Below, piece by piece: positions 1 to 64,000 of a DNA stretch of 64,000 nucleotides. Under the pieces are notes generated by a model. That model did not search any database, was not told the origin of the DNA, and was given only the letters and a program-made list of their open reading frames with translations. Source of the stretch: Echinicola strongylocentroti (GTDB lineage Bacteria > Bacteroidota > Bacteroidia > Cytophagales > Cyclobacteriaceae). How positions within the stretch are numbered: position 1 is the first letter of the stretch; each line of letters begins with the position of its first letter. The position numbers and the translations under genes are program-made. The stretch covers positions 1,339,001 through 1,403,000 of the forward strand of contig NZ_CP030041.1 of the NCBI RefSeq assembly GCF_003260975.1. The letters run 5' to 3'.

Positions 1-7
1 ATACTGT

Positions 8-160
8 GGGTAATCGAGTAGCCCGACCTGAGCCAAGTAGCTCAGGTTAAGGCTCTCACAGCTCTGAGCTTGTCGAAGTACCACTCCCGAAAGCTTTCGG
101 GATACGGGTCTTACCGATAGTCATCGGTACAGGCTGTATACGGCGGTTCACTGGATTGTA
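8..160 (-). mobile_element. Group II intron 3'-end remnant (domain V/VI-like), invaded by small repeats
   Basis: Read on the minus strand, the block contains TGAACCGCCGTATAC, a familiar 5' strand of a group II intron domain V, and ends in GGGCTACTCGATTACCC, which matches the CTACTCGAT intron 3' ends seen at 6190 and 7680. The domain V stem is interrupted by unrelated palindromic bits, including CCCGAAAGCTTTCGGG and the REP-like CTTCGACAAGCTCAG. It is therefore a decayed mosaic and not an active intron. No reverse transcriptase reading frame survives. It belongs to a different intron class from the three remnants at 6.2, 7.7 and 8.6 kb. Confidence 0.5.
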
Positions 161-518
161 GGTTGCGATTTGAGATAGTAGGAAAGCATGGATTCGTATC
201 CCTTTCTTCTCAGGCGTGACAAAGTGATAGTCGTGATCAGAATTGGGCTTTGAGCCACTGCCCACCCCCCTTTTCTGGTACAGCTCCAAGCATAGGCATG
301 GTCTTGGTCTACCCCCAATCTGATGAGGTTTTTGCGTTTTCGCTCAAACCCGCCCTCTATACTGGCCCAAAAGTGAGTAAATGTAAAAAAGGCCTGTGTT
401 TAACCGAAAAGTTAGTGCGTGAAAATTCGCTATTATTCTTATACGAGACCGTTGTGTGCCATATAAAGCCAAGCAGACTATACGCAAAAGGATATAGAAC
501 AACCCTACCCTACCTTAC
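161..518. other. Non-coding mosaic spacer upstream of hipBST
   Basis: No convincing gene. Positions about 198-265 (AAAGTGATAGTCGTGATCAG and following) are a degenerate copy of a sequence also found near 8785-8845 and 10165-10205, so this is a dispersed repeat fragment. Positions 445-460 read GAGACCGTTGTGTGCC, the right core of the cassette-boundary site that recurs at 4956, 6564, 8045 and 9021. This marks the left edge of the hipBST cassette. A 95-codon open frame here has no recognisable protein features and overlaps the repeats. Confidence 0.5.
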
Positions 519-619
519 TATATTTAACTGCATATAATATAACCTTAACACTTTTTATTATATCTAATTACATATAATTTATGTATATTTGTTTGATATT
601 ATATTTAAATACATATAAT
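519..619 (+). promoter_or_regulatory. Three 20-bp direct repeats, candidate HipB operators, with a promoter
   Basis: Three copies of a 20-bp unit with consensus TATATYTAAHTRCATATAAT lie at 519-538, 559-578 and 600-619, spaced 40 and 41 bp. The third copy runs into the hipB start codon (618-620). A perfect Bacteroidota -7 box, TATATTTG, lies at 584-591 between copies two and three, so transcription should start inside or just before copy three. HTH antitoxins of the HipB type normally repress their own operon by binding repeats across the promoter; that these are HipB sites is inference. Confidence 0.6.
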
Positions 620-827
620 GAAACAATTATCAGAGTTTGTAAAAAAACGAAGAAAGGAAGTAAATCTCACGCAGGAAGAATTTGCTGAACGTACTGGAGT
701 TGCACTAACTGTAATACGTAAAATCGAACAAGGCAAAACGAATCTGAATATGGATAAAGTGAATTTAGTTCTTAATATGTTTGGGCATGAACTAGCACCT
801 GTCAAAAGTAAAGACCTAGATAAATGA
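618..827 (+). CDS. hipB: HipB-like antitoxin (XRE HTH)
   Basis: Small 69-residue Xre-family helix-turn-helix protein. Residues about 5-58 make the whole HTH domain, with a LTQEEFAERTGVALTVIRKIEQGK core typical of HipB. The stop codon overlaps the next start as ATGA, so translation is coupled to the HipS-like gene. Expected role: DNA-binding antitoxin that represses the operon and holds the kinase toxin in a complex. The start codon lies inside the third upstream direct repeat, which leaves almost no 5' leader and no Shine-Dalgarno sequence, as is common in Bacteroidota. Confidence 0.85.
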   Translation: MKQLSEFVKKRRKEVNLTQEEFAERTGVALTVIRKIEQGKTNLNMDKVNLVLNMFGHELAPVKSKDLDK

Positions 828-1159
828 GACAAGGTAAAGTGTTTTATAAAGACTGTTTAGCCGGCATCGTTACTGAAACGAATGAAGGTGAGTATGTATT
901 TCATTACGATGACAAATACGTAAAAGATCATCCAAATGACTTCATCACATTTACAATGCCTGTTAGAACAAATCCATATACTGAAAAGCGACTTTTCCCA
1001 TTTTTTGAAGGATTGATTCCAGAGGGTTGGTTGCTTGATATAGCTTCAGAAAACTGGAAAATCAATAAAAATGATCGTATGGGTTTACTACTTGCTTGTT
1101 GTCAAAATTGCATTGGTGCAGTGAGTGTGGAACCAATAGTAGAAGAAGATGAAAAATAG
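824..1159 (+). CDS. hipS: HipS-like protein (separate HipA N-terminal subdomain)
   Basis: A 111-residue protein matching the HipA N-terminal subdomain 1 (Couple_hipA type), for example YTEKRLFPFFEGLIPEGWLL. In classical HipBA systems this piece is fused to the kinase. Here it is a separate gene between hipB and the kinase gene, the tripartite HipB-HipS-HipT layout in which the small HipS protein acts as the antitoxin. It overlaps hipB by 4 bp and the next gene by 11 bp, so the three genes are tightly coupled. Assignment of antitoxin activity to this protein rests on known HipBST systems. Confidence 0.8.
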   Translation: MRQGKVFYKDCLAGIVTETNEGEYVFHYDDKYVKDHPNDFITFTMPVRTNPYTEKRLFPFFEGLIPEGWLLDIASENWKINKNDRMGLLLACCQNCIGAVSVEPIVEEDEK

Positions 1160-2093
1160 ATGTTTATATTGTTACAAACCTGTAGAAGGTAAAAATGACT
1201 TTCACGAGAAATGTTCGATGGAATTCTTTGGAACACCAACTCCTCCAGAAATTGAATATTCCCTTGATCAAATGGATGAGCTCGCAAAAAAGATGGTTGA
1301 GAGAAGTATTGCTGTTCCTGGCGTTCAGGCAAAACTATCAATGTCATTAGTTAAAAAAACCAAAGATAATCCTGAAACAAGACTAACGGTAGTAGGTGCA
1401 TTAGGAGGTCATTATATTTTCAAACCACCTTCTGACAGGTTTCCAGAAATGCCTGAAAACGAACACCTAACCATGCGAATAGCAGAATCCTTTGGAATCC
1501 AAGTAGTGTCATCATCATTGTTTAGATTATTGTCAGGTGAACTGTCCTATATCACAAAACGAGTTGACCGAACACAAACTGGATCAAAGATTCACATGAT
1601 CGATATGTTTCAAATCACGGAAGCATTTGATAAATACAGAAGTTCTATGGAAAAAGTTGGAAAAGCATTAGGTAGCTTTTCAAGTAACACTTTACTAGAC
1701 AAAACTTATTATTTTGACCTAGCCGTATTTTCCTTTTTAACTGGAAATAATGATATGCATTTGAAGAACTTCTCAATGATCGAAGGCCCATCTGGCTGGG
1801 TGTTGTCTCCTGCTTACGACTTGTTAAATGTTGCAATAATATTCCCAGAAGATTCGGAAGAACTTGCACTGACATTAGTTGGGAAGAAAAAAAAGTTGAG
1901 AAGAGAGCACTTTGAACAATTGGGAAAAAGTTTAGGGTTGACTCCTAAACAGATCAAAGGAACATTCAATAGGATGATGAAAAATAAATCAAAGGCAGTT
2001 GATTGGATCGATCGATCATTCTTATCAGAAAATATGAAAATAGCATATAAAGATTCACTTGAAGAAAAATACAATCAATTAGGACTAGAATAA
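1149..2093 (+). CDS. hipT: HipT-like serine/threonine kinase toxin (HipA C-terminal domain)
   Basis: A 314-residue HipA-family kinase without the N-terminal subdomain. A short zinc-finger-like Cys5/Cys8/His19/Cys22 cluster opens the protein. The conserved segment around residues 53-62 (SIAVPGVQAK) corresponds to the HipA Gly-rich serine loop. The catalytic motif GNNDMHLKN (Asp about 202) and the metal-binding SPAYDLLN (Asp about 224) are intact, so the kinase should be active. HipA/HipT kinases phosphorylate aminoacyl-tRNA synthetases and arrest growth; the target here is not known. The downstream hairpin is interrupted by an IS21-family element. Confidence 0.85.
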   Translation: MKNRCLYCYKPVEGKNDFHEKCSMEFFGTPTPPEIEYSLDQMDELAKKMVERSIAVPGVQAKLSMSLVKKTKDNPETRLTVVGALGGHYIFKPPSDRFPEMPENEHLTMRIAESFGIQVVSSSLFRLLSGELSYITKRVDRTQTGSKIHMIDMFQITEAFDKYRSSMEKVGKALGSFSSNTLLDKTYYFDLAVFSFLTGNNDMHLKNFSMIEGPSGWVLSPAYDLLNVAIIFPEDSEELALTLVGKKKKLRREHFEQLGKSLGLTPKQIKGTFNRMMKNKSKAVDWIDRSFLSENMKIAYKDSLEEKYNQLGLE

Positions 2094-2098
2094 TAAAG

Positions 2099-2134
2099 AC
2101 ACACACTGTATAAACTGCATTAAAACGCAGTTTA
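2099..2134 (+). repeat. Left part of the cassette-boundary hairpin after hipBST, split by the IS
   Basis: ACACAC at 2101-2106 is followed by the arm GTATAAACTGC (2108-2118). The partner arm GCAGTTTATAC starts at 2127 and, once the IS and one copy of its GTTTA duplication are removed, finishes at 4788-4790. This gives a perfect 11-bp stem with an 8-nt loop, followed by CTAAACGTTGGCAAC at 4790-4804. The order ACACAC, stem-loop, CGTTGGCA is the same as at the other cassette boundaries (6446, 7927, 8964). It could also act as the hipBST transcription terminator. Confidence 0.6.
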
Positions 2135-2312
2135 TGGATATTCCGGAGCAAGTTGACCCCTTGGATCCAGGCAATAATTCAAGTACCGAAGTGGCTTTAG
2201 GTGCCGGAACCGCCTGCCATTCCGGCGGATGCTGACCCCTGAAGAATAATATTGAGCTGATTCCGGAGCAAGCTGACCCCTTTGGATCCTGGATTCCGGA
2301 GCAAGTTGCCCC
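2135..2312 (+). repeat. Multiple terminal transposase-binding repeats of the IS left end
   Basis: The unit ATTCCGGAGCAAGTTGACCCC is repeated near 2139, in degenerate form near 2219, near 2261 and near 2292, alternating with GGATCC-type spacers. Inverted relatives occur at the right end (GAGGGGTCAATATC near 4735 and CAGGGGTCAACATCGACC near 4755). Several repeated binding sites at each end are a known trait of IS21 elements. Confidence 0.7.
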
Positions 2313-2372
2313 CTCTATGGAGTTGTTTTGGTTTTTTAGCGGACATTTTAAAAAACCGCTAAGTATAGTCCG

Positions 2373-3950
2373 ATGGCAGGAAAACCAAAACCGATGAGTC
2401 AGATCAAACAGATGATTATTTTACGGCAGCAGGGCAACGGTATCAAAACCATTGCCCGTATGCTGGACATGAGCAAGAACACGGTAAAAAGCTATCTTTT
2501 CAAGCTTGACAAGCTGCTGGAAAACAACAGGAAGACAGGGCTTACAACCAAAAAGCTGCTGTCCATGGAAGACCCCGAAGTTGAGAAGCTGTTCCTTTCA
2601 GGGGATCCGTCCTATAAAGACCCCCGTTACGAGCACTTTATAGCCAACCTCCCTTATTATCAAAAAGAACTCAAGCGTAAAGGGGTGACCAAAACCCTTC
2701 TATGGGAGGAATACAGGGAATCTTACCCCGAAGGGTATGGCCGGAGCCAGTTTTGTTATCACCTTGGCCAGCAGGAGGTGGCCAGGGCAAAGCCTTCCAT
2801 GGTGCTTGACCATAAACCGGCAGAGAAGCTGTATATAGACTTTGCGGGCAAGCCCATCTGCTACATAGACAGGGAGACCGGGGAGGAGATCAGGTGCCAA
2901 CTGTTCGTGGCCTGCCTGCCCTATTCGGACTATGCCTTTGCCATGGCTGTGCCCTCCCAGACCATCCCCGACTTCCTGCACGTCCTGGGCTGTTGTATGG
3001 AGCAGCTGGGAGGGGTGCCACAGCTGCTCGTCCCTGACAACCTAAAAGCGGCCGTAAACAAGGCCGACAAATATGAGCCAGGTATCAACCGGGCCCTGGA
3101 GGACTTTGCCAACCATTACGGCACGGCCGTAGTGCCTGCCAGGGCAAGGAAACCGCAGGACAAGGCATTGGTGGAAAACCAGGTAAAGGTGCTCTATTCC
3201 CGGGTATATGCCAAGCTCAGGAACGTCCAATTCTTCGACATACACAGCCTGAACCGGGCCATTGCCGAAAAGGTGAAGGCCCATAACCAGACCCGTATGC
3301 AGCAAAAGCCTTACTGCAGGGAGGAAAGGTTCCTGGCCGATGAGAAGCACTTATTGGGAAAGCTTCCCGGGGAGCGCTTCGAGCTGAGGCATTATGCCGA
3401 ACTGACGGTAGCCAAGAACAACCACGTCTACCTGTCCCGGGACAAGCACTATTACAGCGTGCCATATTCCCTGATAGGCCAGAAGGTAAAGGTGGTCTAC
3501 ACCCGCAGCATGCTCTATGTGTTCCATAAAGGGGAACGGGTGGCCATACACGGCAGGGGCTTCCAGCAAGGGCCTTATTCCACACTCAAAGAACACCTGT
3601 GTTCCCAACACCAACACTACAGGGACAGAAGTCCGGCGTATTACCGCGACAAAGCTGCCCAATACTCCAATACCTTCGCCAAATACATTGCCCTGATCTT
3701 TAAGCAGGACAGGTACCCTGAGCAACTCTACAGGACCTGTGACGGCTTACTTGCCCTGGCCAGGAAGGTGGATGAACAGCGGCTGGACAAGGCCTGCAAT
3801 ATCGCCATGGAGTACAATCAATACAGCTATGGCTTTATCAAGAACATGCTGGAAAACAATATGACAGAAGCCACAACGGAAGCCTCCGGCAAGGAACTTC
3901 CCAAACACGGCAACGTCAGGGGAAGAACATATTACAACGAACAACGATAA
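2373..3950 (+). CDS. istA: IS21-family transposase IstA
   Basis: A 525-residue DDE transposase. The N-terminus holds an HTH (GIKTIARMLDMSKNTVKSY). The catalytic core shows the first Asp in KLYIDFAGKP (near residue 155), the second in LLVPDNLKAAV and the Glu in KALVENQV, the D-D-E pattern of rve-type integrase domains. Length is usual for IstA. It is followed after 18 bp by istB. IstA cuts and joins the element ends with IstB as ATP-dependent helper. Confidence 0.93.
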   Translation: MAGKPKPMSQIKQMIILRQQGNGIKTIARMLDMSKNTVKSYLFKLDKLLENNRKTGLTTKKLLSMEDPEVEKLFLSGDPSYKDPRYEHFIANLPYYQKELKRKGVTKTLLWEEYRESYPEGYGRSQFCYHLGQQEVARAKPSMVLDHKPAEKLYIDFAGKPICYIDRETGEEIRCQLFVACLPYSDYAFAMAVPSQTIPDFLHVLGCCMEQLGGVPQLLVPDNLKAAVNKADKYEPGINRALEDFANHYGTAVVPARARKPQDKALVENQVKVLYSRVYAKLRNVQFFDIHSLNRAIAEKVKAHNQTRMQQKPYCREERFLADEKHLLGKLPGERFELRHYAELTVAKNNHVYLSRDKHYYSVPYSLIGQKVKVVYTRSMLYVFHKGERVAIHGRGFQQGPYSTLKEHLCSQHQHYRDRSPAYYRDKAAQYSNTFAKYIALIFKQDRYPEQLYRTCDGLLALARKVDEQRLDKACNIAMEYNQYSYGFIKNMLENNMTEATTEASGKELPKHGNVRGRTYYNEQR

Positions 3951-3968
3951 CTTAAACTTTAAACAACT

Positions 3969-4691
3969 ATGCCCAACCCGATCGAAACACAACTTATCAA
4001 ACTCAGGCTCCATGGCATGCGCCAGACCTGGGCAACATTACAGGAGACCCGTAAAAACCAAAGCCTCTCCCTTACCGAAGGCCTTGAGCTTATGCTGCAG
4101 GCAGAAGAACAGGAACGGGACAACAGGAGATTCAAAAGACTGGAATCCAATGCGGGCTTCCGTTACAGGGCTTCCCTGGAAGAACTTTCCCTGGACAGGA
4201 CCAGGGGCCTGGATGACATGCTCCTGACAACACTGGCGACCGGGGAATATATGGAACATGGTGATGCGGTACTTATCACGGGAGCCACCGGCTGCGGAAA
4301 AAGTTACCTGGCCTCGGCCCTCGGCCATCAGGCCTGTGTGCACGGCAAAAAGGTCGCCTACTTCAATACCCAGAAGCTTATGCTCAAAATCAAGATGGTA
4401 AGGTTGGACGGTACCGTGCTCAAGTTCTTCGATAAAATGGCCAGAACAGACCTGCTTATCCTGGATGACTTCGGGCTCACACACCTGGACAAACAACAAC
4501 AAATGGACTTTATGGAACTTATCGAAGACAGACATGGTAAAAAATCCACTGTTATTGTAAGCCAGCTCCCTGTCTCAAGCTGGTATGATGTAATAGGTGA
4601 ACCGACCATAGCGGACGCCATCCTTGACCGGTTGGTGCACGCCTCCTACAGAATCGTGTTAAAAGGGGAAAGTCTCAGAAAAAAAATGTAA
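3969..4691 (+). CDS. istB: IS21-family helper ATPase IstB
   Basis: A 240-residue AAA+ ATPase. Walker A is GATGCGKSYLASALG, Walker B is LLILDDFGL, and the C-terminus carries DAILDRLVHASYRI, a typical IstB sensor region. IstB remodels target DNA and activates IstA. Located 18 bp after istA and intact. Confidence 0.93.
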   Translation: MPNPIETQLIKLRLHGMRQTWATLQETRKNQSLSLTEGLELMLQAEEQERDNRRFKRLESNAGFRYRASLEELSLDRTRGLDDMLLTTLATGEYMEHGDAVLITGATGCGKSYLASALGHQACVHGKKVAYFNTQKLMLKIKMVRLDGTVLKFFDKMARTDLLILDDFGLTHLDKQQQMDFMELIEDRHGKKSTVIVSQLPVSSWYDVIGEPTIADAILDRLVHASYRIVLKGESLRKKM

Positions 4692-4782
4692 AATTGTCAG
4701 TCTTCTGACTATACTACCAAAACAGCCTCTGCAGAGGGGTCAATATCACCGGAACAGGGGTCAACATCGACCGGAATATCCA

Positions 4783-4992
4783 GTTTATACTAAACGTTGG
4801 CAACAAGCTGTGAAAAACGAGTAAACTAATAAGCAAAGGGTATAAAAATCGAAACCCGATAGTTTGATAAAATCAGGGACTATCGGGAATAAGATGATAC
4901 AAATGTATTAACGACAAGGCAGGTACGGCGGTTCACAGGGGCAGTACTCATAGCCGAGACCGTTGTGGTACATTTTAGAAAGACAGAGCCAA
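4783..4992 (+). other. Spacer with cassette cores, hairpin and group II intron scrap
   Basis: The right core TAAACGTTGGCA of the hipBST boundary lies at 4791-4802. A 9-bp inverted repeat CCCGATAGT/ACTATCGGG follows (4855-4863 and 4879-4887, 15-nt loop). TACGGCGGTTCACAGG near 4924 is the complement of a domain V 5' strand, a second-class group II intron scrap like that at 140-155. GAGACCGTTGTG at 4956-4967 is the right core in front of the next gene. Confidence 0.45.
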
Positions 4993-6177
4993 ATGACAAA
5001 CATTCACTTTAGAAAGGAAAAAATATCAATTAAGAATATTGGCCGGCAGAGATTTTGGATTGGAGTTGTAGCAGGACTGATTTCAGCGATTTCAATCTCA
5101 TTGTTTTTCAATCATTCAAGAGAAGTTCTTCGTCTATTCACAGGTATGTCAACGGACTTGCTGATTTTAAAAGAAAATGAACTTCTATTTTTCAATTATT
5201 TCTTCTCATTACTTTCATCAGTATTGGGACTTTCAATCACAATATGGCTTTGGTTGCAGAACAAAAAACACAATCGGAAAAAAGACAGAATTTATAAACA
5301 ACTTTCAGTAACAAATACCATTTTGATTTTCTGGTTCATTTTGATGATAATATCTCGCTTTGGTTCAATCCTACCAATAGTTTTATTTGGAACTCCAGGT
5401 TATGACAACCATTTAAATCTCTATGAAGAATATTGGATACTTTTCGTATTGATACCAATCGTTGTATTTACGCAAAGTTGGTTTGCCGTCAGGCTTGTTT
5501 ACCAAGCAGGAAGATGGATTTTTCTATCGTTCCTTTTCTGCATACTGACAGCATTTACACTTCAATTAACAACTACAGTTAATCAAGAAAAGCTCAATTC
5601 AGCATACCACCAAAGATATGAAAGAGACTACAACTATATCGACCAAGAAATAAGGATTGCTAAAGAAAAATATGGCATTGACTATAATGAACAGACTGTA
5701 GAAATTTTGAAAAAACGGTTTACAGAAAGTTCCGTCAAACAGATTGAAAGTATTAAAAATGTATTTTCTGCTAACAAACCAGTTACATTGGACACTATAA
5801 TTCTTCAAAAGATAATAATCAGGAACTACAAAGAAGGTGGTTGGTATTATTACAGAAGAAACTCAATTGAAAATTGGCGATATGCATTACCTATTGACAT
5901 TTTAAAACAACTAAGTTTTTTTGAGCAGAACTCTAAGGAAACAAAGGAACTTTTTGAGGTTCTAAAAGAAATGATTGACTTAGTGAATACACCAGAAATA
6001 CATTGGGAAGCCTATCAAAATTTCACAGAAACAGAAAGACGAAGAAGTTTAGGAGCAAGATATAATATACCTGCCCCATTGATTGAACAGTTAAAAGAAG
6101 TTCGAACACGACTATTAAAAGAAGAGCGATATTCAAACTCTTCTAAGGATTTAAAATCCGTAAAGGACAGAGAATGA
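4993..6177 (+). CDS. Polytopic membrane protein of unknown function
   Basis: About 394 residues counted from the ATG at 4993; an in-frame TTG at 4963 would start inside the repeated core sequence and is less likely. Five hydrophobic stretches stand out: FWIGVVAGLISAISISLFF, a segment around FFSLLSSVLGLSITIWLWL, one around TILIFWFILMIISRF, WILFVLIPIVVFTQSWF and IFLSFLFCILTAFTL. They are followed by a charged soluble C-terminal half (about 200 residues) with helical character. I do not recognise the family. It is a single-gene cassette, AT-rich, between two boundary sites. Confidence 0.65.
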   Translation: MTNIHFRKEKISIKNIGRQRFWIGVVAGLISAISISLFFNHSREVLRLFTGMSTDLLILKENELLFFNYFFSLLSSVLGLSITIWLWLQNKKHNRKKDRIYKQLSVTNTILIFWFILMIISRFGSILPIVLFGTPGYDNHLNLYEEYWILFVLIPIVVFTQSWFAVRLVYQAGRWIFLSFLFCILTAFTLQLTTTVNQEKLNSAYHQRYERDYNYIDQEIRIAKEKYGIDYNEQTVEILKKRFTESSVKQIESIKNVFSANKPVTLDTIILQKIIIRNYKEGGWYYYRRNSIENWRYALPIDILKQLSFFEQNSKETKELFEVLKEMIDLVNTPEIHWEAYQNFTETERRRSLGARYNIPAPLIEQLKEVRTRLLKEERYSNSSKDLKSVKDRE

Positions 6178-6188
6178 AAAAAAATAAC

Positions 6189-6580
6189 GTGCGCTAGTCG
6201 AGTAGGTAAAGGGGAATTTCACCACTAAACCTCCCACAGAATCGTACATGAACCTCTCGATTCATACGGCCCTTATTATGCAGTCGGTTAATCGTCCATA
6301 AGTTAGACCAATTGGCATCTCATCTCCCAGTGATCAAACAGGTTTGGATGGTGCTCTATACCGGCCAAAAACTCCCGCTTTGTCCTCATGGACTCTCGCC
6401 CATTAGAACGGTCAACTTTGTGACCTATATGCACCATTTAAGGCTCACACACGGCATATAGCTTATGGCAGGTGAACAGCTATCGGCAAGGTTTTCGTCT
6501 CGTAGCCAACTTTGGTTTCGGCGGACAGGAAAGTGCTTTGAAACCACCAAAAGCCATATGCAAACCGTTAGCGCACATCT
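6189..6580 (+). repeat. Cassette-boundary repeat C1 with minus-strand group II intron 3' remnant
   Basis: Starts with GTGCGCTA (6189-6196) and ends with the inverted match TAGCGCAC (6569-6576). Positions about 6197-6360, read on the minus strand, hold the end of an intron reverse transcriptase (a HWEM-type tail, then a stop), a 34-nt domain V with a CGAGAG loop, and the CTACTCGA 3' end. The GG(G)CC base of domain V departs from the AGC triad, so it is decayed. The rest has the left core CACACAC (6446-6452), hairpin arms 6454-6468 and 6547-6561 (13 of 15 paired), and the right core ACCGTTAGCG. Confidence 0.6.
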
Positions 6581-6593
6581 AAAAATGCCATTA

Positions 6594-6653
6594 TCGTTTA
6601 TTACGCTTGTTTCGTTTATTTCGTTTATATACCTTTGATTAATCAAAAAGGAG
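6594..6653 (+). promoter_or_regulatory. Promoter and repeated operator of the PIN toxin-antitoxin pair
   Basis: A textbook Bacteroidota promoter: TTG at 6607-6609, 20 bp, then TACCTTTG at 6630-6637. TCGTTTAT occurs three times (6594, 6612, 6621) across the -33 to -7 interval and may be the antitoxin operator. AGGAG at 6649-6653 is a Shine-Dalgarno sequence 4 bp before the start codon, unusual for this phylum. Confidence 0.6.
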
Positions 6654-6657
6654 AAAC

Positions 6658-7116
6658 ATGGAAACAATATTGAAAAGAACATCCGGAGACGATCAAAGAA
6701 TCGCTCTAGGATCAATGACAAGACTCAAAGAGGTTTCGAGTAAACTGCGTACTGTATCAACTGCCGGTGTTAAGATTAAAATTCAAGAAACTGGAGAGTT
6801 CATCACTATTCCTAAAAAGGCTCTTTCCTTGCTCATAACGATCTTATCAAATATGTCAGAGGGAAAGTCAATAACAATCATTCCCACAGATTCTGAGGTG
6901 AGTACACAACAAGCGGCAGATATGCTGAATGTATCTAGACCTCATTTGGTTAAATTGTTGGAGAACAATACCATTCCCTTTAAGAAAGTCGGTAGTCATC
7001 GAAGAATTTTGCTAAGAGATTTAGTCGCTTATGAGAAAAGTCTTCAAAGAACTCGAGAAGAAAAATTGAAATTTCTTTCGGAACAAGCTCAAGATCTGGA
7101 TCTTGGTTATGAATGA
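6658..7116 (+). CDS. Excisionase/MerR-type HTH antitoxin
   Basis: A 152-residue protein. The C-terminal half holds an excisionase-family HTH (STQQAADMLNVSRPHLVKLLENNTIPFKKVGSHRRI), the domain often found in antitoxins paired with PIN toxins. The N-terminal half is an uncharacterised dimerisation-like segment. The stop codon overlaps the next ATG as ATGA, so it is coupled to the PIN gene. Role as antitoxin and autorepressor is inferred from the partner. Confidence 0.8.
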   Translation: METILKRTSGDDQRIALGSMTRLKEVSSKLRTVSTAGVKIKIQETGEFITIPKKALSLLITILSNMSEGKSITIIPTDSEVSTQQAADMLNVSRPHLVKLLENNTIPFKKVGSHRRILLRDLVAYEKSLQRTREEKLKFLSEQAQDLDLGYE

Positions 7117-7682
7117 TTTACTCGTCAAATTTCATAGCTATTCTTGATGCTTGTGTACTCTACCCTGCACCTGTAAGAGACTTACTTCTCTCCTAGGCCG
7201 ACTATGGACTATATAAACCGAAATGGTCAGAAGAAATTCAGGATGAATGGTCTCGAAACTTACTACTAAATCGACCAGATTTAAACAAAGGGCAATTGCA
7301 ACTAACTATTGAGGCGATGAATGATACCTTTCCTGACTCCAATGTAGAGAAGTTCGACTCTCTGATTCCTAGCATCATTTTACCGGACCCAAACGACCGT
7401 CATGTTGTGGCAGCTGCAATTAGGTCAAAGGCGGACGTAATAGTGACATATAACCTAAAGGACTTTCCTAAATCTATTGAAAACGAATTCGATATTCAGA
7501 TACAGCATCCAGACGAATTCTTGTGTAATGTCTACGATCTGCATCCTGAAAAAGCGAAAGAAGCCTTTGCTAAAATGGTTAAAAGACTAAAGAACCCACC
7601 AAAATCACAATCTGAAGTTCTCGAGACTCTTTCAAAATCTGATCTGAAAAGAATAATTGAAAAATTAAAAGACGTGCGCTAA
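7113..7682 (+). pseudogene. PIN-domain RNase toxin interrupted by an in-frame TAG
   Basis: Reading from the ATG at 7113 gives FIAILDACVLYPAPVRDLLL, then a TAG at 7194-7196, then a frame that continues unbroken to 7682. The acidic PIN residues are present on both sides (ILDACVL before; SEEIQDEW and ILPDPNDRHVVAAAI after). Family members have a hydrophobic residue where the TAG sits, so one substitution such as TTG to TAG explains it. The full product would be 189 residues. An internal start at 7296 would lack the first catalytic Asp. Loss of the toxin under an intact antitoxin is a common decay route. Confidence 0.75.
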
Positions 7683-8060
7683 TCGAGTAGGTAAAGGGGG
7701 AATTTCACCCCTAAACCTCTCACAGAACCGTACTTGGACCTCTCGATACATATGGCTCTTATTATACTGCCGGTTAATCGTCCATAAGTTAGACCAATTG
7801 GTATCCCATCTCCCAGTGATCAAACAGGTTTGGATGGTTCTCAATACCGGCCAAAAACTCCCGCTTTGTCCTCATGGACTCTCGCCCATTAGAACGGTCA
7901 ATTTTGACCTATATTTACCAGTCAAGACACACACAATGGCTATGCGTTATCCGGCAAAAGTACTGAAATAAAAGCAATTACATTAAATAAACTAACTGCT
8001 AAACGGAAAGTGAAGGGCCTTGAAATCCCGCACTACGCACAGCCGGACCGTTGGCAATAA
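7674..8060 (+). repeat. Cassette-boundary repeat C2 with minus-strand group II intron 3' remnant
   Basis: GTGCGCTA at 7674-7681 overlaps the PIN stop codon. Minus-strand 7758-7725 is a complete 34-nt domain V beginning GAGCCATATG and ending GTACGGTTC, with the AGC catalytic triad intact. The tail of a reverse transcriptase (NLFDHWEMGYQLV, then stop) lies just upstream on the same strand. Then follow the left core ACACACAC (about 7927-7935), arms GGCTATGCGT (7938-7947) and ACGCACAGCC (8035-8044), and the right core GGACCGTTGGCA (8045-8056). Confidence 0.65.
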
Positions 8061-8109
8061 CTTGGAAATGATTCTTATTTGGTGCATATTTACATCAAAC
8101 GAATAAATT

Positions 8110-8349
8110 ATGGCTAGACAAAGTATATCATTCACAAAGCCAAACGATGAATGGCTGAAAACTCAAGTAGATAAAAAAGAGTATTCAAGTAAGAGTGAAC
8201 TCGTAAACGACTTAATTAGACAAGCTCGAAAACAACAAGTTGAAATTAACTGGATTCGCGCTAAATTGGAGAAAGCCGAAAACAGCGGATTTACAAGCGA
8301 AAGTGAAAATGAAATTTTAGCTCAATCAAAGTCTTTGCTTAATGGCTAA
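8110..8349 (+). CDS. parD: ParD-like ribbon-helix-helix antitoxin
   Basis: A 79-residue protein with an N-terminal ribbon-helix-helix (SISFTKPNDEWLKTQV, YSSKSELVNDLIR) and a disordered C-terminal toxin-binding tail. It overlaps the ParE-like gene by 8 bp. Expected to neutralise the toxin and repress the operon. It is the first gene of its cassette, starting about 55 bp after the right core of repeat C2. Confidence 0.88.
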   Translation: MARQSISFTKPNDEWLKTQVDKKEYSSKSELVNDLIRQARKQQVEINWIRAKLEKAENSGFTSESENEILAQSKSLLNG

Positions 8350-8629
8350 ATATAGATTGAGCAATGAAGCGAAAAATAACCTGATACGGATTCATCATTA
8401 CGGTGTGAAAAAATTTGGAATGACTCAAGCGGACGAATACTTTGCATCATTTTTTAAATATTTCGAAATTATTGCCCAAAGACCCTTCTCATTTGAATCG
8501 GTTGACTATATAAAAAACGACTACAGACGTTGTGTCTGTGGAGTTGATAGCATTTATTTTAAAGTAAATGAGGAGATTGTCGAAATAATGGCAATTCTCG
8601 GAAGACAAGACTTGAATGAAAAACTATAG
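8342..8629 (+). CDS. parE: ParE/RelE-superfamily toxin
   Basis: A 95-residue type II toxin with the ParE fold pattern: YRLSNEAKNNLIRIHHYGVKKFGMTQADEY at the start and the strand pair YRRCVCGVDSIYFKVN...VEIMAILGRQD at the end. ParE members inhibit DNA gyrase; related RelE members cut mRNA, so the target is not certain. The stop codon abuts boundary repeat C3. Confidence 0.88.
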   Translation: MAKYRLSNEAKNNLIRIHHYGVKKFGMTQADEYFASFFKYFEIIAQRPFSFESVDYIKNDYRRCVCGVDSIYFKVNEEIVEIMAILGRQDLNEKL

Positions 8630-9032
8630 TAGGTAAAGGGGGATTTCACCCCTAAACCTCTCACAGAATCGTACATGAACCTCTCGATTCATACGGCCCT
8701 TATTATGCAGTCGGTTAATCGTCCATAAGTTAGACCAATTGGTATCCCATCTCCCAGTGATCAAACAGGTTTGGATGGTACTCTTTTCTTCTTAAGCGTG
8801 ACAGGGTAATTGTCGTTCCGAGAATCGGGCTCTAGGCTACTGCCCATCCGTCTTTTCTGTTGCCCTCTCTCATACCCGCCCAAAGCTCCTGCTTTGTCCT
8901 CATGGGCTCTCTCCCATTCGCCCCTTGGGTCGGTCAACTTTTTGACCTATATGCACCATTCAAGGCACACACAATGGCTAAAACGGCAATATGGACTATG
9001 CCCCCATACTGCGTTTAGCCAGGACGTTGGCA
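8628..9032 (+). repeat. Cassette-boundary repeat C3 with minus-strand group II intron 3' remnant
   Basis: The intron-derived part (8628-8780) is nearly identical to C1, but lacks the GTGCGCTAATCG lead. It has a spacer (about 8780-8900) related to 198-265. The left core GGCACACACAA lies at 8964-8974. The hairpin arms GGCTAAAACGGCAATATGG (8976-8994) and CCCATACTGCGTTTAGCC (9003-9020) pair along nearly their whole length with two bulged bases on one arm. The right core is AGGACGTTGGCA (9021-9032). Bulged bases on one arm are a hallmark of integron attC hairpins. A short open frame over it is not a gene. Confidence 0.62.
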
Positions 9033-9045
9033 TTTACTAAAAAAA

Positions 9046-9076
9046 TTGTACAATATGTATAATTTCCGTATCTTTG
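9046..9076 (+). promoter_or_regulatory. Promoter of the GNAT-like/HTH pair
   Basis: TTG at 9046-9048, 20 bp spacer, then TATCTTTG at 9069-9076, a full match to the Bacteroidota TAnnTTTG box. The start codon at 9096 follows after 19 bp. The promoter lies directly after the right core of repeat C3, so it travels with the cassette. Confidence 0.65.
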
Positions 9077-9095
9077 ACTTATAACAAAGAGTTGA

Positions 9096-9602
9096 ATGAA
9101 TGTAAAAATCCTAGAAACGGCAACCAAATCCGATATTAAATCCCAAATTTATTTGGTAAAAAAAAATAAGTCGAAATTACCTTCGATAAATGAAGGATGG
9201 AGATTTAATTTTAGTAAACACTCCAAAAGGAAAGATTGCGAGACTTACATTTTAACGACTGACAAAACACCTGAAATAATTGAGGGATGCTTGATAATAG
9301 ATACTAAAAGTCCTCATCAAGTTTATATGGCTTTTGTTGAGGTTGCACCGCATAACAGAGGTGATAAAAAAAGATACGAAAGAGTTGCAGGTTGTTTAAT
9401 AGCTTTTGCTTGTAGACAAAGCTTCATTAATGACAAAGAAGGTTATCTCGCTTTTGATGTCCTAGAAGAAAAAAAAGAGAATGAAACAAAACTAATGACG
9501 TTATATAGTAAAAAGTATAATGCTGTTAGATTCGACACATCTACAACAATGATTATTCTACCTGAAGGTAGTGAAAAACTCATTAATGAATTTTTAAATT
9601 GA
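9096..9602 (+). CDS. GNAT-like protein, possible acetyltransferase toxin
   Basis: A 168-residue protein. The pattern FVEVAPHNRG...YERVAGCLIAFACRQSF followed by GYLAFDV and LYSKKYNAVRF...TMIILPEG resembles the acetyl-CoA-binding core of the GNAT fold (strand 4, helix 3, and the tail LYxK-x-NA). The pyrophosphate loop is poorly conserved, so activity is uncertain. It is coupled to a following HTH gene (TTGA overlap), which suggests a toxin-antitoxin pair with the toxin first. Call based on pattern only. Confidence 0.5.
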   Translation: MNVKILETATKSDIKSQIYLVKKNKSKLPSINEGWRFNFSKHSKRKDCETYILTTDKTPEIIEGCLIIDTKSPHQVYMAFVEVAPHNRGDKKRYERVAGCLIAFACRQSFINDKEGYLAFDVLEEKKENETKLMTLYSKKYNAVRFDTSTTMIILPEGSEKLINEFLN

Positions 9603-9607
9603 AGGTT

Positions 9608-10072
9608 ATGAAAAATATAGAAATCTTACCTAAAGACATTTGGAACAATGACAAACTCAATAAAATAGATGAGTTTATTAAAGAGCATTCTGATAATCAG
9701 TCTAAAGAAAGAAAAATCAGGAATAAACTTCTTTCCATTCAATATAAACTAGAAGACTATATTGAAAGAGATGATATTAAAGAAAATGAGACTCTTGATA
9801 TTTTGGACTTTGTAAAATTGTACTTAAAGGTCTTTGACATTACCAAAAAAGATTTAGCCAAATATTTTGGAATGCGAGACAGTAACCTTCATAAATATTT
9901 AACCGGTCAAAGAAAACTGAACCCTGAAGTTGTGCTTAAAATCAGTTCCTTTTCTCGAACAAAACCTGAATATTGGTATAGAGTCCAAGTTAAAAACGAA
10001 ATAGTAAAATTAAAAAAAGAGGACCGAAAAGAATATGACAAATATGACTATGAAAAGTTATTGTCTATATAA
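9608..10072 (+). CDS. HTH protein, HigA-like candidate antitoxin
   Basis: About 154 residues from the ATG at 9608; a TTG at 9599 overlapping the upstream stop is an alternative start. The C-terminal half has an Xre-type HTH (ITKKDLAKYFGMRDSNLHKYLTGQRKLNPEVVLKIS) followed by TKPEYWYRVQVKNE, the HigA-like extension. The N-terminal half is charged and helical. Toxin-then-antitoxin order resembles higBA systems, here with a GNAT-like partner. Confidence 0.65.
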   Translation: MKNIEILPKDIWNNDKLNKIDEFIKEHSDNQSKERKIRNKLLSIQYKLEDYIERDDIKENETLDILDFVKLYLKVFDITKKDLAKYFGMRDSNLHKYLTGQRKLNPEVVLKISSFSRTKPEYWYRVQVKNEIVKLKKEDRKEYDKYDYEKLLSI

Positions 10073-10347
10073 AAAAACAAAATTCCAACAACTAAGTATT
10101 CGTGTAGCCGGAACGGCCAAACATGATTGCAGAATTGAACGAGTGGTGCTGGGAAAGGACATTTATGGAGAAAAGTGATAGTAGTGATCAGAATCGGACT
10201 CTGGGCTTGTCGAAACCTAAAAGTCCTGAGTAAATTGATTTCACCCCCCTATTGTGCCCTATTTCCCTAATGTGGTTATCAAATAAGGTAACTACTTTAT
10301 GTTACTCTTTTCCGAGGCCTTAGAATTCGGGATTAACCCTAGAACTT
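10073..10347. other. Junction between accessory DNA and the polysaccharide locus
   Basis: No gene. Near 10165-10205 it repeats the AAAGTGATAGTAGTGATCAG element seen at 198-265, next to GGGCTTGTCGAAACC, a REP-like scrap. No complete cassette core follows the last cassette gene, so the array end appears truncated here. Confidence 0.4.
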
Positions 10348-13300
10348 TTAACTCCCCTCACTACCTGCATTATTTTTCTTTTGGTTAAGGTAATCTGTGG
10401 GAGACATTCCAAACTGCTTTTTAAAGCATTTGGAAAAGTAAGATGCCGTATTAAACCCAGTTTGGTACATGATTTCCTTAACTGAAATATCACTCTTTTC
10501 CATAAGTTGTACCGCCCGCTTCAACCGGACCGTTCTAATAAATTCACTTGCGGACTGATCAGTAAGGGACTTCATTTTTAGATGGAGCTTAGACCTGCTC
10601 ATGCCCATTTCTTTCACAAACTCCTCCACGGTAAACTCTGGATTGTCCATATTGGCCTCCACCACCTCCATCGCTTGGGTCAAAAAGGAGTTGTCTGTGG
10701 AGTTTACGGTGATCTCAGAAGGCTGCAATAAAACCTCATTGGTAAATCGCTGGCGCATTGCCTCCCTGCTTTTCAGCAGGTTATTGACCCTAAGCAATAG
10801 CTTCTCCAGGTCAAAGGGTTTCGTAAGGTACATGTCTGCACCATGTTTGAGCCCCTCCAGTTCTCCCTCTTGTGTATTTTTTGCCGTTAACATTAATACG
10901 GGGATGTGACTGGTCTTCGTACTGGCCTTAAGGCGCTCGCACAACTCCACTCCATCCATGACAGGCATCATCACATCCGTAATGATCAGGTCAGGGTCTT
11001 CTTTTTCTGTAAGTGCCAGTCCTTGCTCTCCGTTGATGGCTTCTATTACCTCATACTGTCGATGAAACGCCTCACGGATAAGTCGTCTAATTTCTGCATT
11101 ATCATCCACCACAAGCACCTTCAACAGCTTCTGGTGCTTGGCTTTGGATTCTGGTACTGGGCTCTTTTCGGTAAAATCCTTCTCCAGATCCACGTCTATC
11201 CATCGCTCAGGCAAGAGATCAAAGCCCGTCTCCATATTCATCACCACATTATCGGCATCCTTGTACGCTTGTTTATGGAGGGGCAGGATAACTGTAAACG
11301 TTGTCCCCTTGCCTTCTTTGCTCTCAAAGGCTATCTTCCCTTGATGGATCTCCACCAGGCTTTTCGTATAGGACAGTCCAATGCCTGTACCCACATGCCT
11401 CCCCGATTTTTCATTGGCCTGAAAAAAACGTTCAAACACTTTTCCTATCCGATCACTGGGAATCCCCACTCCCGTATCCACGACTTGGATGCTTACTGCC
11501 TCTTCACCATCCCACTCTTTTGCGGTAAGTGGCGTTACCGACAAGGTCACTTTCCCGCCTTTTGGGGTGAATTTAAAGGCATTGGACAAAAGATTGTAGA
11601 GGATCTTTTCTACCTTATCTGTATCCAACAGACCGTGGATTTCGCCTTGCAGACGAACGTCAAACTCCACTTCCTTGCTCAAGCCAACAAGGTGGAATGG
11701 CTCTGCTAATTCTTGGACAAAATCACTCACATTTTGCTCAGAAAGGAATAATTTCATCTTATTCTGGTCAATCTTCCGAAAATCCATGAGCTGGTTGACC
11801 AACTTCAACAGCAACCGTGCATTTTTTTGCATCAGGGTGTACATCCTATCCCTTTCGGATTCGCTGAATTGCATACCAGACTTCATCAGCTGCTCCAAAG
11901 GCCCCAAAATCAACGTAAGGGGTGTCCTGAATTCATGGCTGATATTGGTAAAAAAACGAAGCTTCATTTGATGCAGTTCCTCGGTTTTTTCGCGGGTAAG
12001 GTGCTCCACCTCCAGCTGGTGCTTTTTGGTGATTCCTATTAGGGTATATTTTCTTACGCCGATCAGCACCAGCACTGCCACTGCCACATACAGCAAATAC
12101 GCCCACCAAGTAAGCCAAAACGGAGGAGCAATGACCACTTTGATAGCCGCTACCTCTTGTTCATTCCACAATCCATCATTATTGGCCGCCTGGACTTTCA
12201 TGGTGTACTCTCCATGACCAATGTTGGTATAGGAAGCAAATCTCCTCTCTGCAGAAGTCTCGGTCCACTTCGTGTCAAAACCTTCTAACTTATACCGGTA
12301 TTGATTTTCACTTGGCGCAGCATAGTGCAACGCCGCAAATTCGAAAGTGAAGTTGTTTTCCCAATATTTCAGATCGATCTGCTCACTTTCATAAATGGCC
12401 TGTGAAAGGACTACTCTACCATTAAATTCCTGCCCCAGCGGTACTGATTTATTGAAAATTTGAAAATCGGTGATGGCTACTTTGGGCTTATAAGGATTAT
12501 CTTTTATCTCGTGGGGATAAAAAGCATTGAACCCATTCACTCCACCAAAGAGCATTTCTCCATCATGTCTTTTATAGGCAGCCAGTTCACTGAACTCATT
12601 ACTCTGCAGCCCATCAGTCACATCGTAGGTTTTAAAACTCTCCTCAAAAGGATCAAACTTATTGAGCCCCTTATTGGTAGATATCCACAAAAAACCATCG
12701 TTGTCTTCCAAGATACCCTTGACGACGTTATTGGATAGGCCCTCTGTCTCTTTATACGACTTGAAGGACAACTCCCCGTTTCCATCCATCATGACCTTGT
12801 TTAACCCTCCTCCGAAAGTCCCAATGTACACTTGCCCCTCTAGGGTCTCGTACATATCCAAGATATAATCATAACTCAGGGATGTCGTATCACCGGGGAT
12901 ATTCCTATAGACTTCTATGTCAGGATGGGGCTGGTATAACTGATGTTGTCTGATCAGGTTCAGGCCTTTGCCCGTTCCGACCCACAAGTTGCCCAGCTTG
13001 TCCTGCATAAGACTTCGGATCATTTGGATGGACAGTCCATCACTTTCGGTAAACTGGTCTACTTGATAATCTCCACCCGGCCGTGGTGTCAGCCGATAAA
13101 GTCCCTGATGATAGGTGCCGACCCAGAGCACCCCGTTCTGATCACTGTGAAGATCAAAAACCGCCCCGTAAATCCCGTGCTTGGTCCCAAAATCCCAGTC
13201 CACTGTGGCTTTTCCATTTTGGTCAAAAATTACCCGTGACAAAGCTTGGTCCTCCGAACCTAGCCAAATGATCCGATTGTCGGACAGGACGGTCTCTTCA

Positions 13301-14507
13301 ATACTGAAGATGCTTTTAATATCATTGTCATAATGGGTAAATGACTGGTATTTTTCACCCTTATTATTGTCCCAATCCACGTTTAGCCCGCCACCCTGCG
13401 TGCCTATCCACACAGCGTTCTTAGAATCCTCAAAAATACTACGAATCTTATCATAACTGATACTGCCCTCCTTGATGTTTTTCCGGTAAACTCTAAAGGC
13501 CTTTTTCTCTAAATTGACTTTATTGACTCCTCCACCGTTGGTCCCTATCCACACGATGCCGGAATTGCCACGATAAATACACCTTACATTGTTCTTATTT
13601 AAACTCGCCGGATCCTCTACATGGACGGTAAATTCCTCCTTCTCCAGTAAAAATGGTGAGGTACTTTCCTCTTTCATCAATTGGATCCCTTGGCTGGATC
13701 CTCCCCAGACACTGCCTTTCCCATCCGAAGTCATTGACAGGAAATTTCCATGTACTGTAGGGTAAAATGTTCCGTCTACTAAAATATAAACGGTATTACC
13801 GGCATTGGCGAGCAACTGTCCTTTTGAGTTTTCTCCAAGAGAGCGGATATTCTGGTTAGAAAATCCAGGATGTTCCTTCACCGAATACTCCTTGCCATTG
13901 CGCACCATGTAAAACAAACCACTTGTAGTGCCAAACCAAATCTTGCCATCCCGCCCTCGTAGATGGCCTGAATTGGGTTTTTCGATGCTGTACCTACTAA
14001 GAACTTCTCAAAAACCGGAGATTTAAGAGGTGTGTTCCTGATGAGGTTGAGCCCATTTTGTGTCGCTATCCACACTTCTTCTTTGCTGGACACCACGACT
14101 TGGGTGATGAAGTTATTGGACAGCCCTTCTTTATTTCCAGGAGTATGGTAAAACCGTGTGAATTTTTCGGTACTGATATCCAGCAAGTTTAACCCTGCCC
14201 CTGTCGTCCCCACCCACAAATACCCCCTGGGATCTTCTTCAAGGGCAAATATCAGATTACTACTGATCGTGGAGCTATCGTTGGGATTGGATTGGAAAAC
14301 TTGAAAATTGTACCCATCGTATTTGTTCAGCCCATCATGGGTGCCAAACCACATAAACCCATTTTTATCTTGGGCAATGGCGTTGACATCGTTTTGGGAC
14401 AGGCCTTGCTCTGTGGTCAAGTGCTCGAAGGTAATATTATGGGTCTGTCCATATCCATTGCCCCAAATCAATATCAGGAATAAGAAAGGTATATTAAGCA
14501 GTTTCAT
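10348..14507 (-). pseudogene. Hybrid two-component system regulator (HTCS), frameshifted
   Basis: A one-protein sensor-regulator of about 1,390 residues when joined. The N-terminal 209-codon frame starts at 14507 with a signal peptide and the first propeller repeats (ITFEHLTTEQGLSQNDV, MWFGTHDGLNKYDG). A one-base indel near 13950-13958 (a G-rich run) moves the rest to another frame. The long part then shows more propeller repeats, a Y_Y_Y domain, a TM (about 601-620), HisKA (ISHEFRT, His about 660), HATPase (DTGVGIP, GTGIGL), a receiver (ITDVMMPVMDG) and an AraC HTH at the C-terminus. It should sense an oligosaccharide and switch on the locus. Restoring one base gives RDGKIWFGTT at the join. 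Confidence 0.85.
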
Positions 14508-14685
14508 TTTTCTTATTTTGGGCTAAATGTTATTTTTTCAGGTAATTACTAAAATGTAATCGACCTACAAAACCTAATTCTAGTGTTTTCTACACGTGTT
14601 TAATTAAGCAATTTAACAGTAATTATCATTCCATCATGAGCAAAGTCGGCTTATTGTCGAAGTATTGCCTATTTTTTATCCTGTA

Positions 14686-16809
14686 TCACGGTTCCTTAAG
14701 CTGACGAACCGCCAGCTCTAGCTGGTCCACCGGTAGCTTGCAGGTCTTGTTTCTACATACATATATCATGGTTTTCCCTGTGACCTTTTTATGCTTCAGC
14801 AAAGGCAAATTCTCCTCTTCACCTCCTATGAACAAGGTATTGGGGTAATATCTTCGCTGTAATTTCACCGCCCAGGCTTGGGCTTTATCTCCAAGTAAGG
14901 CCACTTCGGTGATGTCTTCTGAATGGAGAGCCATCAATTGCCACCAAGAAGCTTTTTGGATGATATTTCCCATACCTGTTGATGTCACTTTGTCAAGCAT
15001 TGCCTTGGACCGATCAATGTATTTGGAGTTGCCAAATAAGGTCCCGACCAAAAATAAATTTCTGGCCATCAATGAATTAGAGGAAGTCATATCTCCATCC
15101 AGCACAGGCACTTCACTCATGTACAAGGTACTGTCATTACTCTCAGAGTACGTAAATAAGGGCGATCCGGGGTCATCAAAATGCGCTAAAACATACTTGG
15201 TGGTTGCTAAGGCCATGTCCAGCCATTTCTTATCCAAACTGGCTTGGTAAAGTTGGATCAATGCGGCTATCCAGTTGGCATAATCATCCAAAAAGGCCTT
15301 TCCATGGGCTGCATCCTGTTCCGATGCGAGCCTTTGGAGGCCATCATCCTGTTGCTGGAGCTTTTTGTGAACCGTATTGGCCAGTGAAACCGCCTCGGTA
15401 TAGGCTTCTTCGACGTCAAAGGCCAGGGACATTTCTACCAAGCCCTGTACCAATAGCGCATTCCAACTGGCAATTTGCTTCGTATCTACATCCGGCAGCT
15501 TTCTTTCCTTTCTTCTTTGGTGAAGCCTTAACAAATTGCTCTTGATAATTTTTCCGACCTTATTTTCTGGTAGACTATACATTTCCGAGAGCTCTTGATC
15601 GGTATATTGACGATAAAGGACATTCTTGCCATCTTGCCAATTGCCGTCTCTGGTAATGTCAAAAGCACTAAAGAACAGCTCCCTGTCCTCACCACTCATG
15701 AGCGCTGTCAGCTCCTCCCATGTCCACGTATAATACAATCCTTCTGTCTGCCCGGAAACAGCACTCAGAGAACAATGGTATAATCCATTTGCCCCCTTCA
15801 TTTCTTCCCTTAACCAATCGAAGGTCGCAAGGGCCCTATCCCTCAACAGCGGCTGCTGTGTAATCTTATAGGTTTTAGAAAGAAGTCCGAGCAGTTGGGC
15901 ATTATCGTAGAGCATTTTTTCGAAGTGTGGGATATGCCACTGCGCATCAGTAGAATACCGGGAGAAGCCACCTCCTACATGGTCATAGAGCCCTCCGGTA
16001 GACATCTGGAAGAGGGTCTTTTCCACCATTTTCTGGGCATTTGGATTGGATGTAAGCGCTGCGTAATCCAATACAGCACCCCAAAGCGCTACCCGCGGAA
16101 ACTTCTGCTGTTCCAAAACACCCCCAAATTGACCATCAAACTGCTGCTCTAAAATAGGATATACCGATGCATATCCTAACATAGCGGAGGACTCTCCTGT
16201 ATGCTCCTTGGCTTCATTGGTCAATTGAAAGTCATTGGGATCGATGATTTTTTCCACGATATTTTGCGCTTGTCTTCTCAGCGCTTCTGGCTGTTCCCTG
16301 TACAGGTCACTGGCCTTTTTTAACAATACCAACCAGCGGTCTTTCGGCATGTAAGTGGCCGCCACCAAGGGCCTGCCATCAGGTAAGGCGATGATATTAA
16401 GTGGCCAGCCAGTGGATCCGTTCAGGAGAACGGCAGCTTTGGAGTACACTTGGTCGATATCGGGCCTTTCTTCCCTATCTACTTTTACGGAAACAAAATC
16501 CCTGTTCATCTCCTTGGCCACAAGCGTATCCATAAAGGTCTCTTGCTCCATAACATGACACCAGTGACAAGAAGCATATCCAATGCTTATCACCAATAGT
16601 TTATTGGAGGATGTCGCCTTTTCCAACACCTCATCAGACCATTCATTCCACCGAATCGGGTTATCACTATGTTGTTGCAGATAAGGACTCAATGCATCAG
16701 CCAGGTCATTCTTGTGACCCTCTTTTTGATTTTTGGAAGTACATGCCATCACCAACAGTGACACCATCAACGCCAAGCAAACCCCGAAACTACCCACTTT
16801 CTCCTTCAT
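14686..16809 (-). CDS. DUF255 thioredoxin/(alpha/alpha)6-barrel lipoprotein (YyaL/SPATA20 type)
   Basis: A 707-residue protein with a lipoprotein signal (LLVMACTSK). Residues about 38-190 form the DUF255 thioredoxin-like domain with CHWC at 81-84 and NGSTGWPLN. The remainder looks like the (alpha/alpha)6-barrel seen in N-acylglucosamine 2-epimerase-like proteins (GLYDHVGGGFSRYSTDAQWHIPHFEKMLYDNA). The function of this family is not established. It is 11 bp from the next gene upstream in the same direction, so co-transcribed with the FG-GAP protein. Its place between the regulator and SusD suggests a link to carbohydrate handling, but this is inference. Confidence 0.85.
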   Translation of the reverse strand: MKEKVGSFGVCLALMVSLLVMACTSKNQKEGHKNDLADALSPYLQQHSDNPIRWNEWSDEVLEKATSSNKLLVISIGYASCHWCHVMEQETFMDTLVAKEMNRDFVSVKVDREERPDIDQVYSKAAVLLNGSTGWPLNIIALPDGRPLVAATYMPKDRWLVLLKKASDLYREQPEALRRQAQNIVEKIIDPNDFQLTNEAKEHTGESSAMLGYASVYPILEQQFDGQFGGVLEQQKFPRVALWGAVLDYAALTSNPNAQKMVEKTLFQMSTGGLYDHVGGGFSRYSTDAQWHIPHFEKMLYDNAQLLGLLSKTYKITQQPLLRDRALATFDWLREEMKGANGLYHCSLSAVSGQTEGLYYTWTWEELTALMSGEDRELFFSAFDITRDGNWQDGKNVLYRQYTDQELSEMYSLPENKVGKIIKSNLLRLHQRRKERKLPDVDTKQIASWNALLVQGLVEMSLAFDVEEAYTEAVSLANTVHKKLQQQDDGLQRLASEQDAAHGKAFLDDYANWIAALIQLYQASLDKKWLDMALATTKYVLAHFDDPGSPLFTYSESNDSTLYMSEVPVLDGDMTSSNSLMARNLFLVGTLFGNSKYIDRSKAMLDKVTSTGMGNIIQKASWWQLMALHSEDITEVALLGDKAQAWAVKLQRRYYPNTLFIGGEEENLPLLKHKKVTGKTMIYVCRNKTCKLPVDQLELAVRQLKEP

Positions 16810-16820
16810 CCTGTTGCGCT

Positions 16821-19800
16821 TTATGGTTTATCCAACGTTACTACCTTTAGCCTACCGCTATTAATGCCAAACACCAACGCCTGCTGTCCCCCCTCAAGTC
16901 GAATGCTGGAGGATGCCATTACCTCCCCCTTGATATAAAGCCCGGACTCGGACGAGGGCACCGGCAAGAGCGCACCCTCTGTGGTGGTCAGTAGCATTTT
17001 TCCATAACCTGCATCATTTCTCGGGGTTTCTACCTCCGACTGGTACAGGTTACCTGTAGCAATATAATCAGGCTTGTCATCATCATTTATGAAAACCGGC
17101 AAAAAATCCCGAATGGCCGAAAGCTGTAATGCTTGAGGCAATGGACTCAGCTGCCATTTACCCTCATCATCCCTATGTAGCCAAGAGCTGGCAAAGGTAT
17201 TTACATCATAGGACAACGAGTTTTCAAGCATCTTCTTCCCGTAAATATCTTCCAAGCTGGCAGAAGCAAAAGCTGAATAGGTTTCAAACCTTTTGGCGAT
17301 CGTCGGCACTTGCTGGGAAGAACACTCCCTACCACGTACCGGCAATTGCTTTCCTTTCTTTTCATAGCTCAGCACAATATCAGAGGTGCCGTTCTCATCA
17401 AAGTCATTGAGATAAATCGTAAATGGAGAAGGTTCACTGGTCTTATACTTATAGTTAAGGCCCAGGTTTCCTAAGAGAAAATCGGCTTTTCCATCTCCAT
17501 CCAAGTCGGTCTTTTCTACGGTATACCACCAGCCTCTGGTCCCTGCCAATCCTTCCTCCTCGGTAACGTCCTTCATCCCTTCTGGGGTATTGAGCAGCAT
17601 GGTGACATTCATCCACTCTCCCACCACCACTAAATCATCCCTGCCGTCGTGGTTTAAGTCAGTGACCACAGCATCCGTCACCAAGCCCAACAGCTCGTTT
17701 TCCAGACCACCTTCCAGTTTTTCAAATTCCAGGTCACCGTTTTTTTGTCCATTATTTACCAATATTATACTCTTAGGCGGGCTTGGGTAATGCCCCGGGA
17801 CAATCCTCCCTCCTATAAACAAATCCAAATCTCCATCACCGTCCACGTCAAATGGACACACCGTCTTACCACTTATCCCTTGGGTCGCCGATGTGGCTTT
17901 GGAATGCTTTTTAAAACCAGCGGGCATATTGACATACAACCTATCCTGATAATAATCGGCAGGTTTATTCTTATCATTTCCGCCACTAACTACATAGAGG
18001 TCAAGGTCCCCATCTTGGTCTGCATCAAACCATATCGCCCCAGTATCTTCTTGCTCTTTATCCATCTCCCATGGCCCCTTCAATACCTGAAAGTTGCCTC
18101 CTGCCTTTTGGACAAAGACCTGAGATGTATATCCTGCCCCATTACCGATAAACAGGTCTTCCCTACCGTCTTGGTCAATATCTCCTACTGCTAGCCCCGG
18201 CCCCATCGCCGAATTGCGATGCGGCAAAAGTGGCTCATATTGGAAGTCGTCATATCCATCCTCCTGATGGACAAAATCCAATCCTGAAGAAGAGGGTAAG
18301 TCACTCACCCAAGCGGCCCTTTTTTGGGGGGATAGCTTCTCTTCTGCATCAGAATAGTGGACAACGAGCTCTTGACGAGACGCTAGGCCGGTTAGCTTCT
18401 GTACTTTTCCGTCCGGCCATTTGACTACCAATGAATCGACTTCCTGTGTCCCTTTTCCCAAGCCAAAGTGAACGATAGGTTCCACACTTGATTGAAATCC
18501 CCTAGAAGTGATGTGCTGTATAAATTGTTGGTTCCCTTGGTAGTAAACTTCTAATTTGGTTCCTATCCCAAAAGGATTGTTGGCGGCTCCCTGTAGTTTC
18601 ACTCTTAAAAATGAATTTCCAGTGCCTGAATTTTCGTAGATGGATGCCTTATCGCCAAGGTTATTGATTACCAAATCCAAATCTCCATCACTGTCCAGAT
18701 CGGCATAAGCTGCACCATTGGAAAACCCAGGCTGATCCAAGCCCCAGTCTTTGCTGGTTTTTTGGAATTGCAGCCCATCTATGTTCTTAAACGCATAATT
18801 GGAAATGGGCGTACTGGGTAGTTTATTGATATCCAATACCAGGTCATTTCCAAAAAATGACTGCTCATCGATTTCCATGTTGGCATCATTATTATTAACA
18901 TCCCTTTTCATGCCATTGGTCACAAAAAGGTCAGCAAAACCATCATTATCCAAATCTGCCAATAATGGAGCCCAGCTCCAGTCCGTGGTAGCTATTCCCG
19001 CATACCGGGCAATATTACTGAACATAGGTGTTTGCTTATTGCTTCCTTGGTTTAGCTGAAGACTGTTTTGCATATACTGGTAATGAAAGCCTAGGGCTAC
19101 AGCCTCATAAAAAGTCCTCGGGCTCATACTGGCCATATTGGTTTTGGAACGCTGGTGGTCTTCAGGAGTCATGTCCACTTGCACCAGGTCCAATAGTCCA
19201 TCCCTATTGACATCCCCCACATCTATGCCCATTCCAAACATACTCGTTTGGTTCATCGCTTCCTGCGAGACCTCCCTGAATGTCCCATCTTGGTTATTGA
19301 TATAAAAATAATCCGGGACATTAAAGTCATTGGAAAGATAAAGGTCGTCCCAACCATCATCATTGAAATCTGCTGCCATTACTCCTAAAGTTAGGCCAAA
19401 GTTCTGTATCCCGGCCTCGGCTGTCACCTCTTGGAAGTTTCCATTTCCTAAGTTTCTGTATAAGTGGCCTGCATCCTCCCAGCTATTTTGATCCATCAAT
19501 TCTTTATAGAACAAGTTCCCTTGGCTGACAGGTACCAAAGGATAATTGGCCACAAAAACATCCAACAAACCATCTCGGTCAAAGTCAACCGTAGTGGCAT
19601 GAATAGAGTGCCCTAGGTCATCTAGGCCATAAGTGGATGCCATTTCAGAAAAAGTACCATCTTGGTTGTTTATAAAAAGCTGGTTATCGGTACGCCCGCT
19701 TTTTCCGGATACACAGGCATAAATATCCAGCCAACCGTCTTGGTTAAAATCGGCCATTAAAGTCCCTGTATACCATCTCCCATCGCCCTGTACTCCAGCA

Positions 19801-20120
19801 GTTTCACTTACATCCTTAAAAGAGAAATCACCTTGATTTAGGTACAGCTTGTTGGGTTTTTGATTTCCTGTAAGGTAAATATCGGACAGGTCATCGCCAT
19901 TTACATCTCCAATGGCCACGCCCCCACCCATGTACAGGTAAGGAAAGTTGAAATAGTTAAGGGTATCGTTTTCAATGATATCGTTCGAAAAATGAACATT
20001 ACTGCTTTGTGGCACAACCGGCGAAAACAGTGGAGCAGAACTTTTATCAGAAGAAGACCTTGTACAGCTTACAATTACCGTACATAGCAATAATAGTAAT
20101 GTTGGGTAGCTGTTGTTCAT
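16821..20120 (-). CDS. FG-GAP/VCBS repeat protein with ASPIC/UnbV domain (CRTAC1-like)
   Basis: A 1,099-residue secreted lipoprotein (signal ending CTVIVSCTRSS). Many calcium-binding FG-GAP motifs of the type DxNxDGxxD occur (GDVNGDDLSD, ADFNQDGWLD, VDFDRDGLLD, ADLDNDGFAD, VDGDGDLD), giving one or two beta-propellers. An ASPIC/UnbV segment lies at about residues 510-590 (GIGTKLEVYYQGNQQFIQHIT, VKWPDGKVQKL). Such proteins are common beside SusC/D pairs in Bacteroidota and probably bind ligands at the surface; the exact role is unknown. Confidence 0.85.
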   Translation of the reverse strand: MNNSYPTLLLLLCTVIVSCTRSSSDKSSAPLFSPVVPQSSNVHFSNDIIENDTLNYFNFPYLYMGGGVAIGDVNGDDLSDIYLTGNQKPNKLYLNQGDFSFKDVSETAGVQGDGRWYTGTLMADFNQDGWLDIYACVSGKSGRTDNQLFINNQDGTFSEMASTYGLDDLGHSIHATTVDFDRDGLLDVFVANYPLVPVSQGNLFYKELMDQNSWEDAGHLYRNLGNGNFQEVTAEAGIQNFGLTLGVMAADFNDDGWDDLYLSNDFNVPDYFYINNQDGTFREVSQEAMNQTSMFGMGIDVGDVNRDGLLDLVQVDMTPEDHQRSKTNMASMSPRTFYEAVALGFHYQYMQNSLQLNQGSNKQTPMFSNIARYAGIATTDWSWAPLLADLDNDGFADLFVTNGMKRDVNNNDANMEIDEQSFFGNDLVLDINKLPSTPISNYAFKNIDGLQFQKTSKDWGLDQPGFSNGAAYADLDSDGDLDLVINNLGDKASIYENSGTGNSFLRVKLQGAANNPFGIGTKLEVYYQGNQQFIQHITSRGFQSSVEPIVHFGLGKGTQEVDSLVVKWPDGKVQKLTGLASRQELVVHYSDAEEKLSPQKRAAWVSDLPSSSGLDFVHQEDGYDDFQYEPLLPHRNSAMGPGLAVGDIDQDGREDLFIGNGAGYTSQVFVQKAGGNFQVLKGPWEMDKEQEDTGAIWFDADQDGDLDLYVVSGGNDKNKPADYYQDRLYVNMPAGFKKHSKATSATQGISGKTVCPFDVDGDGDLDLFIGGRIVPGHYPSPPKSIILVNNGQKNGDLEFEKLEGGLENELLGLVTDAVVTDLNHDGRDDLVVVGEWMNVTMLLNTPEGMKDVTEEEGLAGTRGWWYTVEKTDLDGDGKADFLLGNLGLNYKYKTSEPSPFTIYLNDFDENGTSDIVLSYEKKGKQLPVRGRECSSQQVPTIAKRFETYSAFASASLEDIYGKKMLENSLSYDVNTFASSWLHRDDEGKWQLSPLPQALQLSAIRDFLPVFINDDDKPDYIATGNLYQSEVETPRNDAGYGKMLLTTTEGALLPVPSSESGLYIKGEVMASSSIRLEGGQQALVFGINSGRLKVVTLDKP

Positions 20121-20272
20121 AGAATATATTACTGGGTTTATTAGTCGGGGAAGATAGCGATATCAGCAAATCCCTCTATTAATTCCGGGGTCTTTTATTC
20201 CCTAAAAAAAAGGCACCCTACTGCTCCAATCCATGAAACAATAAGGTACCATATTAGGGTCAATCAACTTTA

Positions 20273-21832
20273 TTATTCATATCCCGGATTATGCTCAAAG
20301 TTGGAGTTATTGTTAAATTCATTCTGGGGCAGGTCAAAATACTCCCGACCTGGTTTGTAGGCACCGGTACCGCCACTTTCAGATTTGACTTCCGGATTAT
20401 CCACGATTTTTTCTTTGACCAATCCCCATCGCAGCAAATCAAAATAACGTACCCTCTCCAAAGCGAGTTCTTTTACACGTTCATCCCTTACGTCCTGAAT
20501 GGTCATTTCCAAACCGAAGGGAGGCATATCAGCCCGGGATCGGACTTCATTTACCGCATCCACTGCTGCTTGGGTGGCATTACCTCCATTGGCCATCATA
20601 TCTGCTTCAGCAAACATCAGCAAGACATCTGCGTAACGTATCAGTCGGAGGTTATTGGGTGATTGTTGGAAATTAGCCGTGGTCACTCCTTCATCGAGGC
20701 CAAGATATTTCTTTCCCCAGACCCTGTTCTCGTCCGATCCGTACACGTCATCATAGCGTTTTCCTTCATAAATCGTCGCCGCAAGCGTTTCACCTTCATA
20801 GGTGGTCGTTTCATCGGTTCTCCAAAACAAGGTATTGAAAGCTCTTGGGTCGATTTCCCCATTGACCGTCCGTTCGTCCAAAAACAAGTCGAGCACCCAG
20901 TCGTTTATCCGCATGCCATCCTGTCCTGTAAAGCCCCTAGGTGCTAAATCAGGCGTAAAGGAATTGGTCCGGCCTACACCTGCTGCATCACCTCCCCATC
21001 CTCTGTTATCGTCCAGCACAAACTGGATTTCAAAAATGGACTCTTCATTATTTTCTGAAAATGAGCTGAAATTATCTCCATAATCATCGACCAACTGGTA
21101 TCGCCCGTCCATGATTTTGGCAAACTCATCACGGGCCAGGCTGTACTGCTCTGTATAGAGATAAGCCTTTCCTAGCATGGCAGTAGCAGCACCGGAGGTG
21201 GCCCTACCGATGTCTGCAGGTGACCAAGAAGGAGGCAGTAGGTCTTGGGCGTTCTTTAGATCTGTTATAATCTGGTTCCAAACGTCTTCCGGAGCAGCCT
21301 GCAATATATCCTTGGAAGCCTCTATCGATTCAATGGGCTCTGTAATCAGCGGGATATTGCGCCAATTGTTGACCGCATTAAAATAATTCAACCCTCTAAG
21401 GAAATGTGCCTCACCAAGGATATTGTTCTTTTTGGTTTCATCCATATCTATGGCAGGTACATTAGCCAAGATTTCATTGGACCTGGATATGATTTTCCAT
21501 ATTACAGTCCACAGCCAGACATTGACATTTCCGATAGCGGTACCTTCAAATCTCCCGGGATTGGTACGGTCTGAGGTACCAAAGCCATTGACAATATCAT
21601 CTCTATAGTCAGATGCAAAGATCTCCATTCGGCTATAATACCAAATATCAGTAAAAGGACTATAGGCACCTACAACGGCCTTTTTGGCGTCATCCTCATT
21701 CCTCCAGAAGGTATCTGGTGTGATGGCATTGGGATTGGTCTGATCCAGCAGGTTTTTGTCACAGCCGGACACCATCATCAGCGAGATGCCCAATGTCAGT
21801 GTGATTGCTCTTTTATTTATAGTAAGTTTCAT
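20273..21832 (-). CDS. susD: SusD/RagB-family outer-membrane glycan-binding lipoprotein
   Basis: A 519-residue lipoprotein (LMMVSGCDKN) with the SusD-like N-terminal domain (TPDTFWRNEDDAKKAVVGAYSPF), the tetratricopeptide-like middle (LGEAHFLRGLNYFNAVNNWRNIPL) and the C-terminal RagB signature (NEVRSRADMPPF, LALERVRYFDLLRWG). It lies 21 bp after susC and would form the lid of the SusC channel, binding galactan oligosaccharides. Ligand is inferred from the neighbouring enzymes. Confidence 0.95.
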   Translation of the reverse strand: MKLTINKRAITLTLGISLMMVSGCDKNLLDQTNPNAITPDTFWRNEDDAKKAVVGAYSPFTDIWYYSRMEIFASDYRDDIVNGFGTSDRTNPGRFEGTAIGNVNVWLWTVIWKIISRSNEILANVPAIDMDETKKNNILGEAHFLRGLNYFNAVNNWRNIPLITEPIESIEASKDILQAAPEDVWNQIITDLKNAQDLLPPSWSPADIGRATSGAATAMLGKAYLYTEQYSLARDEFAKIMDGRYQLVDDYGDNFSSFSENNEESIFEIQFVLDDNRGWGGDAAGVGRTNSFTPDLAPRGFTGQDGMRINDWVLDLFLDERTVNGEIDPRAFNTLFWRTDETTTYEGETLAATIYEGKRYDDVYGSDENRVWGKKYLGLDEGVTTANFQQSPNNLRLIRYADVLLMFAEADMMANGGNATQAAVDAVNEVRSRADMPPFGLEMTIQDVRDERVKELALERVRYFDLLRWGLVKEKIVDNPEVKSESGGTGAYKPGREYFDLPQNEFNNNSNFEHNPGYE

Positions 21833-21853
21833 TGGATTAAGCTCTTGTGTTTT

Positions 21854-24800
21854 TTAAAATGATATCTGAAGTCCAAACTGATAAGTCCTAGGGGTGGGAT
21901 AAGCACTTTCATCTACCCCTTGGTTAAAGATATTCTGGTCTGATCCCCTGTCTCTACTACCTCGGCCCACAATAGGGTAATACCCTGTGTAGTTAGTGAT
22001 AGTAAACACATTCTGCAAGGAACTGTACACCCTCAACCGCTGAATCCTCAGCTTCTCCGTCAGCACTTCTGGCAAGGTGTAACCAATCTGAAGGTTCTTC
22101 AACCTAAAGTAGGCGCCACTTTCCAACACATAATCGGACATTCGCCTGTTAAACCCAAAGTCCAGTAAGGTCATCTGCGGAACATCCGTATCGGTATTTT
22201 CCGGTGTCCAAGCATTCATGGCATCGGCCAGGTAGTTTCCTTCCGTATCAAAGTACCCCCTGTAGCGATTCCCATTCAGGATCTTGTTTCCTGACACTCC
22301 ATTGAAGAACAAACTCAAATCGAAATTCTTCCAGCTCGCGTTCACATTAAATCCATATTCAAAATTCGGGATAGAACTACCCAAAAAGACGCGATCATCT
22401 TCTGTAAGTGCTCCATCACCGTTGGTATCCTGAAAGCGAAGATCACCGGCTCCGGCACCGTCAGTACGGCCATCTTGGATCGCTTCATCATCGGATTGAT
22501 ATATCCCTAGCACTTTGTAGCCAAAAAAGGAAGCTACCGGCTGCCCCACATCTGTAAGGGTAGCACTTAGTCCATTAGAGCTGTATCCTCCACCAAATAT
22601 GGGGTCTGGTATTCCTAGCTCGGTCACTTCATTATCAAGCACTGTAAAATTGGCCGCCAAATTCAGGTTTACCTCTCCTACCATTTGGTTATAAACTGTA
22701 CTGAACTCAAAGCCACGGTTTTCGATAGTGGCTACATTGCTGGGCACTCTTCCATCCAATCCCGTGTACCTTGGTACGGTGATGCTCAGGAGAATGTCCT
22801 CTGATTTTTTGTTGAAATAATCCATCGTAAATTGAAGACGGTTATTTAGCATACTGAATTCAAGTCCTATATCCGTTGTTTTAGTGGTCTCCCAGCGGAT
22901 ATCCCTATTGACAGGCTTGGTGATCGATGTTCCTGGCACCCTATTTTGTCCTTCTCCCAAAATGGCCTCACTAAAAAGGTTCATTTCTGGATCTATGGAA
23001 TAAGCAGCCACATTATTGGATCCCAACTCACCATAACTTGCCCGGATTTTTAGATCAGACAGAAAAGTAATGTCCTCCATAAAATCTTCCTCGCTGATAT
23101 TCCAACCCAAGGCAACAGATGGGAAGGTCCCCCACCTGAGGTCTTCCCTAAAGAGAGATGATCCATCCCGGCGAATGGTAGCAGTAAGTAGGTATCTGCT
23201 GTCATAGGAATAATTTACCCTGCCAAAATAAGAACGAAGACCAGTGGTGACATCCCTAGATGGTGCTTGCGCCCTGTTTTCGGCTGCGGAAGCCACACGG
23301 ACTTCGTTGTTTGGAAACCCTGTGGCTACTATCCCGAGTGATCGAGAGTGGGTCTTCTGCGTAGTATACCCCGCCAATAAATTCAGGGAATGATCGCCAA
23401 AGACCCTGGAAAAGTTCAAGGTATTCTCTGCCAGAGATGATAGGAAATTCGTATTGGTTTCCCTTAGTTCGGCAAAATCCTGTCTTCCCAATAGGGTGGC
23501 ATTAAAGAAAAATGTCGGAGTAAAGGTATAATTGTTTTGGCTGTATTGATCCAGCCCCAGGTTCAATTTGTACGTAAGCCCATCAATGATTTCGAAGGAA
23601 GCGGCTATATTCCCCAACACACTGTTTCGTGTGACGGTCCTGTCCTCTACAGATGCCAGCCCCAGTGAGTTGGTGATGTTGCCTATGCCGTAAATAGAAG
23701 TACCACCATCAGGCATGGAAGAGGCCGTGAAATTCCCTTCTTCGTCATATATGGGAATCGTAGGCAATAAATCACGCTCTTGGTTAAAGTAATTATTGGG
23801 GTTATTTACCGTTCGGGTAAGTCCGATGGTTTCTTCTAGCTTAAACCTCCCTTTGGTGAAAGTGGAATTGGCACGGATATTTGTTCTGGTGTAATCAGAC
23901 TCCTGTACAATACCTACTTGATCCAGGTGATTGGCAGAGATACTATATGTAGCATTCTCTCCACCGCCTGACACCCTGATATTACCGTTAAATATAGGCG
24001 CCACTCGGAGATTGGCAGCTTGGATATCACTATCAATGGAAGGATCAAACTGGCTATCATTTGCTGGTGACCTAGGAGTACCATCATTATCGTTGGCCAT
24101 GTTTCTGATAGTGGCATATTCCTGGGCATTGGCCCAATCGATGGTATTGACTGCTTTCTGCCATCCATAGCTAAAATCCGTATCGACTTTAATCTCTCCC
24201 TTAGTGCCTTTTTTGGTGGTCACGATAATGACACCATTGGCTGCTCTAGAGCCATAAATCGCACTGGCAGAGGCATCTTTCAACACACTGACCGATTCTA
24301 TATCTGCCGGGTTGAGCATATCCATGCTATTGGTAAGCATCCCGTCTATCACATACAGAGGACCGGAGTCGGACATGGTGCCTGTACCACGGATGGTGAC
24401 GATGGAGTTGGCGCCTGGCGTGCCGCCATTCGCATCTACCCTGACACCGGGGACACGTCCTTGGATCGCTTGGGTAGCATCTGCATTAGTATATTTGTTG
24501 ATCTCTTCTGATGAAACAGTACCTACGGATCCGGTCAGGTCACTCTTTTTTTGTGAGCCATAACCGATGACCACCACCTCATCCAGGGACTGTACATCCT
24601 CCTCCAAGGCCACATCAATGGTCGTTTGGTTTCCGACAGTGATTTCTTTTTTTAGGAAACCAATGGAACTGAATACTAAAACAGCTTCTGGGCCGCTGAC
24701 TTCTATGGTATAGCTCCCATCCATATCTGCCACAGCTCCGTTAGAAGTGCCTTTTTCAAGAATGTTTACAATGGGCAATGGTTGGCCATCAGCAGATGAA

Positions 24801-24928
24801 GTGACCTTTCCCGAGATTTTTTGACTTTGCCCATAGGATAGTAGGGCAATAAAATAAATGGGCAAGCAAAGCAAGATCTTGCTTTTACGGGCAACTAACA
24901 CCTTCATGGTGCGTAGAGCTTTTTTCAT
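21854..24928 (-). CDS. susC: SusC/RagA-family TonB-dependent transporter
   Basis: A 1,024-residue outer-membrane transporter. After the signal peptide comes a carboxypeptidase D regulatory-like domain (GKVTSSADGQPLPIVNILEKG), a TonB-box region (SLDEVVVIGYG), the plug (ATQAIQGRVPGVRV, IRGTGTMSDSGPLYVIDG) and a 22-strand barrel ending in the aromatic YQFGLQISF. First gene of the susCD unit, and preceded by a predicted HTCS-controlled promoter at 25007-25071. Imports oligosaccharides made by the surface endo-enzymes. Confidence 0.96.
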   Translation of the reverse strand: MKKALRTMKVLVARKSKILLCLPIYFIALLSYGQSQKISGKVTSSADGQPLPIVNILEKGTSNGAVADMDGSYTIEVSGPEAVLVFSSIGFLKKEITVGNQTTIDVALEEDVQSLDEVVVIGYGSQKKSDLTGSVGTVSSEEINKYTNADATQAIQGRVPGVRVDANGGTPGANSIVTIRGTGTMSDSGPLYVIDGMLTNSMDMLNPADIESVSVLKDASASAIYGSRAANGVIIVTTKKGTKGEIKVDTDFSYGWQKAVNTIDWANAQEYATIRNMANDNDGTPRSPANDSQFDPSIDSDIQAANLRVAPIFNGNIRVSGGGENATYSISANHLDQVGIVQESDYTRTNIRANSTFTKGRFKLEETIGLTRTVNNPNNYFNQERDLLPTIPIYDEEGNFTASSMPDGGTSIYGIGNITNSLGLASVEDRTVTRNSVLGNIAASFEIIDGLTYKLNLGLDQYSQNNYTFTPTFFFNATLLGRQDFAELRETNTNFLSSLAENTLNFSRVFGDHSLNLLAGYTTQKTHSRSLGIVATGFPNNEVRVASAAENRAQAPSRDVTTGLRSYFGRVNYSYDSRYLLTATIRRDGSSLFREDLRWGTFPSVALGWNISEEDFMEDITFLSDLKIRASYGELGSNNVAAYSIDPEMNLFSEAILGEGQNRVPGTSITKPVNRDIRWETTKTTDIGLEFSMLNNRLQFTMDYFNKKSEDILLSITVPRYTGLDGRVPSNVATIENRGFEFSTVYNQMVGEVNLNLAANFTVLDNEVTELGIPDPIFGGGYSSNGLSATLTDVGQPVASFFGYKVLGIYQSDDEAIQDGRTDGAGAGDLRFQDTNGDGALTEDDRVFLGSSIPNFEYGFNVNASWKNFDLSLFFNGVSGNKILNGNRYRGYFDTEGNYLADAMNAWTPENTDTDVPQMTLLDFGFNRRMSDYVLESGAYFRLKNLQIGYTLPEVLTEKLRIQRLRVYSSLQNVFTITNYTGYYPIVGRGSRDRGSDQNIFNQGVDESAYPTPRTYQFGLQISF

Positions 24929-25006
24929 ACTGAATTGGGTTATTAGGTTTATTTAATTAAACTGACTCCTTGATCAGAATATCATCTTCAGAAGGGTTCA
25001 GCATTA

Positions 25007-25071
25007 TAAAGGTATATCTAAGGCACTCCATAGCTTGCCCCATATGTTTTTAGGATTGAAACAAATGTTTC
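25007..25071 (-). promoter_or_regulatory. susC promoter with candidate HTCS operator (21-bp direct repeat)
   Basis: On the minus strand, AAACATTTGT and AAACATATGG are direct repeats 21 bp apart (on the plus strand ATGTTT at 25065 and 25044). Exactly 30 bp downstream lies TACCTTTA (25014-25007), a -7 box with one change from TAnnTTTG. The same geometry recurs before the GH16, GH86 and BNR-propeller genes. Two AraC-type half-sites two helical turns apart suit a dimeric HTCS response regulator. Regulator identity is inference. Confidence 0.65.
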
Positions 25072-25126
25072 TTTATAAAAAACAAGAACAATCACTCATT
25101 GGGCATATACCTAGTCTGCATGGTTA

Positions 25127-26770
25127 TCACCAAAAGACGGCATATAATACCACGAGTCCCAAGATGATTATAGCTGCTCCTACCTTGAAGGTTGAGCTCG
25201 TCTTGAACAGCTTCTTATCGATTTCAATGGCATTGGGACTGTCTTTTCCTTTGCCCTGTACCAAACTGATAACCACCATCAATACCGCTAGGATCACAAA
25301 TACCACCCCCATTCTATCGATAAATGGAAGCGAGGGAGTCAGAAACTTGAACATCGCCGATAAGGGAATCGTGAGTATCGCTGCCGTCATCGCTGCATCG
25401 GAAGTGGTTTTCTTCCAAAAGAACCCAAACATAAAAATGGCAAATACACCAGGTGACACAAATCCCGTGTACTCCTGAATATACTGGAAGGCTTGATCTA
25501 GCTGTCTTAGCTGTGGTGCCACCAATGCCGCCACCACAAAAGCCACTAGGGTCGTTAACCTCCCCACAGTAACTTGTTTGCGCTCTGTAATTCCTTTATT
25601 GATATAGGATTTAAAAATATCAATTGTAAAAATAGTGGAAGTACTGTTTGTCATGGAGGCCAATGAAGAGACAATAGCAGCTGTAAGCGCTGCAAAAGCC
25701 AACCCTTTCAACCCAGACGGCAATAACTGAAGCAGGGCCGGATAGGCTTTATCGGACTTTATGCTGGACGTGGATGCATCCGTCATGGCTTGTACAAAAG
25801 GCACATCGATCCCTTCTTGGACGATGACATAGGCGGCTATCCCTGGAACCACTACGATCAAAGGCATCAGTAATTTCAAAAAGCCGGCAAACACCATCCC
25901 TTTTTGGGCTTCGTTTAGGCTTTTTGCGGCCAATGCCCGTTGGGTGATGTACTGGTTACACCCCCAATACGTCAAATTAATGATCCACATACTCCCTATC
26001 AGCACGCTAAGTCCCGGCAGGTCCAGGTAAGCATCCCTCGCTCCTCCTTCTCCATCAGGAATCATCATTTCCCCTTTTTGGACAATCATCGAAAAATGCT
26101 TTGGCGCAGCCTCCCGAAGCTTACCCAATCCATCCCAAACACTGCCTTCACCGACCATGGACAGTGCCAAATACGTAGTCGCCAAGCCACCAGCCACCAA
26201 GAAACACACTTGGACCACATCGGTCCAAGCTACCGCTTTAAGCCCTCCATAGATGGAGTATACCATTGCAAAGAATGCCAATCCATAAATCCCGTATTCC
26301 AGCGGAACCCCCATGATGGTCTGTAAACTCAGCGCTCCCAAATACAGCACTGACGTAAGGTTTACAAACACATAGATCAATAGCCAAAATACGGCCATGA
26401 GCAGTCTTACCCTACTGTCGTACCTCCTGTGCAGAAACTGTGGCATCGTGTAAATGCCCTCCTTCAGGTAGATGGGCAGAAAAAACACCCCTACCACCAC
26501 CAATGTGGCCGCCGCCATCCATTCATAGGTGCTGATCGCCAGACCAAGCGCAAATCCAGACCCTGACATCCCTATGAACTGTTCAGCTGAAATATTGGAA
26601 GCAATCAGTGAAGCGCCTACTGCCCACCATGGCAATGCCTTGCTCGCCAAAAAGTAATCTTGGGCATTCTTTTCATGTCCTTTTTTCTCTCTGGACACAA
26701 AAAGCCCCATCCCAATAATCAGCAGACAGTATGCCGTGAAAATAATTATATCAAGCGTATTAAAATCCAT
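25127..26770 (-). CDS. Sodium:solute symporter (SSS family, SGLT-like)
   Basis: A 547-residue inner-membrane protein with about 13-14 hydrophobic segments and SSS hallmarks (FLASKALPWWAVGASLIASNISAEQFIGMSGSGFALG, YGGLKAVAWTDVVQ, NLTYWGCNQYITQRALAAKS). Closest to bacterial sodium/sugar symporters. Probably imports a monosaccharide such as D-galactose, or another locus product, from the periplasm. It is directly followed by two GH2 genes in the same direction. Confidence 0.88.
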   Translation of the reverse strand: MDFNTLDIIIFTAYCLLIIGMGLFVSREKKGHEKNAQDYFLASKALPWWAVGASLIASNISAEQFIGMSGSGFALGLAISTYEWMAAATLVVVGVFFLPIYLKEGIYTMPQFLHRRYDSRVRLLMAVFWLLIYVFVNLTSVLYLGALSLQTIMGVPLEYGIYGLAFFAMVYSIYGGLKAVAWTDVVQVCFLVAGGLATTYLALSMVGEGSVWDGLGKLREAAPKHFSMIVQKGEMMIPDGEGGARDAYLDLPGLSVLIGSMWIINLTYWGCNQYITQRALAAKSLNEAQKGMVFAGFLKLLMPLIVVVPGIAAYVIVQEGIDVPFVQAMTDASTSSIKSDKAYPALLQLLPSGLKGLAFAALTAAIVSSLASMTNSTSTIFTIDIFKSYINKGITERKQVTVGRLTTLVAFVVAALVAPQLRQLDQAFQYIQEYTGFVSPGVFAIFMFGFFWKKTTSDAAMTAAILTIPLSAMFKFLTPSLPFIDRMGVVFVILAVLMVVISLVQGKGKDSPNAIEIDKKLFKTSSTFKVGAAIIILGLVVLYAVFW

Positions 26771-26799
26771 TTGATTGTTATTTATAGTATGGTTTTCTC

Positions 26800-29364
26800 T
26801 TAATCTATCGTGATGGACTGCCTGAACGACTGGTCGTTTACCTTAATCTCCACGGTACCTGTGCCTTTTTGGCCTTTTATACTCTGGACAATTACCAATG
26901 CCTTTCCCTCGGAAGTTTTGATCCGCGATGAAGATGGGTGGGTAAAGTTGGTAGGGCTCCCATTGTCCACTCCCAACAGCTCCAATGGTCCATCCACGGT
27001 TACTTCCAGTTCCTCATCACGGTGATATACTGGAAACCCTTTCTGGTCCTCAAGCTGAACCTCCACGTGGGCTACCGAACTGCCATCATCCTCCAAATAT
27101 CGCTGGTCCAACTGCAGCCGAACGTTAGCGGATTCTCCAGCGGTATGGAGAAATTGGGTCGCTAATTGCCCGTTATTTCTGCCTTCCACTTTGAGGCTTC
27201 CAGCACCGTAAGGCACCATCCACTTGTATATCCTATCATCAAAATCTTCCAAATCCTTCTTGCCCAGAGATTGACCGTTTAAGCTCAACTCCAGGGAAGG
27301 AAGATTGCTAATGACCTCGACAATGACACTGTCCCCTTTTTTATAATTCCAGTGCTGATTGGTTTCCGGCCAATACCATATTGCGTGCTTCCAAGCACCA
27401 GGCTTCTTTTCTACTACCTTCTTTTCGTTTACGTCATACCTAAAAGTAGATTTATCCATCGTTTGGGTGACGATATGGATGACTGGCTCTTCGGTCCACA
27501 GGGATTTCATCATATAGTAAGCCCGCTTTTTGAAGCCTGCATAGTCCAGCAGTCCGCTTCTCGCGCCACGGATACGGGCTGCTGTACTCCCTTCACGGTG
27601 GTGCCCCTCGCCCATATAGTCCACTCCAGTCCACAGAAATAGCCCTGAAATAAACGGCCTTTCCATCACTGCTTTCCACTCATGCCACTGAGGCAGGTTT
27701 TCAGTTCCCATGATGGGCAAATCAGGGAAATTCTTGTGGCCATAATCATACATTACCCGTCTATAACTGAACCCAATGACATCCAAGGCATCGGCATAGC
27801 CGGTCACATAACTGGCCGAAGGCAATATACAGTTGGCCGTCACCACCCTTGTGGTATCCAGCTCCTTGGTCCAAGCAGAGAGCTTCTGCGCAGTAGCTCC
27901 AATAGTATGGTCCTTTGCAGGAAGTGAATCATAGCGGGCCTTGATTTGCTCAGGACTAAGTCGGGTAGGATTCCAAAAATAATTCCCTCCTGCATCGGCA
28001 TCCCAGAATCCCGTAGCGAGCTTATTTCGGGGATAGGTCCATTCGATTTCATTCCCTATGGACCACTGAAAGATACTGGGGTGATTTCGATGTGCCCGGA
28101 CGGTAGCTTTGAGGTCTTTTTCTGCATTTTCCTGAAAGTACGCTGCCGAGCCCCTGCTGATATAGTCGTCATGCTGCTCATTCATGTTCAGCCGCTTGTC
28201 TTTTGGATAATCCCACTCATCGTAAAATTCATCCTGCACCAAAAACCCCATTTCATCACATAAGTCCAATAACTCTTCAGCAGCGGGGTTATGGGAAATC
28301 CTAACAGCATTACACCCCGCCTCTTTCAGATAGGCCAGTCGTCGTCTCCATACATCTTTAGGCACTGCCGAGCCTACCAATCCACCATCATGATGCAGGC
28401 AAACCCCCTTTATCTTCATATTCTCGCCGTTGAGGTAAAACCCGGTAGCTGCATCAAAGTAAAACTCCCTAATACCAAAACTGGTAGCATACTCATCTTG
28501 CTTTTCCCCATCTACACTCACCGTAAGCGACAACTGATATAAATTAGGTTGGTCGATCCCCCATCTTTTTATATCGTGCAGTGTGATTTTCTTTTGATGG
28601 GTCTCCTTGCTTCCGCTGCTTTGGCTAATGCTCCATGATTCCTTCTTCACCACTTCGCCACTGGGGCCAGCTATTTCCAAAAGTAGCCTTGCTTCTTTCG
28701 TTTGGGGATGGTCATTTTTCAATTGATATTGCACCGCCAAGCTGGCTGTGTCACCATCGATCTCCGGTGTAGTGACAAAGACACCCCAAACGGGAATATG
28801 GAATTTTCCTGTCTGGATCATTTTGACGTTCCTATAAATTCCAGCCCCGGGGTACCAGCGGCTATCTGCATAGCGACTGCGGTCCACCTTTACAGTCAGG
28901 GTATTTTTTTGGCCAGGAGGATTTAGATAGGGACTTATGTCAAAATAAAACGGACTGTATCCATAGGCCTGATACCCCAGCAGCTGACCGTTGATGTAGG
29001 TCTTGCTGTGGTTATAGACACCATCAAAAAGCAAATACGAATTGATCTCATCTCCTTGTTCGGGAGAATAGAACTCCTTCTTATACCAGCCTATCCCGCC
29101 TGGCAAATAGCCCGTAGCCCCTTCTAAATGAAGGGTGTCGTAAGCTTGACCGATACTCCAGTCATGCGGCAAGCGAACAGCCTGCCAATCTTCGGATATT
29201 GGTTTTGATAGCATGTCCTCTTCGGACAATTTGAAGAACCAACCTTCGTTAAAGTCCATTTCCCTTTTTCCTTGGCCTTGGACAGGTCCCGCAAACCATA
29301 TCCACAATACAGCCACTATCGAGCAGGCTAAGAAAATGTTGTTTTTAATTGTCATGGTTTTCAT
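26800..29364 (-). CDS. GH2 beta-galactosidase-like enzyme A
   Basis: An 854-residue exported glycoside hydrolase family 2 protein. Order: signal peptide, sugar-binding jelly roll, Ig-like domain, TIM barrel, C-terminal Ig-like/DUF4982-type domains. Acid/base Glu about 439 (SIGNEIEW) and nucleophile Glu about 554 (IMGTENLPQW) are present. Overlaps enzyme B by 4 bp, so the two are translationally coupled. Likely removes non-reducing beta-linked D-galactose, possibly 6-O-methylated, from porphyran or agar oligosaccharides; substrate is inferred from context. Confidence 0.88.
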   Translation of the reverse strand: MKTMTIKNNIFLACSIVAVLWIWFAGPVQGQGKREMDFNEGWFFKLSEEDMLSKPISEDWQAVRLPHDWSIGQAYDTLHLEGATGYLPGGIGWYKKEFYSPEQGDEINSYLLFDGVYNHSKTYINGQLLGYQAYGYSPFYFDISPYLNPPGQKNTLTVKVDRSRYADSRWYPGAGIYRNVKMIQTGKFHIPVWGVFVTTPEIDGDTASLAVQYQLKNDHPQTKEARLLLEIAGPSGEVVKKESWSISQSSGSKETHQKKITLHDIKRWGIDQPNLYQLSLTVSVDGEKQDEYATSFGIREFYFDAATGFYLNGENMKIKGVCLHHDGGLVGSAVPKDVWRRRLAYLKEAGCNAVRISHNPAAEELLDLCDEMGFLVQDEFYDEWDYPKDKRLNMNEQHDDYISRGSAAYFQENAEKDLKATVRAHRNHPSIFQWSIGNEIEWTYPRNKLATGFWDADAGGNYFWNPTRLSPEQIKARYDSLPAKDHTIGATAQKLSAWTKELDTTRVVTANCILPSASYVTGYADALDVIGFSYRRVMYDYGHKNFPDLPIMGTENLPQWHEWKAVMERPFISGLFLWTGVDYMGEGHHREGSTAARIRGARSGLLDYAGFKKRAYYMMKSLWTEEPVIHIVTQTMDKSTFRYDVNEKKVVEKKPGAWKHAIWYWPETNQHWNYKKGDSVIVEVISNLPSLELSLNGQSLGKKDLEDFDDRIYKWMVPYGAGSLKVEGRNNGQLATQFLHTAGESANVRLQLDQRYLEDDGSSVAHVEVQLEDQKGFPVYHRDEELEVTVDGPLELLGVDNGSPTNFTHPSSSRIKTSEGKALVIVQSIKGQKGTGTVEIKVNDQSFRQSITID

Positions 29365-31892
29365 TTTTGGATAGTATACTTTTCTAGGTTTATCGTGAGG
29401 GGTTCACTTTCCATCCCTTCTGCAGTTACTTTTATTTGGACCGGCTGGTCTTCCCCATTCGGGGCAATGATCCCAAGAGCTCTTCCCTTGTAGGTATATA
29501 ATGTCGGCTTATAGTGATCCTGGACGTTCTTTTCCCAACCATTATCAACCGCTACCAATGCTGCCCCTCCAGATACATGAAAGGTGATGGGCAAGGACAA
29601 ATCCCTGATTTCATTACCATTACTGTCCAATATTTTAGCGGCAATATGAGCACGATCCTCCATGCCTCTCCCTAAATTTGCTACATCAGACTCCAGCACG
29701 ATGCTTGTAGGAGGGGAATTGGTGGTCAAGTCAAACCGGGTCTCCTCCTTTCCTTCATCGTAACCAATGGCCTTTAGCTCTCCAGCCATGTAGGGGACTT
29801 TCCATTTTAGGATATGATCATCCAGGTTATTCGCCAAAGCTTGTTTCCCTAGGCTCTGGTCATTTAAAAAAAGCTCCACTTCTTCACAATTCGTATATAC
29901 CTGAACGATTACCGTATCTCCAGCCGAATAATTCCAATGCTCATTTACAGGATACCACTCCCATTTTCGGAGCTCACTCCATACTGGTGGTGGCGTTTTT
30001 TGCATTTCAAAATCCCAATTGCCTTGGTTATCCACCGAGAACTCAGCATCCTCCTGCTTGGTGGTCACGGCATACACCTTTGGTGCTGGCTTCCATAATG
30101 TTTCGAAGAAATGCCCTCGGGGTGTTTTGAAGCCTGCAAAATCAAAAAATGATAGATTTAGGCCTTTTCTCGGCCAAGGCCCAGCTTCTCCCATATAAGC
30201 AAATCCCGTCCACGCAAATATCCCCATGATGTAGGGTTTATCCTCCACACTTTTCCACTCTTCATATGTCCCCCAGTTCTCCGAACCAATCAGGGGTTTG
30301 GTTGGGTAAGTGGCATGTGCAGGTGCATAGCACATCGCCCTATAATTAAGCCCCAACACATCCACTGCATCGCCATATCCGCTCACCATCGAGATCGAGG
30401 GACGGACACTCCCACAGGTCACCGCCCTGGTGGTATCCACTTCTTTTACCCATCGGCTAAGCTGCTGAGCTACGTAAGCAAGTGAATCAAATCCCCCTGT
30501 CACTTCATCAAAGGCTTCTTTTACCTTTGATGGCTCAAACACCGGCACTTGGGTATGCACATCCAGCTCGGGATTGAGTTGGTTAAACACCTCTGTGTAT
30601 GCAGGAAAAGTCCACTCTATCTCATTGCCAATACTCCACATGACCACAGATGGGTGGTTATAATCCCGATGAATAAGGTCTTTAAGGTCCCTTTCTGCCC
30701 ATTCCCAGAAGTGGTCGGAATATCCCGAAGCTATTTCTCCCTTAGCGGCATTGTCACCGAGATAAACCAGGCTCTTGCCTTTTGGTCGCTGCCATTCATC
30801 AAAAAACTCGCCCATCACCAACAATCCCATTTCGTCACATAAGTCCAACAACTCCGGACTATGGGGATTATGTGCCAGACGAATGGCATTCACACCAACC
30901 TCCTGGAGTCTGCTAAGCCGGTATTTCCAAGTATCCTTGGTCACCGCAGCCCCTAGTGCTCCTGCATCATGGTGGATGTTAACACCTTTTATTTTGACAG
31001 GTTTTCCATTTAGGACAAACCCCTTATCGGCATCCATGACTACCGACCGGATACCGAAGATGGTGCTGGTCTGGTCTACGATCTCTCCATTTTGTTTTAC
31101 CTTGGCCACAAGCTCATAAAGATGGGGGCTCTCTATAGACCATAACAGCGGACTGCCCAACCTGGTCTTTGCATCATAGCTGCCTTTGTTGGGGGCACTT
31201 GAAAACTTCGAGATGGATTTTCCGGATGGATCAATAAGTTCGTAAAACACCTCTGTCAAGGAGTCTTTGTGTCGGATACCCTCCACCTTGGTGGCGACAT
31301 AGATGTCTGCAGCACCATCCTTGAGTATGTCAGTAGTGACTTTATTACCCCATTGGGTGATGTGTATCGGGTGTTTTTTTACGAGACGGACGTTGCGGTA
31401 AATCCCCGAACCTGTGTACCACCTGGCATCTACATAGGAAGAATGGTCCACCCTGACCAAGAGCTCATTGGTTGCTTTTATATAAGGTGTCAGGTCGTAA
31501 GAAAAAGAGCTGTAGCCGTTTGGTCTATAGCCAAGTAAATGACCATTTATCCATACTGACGAATTGCAATACACCCCATCAAACTCAATGGAAATAGCCT
31601 TTCCCCTGTCTTCTTCAGTTACTTGAAACGCCTTCTTATACCAGCCTATCCCTCCGGGCACAAAACCTGTACTCGCCGCAGTATTGGATACCGAATACCC
31701 TTTTCGGATACTCCAGTCGTGGGGCAACGTGACCGATTGCCAGTTTTGCTCGGGAGGGTTTTCCATGTCACCCATCGCAAAAAGCCACGACTGATTAAAA
31801 CGGATGGTTTCTCTATGGTGCTGCGCCTTGGACACAAAACATAAGCATAAAAAAAATGTCACCAACAGGAAACGACTTCTAGTATTAGGCAT
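29361..31892 (-). CDS. GH2 beta-galactosidase-like enzyme B
   Basis: An 843-residue paralogue of enzyme A with the same domain order and a signal peptide ending at SKAQ. Acid/base Glu about 425 (SIGNEIEW) and nucleophile Glu about 537 (LIGSENWG). It starts the two-gene unit and its 3' end overlaps the start of enzyme A. Division of labour with the two other GH2 enzymes (unmethylated versus 6-O-methyl galactose ends) is plausible but not shown by sequence. Confidence 0.88.
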   Translation of the reverse strand: MPNTRSRFLLVTFFLCLCFVSKAQHHRETIRFNQSWLFAMGDMENPPEQNWQSVTLPHDWSIRKGYSVSNTAASTGFVPGGIGWYKKAFQVTEEDRGKAISIEFDGVYCNSSVWINGHLLGYRPNGYSSFSYDLTPYIKATNELLVRVDHSSYVDARWYTGSGIYRNVRLVKKHPIHITQWGNKVTTDILKDGAADIYVATKVEGIRHKDSLTEVFYELIDPSGKSISKFSSAPNKGSYDAKTRLGSPLLWSIESPHLYELVAKVKQNGEIVDQTSTIFGIRSVVMDADKGFVLNGKPVKIKGVNIHHDAGALGAAVTKDTWKYRLSRLQEVGVNAIRLAHNPHSPELLDLCDEMGLLVMGEFFDEWQRPKGKSLVYLGDNAAKGEIASGYSDHFWEWAERDLKDLIHRDYNHPSVVMWSIGNEIEWTFPAYTEVFNQLNPELDVHTQVPVFEPSKVKEAFDEVTGGFDSLAYVAQQLSRWVKEVDTTRAVTCGSVRPSISMVSGYGDAVDVLGLNYRAMCYAPAHATYPTKPLIGSENWGTYEEWKSVEDKPYIMGIFAWTGFAYMGEAGPWPRKGLNLSFFDFAGFKTPRGHFFETLWKPAPKVYAVTTKQEDAEFSVDNQGNWDFEMQKTPPPVWSELRKWEWYPVNEHWNYSAGDTVIVQVYTNCEEVELFLNDQSLGKQALANNLDDHILKWKVPYMAGELKAIGYDEGKEETRFDLTTNSPPTSIVLESDVANLGRGMEDRAHIAAKILDSNGNEIRDLSLPITFHVSGGAALVAVDNGWEKNVQDHYKPTLYTYKGRALGIIAPNGEDQPVQIKVTAEGMESEPLTINLEKYTIQK

Positions 31893-32217
31893 TTTGGTTC
31901 ATTTTTTAGGGTTAATTAGGGTTTGGGTACTATGGCTTGGCAACTATCCCATGGGTCATTGAACCCAGAATATGCGCTAGCCGATCTACACCACGACGCA
32001 CAGGTAGTGCGGCCTGAAATTGCTTCAGGCCACTACGAAGCGCCCAATGCAGATGGCGGATGGTAGCATTTACTTATTACCGGAGCCAAGTACAATATTG
32101 CTCAAAATGAATGGGATATGCTTTGCTTATTTTAACATAAAACTATGCTATCATGTACCTGATTATTATCCAATCTTTATTTTTAGAACAATAAAGGATA
32201 AAACACCGACTATAGCG
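31893..32217. other. Intergenic spacer with strong hairpin and dispersed-repeat fragment
   Basis: Positions 31960-31990 (AACCCAGAATATGCGCTAG) match the end of the small element at 44980-45149, so this is a decayed relative. The hairpin at 32004-32036 pairs GTAGTG(C)GGCCTGAA with TTCAGGCCACTAC around a 5-nt loop, with one bulged C. It may serve as terminator of the sulfatase/GH2 unit to the right. Nothing else coding is visible. Confidence 0.55.
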
Positions 32218-33999
32218 CTACCTTATTTTTTCAAAGTACAAGTAATAAGCGGGGTAGAATTTTCCTGCTTTATCGATCAAGCGTGCTTCTAGGTCATATT
32301 TCCCTGGACTTAGGTCAGTGGTGAATACCACTTCCTTTGCATTAGTTGGAATAGCGGCCGTCTCTCTAAAACTTGCAAGGGACAGGTAGGCTTCTGAAAA
32401 ATCATCTTTTGTACTGGCTGGTGGTGCTTTCTGAATTCGCCTTTGGTCTTCCGCTTGGGGAAAAGTGGCATTGATCGCCAAATCAGCCTCTTCAGCAAAT
32501 CTCCTTAATTTGATTTGATAAGTTCCTTTTTCCATGACCTCCACTTTCCATACCCCTGCTGCCGGGCTAGGCTCAATGGCTCCAAACTGGTGCCAGGCCA
32601 AGCCCAAATCCCCCGTCAATATATCATGGGACATTAGCCGAACGGGGTTTTCATAAGGTGTCCCTACTTTGATATAGGCGTATTTTTCATCGGATTTTTC
32701 GGCAATTATCGACTCCCACCATTTTTCGTAGCCCAAGGCCAATCTCTCGGCCACTTCAGGATGATGGTCGATCACATTGGTAGTTTGCTTTAGATCTGTG
32801 CCCATATCATACAGGGCATCCCCGTTCACCAATCTCCACTTTTCGTCCATCACTGCATAATCCTTGTATTTGGTAAGGTTAACTTTCCGCTGCGTATCCA
32901 CATAGAGCACCCGATTGGGCCATTCCGGTTTTTCGTCGGTCATCAGGGGCTCCAGGCTCTTTCCGTCCAATTTCTTGGAGGGAGTGTAGTTAAGATCAAG
33001 TAAGTCCACTAAGGTCGGAAGGACATCAAAATGCGCGGTCAACTGTCCGACGTCCTTTCCGCCTTGGATGCCTTTGGCTGGCCATTTTATGTAAAAGGGC
33101 ACACGGTGTCCGCCTTCCATCACAGATCCTTTGGCTCCGCTCATGCCTGCATCATAGACCTTGTTTCCACCTGCAGTACCGTTGTCTGACATGAATATCA
33201 AAATGGTGTTTTCACTTAGCCCCAACAGGTCCAACTTGTCCCGTAATCGTTTAAAATTATCATCGATATTGGAAATCATCCCATAAAACCGCTGATGATT
33301 TTCTGAAAGCCCCGCTACGTCCTTATACATATCGAGATAGTCCTCTGGGCAATTGAGAGGGCCATGGGGAGCATTCGTGGAAATGTAGCAAAAGAAAGGG
33401 CTGTCCTTGTTTTCTTCAATAAATCGAAGCGCTTCCGAAAAGAAGACATCGGTGCAGTATCCTTCATATTCGGTCGGTACCCCATTATGCCAATAAGTAT
33501 CATCAAAATAATCATTGCCCCAATAATCCGGCCCTTGGGTAATCCCTCCTCCCCCATGCCTCACTACTTCCTGAAACCCTCGGTCCATTGGCCTGAAAGG
33601 ATAATTATCGCCTAGATGCCATTTTCCAAAATGCCCATTTACATAACCGTTCTGTGCCAAAACTTGGGGCAAGATCTCCTCGTCTTCAAACAGCAGGGAC
33701 CTGCCTGAAATGGTATGGTAGACATTCAAGCGATTGGTATGTCTTCCTGTCATCAAGGCTCCTCTGGATGGCGCACAGGTGGTGGATACATGGAAATTGA
33801 TCAGCCTTACGGACTCCTCATAAAACTGGTCGATAGAAGGGGTTTTCACTATTGGATTTCCTTCACAGCCAAGGTCGTTCTTGCCTTGGTCATCGGTAAT
33901 GACGACAATAATATTGGGCTGCTTATCGGCTTTTTGGGCAAAAACAACCGTCGTAAAAAGGCTCAGTAAAAGGCACAGGGCAATTGGTCTCATGATCAT
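32218..33999 (-). CDS. S1-family sulfatase A
   Basis: A 593-residue exported sulfatase. The formylglycine motif is CAPSRGALMTGRH (Cys75), metal ligands ITDDQGKNDLG and IFMSDNG are present, and a C-terminal beta-rich extension of about 130 residues follows. It needs an anaerobic or formylglycine-generating maturase encoded elsewhere. It sits 1 bp from the upstream GH2 gene, so part of one operon. A paralogue of sulfatase B at 48138. Probably removes 6-sulfate from L-galactose of porphyran; the S1 subfamily cannot be set by eye. Confidence 0.9.
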   Translation of the reverse strand: MIMRPIALCLLLSLFTTVVFAQKADKQPNIIVVITDDQGKNDLGCEGNPIVKTPSIDQFYEESVRLINFHVSTTCAPSRGALMTGRHTNRLNVYHTISGRSLLFEDEEILPQVLAQNGYVNGHFGKWHLGDNYPFRPMDRGFQEVVRHGGGGITQGPDYWGNDYFDDTYWHNGVPTEYEGYCTDVFFSEALRFIEENKDSPFFCYISTNAPHGPLNCPEDYLDMYKDVAGLSENHQRFYGMISNIDDNFKRLRDKLDLLGLSENTILIFMSDNGTAGGNKVYDAGMSGAKGSVMEGGHRVPFYIKWPAKGIQGGKDVGQLTAHFDVLPTLVDLLDLNYTPSKKLDGKSLEPLMTDEKPEWPNRVLYVDTQRKVNLTKYKDYAVMDEKWRLVNGDALYDMGTDLKQTTNVIDHHPEVAERLALGYEKWWESIIAEKSDEKYAYIKVGTPYENPVRLMSHDILTGDLGLAWHQFGAIEPSPAAGVWKVEVMEKGTYQIKLRRFAEEADLAINATFPQAEDQRRIQKAPPASTKDDFSEAYLSLASFRETAAIPTNAKEVVFTTDLSPGKYDLEARLIDKAGKFYPAYYLYFEKIR

Positions 34000-34000
34000 A

Positions 34001-36484
34001 CTATTTGGAGGATTGGGGCTTGGTAGAAATAGTTACTTGGGCTTTTTTCAAGGACTTGGAAGTAGCCGTCAGCTCGATATTTCCCGGTTTCTCTGTGGCC
34101 CGGATGATCGCTAAGCACATCCCATTAAAGGCCTTTCTGTAATCCGCCTGAAAAGGGGAAACAGACGTGGGGTCTCCATTATCCACCGCGATAAGCTCTC
34201 CTTCTCCCTTCACTTCAAACTCCACCAGGTTATCCGCTATAGGACAGGTATTGCCATCTTTGTCGGTCACCTTTACAGTCACATAAGCTAAGTCCCTGCC
34301 GTCAGCATCGATCTCTGTCCTATCCACATTCAGAGAGATACTGGCGGGTTTTCCGGCCGTATTGATCGTCTTTTCCTGAATTGCTTTTCCCTCCTTATAG
34401 CCCACTACTTTCAACTCACCCGCTTGGTACGGCACATCCCAGCTCAGTCGATATGGGGAAGCAAAGGTCTTGGGCTCATATCGTAAAAAGTCCACTATTA
34501 TCGGTGTCTTGTCCTTTCCTTTTACCTTCTTGCCCAGTGATTCACCGTTCAAGAACAACTCTGCCTCATCGCAGTTGGTATAGCAATACACAGGGATAGT
34601 CTCGTCTTCCATTCCTTCCCAGTTCCAGTGGGGCAATAAATGGATCATGGGTTCTTCCGTCCATTGGCTTTGGTACAAATAAAACCGGTCTTTTGGGAAC
34701 CCACATAGGTCCACCGCACCGAAATAGGAACTCCTTGCAGGCCAATCATCATTCCAATAACCATTGGTCGAATTATCCTTTCCTCCGTAAGGAGTCGGCT
34801 CACCCAAATAATCAAAACCTGTCCACATAAACTCGCCCATTACATAGGGGTTTTGCTCCTGAAAGTGAAACTCTATATCTGGTGGATAAGCCCAAGGTGG
34901 TCCTATCAAATCATAACTGGTCACCTGTTTGGAATCATGGGTAGTGTATTTTTTTATCGGCAGGTGATACACCCCTCTACTACTGGTCACACTGGACGTT
35001 TCGGAGCCATAAATGGGTAATTGCGGATAATTGCCCCTTATTTCGCTATATTTTGATGGTTTGTAATTTATCCCGGTAATGTCCACTTGCTGGGCCAGAT
35101 TATGATCATAGGGGGCGGGGTAATAATTGAGACCAATAGTGGATGGACGGGTAGGATCGGTCTCCGCACACACTTCATGCAGCATTTTGGCCACCTTCCA
35201 GCCATTTTTGGCATCCCGCTGTTCTATGATTTCATTACCAATACTCCACATGATCACGGAAGGGTGATTCCTGTCACGCAAAATCATATCCCTCATATCA
35301 GTAGCTCCCCACTCGTCAAAGAATTTATTATAGCCATTGGCCACTTTTTCCATTTTCCATACGTCGAAGGCCTCATCCAACACCAACAGCCCCATTTCAT
35401 CACATAATTCCAGCAGTTCCCTTGAAGGAGGATTATGGCTCGTCCTGATGGCATTTACTCCCATTGATTTCATGATCTGGAGTTTTCGTTCATCAGCCCT
35501 ACGGTAAACCGCCGCTCCCAAGGCTCCATTGTCATGGTGCAGGCAGACACCGTTAAACCTTACTTTCCTTCCATTAAGGTAGAATGCATCTTTGTCAAAT
35601 TTGATGGTCCGTATGCCGAAAGCAGTGCTGTATTCATCCATCACACGGCCGTTTTTATCCAGCACCGTAGTGATGGCTTTATAAAGATGGGGAGTAGCTA
35701 AATCCCACCTTTCCGGTGATGGAATATCAGCATATACCGCGGAGGATCCGGATGAATTTGCTGCGATGGTCACTTCCTCACTTACTTCCCCCACTTGATT
35801 TCCACTGGGATCAAAATAGGTCTGTTTCACGACTACTTCGGCAGGATCGCCAGAATCATTTTGGATAACCGTTTCATGCTGTACTACTGCTTTTTTATCA
35901 GTTACTGTAGGAGTGGTGATGTAGGTACCCCACTGTCCCACGTGGATTTTTTCGTCTACCTTTAGCCATACGGAGCGGTATATGCCAGCTCCGGGATACC
36001 ATCTGGATGACAAGTCTTCTGGGCTTAGCCTGACTGCGATGACATTATCACTTCCATCATATTTCAGGTATTTGCTGATATCAAATTCAAAACCGATATA
36101 GCCAAAAGGACGATTACCGACCAATTCGCCATTAACCCAAACATGGGCATTGTACATAGCTCCTTCAAACTCCAGCCTTACCGCTTTGCCCTTGGATGCT
36201 TCCGGCATGGAAAAGTGCTTTCTATACCAACCAGTACCGTGAAAGGGCAATCCTCCGGCACGTGCATTGTACTGTTCATCAAATGGCCCTTCTATCGCCC
36301 AGTCATGGGGCAAATCCAACTTTCTCCACTCGTCATCATCAAAATCTGCTCGGGAGGCAGTTGCTGCATTGCCTTTATAAAACTTCCAATCTTTATTAAA
36401 CAAAATATCCTTCGCCTGAAGGCGGTCCAACATAAAAAAGCTCAGAATAAAACTAAGTAGAGCTGTAGTAAATAGGTATTTCAT
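34001..36484 (-). CDS. GH2 beta-galactosidase-like enzyme C
   Basis: An 827-residue GH2 protein with signal peptide (ending LQAKD), sugar-binding domain, TIM barrel and C-terminal Ig-like domains including a DUF4982-like segment. Acid/base Glu about 419 (SIGNEIIEQ) and nucleophile Glu about 495 (IYGSETSS). More diverged from enzymes A and B than they are from each other. Forms a unit with sulfatase A, suggesting alternating desulfation and exo-hydrolysis. Confidence 0.88.
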   Translation of the reverse strand: MKYLFTTALLSFILSFFMLDRLQAKDILFNKDWKFYKGNAATASRADFDDDEWRKLDLPHDWAIEGPFDEQYNARAGGLPFHGTGWYRKHFSMPEASKGKAVRLEFEGAMYNAHVWVNGELVGNRPFGYIGFEFDISKYLKYDGSDNVIAVRLSPEDLSSRWYPGAGIYRSVWLKVDEKIHVGQWGTYITTPTVTDKKAVVQHETVIQNDSGDPAEVVVKQTYFDPSGNQVGEVSEEVTIAANSSGSSAVYADIPSPERWDLATPHLYKAITTVLDKNGRVMDEYSTAFGIRTIKFDKDAFYLNGRKVRFNGVCLHHDNGALGAAVYRRADERKLQIMKSMGVNAIRTSHNPPSRELLELCDEMGLLVLDEAFDVWKMEKVANGYNKFFDEWGATDMRDMILRDRNHPSVIMWSIGNEIIEQRDAKNGWKVAKMLHEVCAETDPTRPSTIGLNYYPAPYDHNLAQQVDITGINYKPSKYSEIRGNYPQLPIYGSETSSVTSSRGVYHLPIKKYTTHDSKQVTSYDLIGPPWAYPPDIEFHFQEQNPYVMGEFMWTGFDYLGEPTPYGGKDNSTNGYWNDDWPARSSYFGAVDLCGFPKDRFYLYQSQWTEEPMIHLLPHWNWEGMEDETIPVYCYTNCDEAELFLNGESLGKKVKGKDKTPIIVDFLRYEPKTFASPYRLSWDVPYQAGELKVVGYKEGKAIQEKTINTAGKPASISLNVDRTEIDADGRDLAYVTVKVTDKDGNTCPIADNLVEFEVKGEGELIAVDNGDPTSVSPFQADYRKAFNGMCLAIIRATEKPGNIELTATSKSLKKAQVTISTKPQSSK

Positions 36485-36662
36485 AGTGATAAGGTTATAT
36501 TGAAAAATGCAGACAGTCCAAAGGGCCTGCCCGCACTTTTGCTGAGGTAAAATAAGGTGGTTTGGTTTTCCACACGCTTAATTTTTTATCGAAAGCTAAA
36601 GCCTATCCTCCGTAAAACAGTCTCTGGAAAGTCACGCAGATAGGTCGGTCCCTGCATCAGGT

Positions 36663-37652
36663 TTAGGGCGCATCGTTCAGCTTCCAAGTTCTGATCCACT
36701 CATATTGGGTTTTCCTGTCGGAAACCGGTGCGCTGGCAACTGCCCCACCATTTGCTGGTACCGGATTCCAATCATACGTTTCTATGGCCATTTGCAAAAA
36801 GGCGGGCATGTCCCAGTCCACTTCTGGATGTATTGAATACACGTATTTCCCATCCAAAAAAAACTGGATTTCATCTTTGGACTTCCACCAAGCAGCATAA
36901 ACGAAATACCTTTGGTGGTTTTCGGTAAAGGGCTTGACAGAATTCTGCAACTGTAACTTGTCCACACAGGTCGTCTGTCTATGAATGCAGTTGGAATGGA
37001 ATATCCGGTCCCAGCCAGTGGCCCACTGGTCTGCATCTGGGCTGACCACTCCCACGCACTCCTGAATATCCAGCTCGAGCTTTTTATGGCAGTCATATTT
37101 GGTCATCAACCAAAACGTCGAAGACATCTCCGTCTTGTTGGCTTTCATTTTGGTTTCATAATACCAGCCCACCTGCCCGGGGTTTTTGGACCGAACGATG
37201 GCTCCTTTGTACTTAAATTCTTTACCGTTGATAGTTTGGGGCTGATCGAGCACCCCAACGGTCACCGTCATCTTCCCATTTTCAATAGAGACATTTTCTG
37301 GCTGGAACAGCCCAGGAGGCCTGCCTATCCAGTTCCATCCATTACCGACTGGCTCTAATTGCCATTTGGCGGTATCAATAGTGGCGGTCGAAAATTCGTC
37401 AGACATGTTGTCCACTGACTCCCACACTTTGCCAGAAGGGGTAATGTCTTCCCCTGACTGAAAATATGGCCCAGTGGCCATGGTCATGCTAACGACATCC
37501 TCTTCGTTGTCATGACCGTGCATTTCCTCCCCTGTAGAGGTACAGCCTACCAAACTTCCAATAATGGATGCCGAAAAAACGAAAGAAAGGATAGATTTGA
37601 CCCGTCCACCGAAGACGGGTACACCAATGGGTAGTTTAATAGTGTTTTCCAT
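36663..37652 (-). CDS. GH16 endo-beta-porphyranase/agarase lipoprotein
   Basis: A 329-residue lipoprotein (lipobox SLVGC, Cys37) with a GH16 beta-jelly roll. The catalytic motif ELDIQE gives nucleophile Glu193 and acid/base Glu198. Typical GH16 galactanase segments (WNWIGRPPGLFQPENVSI, FWLMTKYD) are present. Expected to sit on the outer surface and cut the galactan backbone into oligosaccharides for SusCD. Porphyranase versus agarase cannot be decided by eye. It has its own promoter with the candidate HTCS operator. Confidence 0.88.
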   Translation of the reverse strand: MENTIKLPIGVPVFGGRVKSILSFVFSASIIGSLVGCTSTGEEMHGHDNEEDVVSMTMATGPYFQSGEDITPSGKVWESVDNMSDEFSTATIDTAKWQLEPVGNGWNWIGRPPGLFQPENVSIENGKMTVTVGVLDQPQTINGKEFKYKGAIVRSKNPGQVGWYYETKMKANKTEMSSTFWLMTKYDCHKKLELDIQECVGVVSPDADQWATGWDRIFHSNCIHRQTTCVDKLQLQNSVKPFTENHQRYFVYAAWWKSKDEIQFFLDGKYVYSIHPEVDWDMPAFLQMAIETYDWNPVPANGGAVASAPVSDRKTQYEWIRTWKLNDAP

Positions 37653-37884
37653 GTTGTTTTGGGTTATTTATTAGGGTTTTTAATTTTCCAATACCAAAAA
37701 ATGGATCAAGATTCACGCTTTAAATTTTCTGGATACAGACAATATTCAGGTACTAAAAAACTCGGACTGCACTTCAGTGCAAATTTTCCGAAATTCATCA
37801 TACAGGTATCCAAAAAGGTCAAAATCGATTGGTAGTTTAACATGCTCATCTTTAGGTTATAATGTGTTGGGAATTATTGTAGCT

Positions 37885-37948
37885 TAAAATTCAGGTTAAT
37901 TTCCCCTTTCCTTTACTTCAAATGTTCTTAGTATTAGATCAAATGTTC
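37885..37948 (-). promoter_or_regulatory. GH16 promoter with candidate HTCS operator
   Basis: TCAAATGTTC occurs twice (37918-37927 and 37939-37948), a perfect 10-bp direct repeat with a 21-bp period. On the minus strand the half-sites read GAACATTTGA. A -7-like GAATTTTA (37892-37885) lies exactly 30 bp from the proximal half-site, the same distance as at susC. This is the cleanest of the four sites. Confidence 0.65.
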
Positions 37949-38173
37949 AGGCATTGTTTTTTCGGGTGTTTTTTTGACCCTAATTCCACTGCATCGAAAA
38001 AAGTAACATAAAGTAACTGACTTATTTGGCAACCACATTAAGCACATAGGAGGGCACAATAAGGAAAGTGTCCAAGAGCATTCCCCTCATGCAGGTTGTA
38101 AGTCCAGTTCAACACCTCCCTCTCTCTACCCATACAAAACCCACGATATAAAGGCTTTCCGAAGTTAGAGGAG
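37949..38173. other. Spacer between the GH16 promoter and repeat copy A
   Basis: No gene or recognisable site. AT-rich, with T-runs at 37977-37990. It ends where the direct repeat begins at 38174. Confidence 0.4.
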
Positions 38174-38770
38174 ATCATTGCCGTTTAGTTAAGAGTATCC
38201 CCGCTTTTATGTACCTATGTCGCCCTTTTTTGATTGACTTTGGCTGGGGAAACCTGATCATCTTGGTTTATTTTATCCTTTTCCTTTTTTCCATTGATGA
38301 AAAAAGAAAGAAAAAAATCTAGGCCGGTGGTATGCCTTTTAAAATGGGACATGGATTTCCCTTGCGACGATGACCCCTCACCCATTTTAATTTCCATCCG
38401 GTGGCTACGACCTAAAAGTGAGTGGGTCTCGCTGTTCCACGACGCGAGCCAACTCCCTTTCCTAACGGCCTCCACCACCTTCTGAAAAACAGACATACCA
38501 AGGGCCGTAATAAGGAAGCGATACCTTTTTGGGACTTATTAACTGAATCCGCCTTGCAGGTATTGGGCGTTAAGAAATTAAAAAGCGGGTGGGCAAAAAG
38601 GCAGGCTTGTTTGACGAAATACTAGTCAAAAAGAATGTTGGCTGCTAGAAGAGGAGGAGTTTGCCTGCATGAGGGAAGGTTTTAATTTTAGGCCAATAGA
38701 TGCACAGCGGCGGGGTTTTTTGGTCACTTTTTTGACCTGCAGCAAAAAAGTGACAAAGGTGATGAGATGA
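38174..38770 (+). repeat. Long direct repeat, copy A
   Basis: About 600 bp that match 44177-44887 almost throughout (for example ATTGACTTTGGC, CCACGACGCGAGCCAACTC, TGCAGGTATTGGGCGTTAAG). It ends with an A/T-rich hairpin at 38723-38754. It has no credible protein: the open frames differ between copies and are broken by indels. Copies A and B lie in the same orientation on either side of the formaldehyde genes and the AraC gene. Confidence 0.75.
38723..38754. repeat. Hairpin of repeat copy A (12-bp stem)
   Basis: GTCACTTTTTTG (38723-38734) pairs perfectly with CAAAAAAGTGAC (38743-38754) around an 8-nt loop. In copy B the stem is GTTACTTTTTTG/CAAAAAAGTAAC, so a C-G pair has become T-A with both arms changed together. 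May serve as a two-way terminator. Confidence 0.65.
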
Positions 38771-38830
38771 ATATCACGCTGGCAGTGCACAAACAACGTA
38801 AACGCTACCCACTGTAAATCATATATAACC

Positions 38831-41128
38831 TTACTTTTTTATAATATCCACCTCGATTGACTTACTGATTGGGGTATTGCTTTTATCAGCAAAATGTGCA
38901 TTCGGCACCAGGATATTCGTTTCTGGGAAATAAGCAGCCAAATTGCCCCTAGGTATGTCATAAGGCACCACCAAGAAATTTTCCGCCTTTCGGACCTGAC
39001 CATCGTATCGGCTTACCAAATCGACCCGGTCCATTTTCTCCAAGCCCTCCCTTTTGGCATCGCCATGATTCATAAAAAGTACCCGCCGCTCTCCAAACAC
39101 TCCTCTATAGCGGTCGTTAAGGGCATAGATGGTGGTGTTAAATTGATCATGGGACCTAATGGTCATCAATAAATACTTAGCTGAGGTCAATTGATGGTTG
39201 GGAAGTTTGCAGATGCTAAACGATGCTTTCCCATTTGGAAGGCCTGAAAAATCTCCTTCCCTTGCGTTATTGGGCAAGTCAAAACCGCCTTGGGCAGACC
39301 TAGATGAATAGCCAGAAAAACCATCAAATACCGCAGCTATTTTTTCTCTGATCAATCCATAATCGGCTCCCAACTCCTTCCAGTCTATCGCCGTTTTGGT
39401 GCCAAAAAAAGCAGCCCCGATTCCGGCTATTATTTCCGGTTCACTTTTTAGCATTGATGATGAAGGAGCTAAACTCCCTCGGGAGCGATGAACCCTTCCC
39501 ATGCTATTTTCCACGGTAACATACCTCTTCTTGTCTCCCTTTTGGTCCATTTCCGTACGTCCCAGGGTAGGTAGGATGAGTGCCGTCTTTCCCGTTACCA
39601 AGTGGCTCCTGTTTAGTTTGGTGCTGACCTGAACCGTTAAATCACAGTTTTGTAGGGCTTGTGCCGTATACTCCGTGTCGCTTGCTGCGGACACAAAATT
39701 GCCTCCCAAGGCAATAAAAACCTTGGCCTTGTTTTCGTACATGGCCTTGATCGAGTGCACCACATCCAATCCCTCTTTTGTCGGTGGATCAAAACCAAAC
39801 ACACGCTTGTACGCCGCATTAAGCTTAGTGGATACGTGATGGGTAATGCCCACCGTGCGGTCTCCTTGGACATTACTATGGCCACGTACAGGACATGTCC
39901 CCGCGCCAGGCTTACCGATACTTCCTTTTAGCAACAATAAGTTCACACATTCTTGAATATTATCCACTCCGTTTTTATGCTGTGTCAGACCCATTGCCCA
40001 ACAGACAATCACCCTTTTTCCATTTGCCAACCATTCCACGGCTTGGTCTACCTCGGCCTCGGCCACTCCGCACAGCTCCAAAAGGTCTTCCTGAGCATAC
40101 CTGTTCAGGTCTACCAACATTTCCTCTAGGCCATGCGTATTCTTCCTGATAAATTCCCAATCAAAAACGGCCCTTTGCTCCTCATCGAGGATGGCTAATT
40201 TTTTAATGATCAGCTTTAACAAGGCCACGTCTTGGTTGATCCTGACCTGAAGGTACAGGTCTGCCAGTCCCGTGCCTTTTCCGAGCAGTCCAGCCATGTT
40301 TTGGGGATTCTTGAACCGTAACAGCCCTGCTTCTTTAAGGGGGTTTACCGCTATGATCTTCCCACCATTTTCCTTGCATTTTTCCAGTGCAGATAGCATC
40401 CGAGGGTGATTGGTGCCGGGGTTTTGTCCCAATATCATGATGACCTCGGCATGGTACATGTCTTCTAATGTCACGGACCCCTTCCCTATACCCAGTGTCT
40501 CTGTCAATGCCACACCAGATGATTCATGACACATATTGGAGCAGTCGGGCATATTATTGGTGCCAAAAGCCCTTATAAAAAGTCCATACAAAAAAGCTGC
40601 CTCATTACTCGAACGCCCCGAGGTATAAAATATGGCCTCATCGGGATGGTCCAGTTTTTTAAGGTGATCGGTAATTACGGTAAATGCCTCTTCCCAGGAG
40701 ATGGTGCTATAATGGGAACTTCCTGGCTTCAGGATCATGGGATGGGTGAGCCTTCCGCTTTTGCCAATTTTATAATCTGACCATTGGGACATTTCCTCTA
40801 CCGAAAACTGCTCTAGAAATTCCCTTCCCACTCTTTCGGTGGTGGCTTCCTCAGCAATGGCCTTTACACCGTTTTCGCAAAATTCACCAAGCTTACTTCT
40901 CTTTTCTGGGTCTGGCCAGGCACACCCGGGACAGTCTATGCCTTCCTTTTGGTTCAATTGGATAAGCGTAGAGGACGTCCGGGCAAGGCCCATCTCCTTC
41001 AGCGCATGCTCCAAGGCTACTTTAATGGCCGGCACACCCGCCGCAAACTCCTTAGGGGCACTGACATCCCCTCCATCAGGCTCCACGGGTCCTGTAATAG
41101 ATACTTGTCGATATGGGCCTGGCTTCAT
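38831..41128 (-). CDS. Formate dehydrogenase-like molybdopterin oxidoreductase (FdhF/YdeP type)
   Basis: A 765-residue molybdopterin enzyme of the single-subunit FdhF/YdeP-like group. It has CPGCAWPDPEKRSKLGEFC near the N-terminus, YTSGRSSNEAAFLYG, NMCHESSGVAL (candidate Mo-ligand Cys) and LGQNPGTNHPRM, and a C-terminal MopB_CT domain (MTIRSHDQFNTTIYALNDRY). No other subunit or FdhD is nearby. Family members are annotated as formate dehydrogenase alpha, but YdeP-type activity is not fully settled. It is 26 bp after the esterase gene in the same direction, so the third step (formate to CO2) of formaldehyde disposal is a good inference. Confidence 0.8.
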   Translation of the reverse strand: MKPGPYRQVSITGPVEPDGGDVSAPKEFAAGVPAIKVALEHALKEMGLARTSSTLIQLNQKEGIDCPGCAWPDPEKRSKLGEFCENGVKAIAEEATTERVGREFLEQFSVEEMSQWSDYKIGKSGRLTHPMILKPGSSHYSTISWEEAFTVITDHLKKLDHPDEAIFYTSGRSSNEAAFLYGLFIRAFGTNNMPDCSNMCHESSGVALTETLGIGKGSVTLEDMYHAEVIMILGQNPGTNHPRMLSALEKCKENGGKIIAVNPLKEAGLLRFKNPQNMAGLLGKGTGLADLYLQVRINQDVALLKLIIKKLAILDEEQRAVFDWEFIRKNTHGLEEMLVDLNRYAQEDLLELCGVAEAEVDQAVEWLANGKRVIVCWAMGLTQHKNGVDNIQECVNLLLLKGSIGKPGAGTCPVRGHSNVQGDRTVGITHHVSTKLNAAYKRVFGFDPPTKEGLDVVHSIKAMYENKAKVFIALGGNFVSAASDTEYTAQALQNCDLTVQVSTKLNRSHLVTGKTALILPTLGRTEMDQKGDKKRYVTVENSMGRVHRSRGSLAPSSSMLKSEPEIIAGIGAAFFGTKTAIDWKELGADYGLIREKIAAVFDGFSGYSSRSAQGGFDLPNNAREGDFSGLPNGKASFSICKLPNHQLTSAKYLLMTIRSHDQFNTTIYALNDRYRGVFGERRVLFMNHGDAKREGLEKMDRVDLVSRYDGQVRKAENFLVVPYDIPRGNLAAYFPETNILVPNAHFADKSNTPISKSIEVDIIKK

Positions 41129-41154
41129 TGACTCTTGGTATTTTGAATGGTAAT

Positions 41155-41982
41155 TTAGTATTCTCTTGGCGCTTCTGATGCGCGGCTTAGTAGCGTATCA
41201 AAAAACAATAATGTATCCCTTAAATGGCTGTTCCAATAGGACCATTCATGCCCCCCCGAAAACTCCTGGTAATCATGCTTGACCCCAAGCTCATCCAGTT
41301 GCCGATGGAGTAACCTATTCGCCGATAACAATTCATCATCCACTCCACAATCAAACCGCAAAGGAGGAAGGGTATCCCTGTTCTGCTGCATCAATTTAAA
41401 CACATTTCCTTCACCAGCCAAGGAATTTCTGTCTGTCCAGCTTTCCTCGGCAAACAGGGTCATTTGATCAATATCCGTTATGGAACTATGACCTGATATC
41501 CCGCTGTACCGCTCACCGTACCTCGCTCCTATATTCATGGCGCCAAAGCCACCCATGGAAAGCCCGGCGATAAAACGGGGAGAATGAGGCGAAAAGCATT
41601 CGAAATTTTCTATGGCCGCCAGAGGTACTTCCTCCGAAATCCATTTGTCGAAACTTTTGCCATGGTGTGTCAAATAAGCCGATCCATCCCCCCACAAACC
41701 ATCCGAAGGCATTACCAGTCCCATAGGAGCTATTTGGTTTTGCTGGATCAATTCCTCCAGCACCAAATGAGCACCAGCCTTAAGCGCCCAGACCCAAGCG
41801 CTCCCATAGACACCATGGAGCAAGGTGACCATCGGAAGGTCAGTGTACTTCCCCTCGGGCACATACAAACAGATGTCGGCCCTTCCTTCTAGATTTTGGC
41901 TCTTTACCGTCAAAAAACGAAGGCCATCCATCGAATAGGCATCGGAATTTTCGGTTGTTCTAAATTGTGATTTTTTCATCAT
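41155..41982 (-). CDS. S-formylglutathione hydrolase-like esterase (esterase D type)
   Basis: A 275-residue alpha/beta hydrolase of the putative esterase (PF00756) type. The nucleophile elbow is GLSMGG (Ser142), with the acid in GVDDELL and His in SGGHEWSYW. LLHGVYGSAWVW forms the oxyanion region. It overlaps the dehydrogenase gene by 4 bp and lies just before the formate dehydrogenase gene. In this setting it likely hydrolyses an S-formyl-thiol to formate. Other PF00756 members cleave acetyl or feruloyl esters, so the substrate rests on context. Confidence 0.8.
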   Translation of the reverse strand: MMKKSQFRTTENSDAYSMDGLRFLTVKSQNLEGRADICLYVPEGKYTDLPMVTLLHGVYGSAWVWALKAGAHLVLEELIQQNQIAPMGLVMPSDGLWGDGSAYLTHHGKSFDKWISEEVPLAAIENFECFSPHSPRFIAGLSMGGFGAMNIGARYGERYSGISGHSSITDIDQMTLFAEESWTDRNSLAGEGNVFKLMQQNRDTLPPLRFDCGVDDELLSANRLLHRQLDELGVKHDYQEFSGGHEWSYWNSHLRDTLLFFDTLLSRASEAPREY

Positions 41983-43100
41983 TCAAAAGTTACCACACCT
42001 TTTGCATTTTTCCCTTCTATCATATCAGCCATTGCTTGGTCCAGCGCTGAAAGCGGATAGGTATTGGTGATCATTTCGTCTAGCATCAGGTCACCTTTGG
42101 TATATAAGCTAAACAATTTTGGGAAATCGATGGCTGGCCTGCATTTCCCATAAAGAGGATTGATATAGATCTTGTCCCATTCAAAAAGCCGCATATCTAT
42201 GGTAATCTCCTCCTCGATCCCACTTACTTGTACAGCCGTACCCGCATTTCTTATCATCGCCAAGGGAGCCGCTCCCAAGGCTGGAATGGCGGTGCATTCA
42301 AATGCATAATCAGCACCTCTTCCCCCAAACAGTTGCTTTACCTCTTTCGCCACTTGGGTCAACCCTTGGTCTTCTTTTGAAGCTTGGATGGTATCCGTTG
42401 CGCCAAACTCCCGGGCCATCTGAAGGCGCTGGGGATTGATATCCACCGCCACAATATGAGAGGCTCCAGCGATCTTACATGCTTGGATGACATTCAGACC
42501 AACCCCTCCGGTACCCAAAACCACCGCCGAACTCCCGGCCTGAAACCTTGCGGAATTCACCACAGAACCATAGCCCGTCATCACGCCACAGCTCAGGATA
42601 CTCGCCGAAGTAAATGGAATCGATTTGTCCATTTTTACACATGCGCTGGATTTTACCAACGTGTATTCCGACAAGGTTCCGATATTAAATGACCTCTCTA
42701 TCGCTTGCCCCTTCCAGGTAGTGGAAGAAAGTGTGGCATGTCCAGGAGTGTATCCATTTCCCCCCGCTGTCACGGGAGAGTTGTTCTCACAGATGTGTTG
42801 ATTACCTTCTTGGCATTGAAAGCAGTGCATACAAGGAGTGGCCCAGTTGAGCAGTACCGGATCCCCCTTTTTGAGGCCCGTCACACCTTCTCCACAGGCC
42901 ACTACCTCTCCAGCTCCCTCATGGCCCATGACTATGGGTTTTCCCCAAGTAAGGGAATCATAATCAGTATGGCACAATCCTGCCGCTTTCATCTTTACCA
43001 ATACCTCATCAGCCCCTGGTGCTCCCACTTGGATATCACTGATTATAAACGCTCCATCTCCTGTGGCTATTGCTGCCTTGGACATTATACTGTTGTTCAT
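41979..43100 (-). CDS. Class III-type zinc alcohol dehydrogenase (formaldehyde dehydrogenase)
   Basis: A 373-residue MDR-family dehydrogenase. Catalytic zinc ligands are Cys43 (GLCHTDY) and the GHEGAGE His. The structural zinc loop CMHCFQCQEGNQHIC carries four Cys. The Rossmann motif is VLGTGGVGLNV. Sequence style is that of S-(hydroxymethyl)glutathione dehydrogenases. First gene of a three-gene unit with the esterase and formate dehydrogenase. Dehydrogenases of this kind occur next to P450s in marine galactan loci, and some oxidise other alcohols, so formaldehyde is likely but not certain as the substrate. Confidence 0.82.
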   Translation of the reverse strand: MNNSIMSKAAIATGDGAFIISDIQVGAPGADEVLVKMKAAGLCHTDYDSLTWGKPIVMGHEGAGEVVACGEGVTGLKKGDPVLLNWATPCMHCFQCQEGNQHICENNSPVTAGGNGYTPGHATLSSTTWKGQAIERSFNIGTLSEYTLVKSSACVKMDKSIPFTSASILSCGVMTGYGSVVNSARFQAGSSAVVLGTGGVGLNVIQACKIAGASHIVAVDINPQRLQMAREFGATDTIQASKEDQGLTQVAKEVKQLFGGRGADYAFECTAIPALGAAPLAMIRNAGTAVQVSGIEEEITIDMRLFEWDKIYINPLYGKCRPAIDFPKLFSLYTKGDLMLDEMITNTYPLSALDQAMADMIEGKNAKGVVTFE

Positions 43101-43263
43101 CTATCACACTGTTTTTAGTTCCTGTTTTACTTGAGCCAAATCGGAGTGTTGGCCTTACGCTGCTTCTCGATTGAGCAATACAAACTTGCCATCTATACAC
43201 GGCATAATCTTCCCTTATTTTGACCATATTATACACTATTATGTTACCAAATAAATATTTACC

Positions 43264-43271
43264 TATATTTG
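43264..43271 (+). promoter_or_regulatory. Promoter -7 box of the AraC gene
   Basis: TATATTTG fits the TAnnTTTG consensus and lies 22 bp before the start codon at 43294. A clear TTG -33 box at the right distance is not evident, as expected for an activated or weak promoter. Confidence 0.45.
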
Positions 43272-43293
43272 AAGTACCTTTTAGCATATTCAT

Positions 43294-44136
43294 ATGAAAG
43301 CAATTCTAGAAAAAGTCCTCTTGGAGGAGCAGGATCCAGTTCTCTCCTTCAGTTATAATAAAAAGGACTTCGAAACTCCGTATCATTTTCATCCCGAGTT
43401 TGAGCTGACATACATCATGGAGAGTTCTGGGATCAGGTACGTAGGAAACAATATATCTGACTATCAACCTGGTGACTTGGTAATGCTGGGCAAAAACTTA
43501 CCCCACTGCTGGAAAAATGAACGCAGTGAGCACCAATCAAGCAGGTCCCTTGTCCTCCAATGGAGGGAAGAAATCATCCCTGAACTACCTTGGTTTGAAA
43601 AGATCAGGCAACTACATAAAGATGCCGAAAGGGGCTTGTACTTTTTACCAGACGCCAAGGAGGACATTTTAAGAGCTATGCAGGCAGTCCTTCACAGTAC
43701 AGGCTTGGACAAGTACCAGGCAATGGTGGGGCTTCTGGACCTGATGACCAATAAAGGCCAATTCAAAAAACTGGCCGGCTCATCTTACAGCTCCGACCTT
43801 AGCCATGACACCAACGACAGGCTCCAAGCAGTCCAGCAGTACGTCAATAACCATTACCAAGAGAAAATCAAGCTAAAGGACATCGCTGATCATTTACATA
43901 TGAGTGAACAGTCATTTTCCAGGTTTTTCAGCAAGACTTGGAAAAAACCCTTTTTTGTGTTTCTCAATGAGTACAGGATCAATATCGCCAGCAGAGTGAT
44001 CTTGGAAACGGACAAGCAAATGACAGAGATTGCTTTTGAGTGCGGCTATGAGAGCTTGGCATTTTTTTATAAGCAGTTTAAAAAATTCAAAAAACACACT
44101 CCTCTGGAATTCAGAAAGATGTTTCAAAGGATCTGA
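43294..44136 (+). CDS. AraC-family regulator 1
   Basis: A 280-residue protein. The N-terminal cupin-like sensor has PYHFHPEFELTYI and GIRYVGNNISDYQPGDLVMLG. The C-terminal double HTH is at about residues 185-278 (KDIADHLHMSEQSFSRFFSKTWKKPF, MTEIAFECGYESLAFFYKQFKK). It diverges from the alcohol dehydrogenase operon, 193 bp apart, so it probably regulates it. Its sensor is clearly homologous to that of the AraC gene at 57041 (HFHPxxELTY, SSGIRYVG, GDLV), so both may sense related sugars. Confidence 0.88.
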   Translation: MKAILEKVLLEEQDPVLSFSYNKKDFETPYHFHPEFELTYIMESSGIRYVGNNISDYQPGDLVMLGKNLPHCWKNERSEHQSSRSLVLQWREEIIPELPWFEKIRQLHKDAERGLYFLPDAKEDILRAMQAVLHSTGLDKYQAMVGLLDLMTNKGQFKKLAGSSYSSDLSHDTNDRLQAVQQYVNNHYQEKIKLKDIADHLHMSEQSFSRFFSKTWKKPFFVFLNEYRINIASRVILETDKQMTEIAFECGYESLAFFYKQFKKFKKHTPLEFRKMFQRI

Positions 44137-44176
44137 ATCACTCCATGACATCTTATAAATTAAGATTAAACCCGGA

Positions 44177-44887
44177 ATCAATGCCGTTTAGTTAAGGGGA
44201 TTTCCTTCTTTTCATATACCTAAAAGTCCTTTTTTTGATTGACTTTGGCGGGGGAAACCTGATCATCTTGGTGGATTTTATCCTTTTCCTTTTTTCCCCC
44301 GAAAGCCTTCGGGGCAGGCTATTGATGAAAAAAGAAAGAAAAAAATCTAGGCCGGTGGTATGCCTTTTAAAATGGAACATGGATTTACCCTGCGACCGAG
44401 ATCCGTCACCCATTTTAATTTCCACCCGATGGCTACGGCCTAAAAGTGAGTGGGTCTCGCTGTTCCACGACGCGAGCCAACTCACTTTCTTAACGGCCTC
44501 CACCATCGGCTGGAAAACAGGCATACCAAGGGCCGTCATATGGAAACAACACCTTTTTTGGCTCAGGGGGACTTATAGTTCTGGCTCAACTTGGTTACTT
44601 AAGAAAATATACCACTACATGGAATAATGATGATAATTTATCCATAAGAAACTTATTAATCGGATCCGCCTTGCAGGTATTGGGCGTTAAGAAATTAAAA
44701 AGCGGGTGGGCAAGAAGGCAGGCTTGTTTGACGAAATACTAGCCAAAAAGAATGTTGGCAGCTAAAAAAGGAGGAGTTTGCCTGCATGAGGGGAGGCTTT
44801 AATTTTAGGCCAATAGATGCACAGCGGCGGGGTTTTTTGGTTACTTTTTTGACCTGAAGCAAAAAAGTAACAAAGGTAAAGGGATGA
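44177..44887 (+). repeat. Long direct repeat, copy B
   Basis: Matches copy A (38174-38770) over its length, with two insertions: about 24 bp containing CCCCGAAAGCCTTCGGGG near 44298 and about 95 bp near 44540-44640. Its left end carries AATGCCGTTTAGTTA (44180-44194), whose perfect inverse TAACTAAACGGCATT lies at 44964-44978. This copy therefore looks like part of a 799-bp element with 15-bp terminal inverted repeats. Confidence 0.72.
44840..44871. repeat. Hairpin of repeat copy B (12-bp stem)
   Basis: GTTACTTTTTTG (44840-44851) and CAAAAAAGTAAC (44860-44871), 8-nt loop. The pair that differs from copy A has changed on both arms. Confidence 0.65.
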
Positions 44888-44979
44888 AAACCACCTAGGA
44901 ATTTAGCTAGAAAAATAACTGCCCAAGGGAAAAATATAGAACCCATATTTTCCAGACACACACTAACTAAACGGCATTA

Positions 44980-45149
44980 AACCCGGAATATGCATTAGCC
45001 TATCTGTCACGACCTGGAACTGCTTCAAAATCAGCCGTTTCACTTTAGTTTTCGGCATTACCGTAGCGGTGCTACGCTAATGCCTCCAAACTAACTGATT
45101 TTCTTGCAATTTCAGCTCTCACTACGATTCCTAACGCATAATCCGGGTT
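44980..45149. mobile_element. MITE-like 170-bp nested palindrome
   Basis: Bounded by AACCCGGAATATGCATTAG (44980-44998) and CTAACGCATAATCCGGGTT (45131-45149), which pair at 17 of 19 positions. Inside, AAAATCAG...TAGTTT pairs with AAACTAACTGATTTT, and the centre is a hairpin at 45054-45084 (GGCATTA/TAATGCC and CGTAGC/GCTACG with one mismatch). No protein is encoded. A decayed relative lies near 31960-32036. Confidence 0.6.
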
Positions 45150-45319
45150 AAATATATTCTTTTCGGTCATCATTACATATATATCAAATCATTTACAAAC
45201 ATAATAGCATATAAATCAAACAAAAAACAGGAAGAAGAGAAAGCGTATTCTTCTCACATTTGTATAACAGCAATTAACCTATTGCATTATCCTAAGGTGA
45301 AACCCGAAAAGGCAAAAAA
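45150..45319 (+). other. Leader region of the P450 operon
   Basis: CACATTTG at 45255-45262 is one base from the TAnnTTTG box and lies 57 bp before the P450 start, a candidate -7 box without a clear -33. The 21-bp repeat operator found at the other four promoters is not present. The stretch is otherwise AT-rich and empty. Confidence 0.35.
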
Positions 45320-46470
45320 ATGGAGAAGTTTGAATTACCCGATCCCTTTGAGGGAGCCAGAGAGCAACGTGGATATGGAAAAGTAGAGGACCAGAATGAC
45401 CCTGTCACCATGTTATTGAGGCTGAGAGACGTTAGAAAAACAGCCAAGAACACACAAACCTTCCAATCTGGTGCACAGCCTGGCCGAATAGTCGTACCCT
45501 CTGAAGTAAACATCCGAAGTACACGGCAGATCCCCTTTGAGGTGGATCCTCCCATGCACCGTCCATACCGGGACTTATTGGAAGATTGGTTTAGAAGGCC
45601 TGAAAAGGACACCTATAAAGCCCAACTTAGTGAAATAATCAGAGGGCTTGTACAGGAGGCCAGGTCCAAGACCCAAGTGGAAATAGTCAATGACATTGCC
45701 CTAAAACTACAATCCCGCGCATTGACCTTGCTCCTTAATGTGCCAATGGAGGAAGCAGAAACGTGGATATCATGGGGGACGCATGTATTCAGAAGCGAGG
45801 ACAATCCCGTGGACGGGGATAAAGCAAAAATCCTCTACGACTATATCGACAGTCAAACCGAGCAAGCCCTATCCAACCCGGGAGATGACCTGTACAGTAT
45901 TTTGCTCAATAGTGAAATAGAAGGCAAAAAGCTCAGCAAAGAAGAGGTAAAAGGGGTCATGATCCTGACATTCGCCGGTGGCAGGGATACAGTAATCAAC
46001 GCTGTCACCAATACTTTGGCCTATCTGTCCAGCAATCCCAAAGCCCTTCCTGCCATCAAGGAAGACCCAACCATGCTCAATACAGCCGTAGAGGAATTGG
46101 TCAGGTACTTCTCCCCCTGACACATATGGGAAGAGTGGCTACCGAAGATACTGAAGTATGCGAACATGCGATCAAAGCAGATAGTAGGGTCTCCCTATGC
46201 TGGGCTTCTGCCAATAGGGACCCAAAGACTTTTGAAAACCCGAACACCATCGATCTGGAAAGAAAACTAAACCCTCATGTGGGCTTTGGCTTTGGCATCC
46301 ACAAATGCCTGGGAGCCACCCATGCACGGCAGGTTCTCAGGACACTACTATCCGTCTTGGCCGAAATGGACGTGAAACTGCAAATGGTCAAAGGAGATAG
46401 TAATATCGAAGATTGGGGGGAATTTAAAAGAAAAGTAGGCTATGACCGATTGGAGATGAAATTCTCTTAA
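45320..46470 (+). pseudogene. Cytochrome P450 (6-O-methyl-galactose demethylase type), frameshifted
   Basis: Joined product of about 383 residues. Part one has the I-helix AGGRDT (219-224) and the K-helix ELVR (259-262), then stops at TGA (46118-46120) after RYFSP. The family continues with a Leu-Thr-His-type segment; adding one C to the CCCCC run just before the stop gives RYFSPLTHMGRVATED in frame. Part two then has the haem motif FGFGIHKCLG. All key residues are present, but split over two frames. With its ferredoxin and reductase downstream it matches systems known to demethylate 6-O-methyl-D-galactose of porphyran, yielding galactose and formaldehyde. Confidence 0.88.
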
Positions 46471-46585
46471 TCCTTCAAAAAGCTATTGACATGATCTGTT
46501 TCATTGGCCATATGGACTCACTGCCGAAACAGACCTGTACTTATCCATCACTACCTATATCATCACCAATACCAGCAAAAACTGT

Positions 46586-46894
46586 ATGAAAAAAGTCACA
46601 TATATCACCCAAAAAGAAGAAGCAAAAACAGCAACTGCCAGCTCTGGAAACCTTATGGAGCTGGCCATAGCCAACAATATCGAAGGCATCGAAGGTGATT
46701 GTGGTGGTGTGTGCAGCTGTGCGACCTGCCATATCCACCTTACTCCTGAAGATTTCGAAACAGTCGGTGGCCCTGGCGAAATAGAAGAGGAAATGCTGGA
46801 GCTGGAAGACAATGTGTCCCCCTACAGCCGATTGGCCTGTCAGGTACCTATCTCATCACTACCTGACCAGATCACCGTCAAAGTAGCCAACTGA
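46586..46894 (+). CDS. [2Fe-2S] ferredoxin, adrenodoxin type
   Basis: A 102-residue ferredoxin with cluster ligands Cys39, Cys45 and Cys48 (CGGVCSCATCH, C-x5-C-x2-C) and the last Cys near residue 85 (LACQVP). This is the vertebrate/bacterial adrenodoxin-like type that feeds electrons to P450s. It lies 115 bp after the P450 and 8 bp before the reductase, so it is the dedicated electron carrier. Confidence 0.93.
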   Translation: MKKVTYITQKEEAKTATASSGNLMELAIANNIEGIEGDCGGVCSCATCHIHLTPEDFETVGGPGEIEEEMLELEDNVSPYSRLACQVPISSLPDQITVKVAN

Positions 46895-46902
46895 ACCGTA
46901 CC

Positions 46903-48126
46903 ATGAGCAAAACAGCTGTCATTATCGGTGCCAGTCATGCTGGCGTCAACTGTGCCTTTGCACTGAGAAAAGAAGGCTTCGAGGGGAAGATCCAGTTAAT
47001 CGAATCGACCGACCTGCTTCCTTACCACCGTCCGCCCTTGTCTAAATCTTTCCTCAATGAGGATAAAGATATAGCTGACTATTGCCTAAAATCAGCAGAA
47101 GCTTATGCGGAAGCGAAAGTCGAGTTGCTGTTGGGCAGACGGGTCCTGCATATTGATAGCCAACATCATGAGGTCCACTTGGAAGGTAATCACAGTATCC
47201 ATTACGATTACCTCGTATTGGCCACGGGTGCCTCAGCGGTAATTCCCGCCCTTCCCGGTATGACCGTGGGTGAAGGGATATTTCCCCTCAGGTCTGCCGA
47301 AGATACGCTTGCCATAAAATCCTTCCTCAATGCTAAGTCCCAACTGGAAGTGGTCGTTTTGGGAGGAGGTTATATAGGACTGGAAATGGCCGCTTCCCTT
47401 CGCAAAATGGGCCATCAAATAACCCTCTTGGAACGGGAAAAAAGAATCCTGGCCAGGGTGGCCGCAGCCGAAACATCATCCTTCTTTACTGCCCTTCACC
47501 AAGAATCAGGGGTAAAGATACATACTGGCCAAAACATCAGCAATATCGAACACCTCCACGATGGGAGATACCAGCTTGACTCGGATACAGGCGATAGCTT
47601 TGTAGCCGATATGGTCATTGTAGGTGTGGGGGTAAGTCCGAACACAGCCTTGGCCCAAAACATCGGCCTAACTATTGAAAATGGCATTTTGGTGGACGCA
47701 CATTGCGAAACCTCTACTCCTGACATATTTGCCATTGGGGACTGTGCATCATTTATCCACCAACCTTCCTCCAAGGTCATTAGACTGGAGTCGGTACAGA
47801 ATGCAGTGGACCAAGCCAAAATAGCCGCAGCAAACATTACGGGCAACCCTGCTGTTTACAACAGTATTCCCTGGTTCTGGTCTGACCAATATGAGACCAA
47901 ATTACAAATAGCCGGCCTGAACCATGGCTACGATCAAGTAGTACACAGAATAGAAAAAGAGCAGCCTCAAAAACAAGCTGTCTGGTATTTCAAAGAAGGG
48001 AAACTATTGGCCGTCGATGCCATAAACCATGCAAAAGCTTATGTACTGGGTACCCGGTACTTAAAAGAAGCCAGACAACTCCATCCTGACGAACTTGCCA
48101 ATCCTGAAATCCCTCTCAAAAAGTGA
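46903..48126 (+). CDS. FAD-dependent ferredoxin reductase
   Basis: A 407-residue pyridine nucleotide-disulfide oxidoreductase of the ferredoxin reductase (putidaredoxin reductase-like) type. The FAD motif is at the N-terminus (VIIGASHAGVNCAFALRKEG), the NAD(P)H motif near residue 150 (VVLGGGYIGLEMAASLRK), and the second FAD motif is FAIGDCASF. The C-terminal reductase domain has IPWFWSDQYETKLQIAGL. It completes the three-part P450 system. Its 3' end converges with sulfatase B, 11 bp apart. Confidence 0.93.
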   Translation: MSKTAVIIGASHAGVNCAFALRKEGFEGKIQLIESTDLLPYHRPPLSKSFLNEDKDIADYCLKSAEAYAEAKVELLLGRRVLHIDSQHHEVHLEGNHSIHYDYLVLATGASAVIPALPGMTVGEGIFPLRSAEDTLAIKSFLNAKSQLEVVVLGGGYIGLEMAASLRKMGHQITLLEREKRILARVAAAETSSFFTALHQESGVKIHTGQNISNIEHLHDGRYQLDSDTGDSFVADMVIVGVGVSPNTALAQNIGLTIENGILVDAHCETSTPDIFAIGDCASFIHQPSSKVIRLESVQNAVDQAKIAAANITGNPAVYNSIPWFWSDQYETKLQIAGLNHGYDQVVHRIEKEQPQKQAVWYFKEGKLLAVDAINHAKAYVLGTRYLKEARQLHPDELANPEIPLKK

Positions 48127-48137
48127 CTGCTCATGCC

Positions 48138-49916
48138 TCACTCTAGTTTGGAAATGTAGGTGTAGTACACTCCATACGATGCTGCACCTTCTACAAATTC
48201 ATTCACCAAAAACGTCTTCCCCTTCTCCAGATAAACATCAAAATCCACCGCGATCATTGACGCATCTATTTCCTTTTCCATCATTTGGTTGGCAATGGAT
48301 ATTTTTACTTTTTCTGGTTTTATGGGCAAATAACTGAATTGACCTTTTGGGTTTTGGTCGGGAGTGCCCCAAATAGTCCCTGGGCATTCCTTGGGCCACC
48401 GGTAACAGGATATCCTATAACGTCCCTCCGAGGCTACCTGAATGGCATGCTTATTATTGGTGTTTTTCATTCCTTGGGCTACTTGTTCACTTTTCCATAT
48501 CCCACTGCTCTCCCCTATCGCATGCTGGATGGTTAACGTAACTTCTTGCTGATCCGAATGGCCAATTATATTCACAGGTATTTCCCTAAACGCACTTTTT
48601 TGGGAGGCCTGCTCGTAAAAAGCCGCATTCTCTGCCAATAATCGAGCTTTGACCTCTGGAAAATCACCAGAAAGATCCTGGGCTTGATAGCGATCTTGGC
48701 TGACATCATACAAGGACCTGCCATCTACCAGCCTCCACTTTCCATTGATGATACATGTACCGGTCACTGGTCTGGGCACTCGCCAGTCTTGGTTATGATG
48801 AATAAAAAGTGTCTCATCGTCTATTTCATCCTCCCGTCCGGTCAACAACGGGGAAATGTCCCTGCCATCAAGTGGCTTATCGTTCGGTATCTCCAAGTCA
48901 CATAAGCCTGCCAAGGTCGGTATCAGGTCGACATGCTGTGAAGGACTGTTGACATCTGTTCCTCCCATAATGCCACGATCAGGCCATCGAATAAAAAAAG
49001 GCACGCGATGCCCACCCTCTGTTGGATGGCCCTTTTTGCCCCTAAAACCCATATTATACCCTGTTTTACCGTCGGGACTGATGCCAGCGGCACTTCCATT
49101 GTCGGACATATAGATCACGATGGTATTTTCATACAAGCCTTCTTCCTTCAGAAAAGCCTCCAATTTTCCCATATTCTCATCTATATTGGCGATCATCCCA
49201 TAAAAATTAGCGTTTACGATTTCACCTTTTTCTTCCAAATCCCGATAGGGGTCTGCATATTCATCCGCTACGATATGGGGAGAGTGGGGGGCATTGGTGG
49301 CGAGGTAAACAAAAAACGGATCCTCTTGATGCGACCTGATATAGTCCATGGTTTGGCCAAACCAAACATCCGTACAATACCCTTCAAACTTTTCGGGTTC
49401 ATTATTGACATAATACGTATCATCAAAGTAACTATTGCCCCAATAATCCGAAAGCTCCCCGACACCTCCAGCTTTATGGTGCACTGCAAACTGAAAACCC
49501 ATATCAGTAGGTCTCGAAGGATAATTATCCCCCAAATGCCACTTACCAAACATGGAGGTCTGGTACCCATTGGCCTGAAAGATATCTGCCATGGTGCTGG
49601 TATTGGGAGGCAGCATGTCCCTTCCTTTATAGGTGGCCCAGGTACCATTGTGAATGGGATATTGTCCCGTCATAATCGAGGAGCGGGTTGGTGTGCACAG
49701 GGGACTGACATGAAAATCAGTAAGCCGCACCGCCTCAGAATAAAACCGGTCAATATTGGGGGTTTTTAGCCATGGATTTCCATGACATCCCAAGTCTCCT
49801 ATTCCTTGGTCGTCGGTAAGGATAAGAATCACATTGGGACGCTCATCCTCTTGGCCAAGGGCCGGATAGGTCACTAGACTAAATAGAATGATGGAGTAGC
49901 GTATAATAGCATTCAT
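48138..49916 (-). CDS. S1-family sulfatase B
   Basis: A 592-residue exported sulfatase, paralogue of sulfatase A over its whole length, including the C-terminal beta-rich extension. The formylglycine motif is SPLCTPTRSSIMTG (Cys74); metal ligands are LTDDQGIGDLG and IYMSDNGSAAG. It is 3 bp after the upstream sulfatase gene, one operon. A porphyran L-galactose 6-sulfatase role is inferred. Confidence 0.9.
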   Translation of the reverse strand: MNAIIRYSIILFSLVTYPALGQEDERPNVILILTDDQGIGDLGCHGNPWLKTPNIDRFYSEAVRLTDFHVSPLCTPTRSSIMTGQYPIHNGTWATYKGRDMLPPNTSTMADIFQANGYQTSMFGKWHLGDNYPSRPTDMGFQFAVHHKAGGVGELSDYWGNSYFDDTYYVNNEPEKFEGYCTDVWFGQTMDYIRSHQEDPFFVYLATNAPHSPHIVADEYADPYRDLEEKGEIVNANFYGMIANIDENMGKLEAFLKEEGLYENTIVIYMSDNGSAAGISPDGKTGYNMGFRGKKGHPTEGGHRVPFFIRWPDRGIMGGTDVNSPSQHVDLIPTLAGLCDLEIPNDKPLDGRDISPLLTGREDEIDDETLFIHHNQDWRVPRPVTGTCIINGKWRLVDGRSLYDVSQDRYQAQDLSGDFPEVKARLLAENAAFYEQASQKSAFREIPVNIIGHSDQQEVTLTIQHAIGESSGIWKSEQVAQGMKNTNNKHAIQVASEGRYRISCYRWPKECPGTIWGTPDQNPKGQFSYLPIKPEKVKISIANQMMEKEIDASMIAVDFDVYLEKGKTFLVNEFVEGAASYGVYYTYISKLE

Positions 49917-49919
49917 AGC

Positions 49920-51737
49920 TTAAGGGTTAATATTATCGTCTTTATGGTTACTGAATATGGTGGTTCCGTCTGCCTTCAGACCTCCCCAGTCTACTTCCAC
50001 CCGGTCTTCACCAAGTACTTCGGAGACTAACAGTTTTCTCAATCGGTCAGCTACTTCTCTGTAGGCTGGATCAAAAGCCAGTTCATTTTTCTCTTTAGGA
50101 TCCACACTGTAATGGTACAATGAAGGGTCTATATCTTCATAGGAAGCACTTTTTGCCCAATTCATCTCTTTGCCGCGGACTTTGTCGGGTCTGATCTGCA
50201 TGGAAAAAAGGAACTCTTCTGTGCGGATGTATGCCCTTGGGCCTGTGACGGCATGACTCTCACCGATAATATATTCCCTGGCCGGTAGGGATTGGTCTGC
50301 TACCTTGCTAAGGTCATATCCATCGAGATAGGCGTATCTTTTTTGCTCCAAGTCTGCTCCTCCCGCAGCCAAAATTGTCGGAGCAATATCTACAAATTCG
50401 CTAAAATCATGGACCACTTTTCCTGCTGGAAAAGCTTCCTTGTCCGATGAGATCACCACCACTGGATTATGGGTATCCACTTCCCAGGGGCTAAACTTGG
50501 AAACCGACCCGTGGTCATTCAGTTTCCAGCCATGATCACCGCAGACCAAGAAGATCATCCATTCTTGGTTGTGCTTTTTGCTATAGGATTTAAAATCGGC
50601 TACTGCCTCACCAATTAAGGCATCCCCGTAAGCACAAAAAGCATAGTAATCCTGTGTCATCTTTTGTTTTTCTTCTTCTGAAAAATGATCTGAATACCCA
50701 TTGGTAACTTGTCTTTTTATTTGGTCGGGCAACTTGTCCCACTCCTCTTCGTCAAAATCAGGGATATTGTAATGCTGTTTTTCAAAGCGTTTTCTATAAT
50801 CCTCAGGAGGCAAGACTGGCGTATGCGGAAAATCAAAACCTAAATTACAGAACAAAGGCTTGTCGGGATCCACTCCTCCAAAAGTCAAATCGCCCATGCT
50901 AAACTCACCATTCGGAGCCGCCAAATAGTTTGCCAAAGCCTTGACATAATACCCGTCCCTTGTAAACCCTGCCTCACGGGGACTTACCCCCGAAAGGATC
51001 ATCCCTGATGCGATGGACTTGCCTTTTTTTTCATTATAATGCCTCAGCAGGTCGTATTTGCTTACCGTAGCTAGGGCCGTTCCTGAAGGGCTGTACCCCT
51101 GCTCTTCCATCTCCAGTGAACAATATTCCACCTCTCCTTCCGAGTTCACAAAAAACTCCACGCTTCTGAACGGTTCATCGAGCCGCTGTCCATTCATTTG
51201 AAAAATCCAGTCTTTGCCCCAATCACACAAGCCTTCCTTCGCCAAGGTTTTCGAATCGATACTCGTCTGATAGATGGGAGCAGGCACCATTCGGTTTTCA
51301 CCTTTTGTTTTTAGCCTTACTCCCAGCTTACCAATGTGAAGCGTCTGATAGCCCAGGTCTTGCATCTGCTCTGGCAAAGTAGGTGATACATGGTCGGCAA
51401 GATTATTATGGTACTCAAATTCATACACGCCGGACTTATGTGGATACCTGCCAAAATGCATGGCTGCCCTTGATGGTGCACACCCGGGGGATTGACAATA
51501 GGTATTGATAAAAGTAGTCCCTTCGGCTACCAATTGGTCGATATTTGGCGACTCCACATACCCTAGCTCACTCATTTCACGATCATGCAAAATCCTATTG
51601 AAGGCCCTCACCGCATCATACCGCTGATCATCGGTAATGATCCACAGGACATTTGGAGATTGCCTAGAATCCTGTCCAAATGCCTGTTTTGAAAATACCG
51701 TTAATATCAAAACCAATGTATACAGTAACGTCTTCAT
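49920..51737 (-). CDS. S1-family sulfatase C
   Basis: A 605-residue exported sulfatase of another S1 subfamily (iduronate-2-sulfatase-like arrangement). The formylglycine motif is SPGCAPSRAAMHFGRYPHKSG (Cys86), with IITDDQRYDAVR and VCGDHGWKLNDHG as metal and active-site segments. Together with the two other sulfatases this suggests several sulfate positions or chain contexts. It starts 117 bp from the GH86 gene end. Confidence 0.88.
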   Translation of the reverse strand: MKTLLYTLVLILTVFSKQAFGQDSRQSPNVLWIITDDQRYDAVRAFNRILHDREMSELGYVESPNIDQLVAEGTTFINTYCQSPGCAPSRAAMHFGRYPHKSGVYEFEYHNNLADHVSPTLPEQMQDLGYQTLHIGKLGVRLKTKGENRMVPAPIYQTSIDSKTLAKEGLCDWGKDWIFQMNGQRLDEPFRSVEFFVNSEGEVEYCSLEMEEQGYSPSGTALATVSKYDLLRHYNEKKGKSIASGMILSGVSPREAGFTRDGYYVKALANYLAAPNGEFSMGDLTFGGVDPDKPLFCNLGFDFPHTPVLPPEDYRKRFEKQHYNIPDFDEEEWDKLPDQIKRQVTNGYSDHFSEEEKQKMTQDYYAFCAYGDALIGEAVADFKSYSKKHNQEWMIFLVCGDHGWKLNDHGSVSKFSPWEVDTHNPVVVISSDKEAFPAGKVVHDFSEFVDIAPTILAAGGADLEQKRYAYLDGYDLSKVADQSLPAREYIIGESHAVTGPRAYIRTEEFLFSMQIRPDKVRGKEMNWAKSASYEDIDPSLYHYSVDPKEKNELAFDPAYREVADRLRKLLVSEVLGEDRVEVDWGGLKADGTTIFSNHKDDNINP

Positions 51738-51854
51738 ACTTTATTTTTTTAAAACTTCAAAAGGTGACCATGTGCGCTTTATAAAAAGGGCATGTATGCT
51801 CACAGGAAACACACCCTTTCCGCTCTCTTGGGGCCTTCCTGCCACATCCAATTG

Positions 51855-53954
51855 CTAACGCTTGATGATCTTTCCATACCCTGCCACATCACCGATCTGG
51901 ATATATGCTGTATAGAGCCCAGGAGAAAGTGTTCCCATATCGACAAGCACCTTTCTCGATAAAATCGTTGGTTCGGAGATTTGTACCTCAGTACCTTCTT
52001 GGGAATAGATATCCACCATGGGTGAGGCATCTACAAACTCTCCCTCCCACGATATGGACAGCGTTTTGCCAACTGGGTTGGGATAGAACCTAAATCCCTC
52101 GGAATTGAATTTGGTCTTGTTCTCCATTCCTACAATTACATTTTCCCGTGGATGTTCAAAACTATGTACTTGCAGTATCAAAGAACTAATATGTCCCTGC
52201 GAATCAGGGAATGTAACTTCCACCTGATTTTGGTCTTTTATAAATGCATAAGGAACGGGGATTTCGATCATGCCAAAAAAGTCATCGCGATTGGCTTGGT
52301 CATATCCTTTCCAATTGTCAGGGACCTGCACGATTTTATCGTTGACTTTGACTGTCGGCTGCTTGCTCTTATCGTGCTTTCGCCCTATGCTCATTCTTAG
52401 TACGGCATATCCATCAGCCTTCTTCTCTACCCCATCAAAGGAATAAATAACAGGGGCATTTGCCGAAATAGCTTCTAGGTAATTTTCCGTATAATATTTT
52501 TTGGAGACCATGGTGTTGGCCACTTCAGGGGCCGCGTTCATGTCCACTTCCAGCACCACTGTCTCTCCTGCGATGAGACGTAAGGATTGCGGTAGACTCT
52601 CCCACTGTTCGATCAGCATCTCGTGGGCTTTATCTGGATAGATTTTGAGACTTTTGGCTGTAATCTGATTGATTTCTGGAAGAGAAATACCTTCCAGCAT
52701 CACATCTTGGGGTAGATCATCCAAGTTATTAAAAGCAAGGTACAGTACATTGCTGTCCTTAAATGCTTGGACTTGGACGTCTGGATTATCCGATTTTATC
52801 CAGACCCGTTGGCCCTTGACGTTTTTCCAAAGTTCGTAAAAATTTACCCTAGGAGTATACTCCCATCCGGCGGGGTCAGGCTCTCCTATATTGGTTGGCT
52901 TCCAAAGCACCGCCTGATAGGGCTGGTAATTGTTTGCTTCATTGATGTGCCATTCTGCCTTTCCTGTGATAAAAGGGATAGAAATCTCCATCAAGTCTTC
53001 CCTCTCCAGCAGGCCGAATAATATATGGTTTATGGACCTTATGGTCTGGATACTGGCCAAGTCACTGTAATTTTCACCGTAACCTTTTTCTATGGCACCA
53101 TATTCGGAAATGGCATGGGGCTTTACCTTGTTCCATTTGATATAGCTATAGTTTTCGATCAGGTCAAGGATAGCTTCCGCATTACTGCCACTTCTTTTGT
53201 TATCCTGCCCTTCTACATTCACACCATCATATAGGTGTGTGGCAAAAGCGTCCATATGCTCTCCTGCCACATCCATAAACATCTTCATGTTTTCGTTCCA
53301 ATGGCCAAAGTCCTGAAGCTCCAATGAAGGCCATGCACTGGAATACCCTATCACCTTCATATTTGACAAGGCAGGGGATTGGTCAAATCGCTCTCCCACT
53401 TTTCCATATAGCGCTGCCATCTGCTTTTTGATGCGGATATTTTCTGCATTGTCCCAGCCGCCTTCGTAAAAATCCTTGGCATGTACAAAAGGCTCATTCA
53501 TCACCTCAAAAAATTCCGGCCTTGCCTCCTTGTCCACCCAATAAGTAAAATAATTCACTGCCCAATCTGCCGCTACTTCCACATCCATTCCGTCCACAAA
53601 AACATTATAAGGGTGCTCTGTACCTATTTTCCGTGTGACCGGCAATAGTGACACCTCGCCGGATTTTGGTGCTGGATATGCTGCCACCTCCCCGGTTTGC
53701 TGTTTTGCGGCAGAAAATGCCGCCCAAAATCCCCTGCCCTGCCCTACGCCATACTCTTCATACAGTGCAGCATGTTCAGGGTCATTTCCCGAAGAGTGGA
53801 TAGTAAAGTATTTGCTGCGATCCAACGTACTGATATCATTAATGTACCGCTGACAGGTGGGGTCAAATGTGACTTGCGTTTGCGCTAGACATGACAGGGA
53901 TGACGAAAAGAGAAAACACCCCACATAAAGGGCATATCGTAATTTTGTGAACAT
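51855..53954 (-). CDS. GH86 beta-agarase/porphyranase with type IX secretion tail
   Basis: A 699-residue enzyme. After the signal peptide (SCLAQ) comes a TIM barrel of clan GH-A with acid/base Glu154 (FFEVMNEPFVHA) and nucleophile about Glu284 (HAISEYGAIEKGY), as in GH86. Two beta-domains follow. The last 80 residues (FRFYPNPVGKTLSISW ... LSPGLYTAYIQIGDVAGYGKIIKR) are a type A C-terminal sorting signal of the type IX secretion system. So it should be secreted or surface-anchored and attack the polymer. It has its own promoter with the candidate HTCS operator. Confidence 0.9.
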   Translation of the reverse strand: MFTKLRYALYVGCFLFSSSLSCLAQTQVTFDPTCQRYINDISTLDRSKYFTIHSSGNDPEHAALYEEYGVGQGRGFWAAFSAAKQQTGEVAAYPAPKSGEVSLLPVTRKIGTEHPYNVFVDGMDVEVAADWAVNYFTYWVDKEARPEFFEVMNEPFVHAKDFYEGGWDNAENIRIKKQMAALYGKVGERFDQSPALSNMKVIGYSSAWPSLELQDFGHWNENMKMFMDVAGEHMDAFATHLYDGVNVEGQDNKRSGSNAEAILDLIENYSYIKWNKVKPHAISEYGAIEKGYGENYSDLASIQTIRSINHILFGLLEREDLMEISIPFITGKAEWHINEANNYQPYQAVLWKPTNIGEPDPAGWEYTPRVNFYELWKNVKGQRVWIKSDNPDVQVQAFKDSNVLYLAFNNLDDLPQDVMLEGISLPEINQITAKSLKIYPDKAHEMLIEQWESLPQSLRLIAGETVVLEVDMNAAPEVANTMVSKKYYTENYLEAISANAPVIYSFDGVEKKADGYAVLRMSIGRKHDKSKQPTVKVNDKIVQVPDNWKGYDQANRDDFFGMIEIPVPYAFIKDQNQVEVTFPDSQGHISSLILQVHSFEHPRENVIVGMENKTKFNSEGFRFYPNPVGKTLSISWEGEFVDASPMVDIYSQEGTEVQISEPTILSRKVLVDMGTLSPGLYTAYIQIGDVAGYGKIIKR

Positions 53955-54010
53955 AGGTTATTTTGTTTTGGTTATTGTAGTTGGTTAAACCACAAGCAAG
54001 TTGGTCTTCA

Positions 54011-54076
54011 TAAAGGTATTTACTCCATGGAACTAAAACTTGTCTCCATGTTTTGGGCTGTACCACTTATGTTTTA
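54011..54076 (-). promoter_or_regulatory. GH86 promoter with candidate HTCS operator
   Basis: CCATGTTTTGG and TTATGTTTTAT give ATGTTT at 54048 and 54069, 21 bp apart. TACCTTTA (54018-54011) lies exactly 30 bp from the proximal half-site and is the same octamer, at the same distance, as at susC. Confidence 0.65.
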
Positions 54077-54123
54077 TTTGGGGAATTTGGAATTGGCATA
54101 ATGCATGTACCAGTATTACTTCC

Positions 54124-56910
54124 TCACTCCACCGTAACTACCACATAATCCGTAGCGCCGGTCAGGCCTCCGGTAGTAAGCCAGATTTTTGTCTGGCCCC
54201 TGCTGTGAAGGGTAACAGTACCGTCAGTACCCACAGAGGCTATGGCTTCATTTTCGGAATAAAAGGCACGTTCCTTACTTCTCCAACCGGCCTCTAATAC
54301 TTCTACTTCCACGGAGTGGTCGGTCCCCGCTTTTCCAGAAATCGTCCTTGGGACAGCTTTTATTTTTTGAGTGGCGTTTGGGACGTTGATACTTCCTTCG
54401 TAAAAACCACTGCCTAAAGTCGCCAGCCAGATTTTGCTAGCATCAGTAAGGTCAAACTTCACATCTTCTATCCGATGGGGAGCAGTAATTCCCCTATTAT
54501 TCTTATGCCATGACTTTCCCCTGTCCCAGCTAATATATATCCCGGGGTTTTTGGCCTCATACCCCACCGAAACCACCAGTAATTTAGGGTCGAATGGCGA
54601 AATATCGATACATTCCACTCCTCCGATCGGAAACATTTGTTGCCAAGTAAGTCCATAGTCATCTGAATACCATAACCCCTGCCCTCCCGTATGGTGGCCA
54701 GTGGTAATGTACATTCTACCCGTAAGGTCAAACTTGATAAACTGCACCCCTTCCACTTCAGCAGGCAATTTTACCTCAGACCAGTTTTTCCCACGGTCAG
54801 AGGAATGGTAAAGTCCTCCTTCAGCAATAGGGGAAAAATAGGCCTTGTCATTTTTCTGAGCAGCAATAAAAAGTGATTTCCTGCTTTCGTCCCTAGGATC
54901 AAATTGTACGTCGTTGATCCGCGCAGGAACGGGCAATCCATTGTTCCTTTGCTGGAAGGTTTTGCCAAAATCTTCTGAATAGAAAAAACCTCCTTGGTCA
55001 GCTTTTTCCCGATCCACAATCCGGGTGATTCCTACATACATAAACTGGTTGTCTATAGGATCTATGGTAAGGCCATTCGTGTAAAAATCATCCTTCCAGC
55101 GTTTGGTCGCCGGAGTAGCTATGCCGTAGTTTTCCCAAGTATCCCCACCATCCGTACTGCGAAAAACACACTCTTTATGCGCTTGGCGATTGGAAGTAGC
55201 GTAAAGGGTTTGGGGATCGTAGGGATCATAAACTATATTACTCACCGTTTCTTGTGTACTGGGGACATATTTTACCGCCATGACCCCATCCACCCTTTCG
55301 CCAGTGGGTATCCACAGCCGGTGTTCTCCCGAACCAAATAAAGGAACTGCCGTCCTACGATCCTGTGCTATCGTCAGACCGGGGAGGTTGGAATTGCCAT
55401 GACCTACCAAGCCACCCTTAGGTGTTTCGGTTTCGTCCATCTGTTGCCAACTTTTACCATGGTCAGTGCTCAGCATGGTGCTGTGGTCGGATATGATCAT
55501 TACGCTACCATCCGGTCCCACATCCAGTGCCCGCATGGACCTCAACGCATAATCATCCCCGTGCCGCATGTGTGGTGAAAAATGGCCGACCACCATATTT
55601 TGACTGATCGGCTGCTCCCTTGAGGCCCAATAAACACTGTCCTTGGCCCAAGTCTCCCGATAAAGTCGCGCTGTACTTGTCCAGTTTTTTCCGAAATCGG
55701 TAGTGGCCCACAAGCGACCTGGCATAATCGAGTTTCCTATCTGTGGATCTGCAAAACCTACATACACCGCACCATCACGACTCGGATCCGCACTGACCAT
55801 ATTGAATCGTTGCAGGGCACTTTTCGGAAGCTCGGGATATTGCTTGGTTACTTCATCGATAGGAAGATCAAACCACTTGGAAAGATACTGGTAATAGTTT
55901 TTGGGCACGCCCCCCGAAAGTCGGTTAATGTCCAGGCCTAAATTTCCATTTATTTCTTCCCAAGTATCACCCGCATCATCAGAGTAAAAAACCCCTCCAG
56001 AGCAGCTTGTGGATTGTCCAGATGGATGGTACTGCACTTGGTCAAGGACATAGAGCACAAATCGCCCAGTAGATTGGTCAAAATAAAAGTCCATGTCCAT
56101 GATGATATTGTTGTCCAATTGACTTTCGCCAATTTGGGTCCAGCTATCTCCACCGTTTTCAGAGCGATAGAGGCCATAGTTGGAAGCCGCAAAAACCACT
56201 TGCGGATCTAGTGGGTTGACAATAATCCTTCCTACTTGGGCTTTTGGATGGAGTCCTTTATTCACCATTTCCCAGCTACTTCCTGCGTCCGTGGTCCGCC
56301 AAACCATTCCCTGGTAATCAGAAGGAATGCCATGAGGCGCTGAAGCTTTGAGGTCTTTATAACAAGACAGCCACTCCTGACCACGCACATTCGTCCCTCC
56401 CCCTACAAACCATTTGTGGCTATCGGTGGGATCAATGGCCAAAGAAGCCACTTTCTTCTTCCACCTGTCTATATCTTCCCCATCCTGGCCTACCTTATAC
56501 CACGGACAATTTTTCACTACTTCCCAATTTCTTCCTGTGTCCTTGGTGATCCATAATTCAGAAGATGAAATCGCCAGTCCCATTTTGGGGTCTGAATACG
56601 AATAATACAAATCCCGCAAGTGGTAAAAGGTACCATCTCCATCTTCATCGGTGATTCCATACCACCGCTTGCCGTTATTTTCAGACTGGTAAGCATTCCA
56701 CATATCCGGGCACAACGCCACCGTTCCGGGGATAGTGGGATGGTACCTGAGCAGGTTGGCAAATCCAGCATTCCCCGGCCCAAATTGCCGCCAGGTGATT
56801 TCATCTCCGGAAACGACACGTTCAGTTTTCAGCTTATGGATATTATCCTGATAGACCTGAGCCTGAAGCAAGGTAACATGAAAAAAAACTACTACGAATA
56901 GAATCCTCAT
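54124..56910 (-). CDS. Secreted BNR/VPS10-like beta-propeller protein, possible glycosidase
   Basis: A 928-residue exported protein with many BNR repeats of the type SxDxGxxW (SEDFGKTF, STDGGDTW, SDDYGLTWQ, TTDAGSSWEM, SSDRGKNWSEV, SENGGDSWTQIG) spread over two propellers, similar to sortilin or GH74-type folds. The final 90 residues look like an Ig-like/BIG2 domain. No catalytic residues can be fixed by eye. It has a candidate HTCS promoter, so it likely belongs to the galactan response, as a binding protein or a new hydrolase. Confidence 0.75.
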   Translation of the reverse strand: MRILFVVVFFHVTLLQAQVYQDNIHKLKTERVVSGDEITWRQFGPGNAGFANLLRYHPTIPGTVALCPDMWNAYQSENNGKRWYGITDEDGDGTFYHLRDLYYSYSDPKMGLAISSSELWITKDTGRNWEVVKNCPWYKVGQDGEDIDRWKKKVASLAIDPTDSHKWFVGGGTNVRGQEWLSCYKDLKASAPHGIPSDYQGMVWRTTDAGSSWEMVNKGLHPKAQVGRIIVNPLDPQVVFAASNYGLYRSENGGDSWTQIGESQLDNNIIMDMDFYFDQSTGRFVLYVLDQVQYHPSGQSTSCSGGVFYSDDAGDTWEEINGNLGLDINRLSGGVPKNYYQYLSKWFDLPIDEVTKQYPELPKSALQRFNMVSADPSRDGAVYVGFADPQIGNSIMPGRLWATTDFGKNWTSTARLYRETWAKDSVYWASREQPISQNMVVGHFSPHMRHGDDYALRSMRALDVGPDGSVMIISDHSTMLSTDHGKSWQQMDETETPKGGLVGHGNSNLPGLTIAQDRRTAVPLFGSGEHRLWIPTGERVDGVMAVKYVPSTQETVSNIVYDPYDPQTLYATSNRQAHKECVFRSTDGGDTWENYGIATPATKRWKDDFYTNGLTIDPIDNQFMYVGITRIVDREKADQGGFFYSEDFGKTFQQRNNGLPVPARINDVQFDPRDESRKSLFIAAQKNDKAYFSPIAEGGLYHSSDRGKNWSEVKLPAEVEGVQFIKFDLTGRMYITTGHHTGGQGLWYSDDYGLTWQQMFPIGGVECIDISPFDPKLLVVSVGYEAKNPGIYISWDRGKSWHKNNRGITAPHRIEDVKFDLTDASKIWLATLGSGFYEGSINVPNATQKIKAVPRTISGKAGTDHSVEVEVLEAGWRSKERAFYSENEAIASVGTDGTVTLHSRGQTKIWLTTGGLTGATDYVVVTVE

Positions 56911-56928
56911 AACATGGTTATTTGAACC

Positions 56929-56992
56929 TAAATCTAGTATGGATTAACTCCGATGGCTGATCCTTATATCCAAATTTGTAGCATACATGTTT
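56929..56992 (-). promoter_or_regulatory. Promoter of the BNR-propeller gene with degenerate HTCS operator
   Basis: The distal half-site (ATGTTT at 56987) is good, the proximal one (ATATCC at 56966) is weak, and they are 21 bp apart. TAGATTTA (56936-56929) lies exactly 30 bp from the proximal position. The spacing argues for a real site despite the weak half. Confidence 0.45.
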
Positions 56993-57040
56993 TTTGGAAC
57001 CCGTAGCACTCCTTAGCCTGAAGCAGGAGATATGGAGCAG

Positions 57041-57946
57041 CTATTTTTCATTAGCTGTCGGAATGTTTCGGAACTGCTTACGGTAATTTTGGGGAGACAT
57101 TTGCTTATATAAGTTAAATTGGCGATGAAAAAATGACAAATTATTAAACCCGGATCGATAGCCAACCTCAGAGACGGACAACTCTGTTTCGATAAGCATT
57201 TGACTAGCAAGAGTGATCTTGTACTCATTCACGTAATGGGTAAAAGTTTTGTCAAAAGTCTTTTTAAAAAACCGACAAAACGCTTCTTTGGAGAGCGCAA
57301 GTCTATCTGCTATCTCATTAAGACGTATTTCTTCTAAAATATTGTCCTTGATATAGCTATTTATCTGATTGACACGTTGACTCTCTTTATTGGAGAGCGC
57401 CTTACCAAAACCCGGTCCAGCAAGCAGGGAGGTACTGGAATCATTGGCAAGGGTATTTAGAATCCGTAGAAAGGACAGCAATCTGTCAAAAGGACGCTTA
57501 TTTACTAGATCAATAAACTCCGCTTCCATCGCTATTGATGTTTGGTGATCAAATGCAATTCCATAGGAAGAATTCATCAGTAATTTACGGATATTCGAAA
57601 ATTCTGGCAAATCCAACCAATACTTCAGCAAGGATTCATCCCATTGGATAATAATGCATTTTACACACTTTCCATTACCTCCTACAGTTTTCCAAGAATG
57701 CGGGACATTCTTTCCGACGAGCACTAAGTCCCCCCGGTAAAAGGGGTACATCGAATCACCCACATACCTAATTCCAGTTGATTGAACCATATAGGTAAGT
57801 TCATACTGTGGATGAAAATGCCATTCTGCCTTGAACTGGGGCTCTTCAAAAACCTTCACTTTAAATGAGCATTCAGAAGAGGTGGTCACTTGCTTTAAAT
57901 GAGGTTTCATAAGAAACGATTGATTGATTCTATCCAAAAATGACAA
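57041..57946 (-). CDS. AraC-family regulator 2
   Basis: A 301-residue protein with a cupin-type sensor (AEWHFHPQYELTYMVQSTGIRYVGDSM, FYRGDLVLVGKNVPHSW) and a C-terminal double HTH (LNEIADRLALSKEAFCRFFKKTFDKTF, VSEVGYRSGFNNLSFFHRQFN). It diverges from the sugar-acid operon at 58079, with 132 bp between, so it likely controls that operon. Homologous to regulator 1 at 43294. Confidence 0.9.
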   Translation of the reverse strand: MSFLDRINQSFLMKPHLKQVTTSSECSFKVKVFEEPQFKAEWHFHPQYELTYMVQSTGIRYVGDSMYPFYRGDLVLVGKNVPHSWKTVGGNGKCVKCIIIQWDESLLKYWLDLPEFSNIRKLLMNSSYGIAFDHQTSIAMEAEFIDLVNKRPFDRLLSFLRILNTLANDSSTSLLAGPGFGKALSNKESQRVNQINSYIKDNILEEIRLNEIADRLALSKEAFCRFFKKTFDKTFTHYVNEYKITLASQMLIETELSVSEVGYRSGFNNLSFFHRQFNLYKQMSPQNYRKQFRNIPTANEK

Positions 57947-58039
57947 TTATTAACTAAAACTGAAATGACAAATGGTAAAAATATCAATATAGTACACTAC
58001 ATAAACAAAATGCTATACTGATCTTCGTTCAGGAAAATT

Positions 58040-58047
58040 CAATTTTG
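58040..58047 (+). promoter_or_regulatory. Candidate -7 box of the L-galactose/L-fucose operon
   Basis: CAATTTTG is one base from TAnnTTTG and lies 31 bp before the start of the enolase-superfamily gene. No good -33 box, in keeping with an activator-dependent promoter. Confidence 0.4.
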
Positions 58048-58078
58048 CATATAACAATCTAACCATAATACAAATCGA

Positions 58079-59161
58079 ATGAATGACCTAGCCATTAGGG
58101 AAGTGAAATTTTTCAAAGCCTCTTCCGAACTCAAAAAGCCCATAGCGGACTCTACGCATTCGCTAACCGAAATCTCCTTTATTGTCTTGAGAATTCAGCT
58201 GGAAAATGGAGTTATTGGGGAATCATACCTATTATCCTTCCAGTATTCTCCAAATGCGATTATAGGAGCGCTGAAGGATATAGTTCCCTTGATCAAGGGC
58301 TTCAAGGCTTTTGAAACAGGAATGGTTTATCAGAAGTTGGAAAATCTCTTTGAATATTTTGGCAACCAAGGCCTACTTCGTTGGGTACAATCAGCCATCA
58401 ACATCGCTATGTGGGATGCTTGGGGAAAAGTACAAGGTCAACCTGTCCAAAAGCTACTAGGAGTAACCAAAAAAAACGTAAACATCTATGGGAGTGGCGG
58501 TTGGCTCTCCTACAGTATAGATGAACTCATACAAGAAGTAACGGATTATGCTGACAGGGGATTCAAAGCGGTAAAGATAAAAGTCGGTTCGCCAAAGGTT
58601 TCCACAGACCTGAATCGCTTGCGAGAAATACGGGAAGCAGTAGGTGACAAAGTAGACATTATGATGGATGCCAACCAAGGAATGGATCTACCATCTGCTA
58701 TTAAATTGGCCCAGAATGCTCGTGACCTAAACATCCACTGGTTTGAAGAGCCAGTGCACCACCAAGACTTCCAAGCCTATCAAATACTTAAAAACCAGAC
58801 TGGCATCTCACTGGCCATGGGAGAAAGAGAATTTGACACACTCCCATTGAGGGAGTTGGTTACCCGAAATGCGCTGGATATCTGGCAGCCGGACATCCTC
58901 AGGATTGGTGGAGTTGAAGCATGGAGGGAGAGTGCCGCTTTGGCCCATAGTTTTCACCTTCCCGTGCTACCTCATTACTACAAAGACTATGACGTGCCCC
59001 TATTATGCACCATACCCAATGGGGTCGGGGCAGAATCGTTCGACTGGATTGACCCGCTGATTGACAATCCCATGGTCATTCAGGATGGGTATGCCAAACC
59101 GCATGATTTGCCTGGTTGGGGTTTTAGTTTTATTGATGACCGATTAACAGAAATCAAATGA
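58079..59161 (+). CDS. Enolase-superfamily enzyme, sugar-acid dehydratase or cycloisomerase
   Basis: A 360-residue mandelate racemase/muconate lactonizing enzyme-type protein. Catalytic features: KIK (Lys166, Lys168), metal ligands Asp197 (MMDANQ), Glu223 (FEEP) and Glu249 (MGERE), and His299 (LPHYYKD). Length is close to 3,6-anhydro-L-galactonate cycloisomerases and shorter than classical L-fuconate dehydratases. With the neighbours, candidate substrates are L-galactonate, L-fuconate or 3,6-anhydro-L-galactonate. First gene of the operon; overlaps the SDR by 4 bp. Confidence 0.85.
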   Translation: MNDLAIREVKFFKASSELKKPIADSTHSLTEISFIVLRIQLENGVIGESYLLSFQYSPNAIIGALKDIVPLIKGFKAFETGMVYQKLENLFEYFGNQGLLRWVQSAINIAMWDAWGKVQGQPVQKLLGVTKKNVNIYGSGGWLSYSIDELIQEVTDYADRGFKAVKIKVGSPKVSTDLNRLREIREAVGDKVDIMMDANQGMDLPSAIKLAQNARDLNIHWFEEPVHHQDFQAYQILKNQTGISLAMGEREFDTLPLRELVTRNALDIWQPDILRIGGVEAWRESAALAHSFHLPVLPHYYKDYDVPLLCTIPNGVGAESFDWIDPLIDNPMVIQDGYAKPHDLPGWGFSFIDDRLTEIK

Positions 59162-59919
59162 GCAAAAATGTTTTTTCATTAGAAGGGAAATTGGCCCTTG
59201 TGACAGGCGGTGGAACAGGAATAGGGTTGGGTATTGCCCAGGCTTTCGTGAAAGCGGGTGCACAAGTGGTGATTACAGGACGTAGAGAGTATGTTTTACA
59301 ACAGGCCGTAGAACAACTCGGAAACAACACCGTGTATGTGGTCAATGACATCACCGATAAAGAGGCCATCCCATCTCTAGTAGCAGAAATAGAGCAAAAT
59401 GTAGGTGCCATTAATATTCTGGTCAACAATGCAGGAATCCACCACAAGGCGATGGCTCAGGATACTTCTGACGAGGATTTTGAGCGAGTCATTCAAACCA
59501 ACTTGTTGAGCGTCTTCAGTTTGACCCGAGAGTGTGCCAAATACATGCTGGAACGAAAGAGCGGCTCGATCATTATGATTGGTTCAATGGCCGGGCTTTT
59601 CGGTATTGACAGAGTAGTGGCTTATGGCTCCTCCAAGACAGCACTGACAGGCCTTGTCAATGCTTTGGTTACAGAGTACTCGACCAGTAATGTACGTGTC
59701 AATGCAATCGCTCCTGGCTGGATCGAATCCAAAATGTTTATAAATGCAATTAACAATGACCCTGAAAGAAAAGCGCAAATCACGAACCGAATAGCCATGG
59801 ATCATTTCGGGCAACCTGAGGACATAGGCCATGCAGCGGTTTTCTTATCATCTGAGGCAGCAAGGTATATTACCGGTGTAGTGCTCCCAGTGGATGGAGG
59901 TGCCACAGTAAATTTCTAA
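59158..59919 (+). CDS. Short-chain dehydrogenase (sugar-acid type)
   Basis: A 253-residue classical SDR. The cofactor motif is TGGGTGIG (16-23), with NNAG near 90 and catalytic Ser143, Tyr156 and Lys160 (YGSSK). Its style resembles gluconate 5-dehydrogenase or 2-keto-3-deoxy-L-fuconate dehydrogenase. Overlaps the enolase-type gene by 4 bp and is 4 bp from the aldo-keto reductase gene. Probably oxidises the keto-deoxy acid made by the preceding enzyme; exact substrate inferred. Confidence 0.88.
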   Translation: MSKNVFSLEGKLALVTGGGTGIGLGIAQAFVKAGAQVVITGRREYVLQQAVEQLGNNTVYVVNDITDKEAIPSLVAEIEQNVGAINILVNNAGIHHKAMAQDTSDEDFERVIQTNLLSVFSLTRECAKYMLERKSGSIIMIGSMAGLFGIDRVVAYGSSKTALTGLVNALVTEYSTSNVRVNAIAPGWIESKMFINAINNDPERKAQITNRIAMDHFGQPEDIGHAAVFLSSEAARYITGVVLPVDGGATVNF

Positions 59920-59923
59920 CATC

Positions 59924-60859
59924 ATGAACAGCCCCACTTACATTGACGATTATTTGACCAGCAAGGCTTTTGATGGACAGAGCCGGCTAGTCTACGGAAC
60001 ATCAGGCCTAGGAGGCGTTTGGGGCTCCGTGCAGGAGTCCGAATCTATTGATGCGGTACTATATGCACTGGAACATGGTGTTTCCGTCTTCGATACAGCC
60101 CCATCCTATGGAAATGCCCAAGAAATCCTTGGTCGAGCACTTGCTCAGTGGAAAGGATCCCGGCCATTCGTAAGCACAAAAGTAGGTCGACTAAGAGGAG
60201 AAGACGCCTTTGATTTCAAGTTGGACTTTTCTAGTGAGGGGATGACCAAAAGTCTGGAAAACAGTTTGACCGCCCTTGGACTGGATCACGTTGACTTGTT
60301 ATTCCTCCATGAGCCACAACTGGTACCCTTAGAAAATATTGACTCTACTCTTGACACTCTAAAGCGCTTCAAAGAAGAAGGACTAGTCAAAAGAATTGGT
60401 GTGGGAGGAAATCCCACCGTTGCATTTCTGCCTTATATCACCAAAGACAACTTTGATGTGGTCTCGGGTTTTTTGAAAATGGACGCTTGTAACCTGTCCA
60501 CATTTGAAGGAGATATTCAACTACTTAAAAAAGAACACATTGCCTACTATGCAGCTTCTGCCCTTCATTTTGGTCTATTGGGCAACCGATATGAGCAATG
60601 TCTAAAAGATGGTGCAGATGGAAACTGGATCATCCAAGCAGATTTAGACAATGCCAAGGCTGTCAAAAAAATCGCTGATGAGCAGAACATGCCCCTGTCC
60701 TCTCTAGCACAACGCTATTTATTTTCCATTGAGGAGGCGGACCGTGTAGTGGTAGGAGCCAGAAACCTTGGACAAATAACTACCACCATCGAAGATTGGA
60801 AGCAGGGTAAGCTCCCAAAAGTTGTTTTTGACCAAATCACAAATACGATCTTAAAATGA
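59924..60859 (+). CDS. Aldo-keto reductase, likely L-galactose/L-fucose 1-dehydrogenase
   Basis: A 311-residue AKR. The catalytic tetrad is visible: Asp57 and Tyr62 (FDTAPSYGNAQEILGRAL), Lys86 (STKVGR) and His in LLFLHEPQ. The group includes plant L-galactose dehydrogenase and bacterial D-threo-aldose (L-fucose) 1-dehydrogenase, which oxidise the anomeric carbon to the lactone. Its 3' end overlaps the next gene by 4 bp. The likely first oxidation step of this operon. Confidence 0.82.
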   Translation: MNSPTYIDDYLTSKAFDGQSRLVYGTSGLGGVWGSVQESESIDAVLYALEHGVSVFDTAPSYGNAQEILGRALAQWKGSRPFVSTKVGRLRGEDAFDFKLDFSSEGMTKSLENSLTALGLDHVDLLFLHEPQLVPLENIDSTLDTLKRFKEEGLVKRIGVGGNPTVAFLPYITKDNFDVVSGFLKMDACNLSTFEGDIQLLKKEHIAYYAASALHFGLLGNRYEQCLKDGADGNWIIQADLDNAKAVKKIADEQNMPLSSLAQRYLFSIEEADRVVVGARNLGQITTTIEDWKQGKLPKVVFDQITNTILK

Positions 60860-61878
60860 AAACCATCAGACTGAACGAACCAGGAAAATGGGAAATGCTT
60901 GACGTCCCAAAACCCGCTGCAGAACAGTTGGCTCCTGGAAATGCGTTATTGAAAGTAAAAAAAATTGGTGTCTGCGGTACAGATTTACATGCATTCAAAG
61001 GTACCCAACCATTTTTCCAATACCCAAGGATTCTAGGACATGAGCTTGCGGTGGAAGTCGTAGCGGTCGGTGAAGCAGTGGACAATGTCAAGGTCGGCGA
61101 CCACTGCTCGGTAGAGCCCTACTATAATGACATCATCGGTCAGGCCGTTCGCCGAGGCAAAACCAACTGTGGTGAACACCTTAAAGTATTGGGTGTACAC
61201 GTAGACGGTGGCATGTGTGAATACTTTACCTATCCAGCTAAATTTTTGCACACTTCATCAAAGCTCTCTGAAGACCAGCTAGCTTTAATAGAACCATTGG
61301 CCATAGGTTGCCATGCGGTAGATAGGGCAAGAATTAAAGAAGAAGATATCGTTTTGGTAATTGGTGCGGGACCAATCGGACTTGGCACCGCACAGTTTGC
61401 TCAGCTTACAGGCGCCCGGGTCCTTGTTATGGATATTGATCAGAACAAACTTAAAATATGCAAGGAAATTACCGGTGTGAAAGAAACCCTTACAGCTGAC
61501 AGTGATATAAAATCCAAATTACTGGAAATATTGGATGGTGACTTGCCAACGGTCATTCTGGATGCCACTGGCAGTTCCAATTCCATGATGAAGACCTTTG
61601 ATTATGCAGCTGCTGGAGGAACTATCGTCTTCATCGGCCTTTTTATTGGCGATATTGTATTTGACGATCCCACATTCCACAAAAAGGAAATCACCCTCAT
61701 GGCCAGCCGTGCAGCCATGAGTCATGATTTTTCGAAAATCATCCAGCTGGTAGAAGAAGGTAATATCGACCCGTCTACTTATATCACGCACCGGCTCAAG
61801 TTTGATCAGGTACCTAGTGATTTTGAAAAACTCTATGCACATGGGTCGAACCTGATAAAAGCCATAATAGAACACTAA
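60856..61878 (+). CDS. Zinc-dependent dehydrogenase (L-galactonate 5-dehydrogenase-like)
   Basis: A 340-residue MDR protein with catalytic zinc ligands in VCGTDLHA and GHELAVE, and Rossmann motif VIGAGPIGLGTAQ. The structural zinc cluster is reduced to a single Cys (NCGEHLKV). It resembles LgoD/YjjN-type L-galactonate dehydrogenases and other polyol dehydrogenases. The operon holds it together with the AKR and SDR, so it acts on a sugar acid of the same route. Confidence 0.82.
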   Translation: MKTIRLNEPGKWEMLDVPKPAAEQLAPGNALLKVKKIGVCGTDLHAFKGTQPFFQYPRILGHELAVEVVAVGEAVDNVKVGDHCSVEPYYNDIIGQAVRRGKTNCGEHLKVLGVHVDGGMCEYFTYPAKFLHTSSKLSEDQLALIEPLAIGCHAVDRARIKEEDIVLVIGAGPIGLGTAQFAQLTGARVLVMDIDQNKLKICKEITGVKETLTADSDIKSKLLEILDGDLPTVILDATGSSNSMMKTFDYAAAGGTIVFIGLFIGDIVFDDPTFHKKEITLMASRAAMSHDFSKIIQLVEEGNIDPSTYITHRLKFDQVPSDFEKLYAHGSNLIKAIIEH

Positions 61879-61894
61879 AAAATAACACACAGCC

Positions 61895-63157
61895 ATGTCC
61901 CCCAAAAAAGCAAATAATAGTCGGTTTCTGGTGCCACTCATCATCGTGATGACGCTGATGTTCTTCTGGAACTTGAGCAGAAATATCAATGATGTATTGA
62001 TTCCTCACCTCAAGCGGGCATGTCAGCTTACTGACTTTCAGTCTTCCTTGGTACAATCGGCCTTTTTCGGGGCATACTTCCTCATGGCTTTACCTGCTGG
62101 CTGGTACATTCAAAAAAAGGGCTATCGCATGGGCATCATCACAGGGCTGTTCATTTCGGCACTTGGTGCTTTTCTATTCTTTCCGGCGGCAGAGACAAGG
62201 ATCTATCCGCTCTTTCTGGTGGCACTGTTTGTCATGGCGGCTGGTTTTGCCATGTTGGAGGTGACCGCTTCGCCTTATATCACTAAGCTAGGTGACCCAG
62301 AAGGGGCTTCAAGTCGATTGAGCATGGCAGCAGCCATTGGCTCACTTGGGGCCACCATCGCACCTTCACTGGCGGCATTGCTGCTCCTGCACGAAGTGGA
62401 TGTACCACAGGCCACCATCGAGGCTTTTACCCCTGTTGAGCTGGAAGCCTTTTTGTCTTCTGAGGCCGATCTGGTGAAGCCACCGTACCTGGTACTTGGA
62501 GGCATATTGGCTTTAACGGCCATCACGGTAGTTTTTATAAAACTGCCAAAAATCAAAGATGAGCAAGGGGGTGACAAAAAACCACTTATAGACATTTTAA
62601 GGTTCCGGCATACGCTATATGGCATAGGTGCTGAATTCTTTTATATAGGTGCTGAAATAGGAATCGTGAGCTTCATCATCCGGTACGCCAAGTGGTTTAG
62701 GATACCAGAGCTTACAGAGCAAAAATCAGCGCAGTTTATCACTGCATATATGGCCTTAGTGCTTATTGGCAGACTCTTAGGGGTGTATATTCTAAAACGA
62801 TACAAACCCCAACAGGTATTGGTCTTTTCCTCAATCAGTGCATTTATCATGGTTACTGCAGCCATTTTTACCAATGGCTATTTTTCACTGGCCTGCTTAT
62901 CCGCTGTCGGACTATTTACCTCCATCATTTACCCTATCATCTTCAGCCTAAGTATGCAGGACCTGAAGGAGTATACCAAGACAGGTTCATCAGTGTTCCT
63001 ATTGGGAATTGTGGGAGGAGCTATCGTTCCGCCCGTTATGGGCTACATATCTGACACAGCAGGGATCAAGTATGCATTTATTGTTCCATTGATCTGCTAT
63101 GTTTACCTATTGTTTTTTGCCGTGGAAGGTTATAAAGTGAAAATCAAAGAAGCTTAA
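61895..63157 (+). CDS. fucP: FucP-type major facilitator sugar:proton symporter
   Basis: A 420-residue MFS transporter with 12 predicted TMs and FucP-like residues (NINDVLIPHL Asp; MLEVTASPY Glu), the pair that carries protons in L-fucose permease. It lies 16 bp after the dehydrogenase gene. L-galactose is a plausible alternative cargo to L-fucose because they share configuration. The gene name marks family, not proven substrate. Confidence 0.88.
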   Translation: MSPKKANNSRFLVPLIIVMTLMFFWNLSRNINDVLIPHLKRACQLTDFQSSLVQSAFFGAYFLMALPAGWYIQKKGYRMGIITGLFISALGAFLFFPAAETRIYPLFLVALFVMAAGFAMLEVTASPYITKLGDPEGASSRLSMAAAIGSLGATIAPSLAALLLLHEVDVPQATIEAFTPVELEAFLSSEADLVKPPYLVLGGILALTAITVVFIKLPKIKDEQGGDKKPLIDILRFRHTLYGIGAEFFYIGAEIGIVSFIIRYAKWFRIPELTEQKSAQFITAYMALVLIGRLLGVYILKRYKPQQVLVFSSISAFIMVTAAIFTNGYFSLACLSAVGLFTSIIYPIIFSLSMQDLKEYTKTGSSVFLLGIVGGAIVPPVMGYISDTAGIKYAFIVPLICYVYLLFFAVEGYKVKIKEA

Positions 63158-63159
63158 TT

Positions 63160-63852
63160 ATGAACACCAAACAGTTCAGGAGATTTACCTATTTTATCCA
63201 GACCGCCCCCCGCAATATCAAGGCACTTTTTGAAAGTGCTGATTGGCAACGTCTTTTGGAGAAACCCGAAACGAAGGAAATACGCGACCTGAAAATCTAC
63301 AGAAAAGGGATGGATTATTTTATCCTTTTGGACACCTCAGCGACTTTGGACGATAAAGCCCTCCTAAAAGCCCTGAACCGTATAAAAGCGTTTCAATTAC
63401 TTCAAGAAAAATTGACCGCAAATGGCACCTCCTCTGCACAGTTGAGTAAGCCTCTTGAACGGATATTCGAACTGGAACAGCAAGACGTTTATTCTCCAGA
63501 AGAAGGCCAATTAAAAAATAGCATAGGAAAGCACAAAAGGTTTGTATGGACCTTGCTCTTGGAGCCAACCCTGATTGATGAATATAAAAGGGTGCATGCC
63601 ATGGGTATGGCCTGGCCGGAAATCACCAATAACTTAAAAACCATCGGTGTGAAGGACATGGAAATTTACTTACATGAAAATCGTGCGTTCCTGATTATGG
63701 ATACTGTGCCAGGTTTTGACCTTGAAAAGGTCAGCCCCACTTGGCAAAAAATGCCTCGTGAAAATGAATGGCAGGAATACGTGGCAAAATTCCAACAAAC
63801 CAGTCCGGGGAGCTCTATTCAAGAAAAATGGCAAAGTATGGTCAAAATTTAA
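63160..63852 (+). CDS. Tandem L-rhamnose/L-fucose mutarotase-like protein
   Basis: A 230-residue protein. The C-terminal half (about 125-230: KRFVWTLLLEPTLIDEYKRVHA...WPEITNNLKTIGVKDMEIYL...FLIMDT) is a clear DUF718/RhaM mutarotase domain. The N-terminal half (RRFTYFIQTAPRNIKALFES...EIRDLKIYRKGMDYFILLDT) looks like a degenerate second copy. Single-domain members are about 105 residues and dimerise, so this may be a fused dimer. It would speed anomer exchange of L-fucose or L-galactose. It starts 2 bp after the FucP-like gene. Confidence 0.8.
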   Translation: MNTKQFRRFTYFIQTAPRNIKALFESADWQRLLEKPETKEIRDLKIYRKGMDYFILLDTSATLDDKALLKALNRIKAFQLLQEKLTANGTSSAQLSKPLERIFELEQQDVYSPEEGQLKNSIGKHKRFVWTLLLEPTLIDEYKRVHAMGMAWPEITNNLKTIGVKDMEIYLHENRAFLIMDTVPGFDLEKVSPTWQKMPRENEWQEYVAKFQQTSPGSSIQEKWQSMVKI

Positions 63853-63857
63853 ACGTT

Positions 63858-64000
63858 ATGATCAAAAACACAAGTATCATCATCTTACTTTTTTTGTCGC
63901 TAAGTTGTACACAAAACGCAGCAAAAAAAGAAACAGAAAACGAAGACTTCCCCCTATATACTCCAACCTGGACTTCCCTCCAACGTCATCAAACACCACA
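63858..64000 (+). CDS. Lipoprotein start, probable GH29 alpha-L-fucosidase/alpha-L-galactosidase (cut by window)
   Basis: The visible 47 residues start with a lipoprotein signal (IIILLFLSLSCTQN) and continue with FPLYTPTWTSLQRHQTP, the pattern that precedes EWFRDAKFGI in GH29 enzymes. The gene runs off the window, so this is a partial call. GH29 members cleave alpha-L-fucose, and some marine or gut galactan loci use GH29 alpha-L-galactosidases. Either would feed the upstream operon. Confidence 0.6.
   Translation, partial: MIKNTSIIILLFLSLSCTQNAAKKETENEDFPLYTPTWTSLQRHQTP

Follow-up and report, generated by a model that had tools for sequence, protein, structure and literature searches.

What kind of system has lined up a series of toxin-antitoxin modules, all in one orientation and separated by hairpins, at the start of the 64,000-nucleotide stretch of the Echinicola strongylocentroti chromosome analysed here (the window)? 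The sequence-only reading had proposed an integron-like array of cassettes beginning at position 445. That organisation is borne out, but the array is larger: it starts at an attI-like hairpin 2.75 kb upstream of the window (G000:1336207-1336250), and what the window contains is very probably the distal stretch of an integron-like array of cassettes, an orphan (the recombinase gene is not adjoining) among the copies of a platform type that is widespread in Bacteroidota. By blastn of the flanks, two related species have no such 13.3-kb array module at the corresponding location. The features are listed below; R'' is the left core of a site and R1 the covariance model presented further on.

About G000:1336050-1349373 (window part 1..10373), plus strand: 13.3-kb module, from blastn of the flanks and the attI copies
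5..13, plus: R'' box TGTGGGTAA, matching its own cassette start GTTACCCACA at 9/10 positions
361..462, plus: attC-like site 0, right half, ending in GACC-GTT (R1 match on the minus strand, E 0.0047)
451..2105, plus: HipBA cassette, start GTT at 451 (Pfam HTH_3, Couple_hipA, HipA_C)
618-827, 824-1159 and 1149-2093, plus: its hipB-like gene, hipA N part and hipA C part
2096..2134 (left part) and 4783-4799 (right part, past IS21), plus: attC-like site A, by direct sequence reading
2135..4782, plus: IS21-type insertion splitting site A, istA-like 2373-3950, istB-like 3969-4691 (Pfam rve, Mu-transpos_C_2, IstB_IS21)
4962..6196, plus: cassette of a 404-aa protein, ORF 4963-6177, R'' box GTGCGCTA 6189-6196 (Pfam matches sub-cut-off only)
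6197..6451, minus: group II intron relic in the R'' region (RF00029, 43.2 bits at 6197-6274, minus; gathering score 40)
6440..6578, plus: attC-like site B (R1 match on the minus strand, E 7.2e-13)
6567..7682, plus: toxin-antitoxin-like cassette, HTH protein 6658-7116, PIN-like ORF 7296-7682 (HTH_17 above cut-off, PIN_3 just below, NF046100 below cut-off)
7674-7682, plus: R'' box GTGCGCTAA of the HTH/PIN-like cassette, own-start match 9/9
7682..7937, minus: group II intron relic (RF00029, 45.7 bits at 7682-7760, minus; gathering score 40)
7922..8061, plus: attC-like site C (R1 match on the minus strand, E 3.5e-12)
8050..8629, plus: ParDE-like cassette, ORFs 8110-8349 and 8342-8629 (ParE_toxin above cut-off, ParD_antitoxin just below)
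8630..8973, minus: group II intron relic (RF00029, 38.7 bits at 8538-8701, minus, under the gathering score of 40)
8964..9030, plus: short attC-like site D, hairpin of about 55 nt (sequence, and pattern drawn from this site)
9026..10089, plus: last cassette, 168-aa ORF without assigned function 9096-9602, HigA-like ORF 9599-10072 (TIGR02607 34.6 bits, cut-off 47.7; HTH_3)
10080-10089, plus: R'' box AAATTCCAAC of the last cassette, own-start match 9/10

The toxin-antitoxin cargo in one orientation is as had been described (HipBA, HTH/PIN-like, ParDE-like and HigA-like cassettes), and the right cores were found again at 449, 4794, 4960, 8048 and 9024, with GTTAGCG at 6567. Isolated CACACA and CGTT motifs occur elsewhere in the window too, whereas the ordered motif set with a hairpin is confined to its first 9 kb. 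The cassette that ends at 5..13 has its start 1.9 kb before the window and carries TetR and short-chain dehydrogenase genes (Pfam); its R'' box is broken after TAA by an intron-like sequence. Within the window's own array, for which the segment starting at 4796 was left out of the check, four starts are cleanly matched by the end of their own cassette. For HipBA the match at site A is at best 6/9, and in the end region of the ParDE-like cassette no R'' box could be recognised. The 404-aa cassette fails, and appears to be rearranged, since its R'' box matches the next start at 8/8 positions and its own at 3/8.

The window's array is damaged. The three group II intron relics (255-344 bp) are too short for a reverse transcriptase and lie in reverse orientation, two of them directly behind R'' boxes (GTGCGCTA at 6189, GTGCGCTAA at 7674) and the third without a remaining left box. 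The relic at 6197..6451 matches that at 7672-7935 with 90% identity, and the one at 8630..8973 matches 6201-6357 with 96% identity over 157 bp; the Rfam matches cover domains V/VI only. Passages of PMC7923331 describe group IIC-attC introns as entering R'' in reverse orientation. The CACACA runs that had been read as left cores are indeed present (2099-2101, 6446-6447, 7927-7930, 8966-8968), but position and a bottom strand starting GTGTG suggest that those at 6446, 7927 and 8964 are the 5' ends of the reversed relics. With three of the four so accounted for, CACACA was rejected as a general left core; only the run at 2099 may be a left box, that of HipBA, at 6/9 at best. The IS21-type insertion is flanked on either side by GTTTA, and a 2649-bp copy, 99.96% identical, sits in another array region of the genome. 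The window's copy of the platform has decayed through group II introns in its R'' boxes, IS21 and the loss of cassette ends.

The window alone is insufficient as proof of such sites, since a first, loose AAC/GTT hairpin scanner gave 11 matches against 8.8 in shuffles in the 104 kb around it; a single degenerate pattern drawn from site D matched only its source. With a stricter scanner score, several other loci showed an excess (L050, for instance, 10 versus 0.3) but some did not. R1 was built from 43 training sites, has 22 pairs and excludes the window's sites, although one training site (L011:17956-18098) belongs to the window's array, just upstream of the window. R1 recovers three of the window's sites, 6440-6578, 7922-8061 and 361-462, each on the minus strand, in agreement with the attC-like sites proposed earlier; at E<=1 it misses the IS21-split site A, the short site at 8964-9030 and 4960. 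In 201 kb of other loci it has 71 matches. Complementary R''/R' and L''/L' boxes of the attC type are thus seen in these matches, in R1 itself and in a set of 70 sites, taken largely from the scanner (the 66 that scored above 15, minus seven apparently spurious ones, plus 11 from the own genome and the sister-species genome G006). The stem mismatches in this set are directional, A.C 108 versus C.A 12 (84 versus 7 in the 54 sites of other arrays), and the bottom strand folds more stably in 58 of the 70 sites, the remaining 12 not following this rule. The best stem is bulge-free in 32 of 54 sites and has some gap in 22, in a sample where scanner and model favour ungapped stems. With that same bias, no shared extrahelical base was seen.

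In arrays outside the R1 training set, the end of a cassette pairs with its own start rather than with the next. For 51 cassettes (six loci in six other genomes; 63 of the 71 R1 matches entered, without those of L168 and L170 and without a duplicate on the opposite strand), the mean match over 7 bases was 6.16 to the own start, 2.82 to the next and 2.66 to others. At least six bases matched the own start in 45/51 cassettes and the next start in 1/51; the own match was above the next in 46 and below it in 4 (Wilcoxon p 2.6e-9). This test was redone on R1-located sites because the version with scanner sites was noisy: it had given 5.25 own versus 3.31 next in L050 (16 cassettes) and 4.13 versus 2.38 in G006 (8), and was reversed in the genome's own array at 748 kb (2.86 versus 3.86, 7 cassettes), a result attributable to sites missed by the scanner. 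A search of the latter array from the sequence alone found own ends for 4/8 starts, while a fifth start pairs with the end of an adjacent copy that is nearly identical. The longest ORF lies on the cassette strand in 29/32 cassettes, so that cassettes are units of one orientation as well as of matching ends. Among the cargo of the cassettes read are toxin-antitoxin pairs, defence-like proteins and a type IIG restriction enzyme, together with genes that Pfam does not match.

The attI-like hairpin has three chromosomal copies (748142, 1336207 and 5909851), and at a distance of 588 kb the window's hairpin recurs directly behind the gene of a tyrosine recombinase. A recombinase near the array ends, one of the checks proposed with the sequence-only reading, is thus found at the head of such arrays; none was found at the window's own array, its counterpart being elsewhere on the chromosome. 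With a sister species (G006), whose recombinase is 98% identical, there are four platforms to compare, and they agree up to G/TT (the slash marking the break) and then continue into different cassettes. Breakpoints at the core were another of the checks proposed. In five platform pairs, the 20 nt that end with G are 0.85-0.95 identical, and the 30 nt past GTT only 0.20-0.50; four of five further pairs behave alike (0.95-1.0 before, 0.27-0.50 after), and the fifth, G064/G074, gives 0.60 and 0.47. An attI site, which classical integrons have at the integrase gene, is thus present in the four platforms and in four of the five further pairs. Cores were chosen by eye in 16 co-oriented loci: in 15 of them an attI-like site ending in G/TT follows the recombinase match at 47-110 bp, and in G079 a clear core was not seen.

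This arrangement extends over the phylum. R1 has matches in 86 of 148 Bacteroidota genomes, the own genome included, and in 3 of 30 others (0/15 in a first set, 3/15 in a second), where a single weak match each (E 4e-4 to 4e-6) suggests that a few lineages beyond Bacteroidota may have the system too. Sites occur in 49/53 recombinase-positive Bacteroidota genomes (4/53 have none) versus 37/95 recombinase-negative ones (p 3.4e-11). Among 65 recombinase matches listed, 27 lie no more than 25 kb from a listed site, which is co-oriented and downstream in 23 cases, divergent in 4 and never otherwise; the other 38 have none within 25 kb among the best 150 sites. In a survey of 66 of 80 loci, the 42 Bacteroidota loci had 25 sites in the 187 kb that follow the recombinase, 8 in the 329 kb that precede it and 2 in shuffled downstream sequence, and the 24 loci of other phyla had 4 in 174 kb downstream, 7 in 187 kb upstream and 0 in shuffles.

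The recombinase itself is not an IntI, and membership in the classical integron family is therefore unsupported. The platform enzyme scores 211 bits against TIGR02249 (cut-off 265), and none of the ten matches in the own genome is above that cut-off. The spacing from Arg-I to HxLRH is 91-96 in 23 of 26 Bacteroidota rows and 132-134 in 6 of 7 IntI rows (3 and 1, respectively, not being measurable), and the seven IntI rows form a 100/100 clade with the Bacteroidota recombinases outside. The alignment of IntI4 (2a3v) is limited to 10-179 and 247-319, and the additional domain (I2) of classical IntI is lacking. Archaeal Xer and XerA rank beside IntI4 in sequence and structure searches. Many of these recombinases have an extra N-terminal region, with a sequence motif (a regular expression) in 18/38. 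A HARP-like fold there is only hinted at: one of four proteins tested has a Pfam HARP match (E 0.029), and the top Foldseek match, SMARCAL1 HARP, is not significant (E 0.64).

Could the window simply be a CALIN, the remnant of a classical integron that lost IntI and kept ordinary attC sites? The recombinase does not adjoin the array, and passages of PMC7923331 describe a closely similar case, a toxin-antitoxin-rich CALIN with truncated group II introns. The definition, a cluster of attC sites with no integrase nearby, applies by analogy only, the window's sites not being classical attC. A genome without any IntI above cut-off, the same attI directly behind a non-IntI recombinase, sites that track this recombinase across the phylum, and GTTRRRY, the R' consensus of classical integrons, in only 4 of 51 cassette starts (GTTR fits 49) together make this improbable. 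Still harder to credit are ordinary terminators that attract group II introns in a defence or toxin-antitoxin island where IS elements and homologous recombination did the shuffling. Terminators too are possible targets of such introns, in passages of the same source, and relics in three boundaries, IS21 and the cargo would all fit, but the own-end test largely refutes this account. Nor would terminators explain near-identical attI sites whose neighbours differ from G/TT onwards, directional A.C mismatches, or a constant polarity to the recombinase in 27/27 cases with a listed site nearby.

Alternatively, it would be the host XerC/XerD, or some other recombinase, that moves the cassettes, with the adjacent IntI-like gene as a passenger; the recombinase-negative genomes that still carry sites (37/95) speak for this, as does the hijacking of Xer by mobile elements mentioned in parts of PMC7790495. 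We consider it quite unlikely in view of the gene's position and polarity, the attI so close behind it, the co-occurrence of recombinase and sites, and a site design (R and L boxes, asymmetric spacer) that is attC-like rather than that of a short dif-like site.

In many Bacteroidota genomes the cassette system thus seems to depend on a recombinase without a part thought essential for integrons. A complete platform consists of the gene of a tyrosine recombinase that is a relative of Xer and IntI and is without the IntI-specific insert; behind it an attI-like site ending in G/TT; and then tandem cassettes, each with a GTTR start, typically an end that is the reverse complement of that start, and an inverted repeat, about 60-120 nt long, as its site. 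What the sequences document is this architecture, G/TT as the point of exchange, the own-end complementarity, the polarity, the strand bias in folding and the link with the recombinase. As to mechanism, the bottom strand of the site would fold, and pairing of its R''-R' ends would restore a double-stranded core. The recombinase, which we take to be the acting enzyme, would then swap strands at G/TT between this presumably single-stranded hairpin and either attI or a further site. Cassettes would enter at attI and leave by excision, probably as circles. We lean somewhat towards a second natural system of hairpin-cassette capture, phylum-wide in Bacteroidota and without the I2 helix or conserved extrahelical bases, in which polarity would come from fixed wobble positions, perhaps aided by an N-terminal HARP-like DNA-junction domain; it could be either a pre-I2 stage of the integron or an independent invention. 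In passages of PMC7790495, cassette capture is said to need the I2 helix, which no other protein has, its gain being the integron-making step, and those consulted in the IntegronFinder 2.0 paper (PMC9024848) report one complete Bacteroidetes integron, in Salinibacter ruber M1, with only In0 seen earlier. If our reading is true, attI, attC-like hairpins and own-end cassettes without I2 would change the view of where gene cassettes are made, and the origin of single-strand recombination would become testable in living enzymes rather than in laboratory-evolved intermediates.

How does this system compare with those already known? The Xer recombinases (XerA, XerD, XerH) have the nearest architecture by length, but many recombinases here carry the extra N-terminal region. 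The dif sites on which Xer acts are short and double-stranded, and Xer is not known to work with cassette arrays. The CALIN of Halorhodospira halochloris resembles the window as a toxin-antitoxin-rich array with truncated introns and no integrase, but its attC sites, in the relevant passages of PMC7923331, were found with integron tools, whereas those of the window are of the Bacteroidota kind. Spirochaetota integrons share the reversed integrase gene, according to parts of PMC9668308, but theirs is an IntI. With integrons in general there are in common a platform made up of recombinase, attI and an array of cassettes that all face one way; R''/L''/L'/R' inverted-repeat sites exchanged at G/TT; pairing of R'' with the own cassette start; a favoured bottom strand; toxin-antitoxin and orphan cargo; and an A-rich spacer on the R''-L'' side, as passages of PMC2727003 describe for VCR. 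The Bacteroidota system differs in its recombinase, outside the IntI clade and without the IntI insert, in the rarity of GTTRRRY, in the fixed A.C (bottom-strand G.T) stem positions, and in a recombinase gene that is usually co-oriented with its cassettes (23/27 with a listed site).

All of the cargo in the first 10 kb of the window (C1:1339001-1403000 of G000, a single-contig genome of 6.25 Mb) lies on one strand: HipBA, a 404-aa unknown protein, an HTH/PIN-like pair, a ParDE pair, and an unknown ORF together with a HigA-like ORF. The repeats picked out by the sequence-only reading are located between these genes, and three of the cassette boundaries contain copies of one 255-344-bp element, 79-96% alike in pieces; read on the minus strand, these match domain V/VI of group II introns (one of the three falling below the gathering score). 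The CACACA run had been taken for the left core of the sites, a reading rejected as a general rule; in these three boundaries it is presumably the bottom-strand 5' end (GTGTG) of the element. Left boxes are seen across intron-like sequence at three places:

Window 5: left box TGTGGGTAA, on the far side of the intron-like sequence
Window 6189: left box GTGCGCTA, on the far side of the intron-like sequence
Window 7674: left box GTGCGCTAA, on the far side of the intron-like sequence

As far as the accessible part of PMC7923331 goes, the entry of group IIC-attC introns into the attC R'' (the left box at the cassette end) in the same orientation is already known, as is an integrase-less, TA-rich array bearing such intron relics. 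In the HTH/PIN cassette, the PIN-like gene (7113-7682) looks broken, with an in-frame stop near 7195. Beyond the array, a hybrid sensor/regulator-like gene (10348-14507, minus strand) is broken up into two frames that overlap, 10348-13917 and 13878-14507, possibly by a frameshift.

The array actually starts outside the window, in the upstream DNA. There, a complete cassette (start GTTAGGCAAC, end GTTGCCTAAC; own-end match 10/10) is followed by an intact inverted-repeat site, with 122 nt from AAC to GTT, and is preceded by an attI-like hairpin, GGATATAGAGGCAAT..GTTGCTT..TATA..AAGTG|TT. Two further copies of this hairpin exist elsewhere in the genome; the one at 748 kb comes after the stop codon of a tyrosine recombinase gene (360 aa) and is followed by a separate array of its own. 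Another member of the genus, G006, has a recombinase 98% identical to this one, and its platform shares 95% identity with ours along 1285 bp, ending at G|TT, beyond which the cassettes differ. Among the four platforms (the three copies and that of G006; 5 pairs compared), identity is 0.85-0.95 in the 20 nt before G|TT vs 0.20-0.50 in the 30 nt after it. Of 16 recombinase loci in other genomes, all co-oriented, 15 show an attI-like core (chosen by eye) at 47-110 bp behind the recombinase match, G079 being the one locus where no clear core was seen. For the pairs G160a/b, G126/G199, G155/G174 and G092/G188, identity is 95-100% in the 20 nt before the core vs 27-50% in the 30 nt after; the G064/G074 pair (60% before, 47% after) is not informative on the exchange point.

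In integrons, the R'' box and the bases after G|TT are parts of one cassette, and the two ends of a cassette are therefore expected to be complementary to each other. In six loci from six other genomes, all absent from the training set of the covariance model (R1) that located their sites, this complementarity reached at least 6/7 bases in 45 of 51 cassettes; complementarity to the start of the next cassette did so in 1/51. When the sites had been located by scanner, earlier tests gave a weaker result, and for our own 748-kb array the opposite one, because sites had been missed. The cassette starts read GTTR in 49/51 cases and GTTRRRY in 4/51, and position 11 is A in all 51.

In the inner stems of 70 sites, 957 positions are paired and 163 are not; of the latter, 108 have A on the left opposite C on the right and 12 the reverse. 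Such A.C positions, often two of them spaced five apart, are G.T wobbles on the bottom strand, and this strand is more stable than the top one in 58/70 sites. The 54 sites from the six other loci show the same bias (84 vs 7); their stem is bulge-free in 32/54, by a method biased toward ungapped stems. For classical attC sites, the available text of PMC2727003 has polarity set by extrahelical bases and the spacer.

R1, built from 43 sites and 22 pairs, matches 24 places in our genome at E<=1. With up to 21 candidates scored per genome, it has matches at E<=0.001 in 86 of 148 genomes across the phylum Bacteroidota, our own included, and in 57/83 genera. Thirty non-Bacteroidota genomes that encode a related recombinase gave no match in 27 cases and a single weak one in each of the other 3. 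The recombinase was found in 53 of the same 148 Bacteroidota genomes, and R1 sites occur in 49/53 recombinase-positive vs 37/95 recombinase-negative genomes. A site from the best 150 lies within 25 kb of 27 of the 65 listed recombinase matches: the sites are downstream and co-oriented in 23, divergent in 4 and in no case otherwise arranged. In G096, G112, G104 and G060 the recombinase gene points away from the array, as in classical integrons, in contrast to the other 23 that have a site nearby.

The cassette genes of three other loci (L051, L171 and L172; 10 proteins scanned per library) include an MmeI-type IIG restriction enzyme, Orf5/SspE-like, Schlafen-like and PF05139-family proteins, an HNH endonuclease and a guanylate cyclase. 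At the 748-kb locus (L012, G000:739000-758000), a ~400-bp cassette without a convincing gene (1280-2816 and ~7376-7800, minus strand) has five copies in the array and two in G006, one of them attI-proximal. A group II intron (~4302-6140, minus strand; RF01999 and RF00029 matches, RT/maturase over the TIGR04416 cut-off) sits there at the right core of a site, oriented like the cassettes.

With respect to the history of the window's array, its downstream flank is present in two of ten other genus members, G006 and G005, both of which lack a 13.3-kb module, their flanks being 91 and 322 bp apart. The missing part begins approximately at the start of a leader common to the orphan array and the third platform (82.7% over 191 bp), and the module was therefore gained or lost as one unit. 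Four cassette starts have a clean end of their own, other cassettes are damaged, and an IS21 element splits one site; an ageing orphan array is the description that fits best. A second copy of the IS21-type element (2135-4782), 99.96% identical, lies at ~731-734 kb, past the 748-kb array.

The best NCBIfam model for the recombinase is the TIGR02249 integron integrase (211 bits, below the cut-off of 265), and its alignment with IntI4 (2a3v) flanks a region that the recombinase lacks. In a 49-row tree, 7 IntI rows, all above the TIGR02249 cut-off, form a 100/100 clade that excludes the 26 Bacteroidota rows. Catalytic-box spacing is 91-96 residues in 23/26 Bacteroidota rows vs 132-134 in 6/7 IntI rows, the rest not being measurable. 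The predicted structure of a relative (mean pLDDT 83) best matches 2a3v, followed by XerA. The first ~70 residues make up a small domain set apart from the rest; this N-terminal region (e.g. L070:2774-3013, in another locus) has a strand-strand-helix-strand-strand fold, contains an F..K..WS...W motif and bears a weak resemblance to the HARP domain of SMARCAL1. Acinetobacter plasmids (hits H9-H25 in the plasmid collection) carry a tyrosine recombinase ~49% identical to this one over residues 125-360; a similar record (H11) calls it TnpF. A plasmid-borne gene of this recombinase type already bears the label 'site-specific tyrosine recombinase/integron integrase'.

Among the titles and abstract openings listed in a search confined to the open-access PMC library (integrons, attC, CALIN, group IIC introns, cassettes), none describes this Bacteroidota system. 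In the portions available, IntegronFinder 2.0 gives a single complete integron for Bacteroidetes (PMC9024848), a review counts Bacteroidota among the integron phyla (PMC8618304) and the Bacteroidetes/Chlorobi group is named in a survey of 2008 (PMC2426708). Finally, Smyshlyaev et al. (PMC8138268, accessible part) call the insert 'not fully conserved' within their integron-like subgroup, yet essential, and relatives of the recombinase may therefore already have been counted as integron-like.
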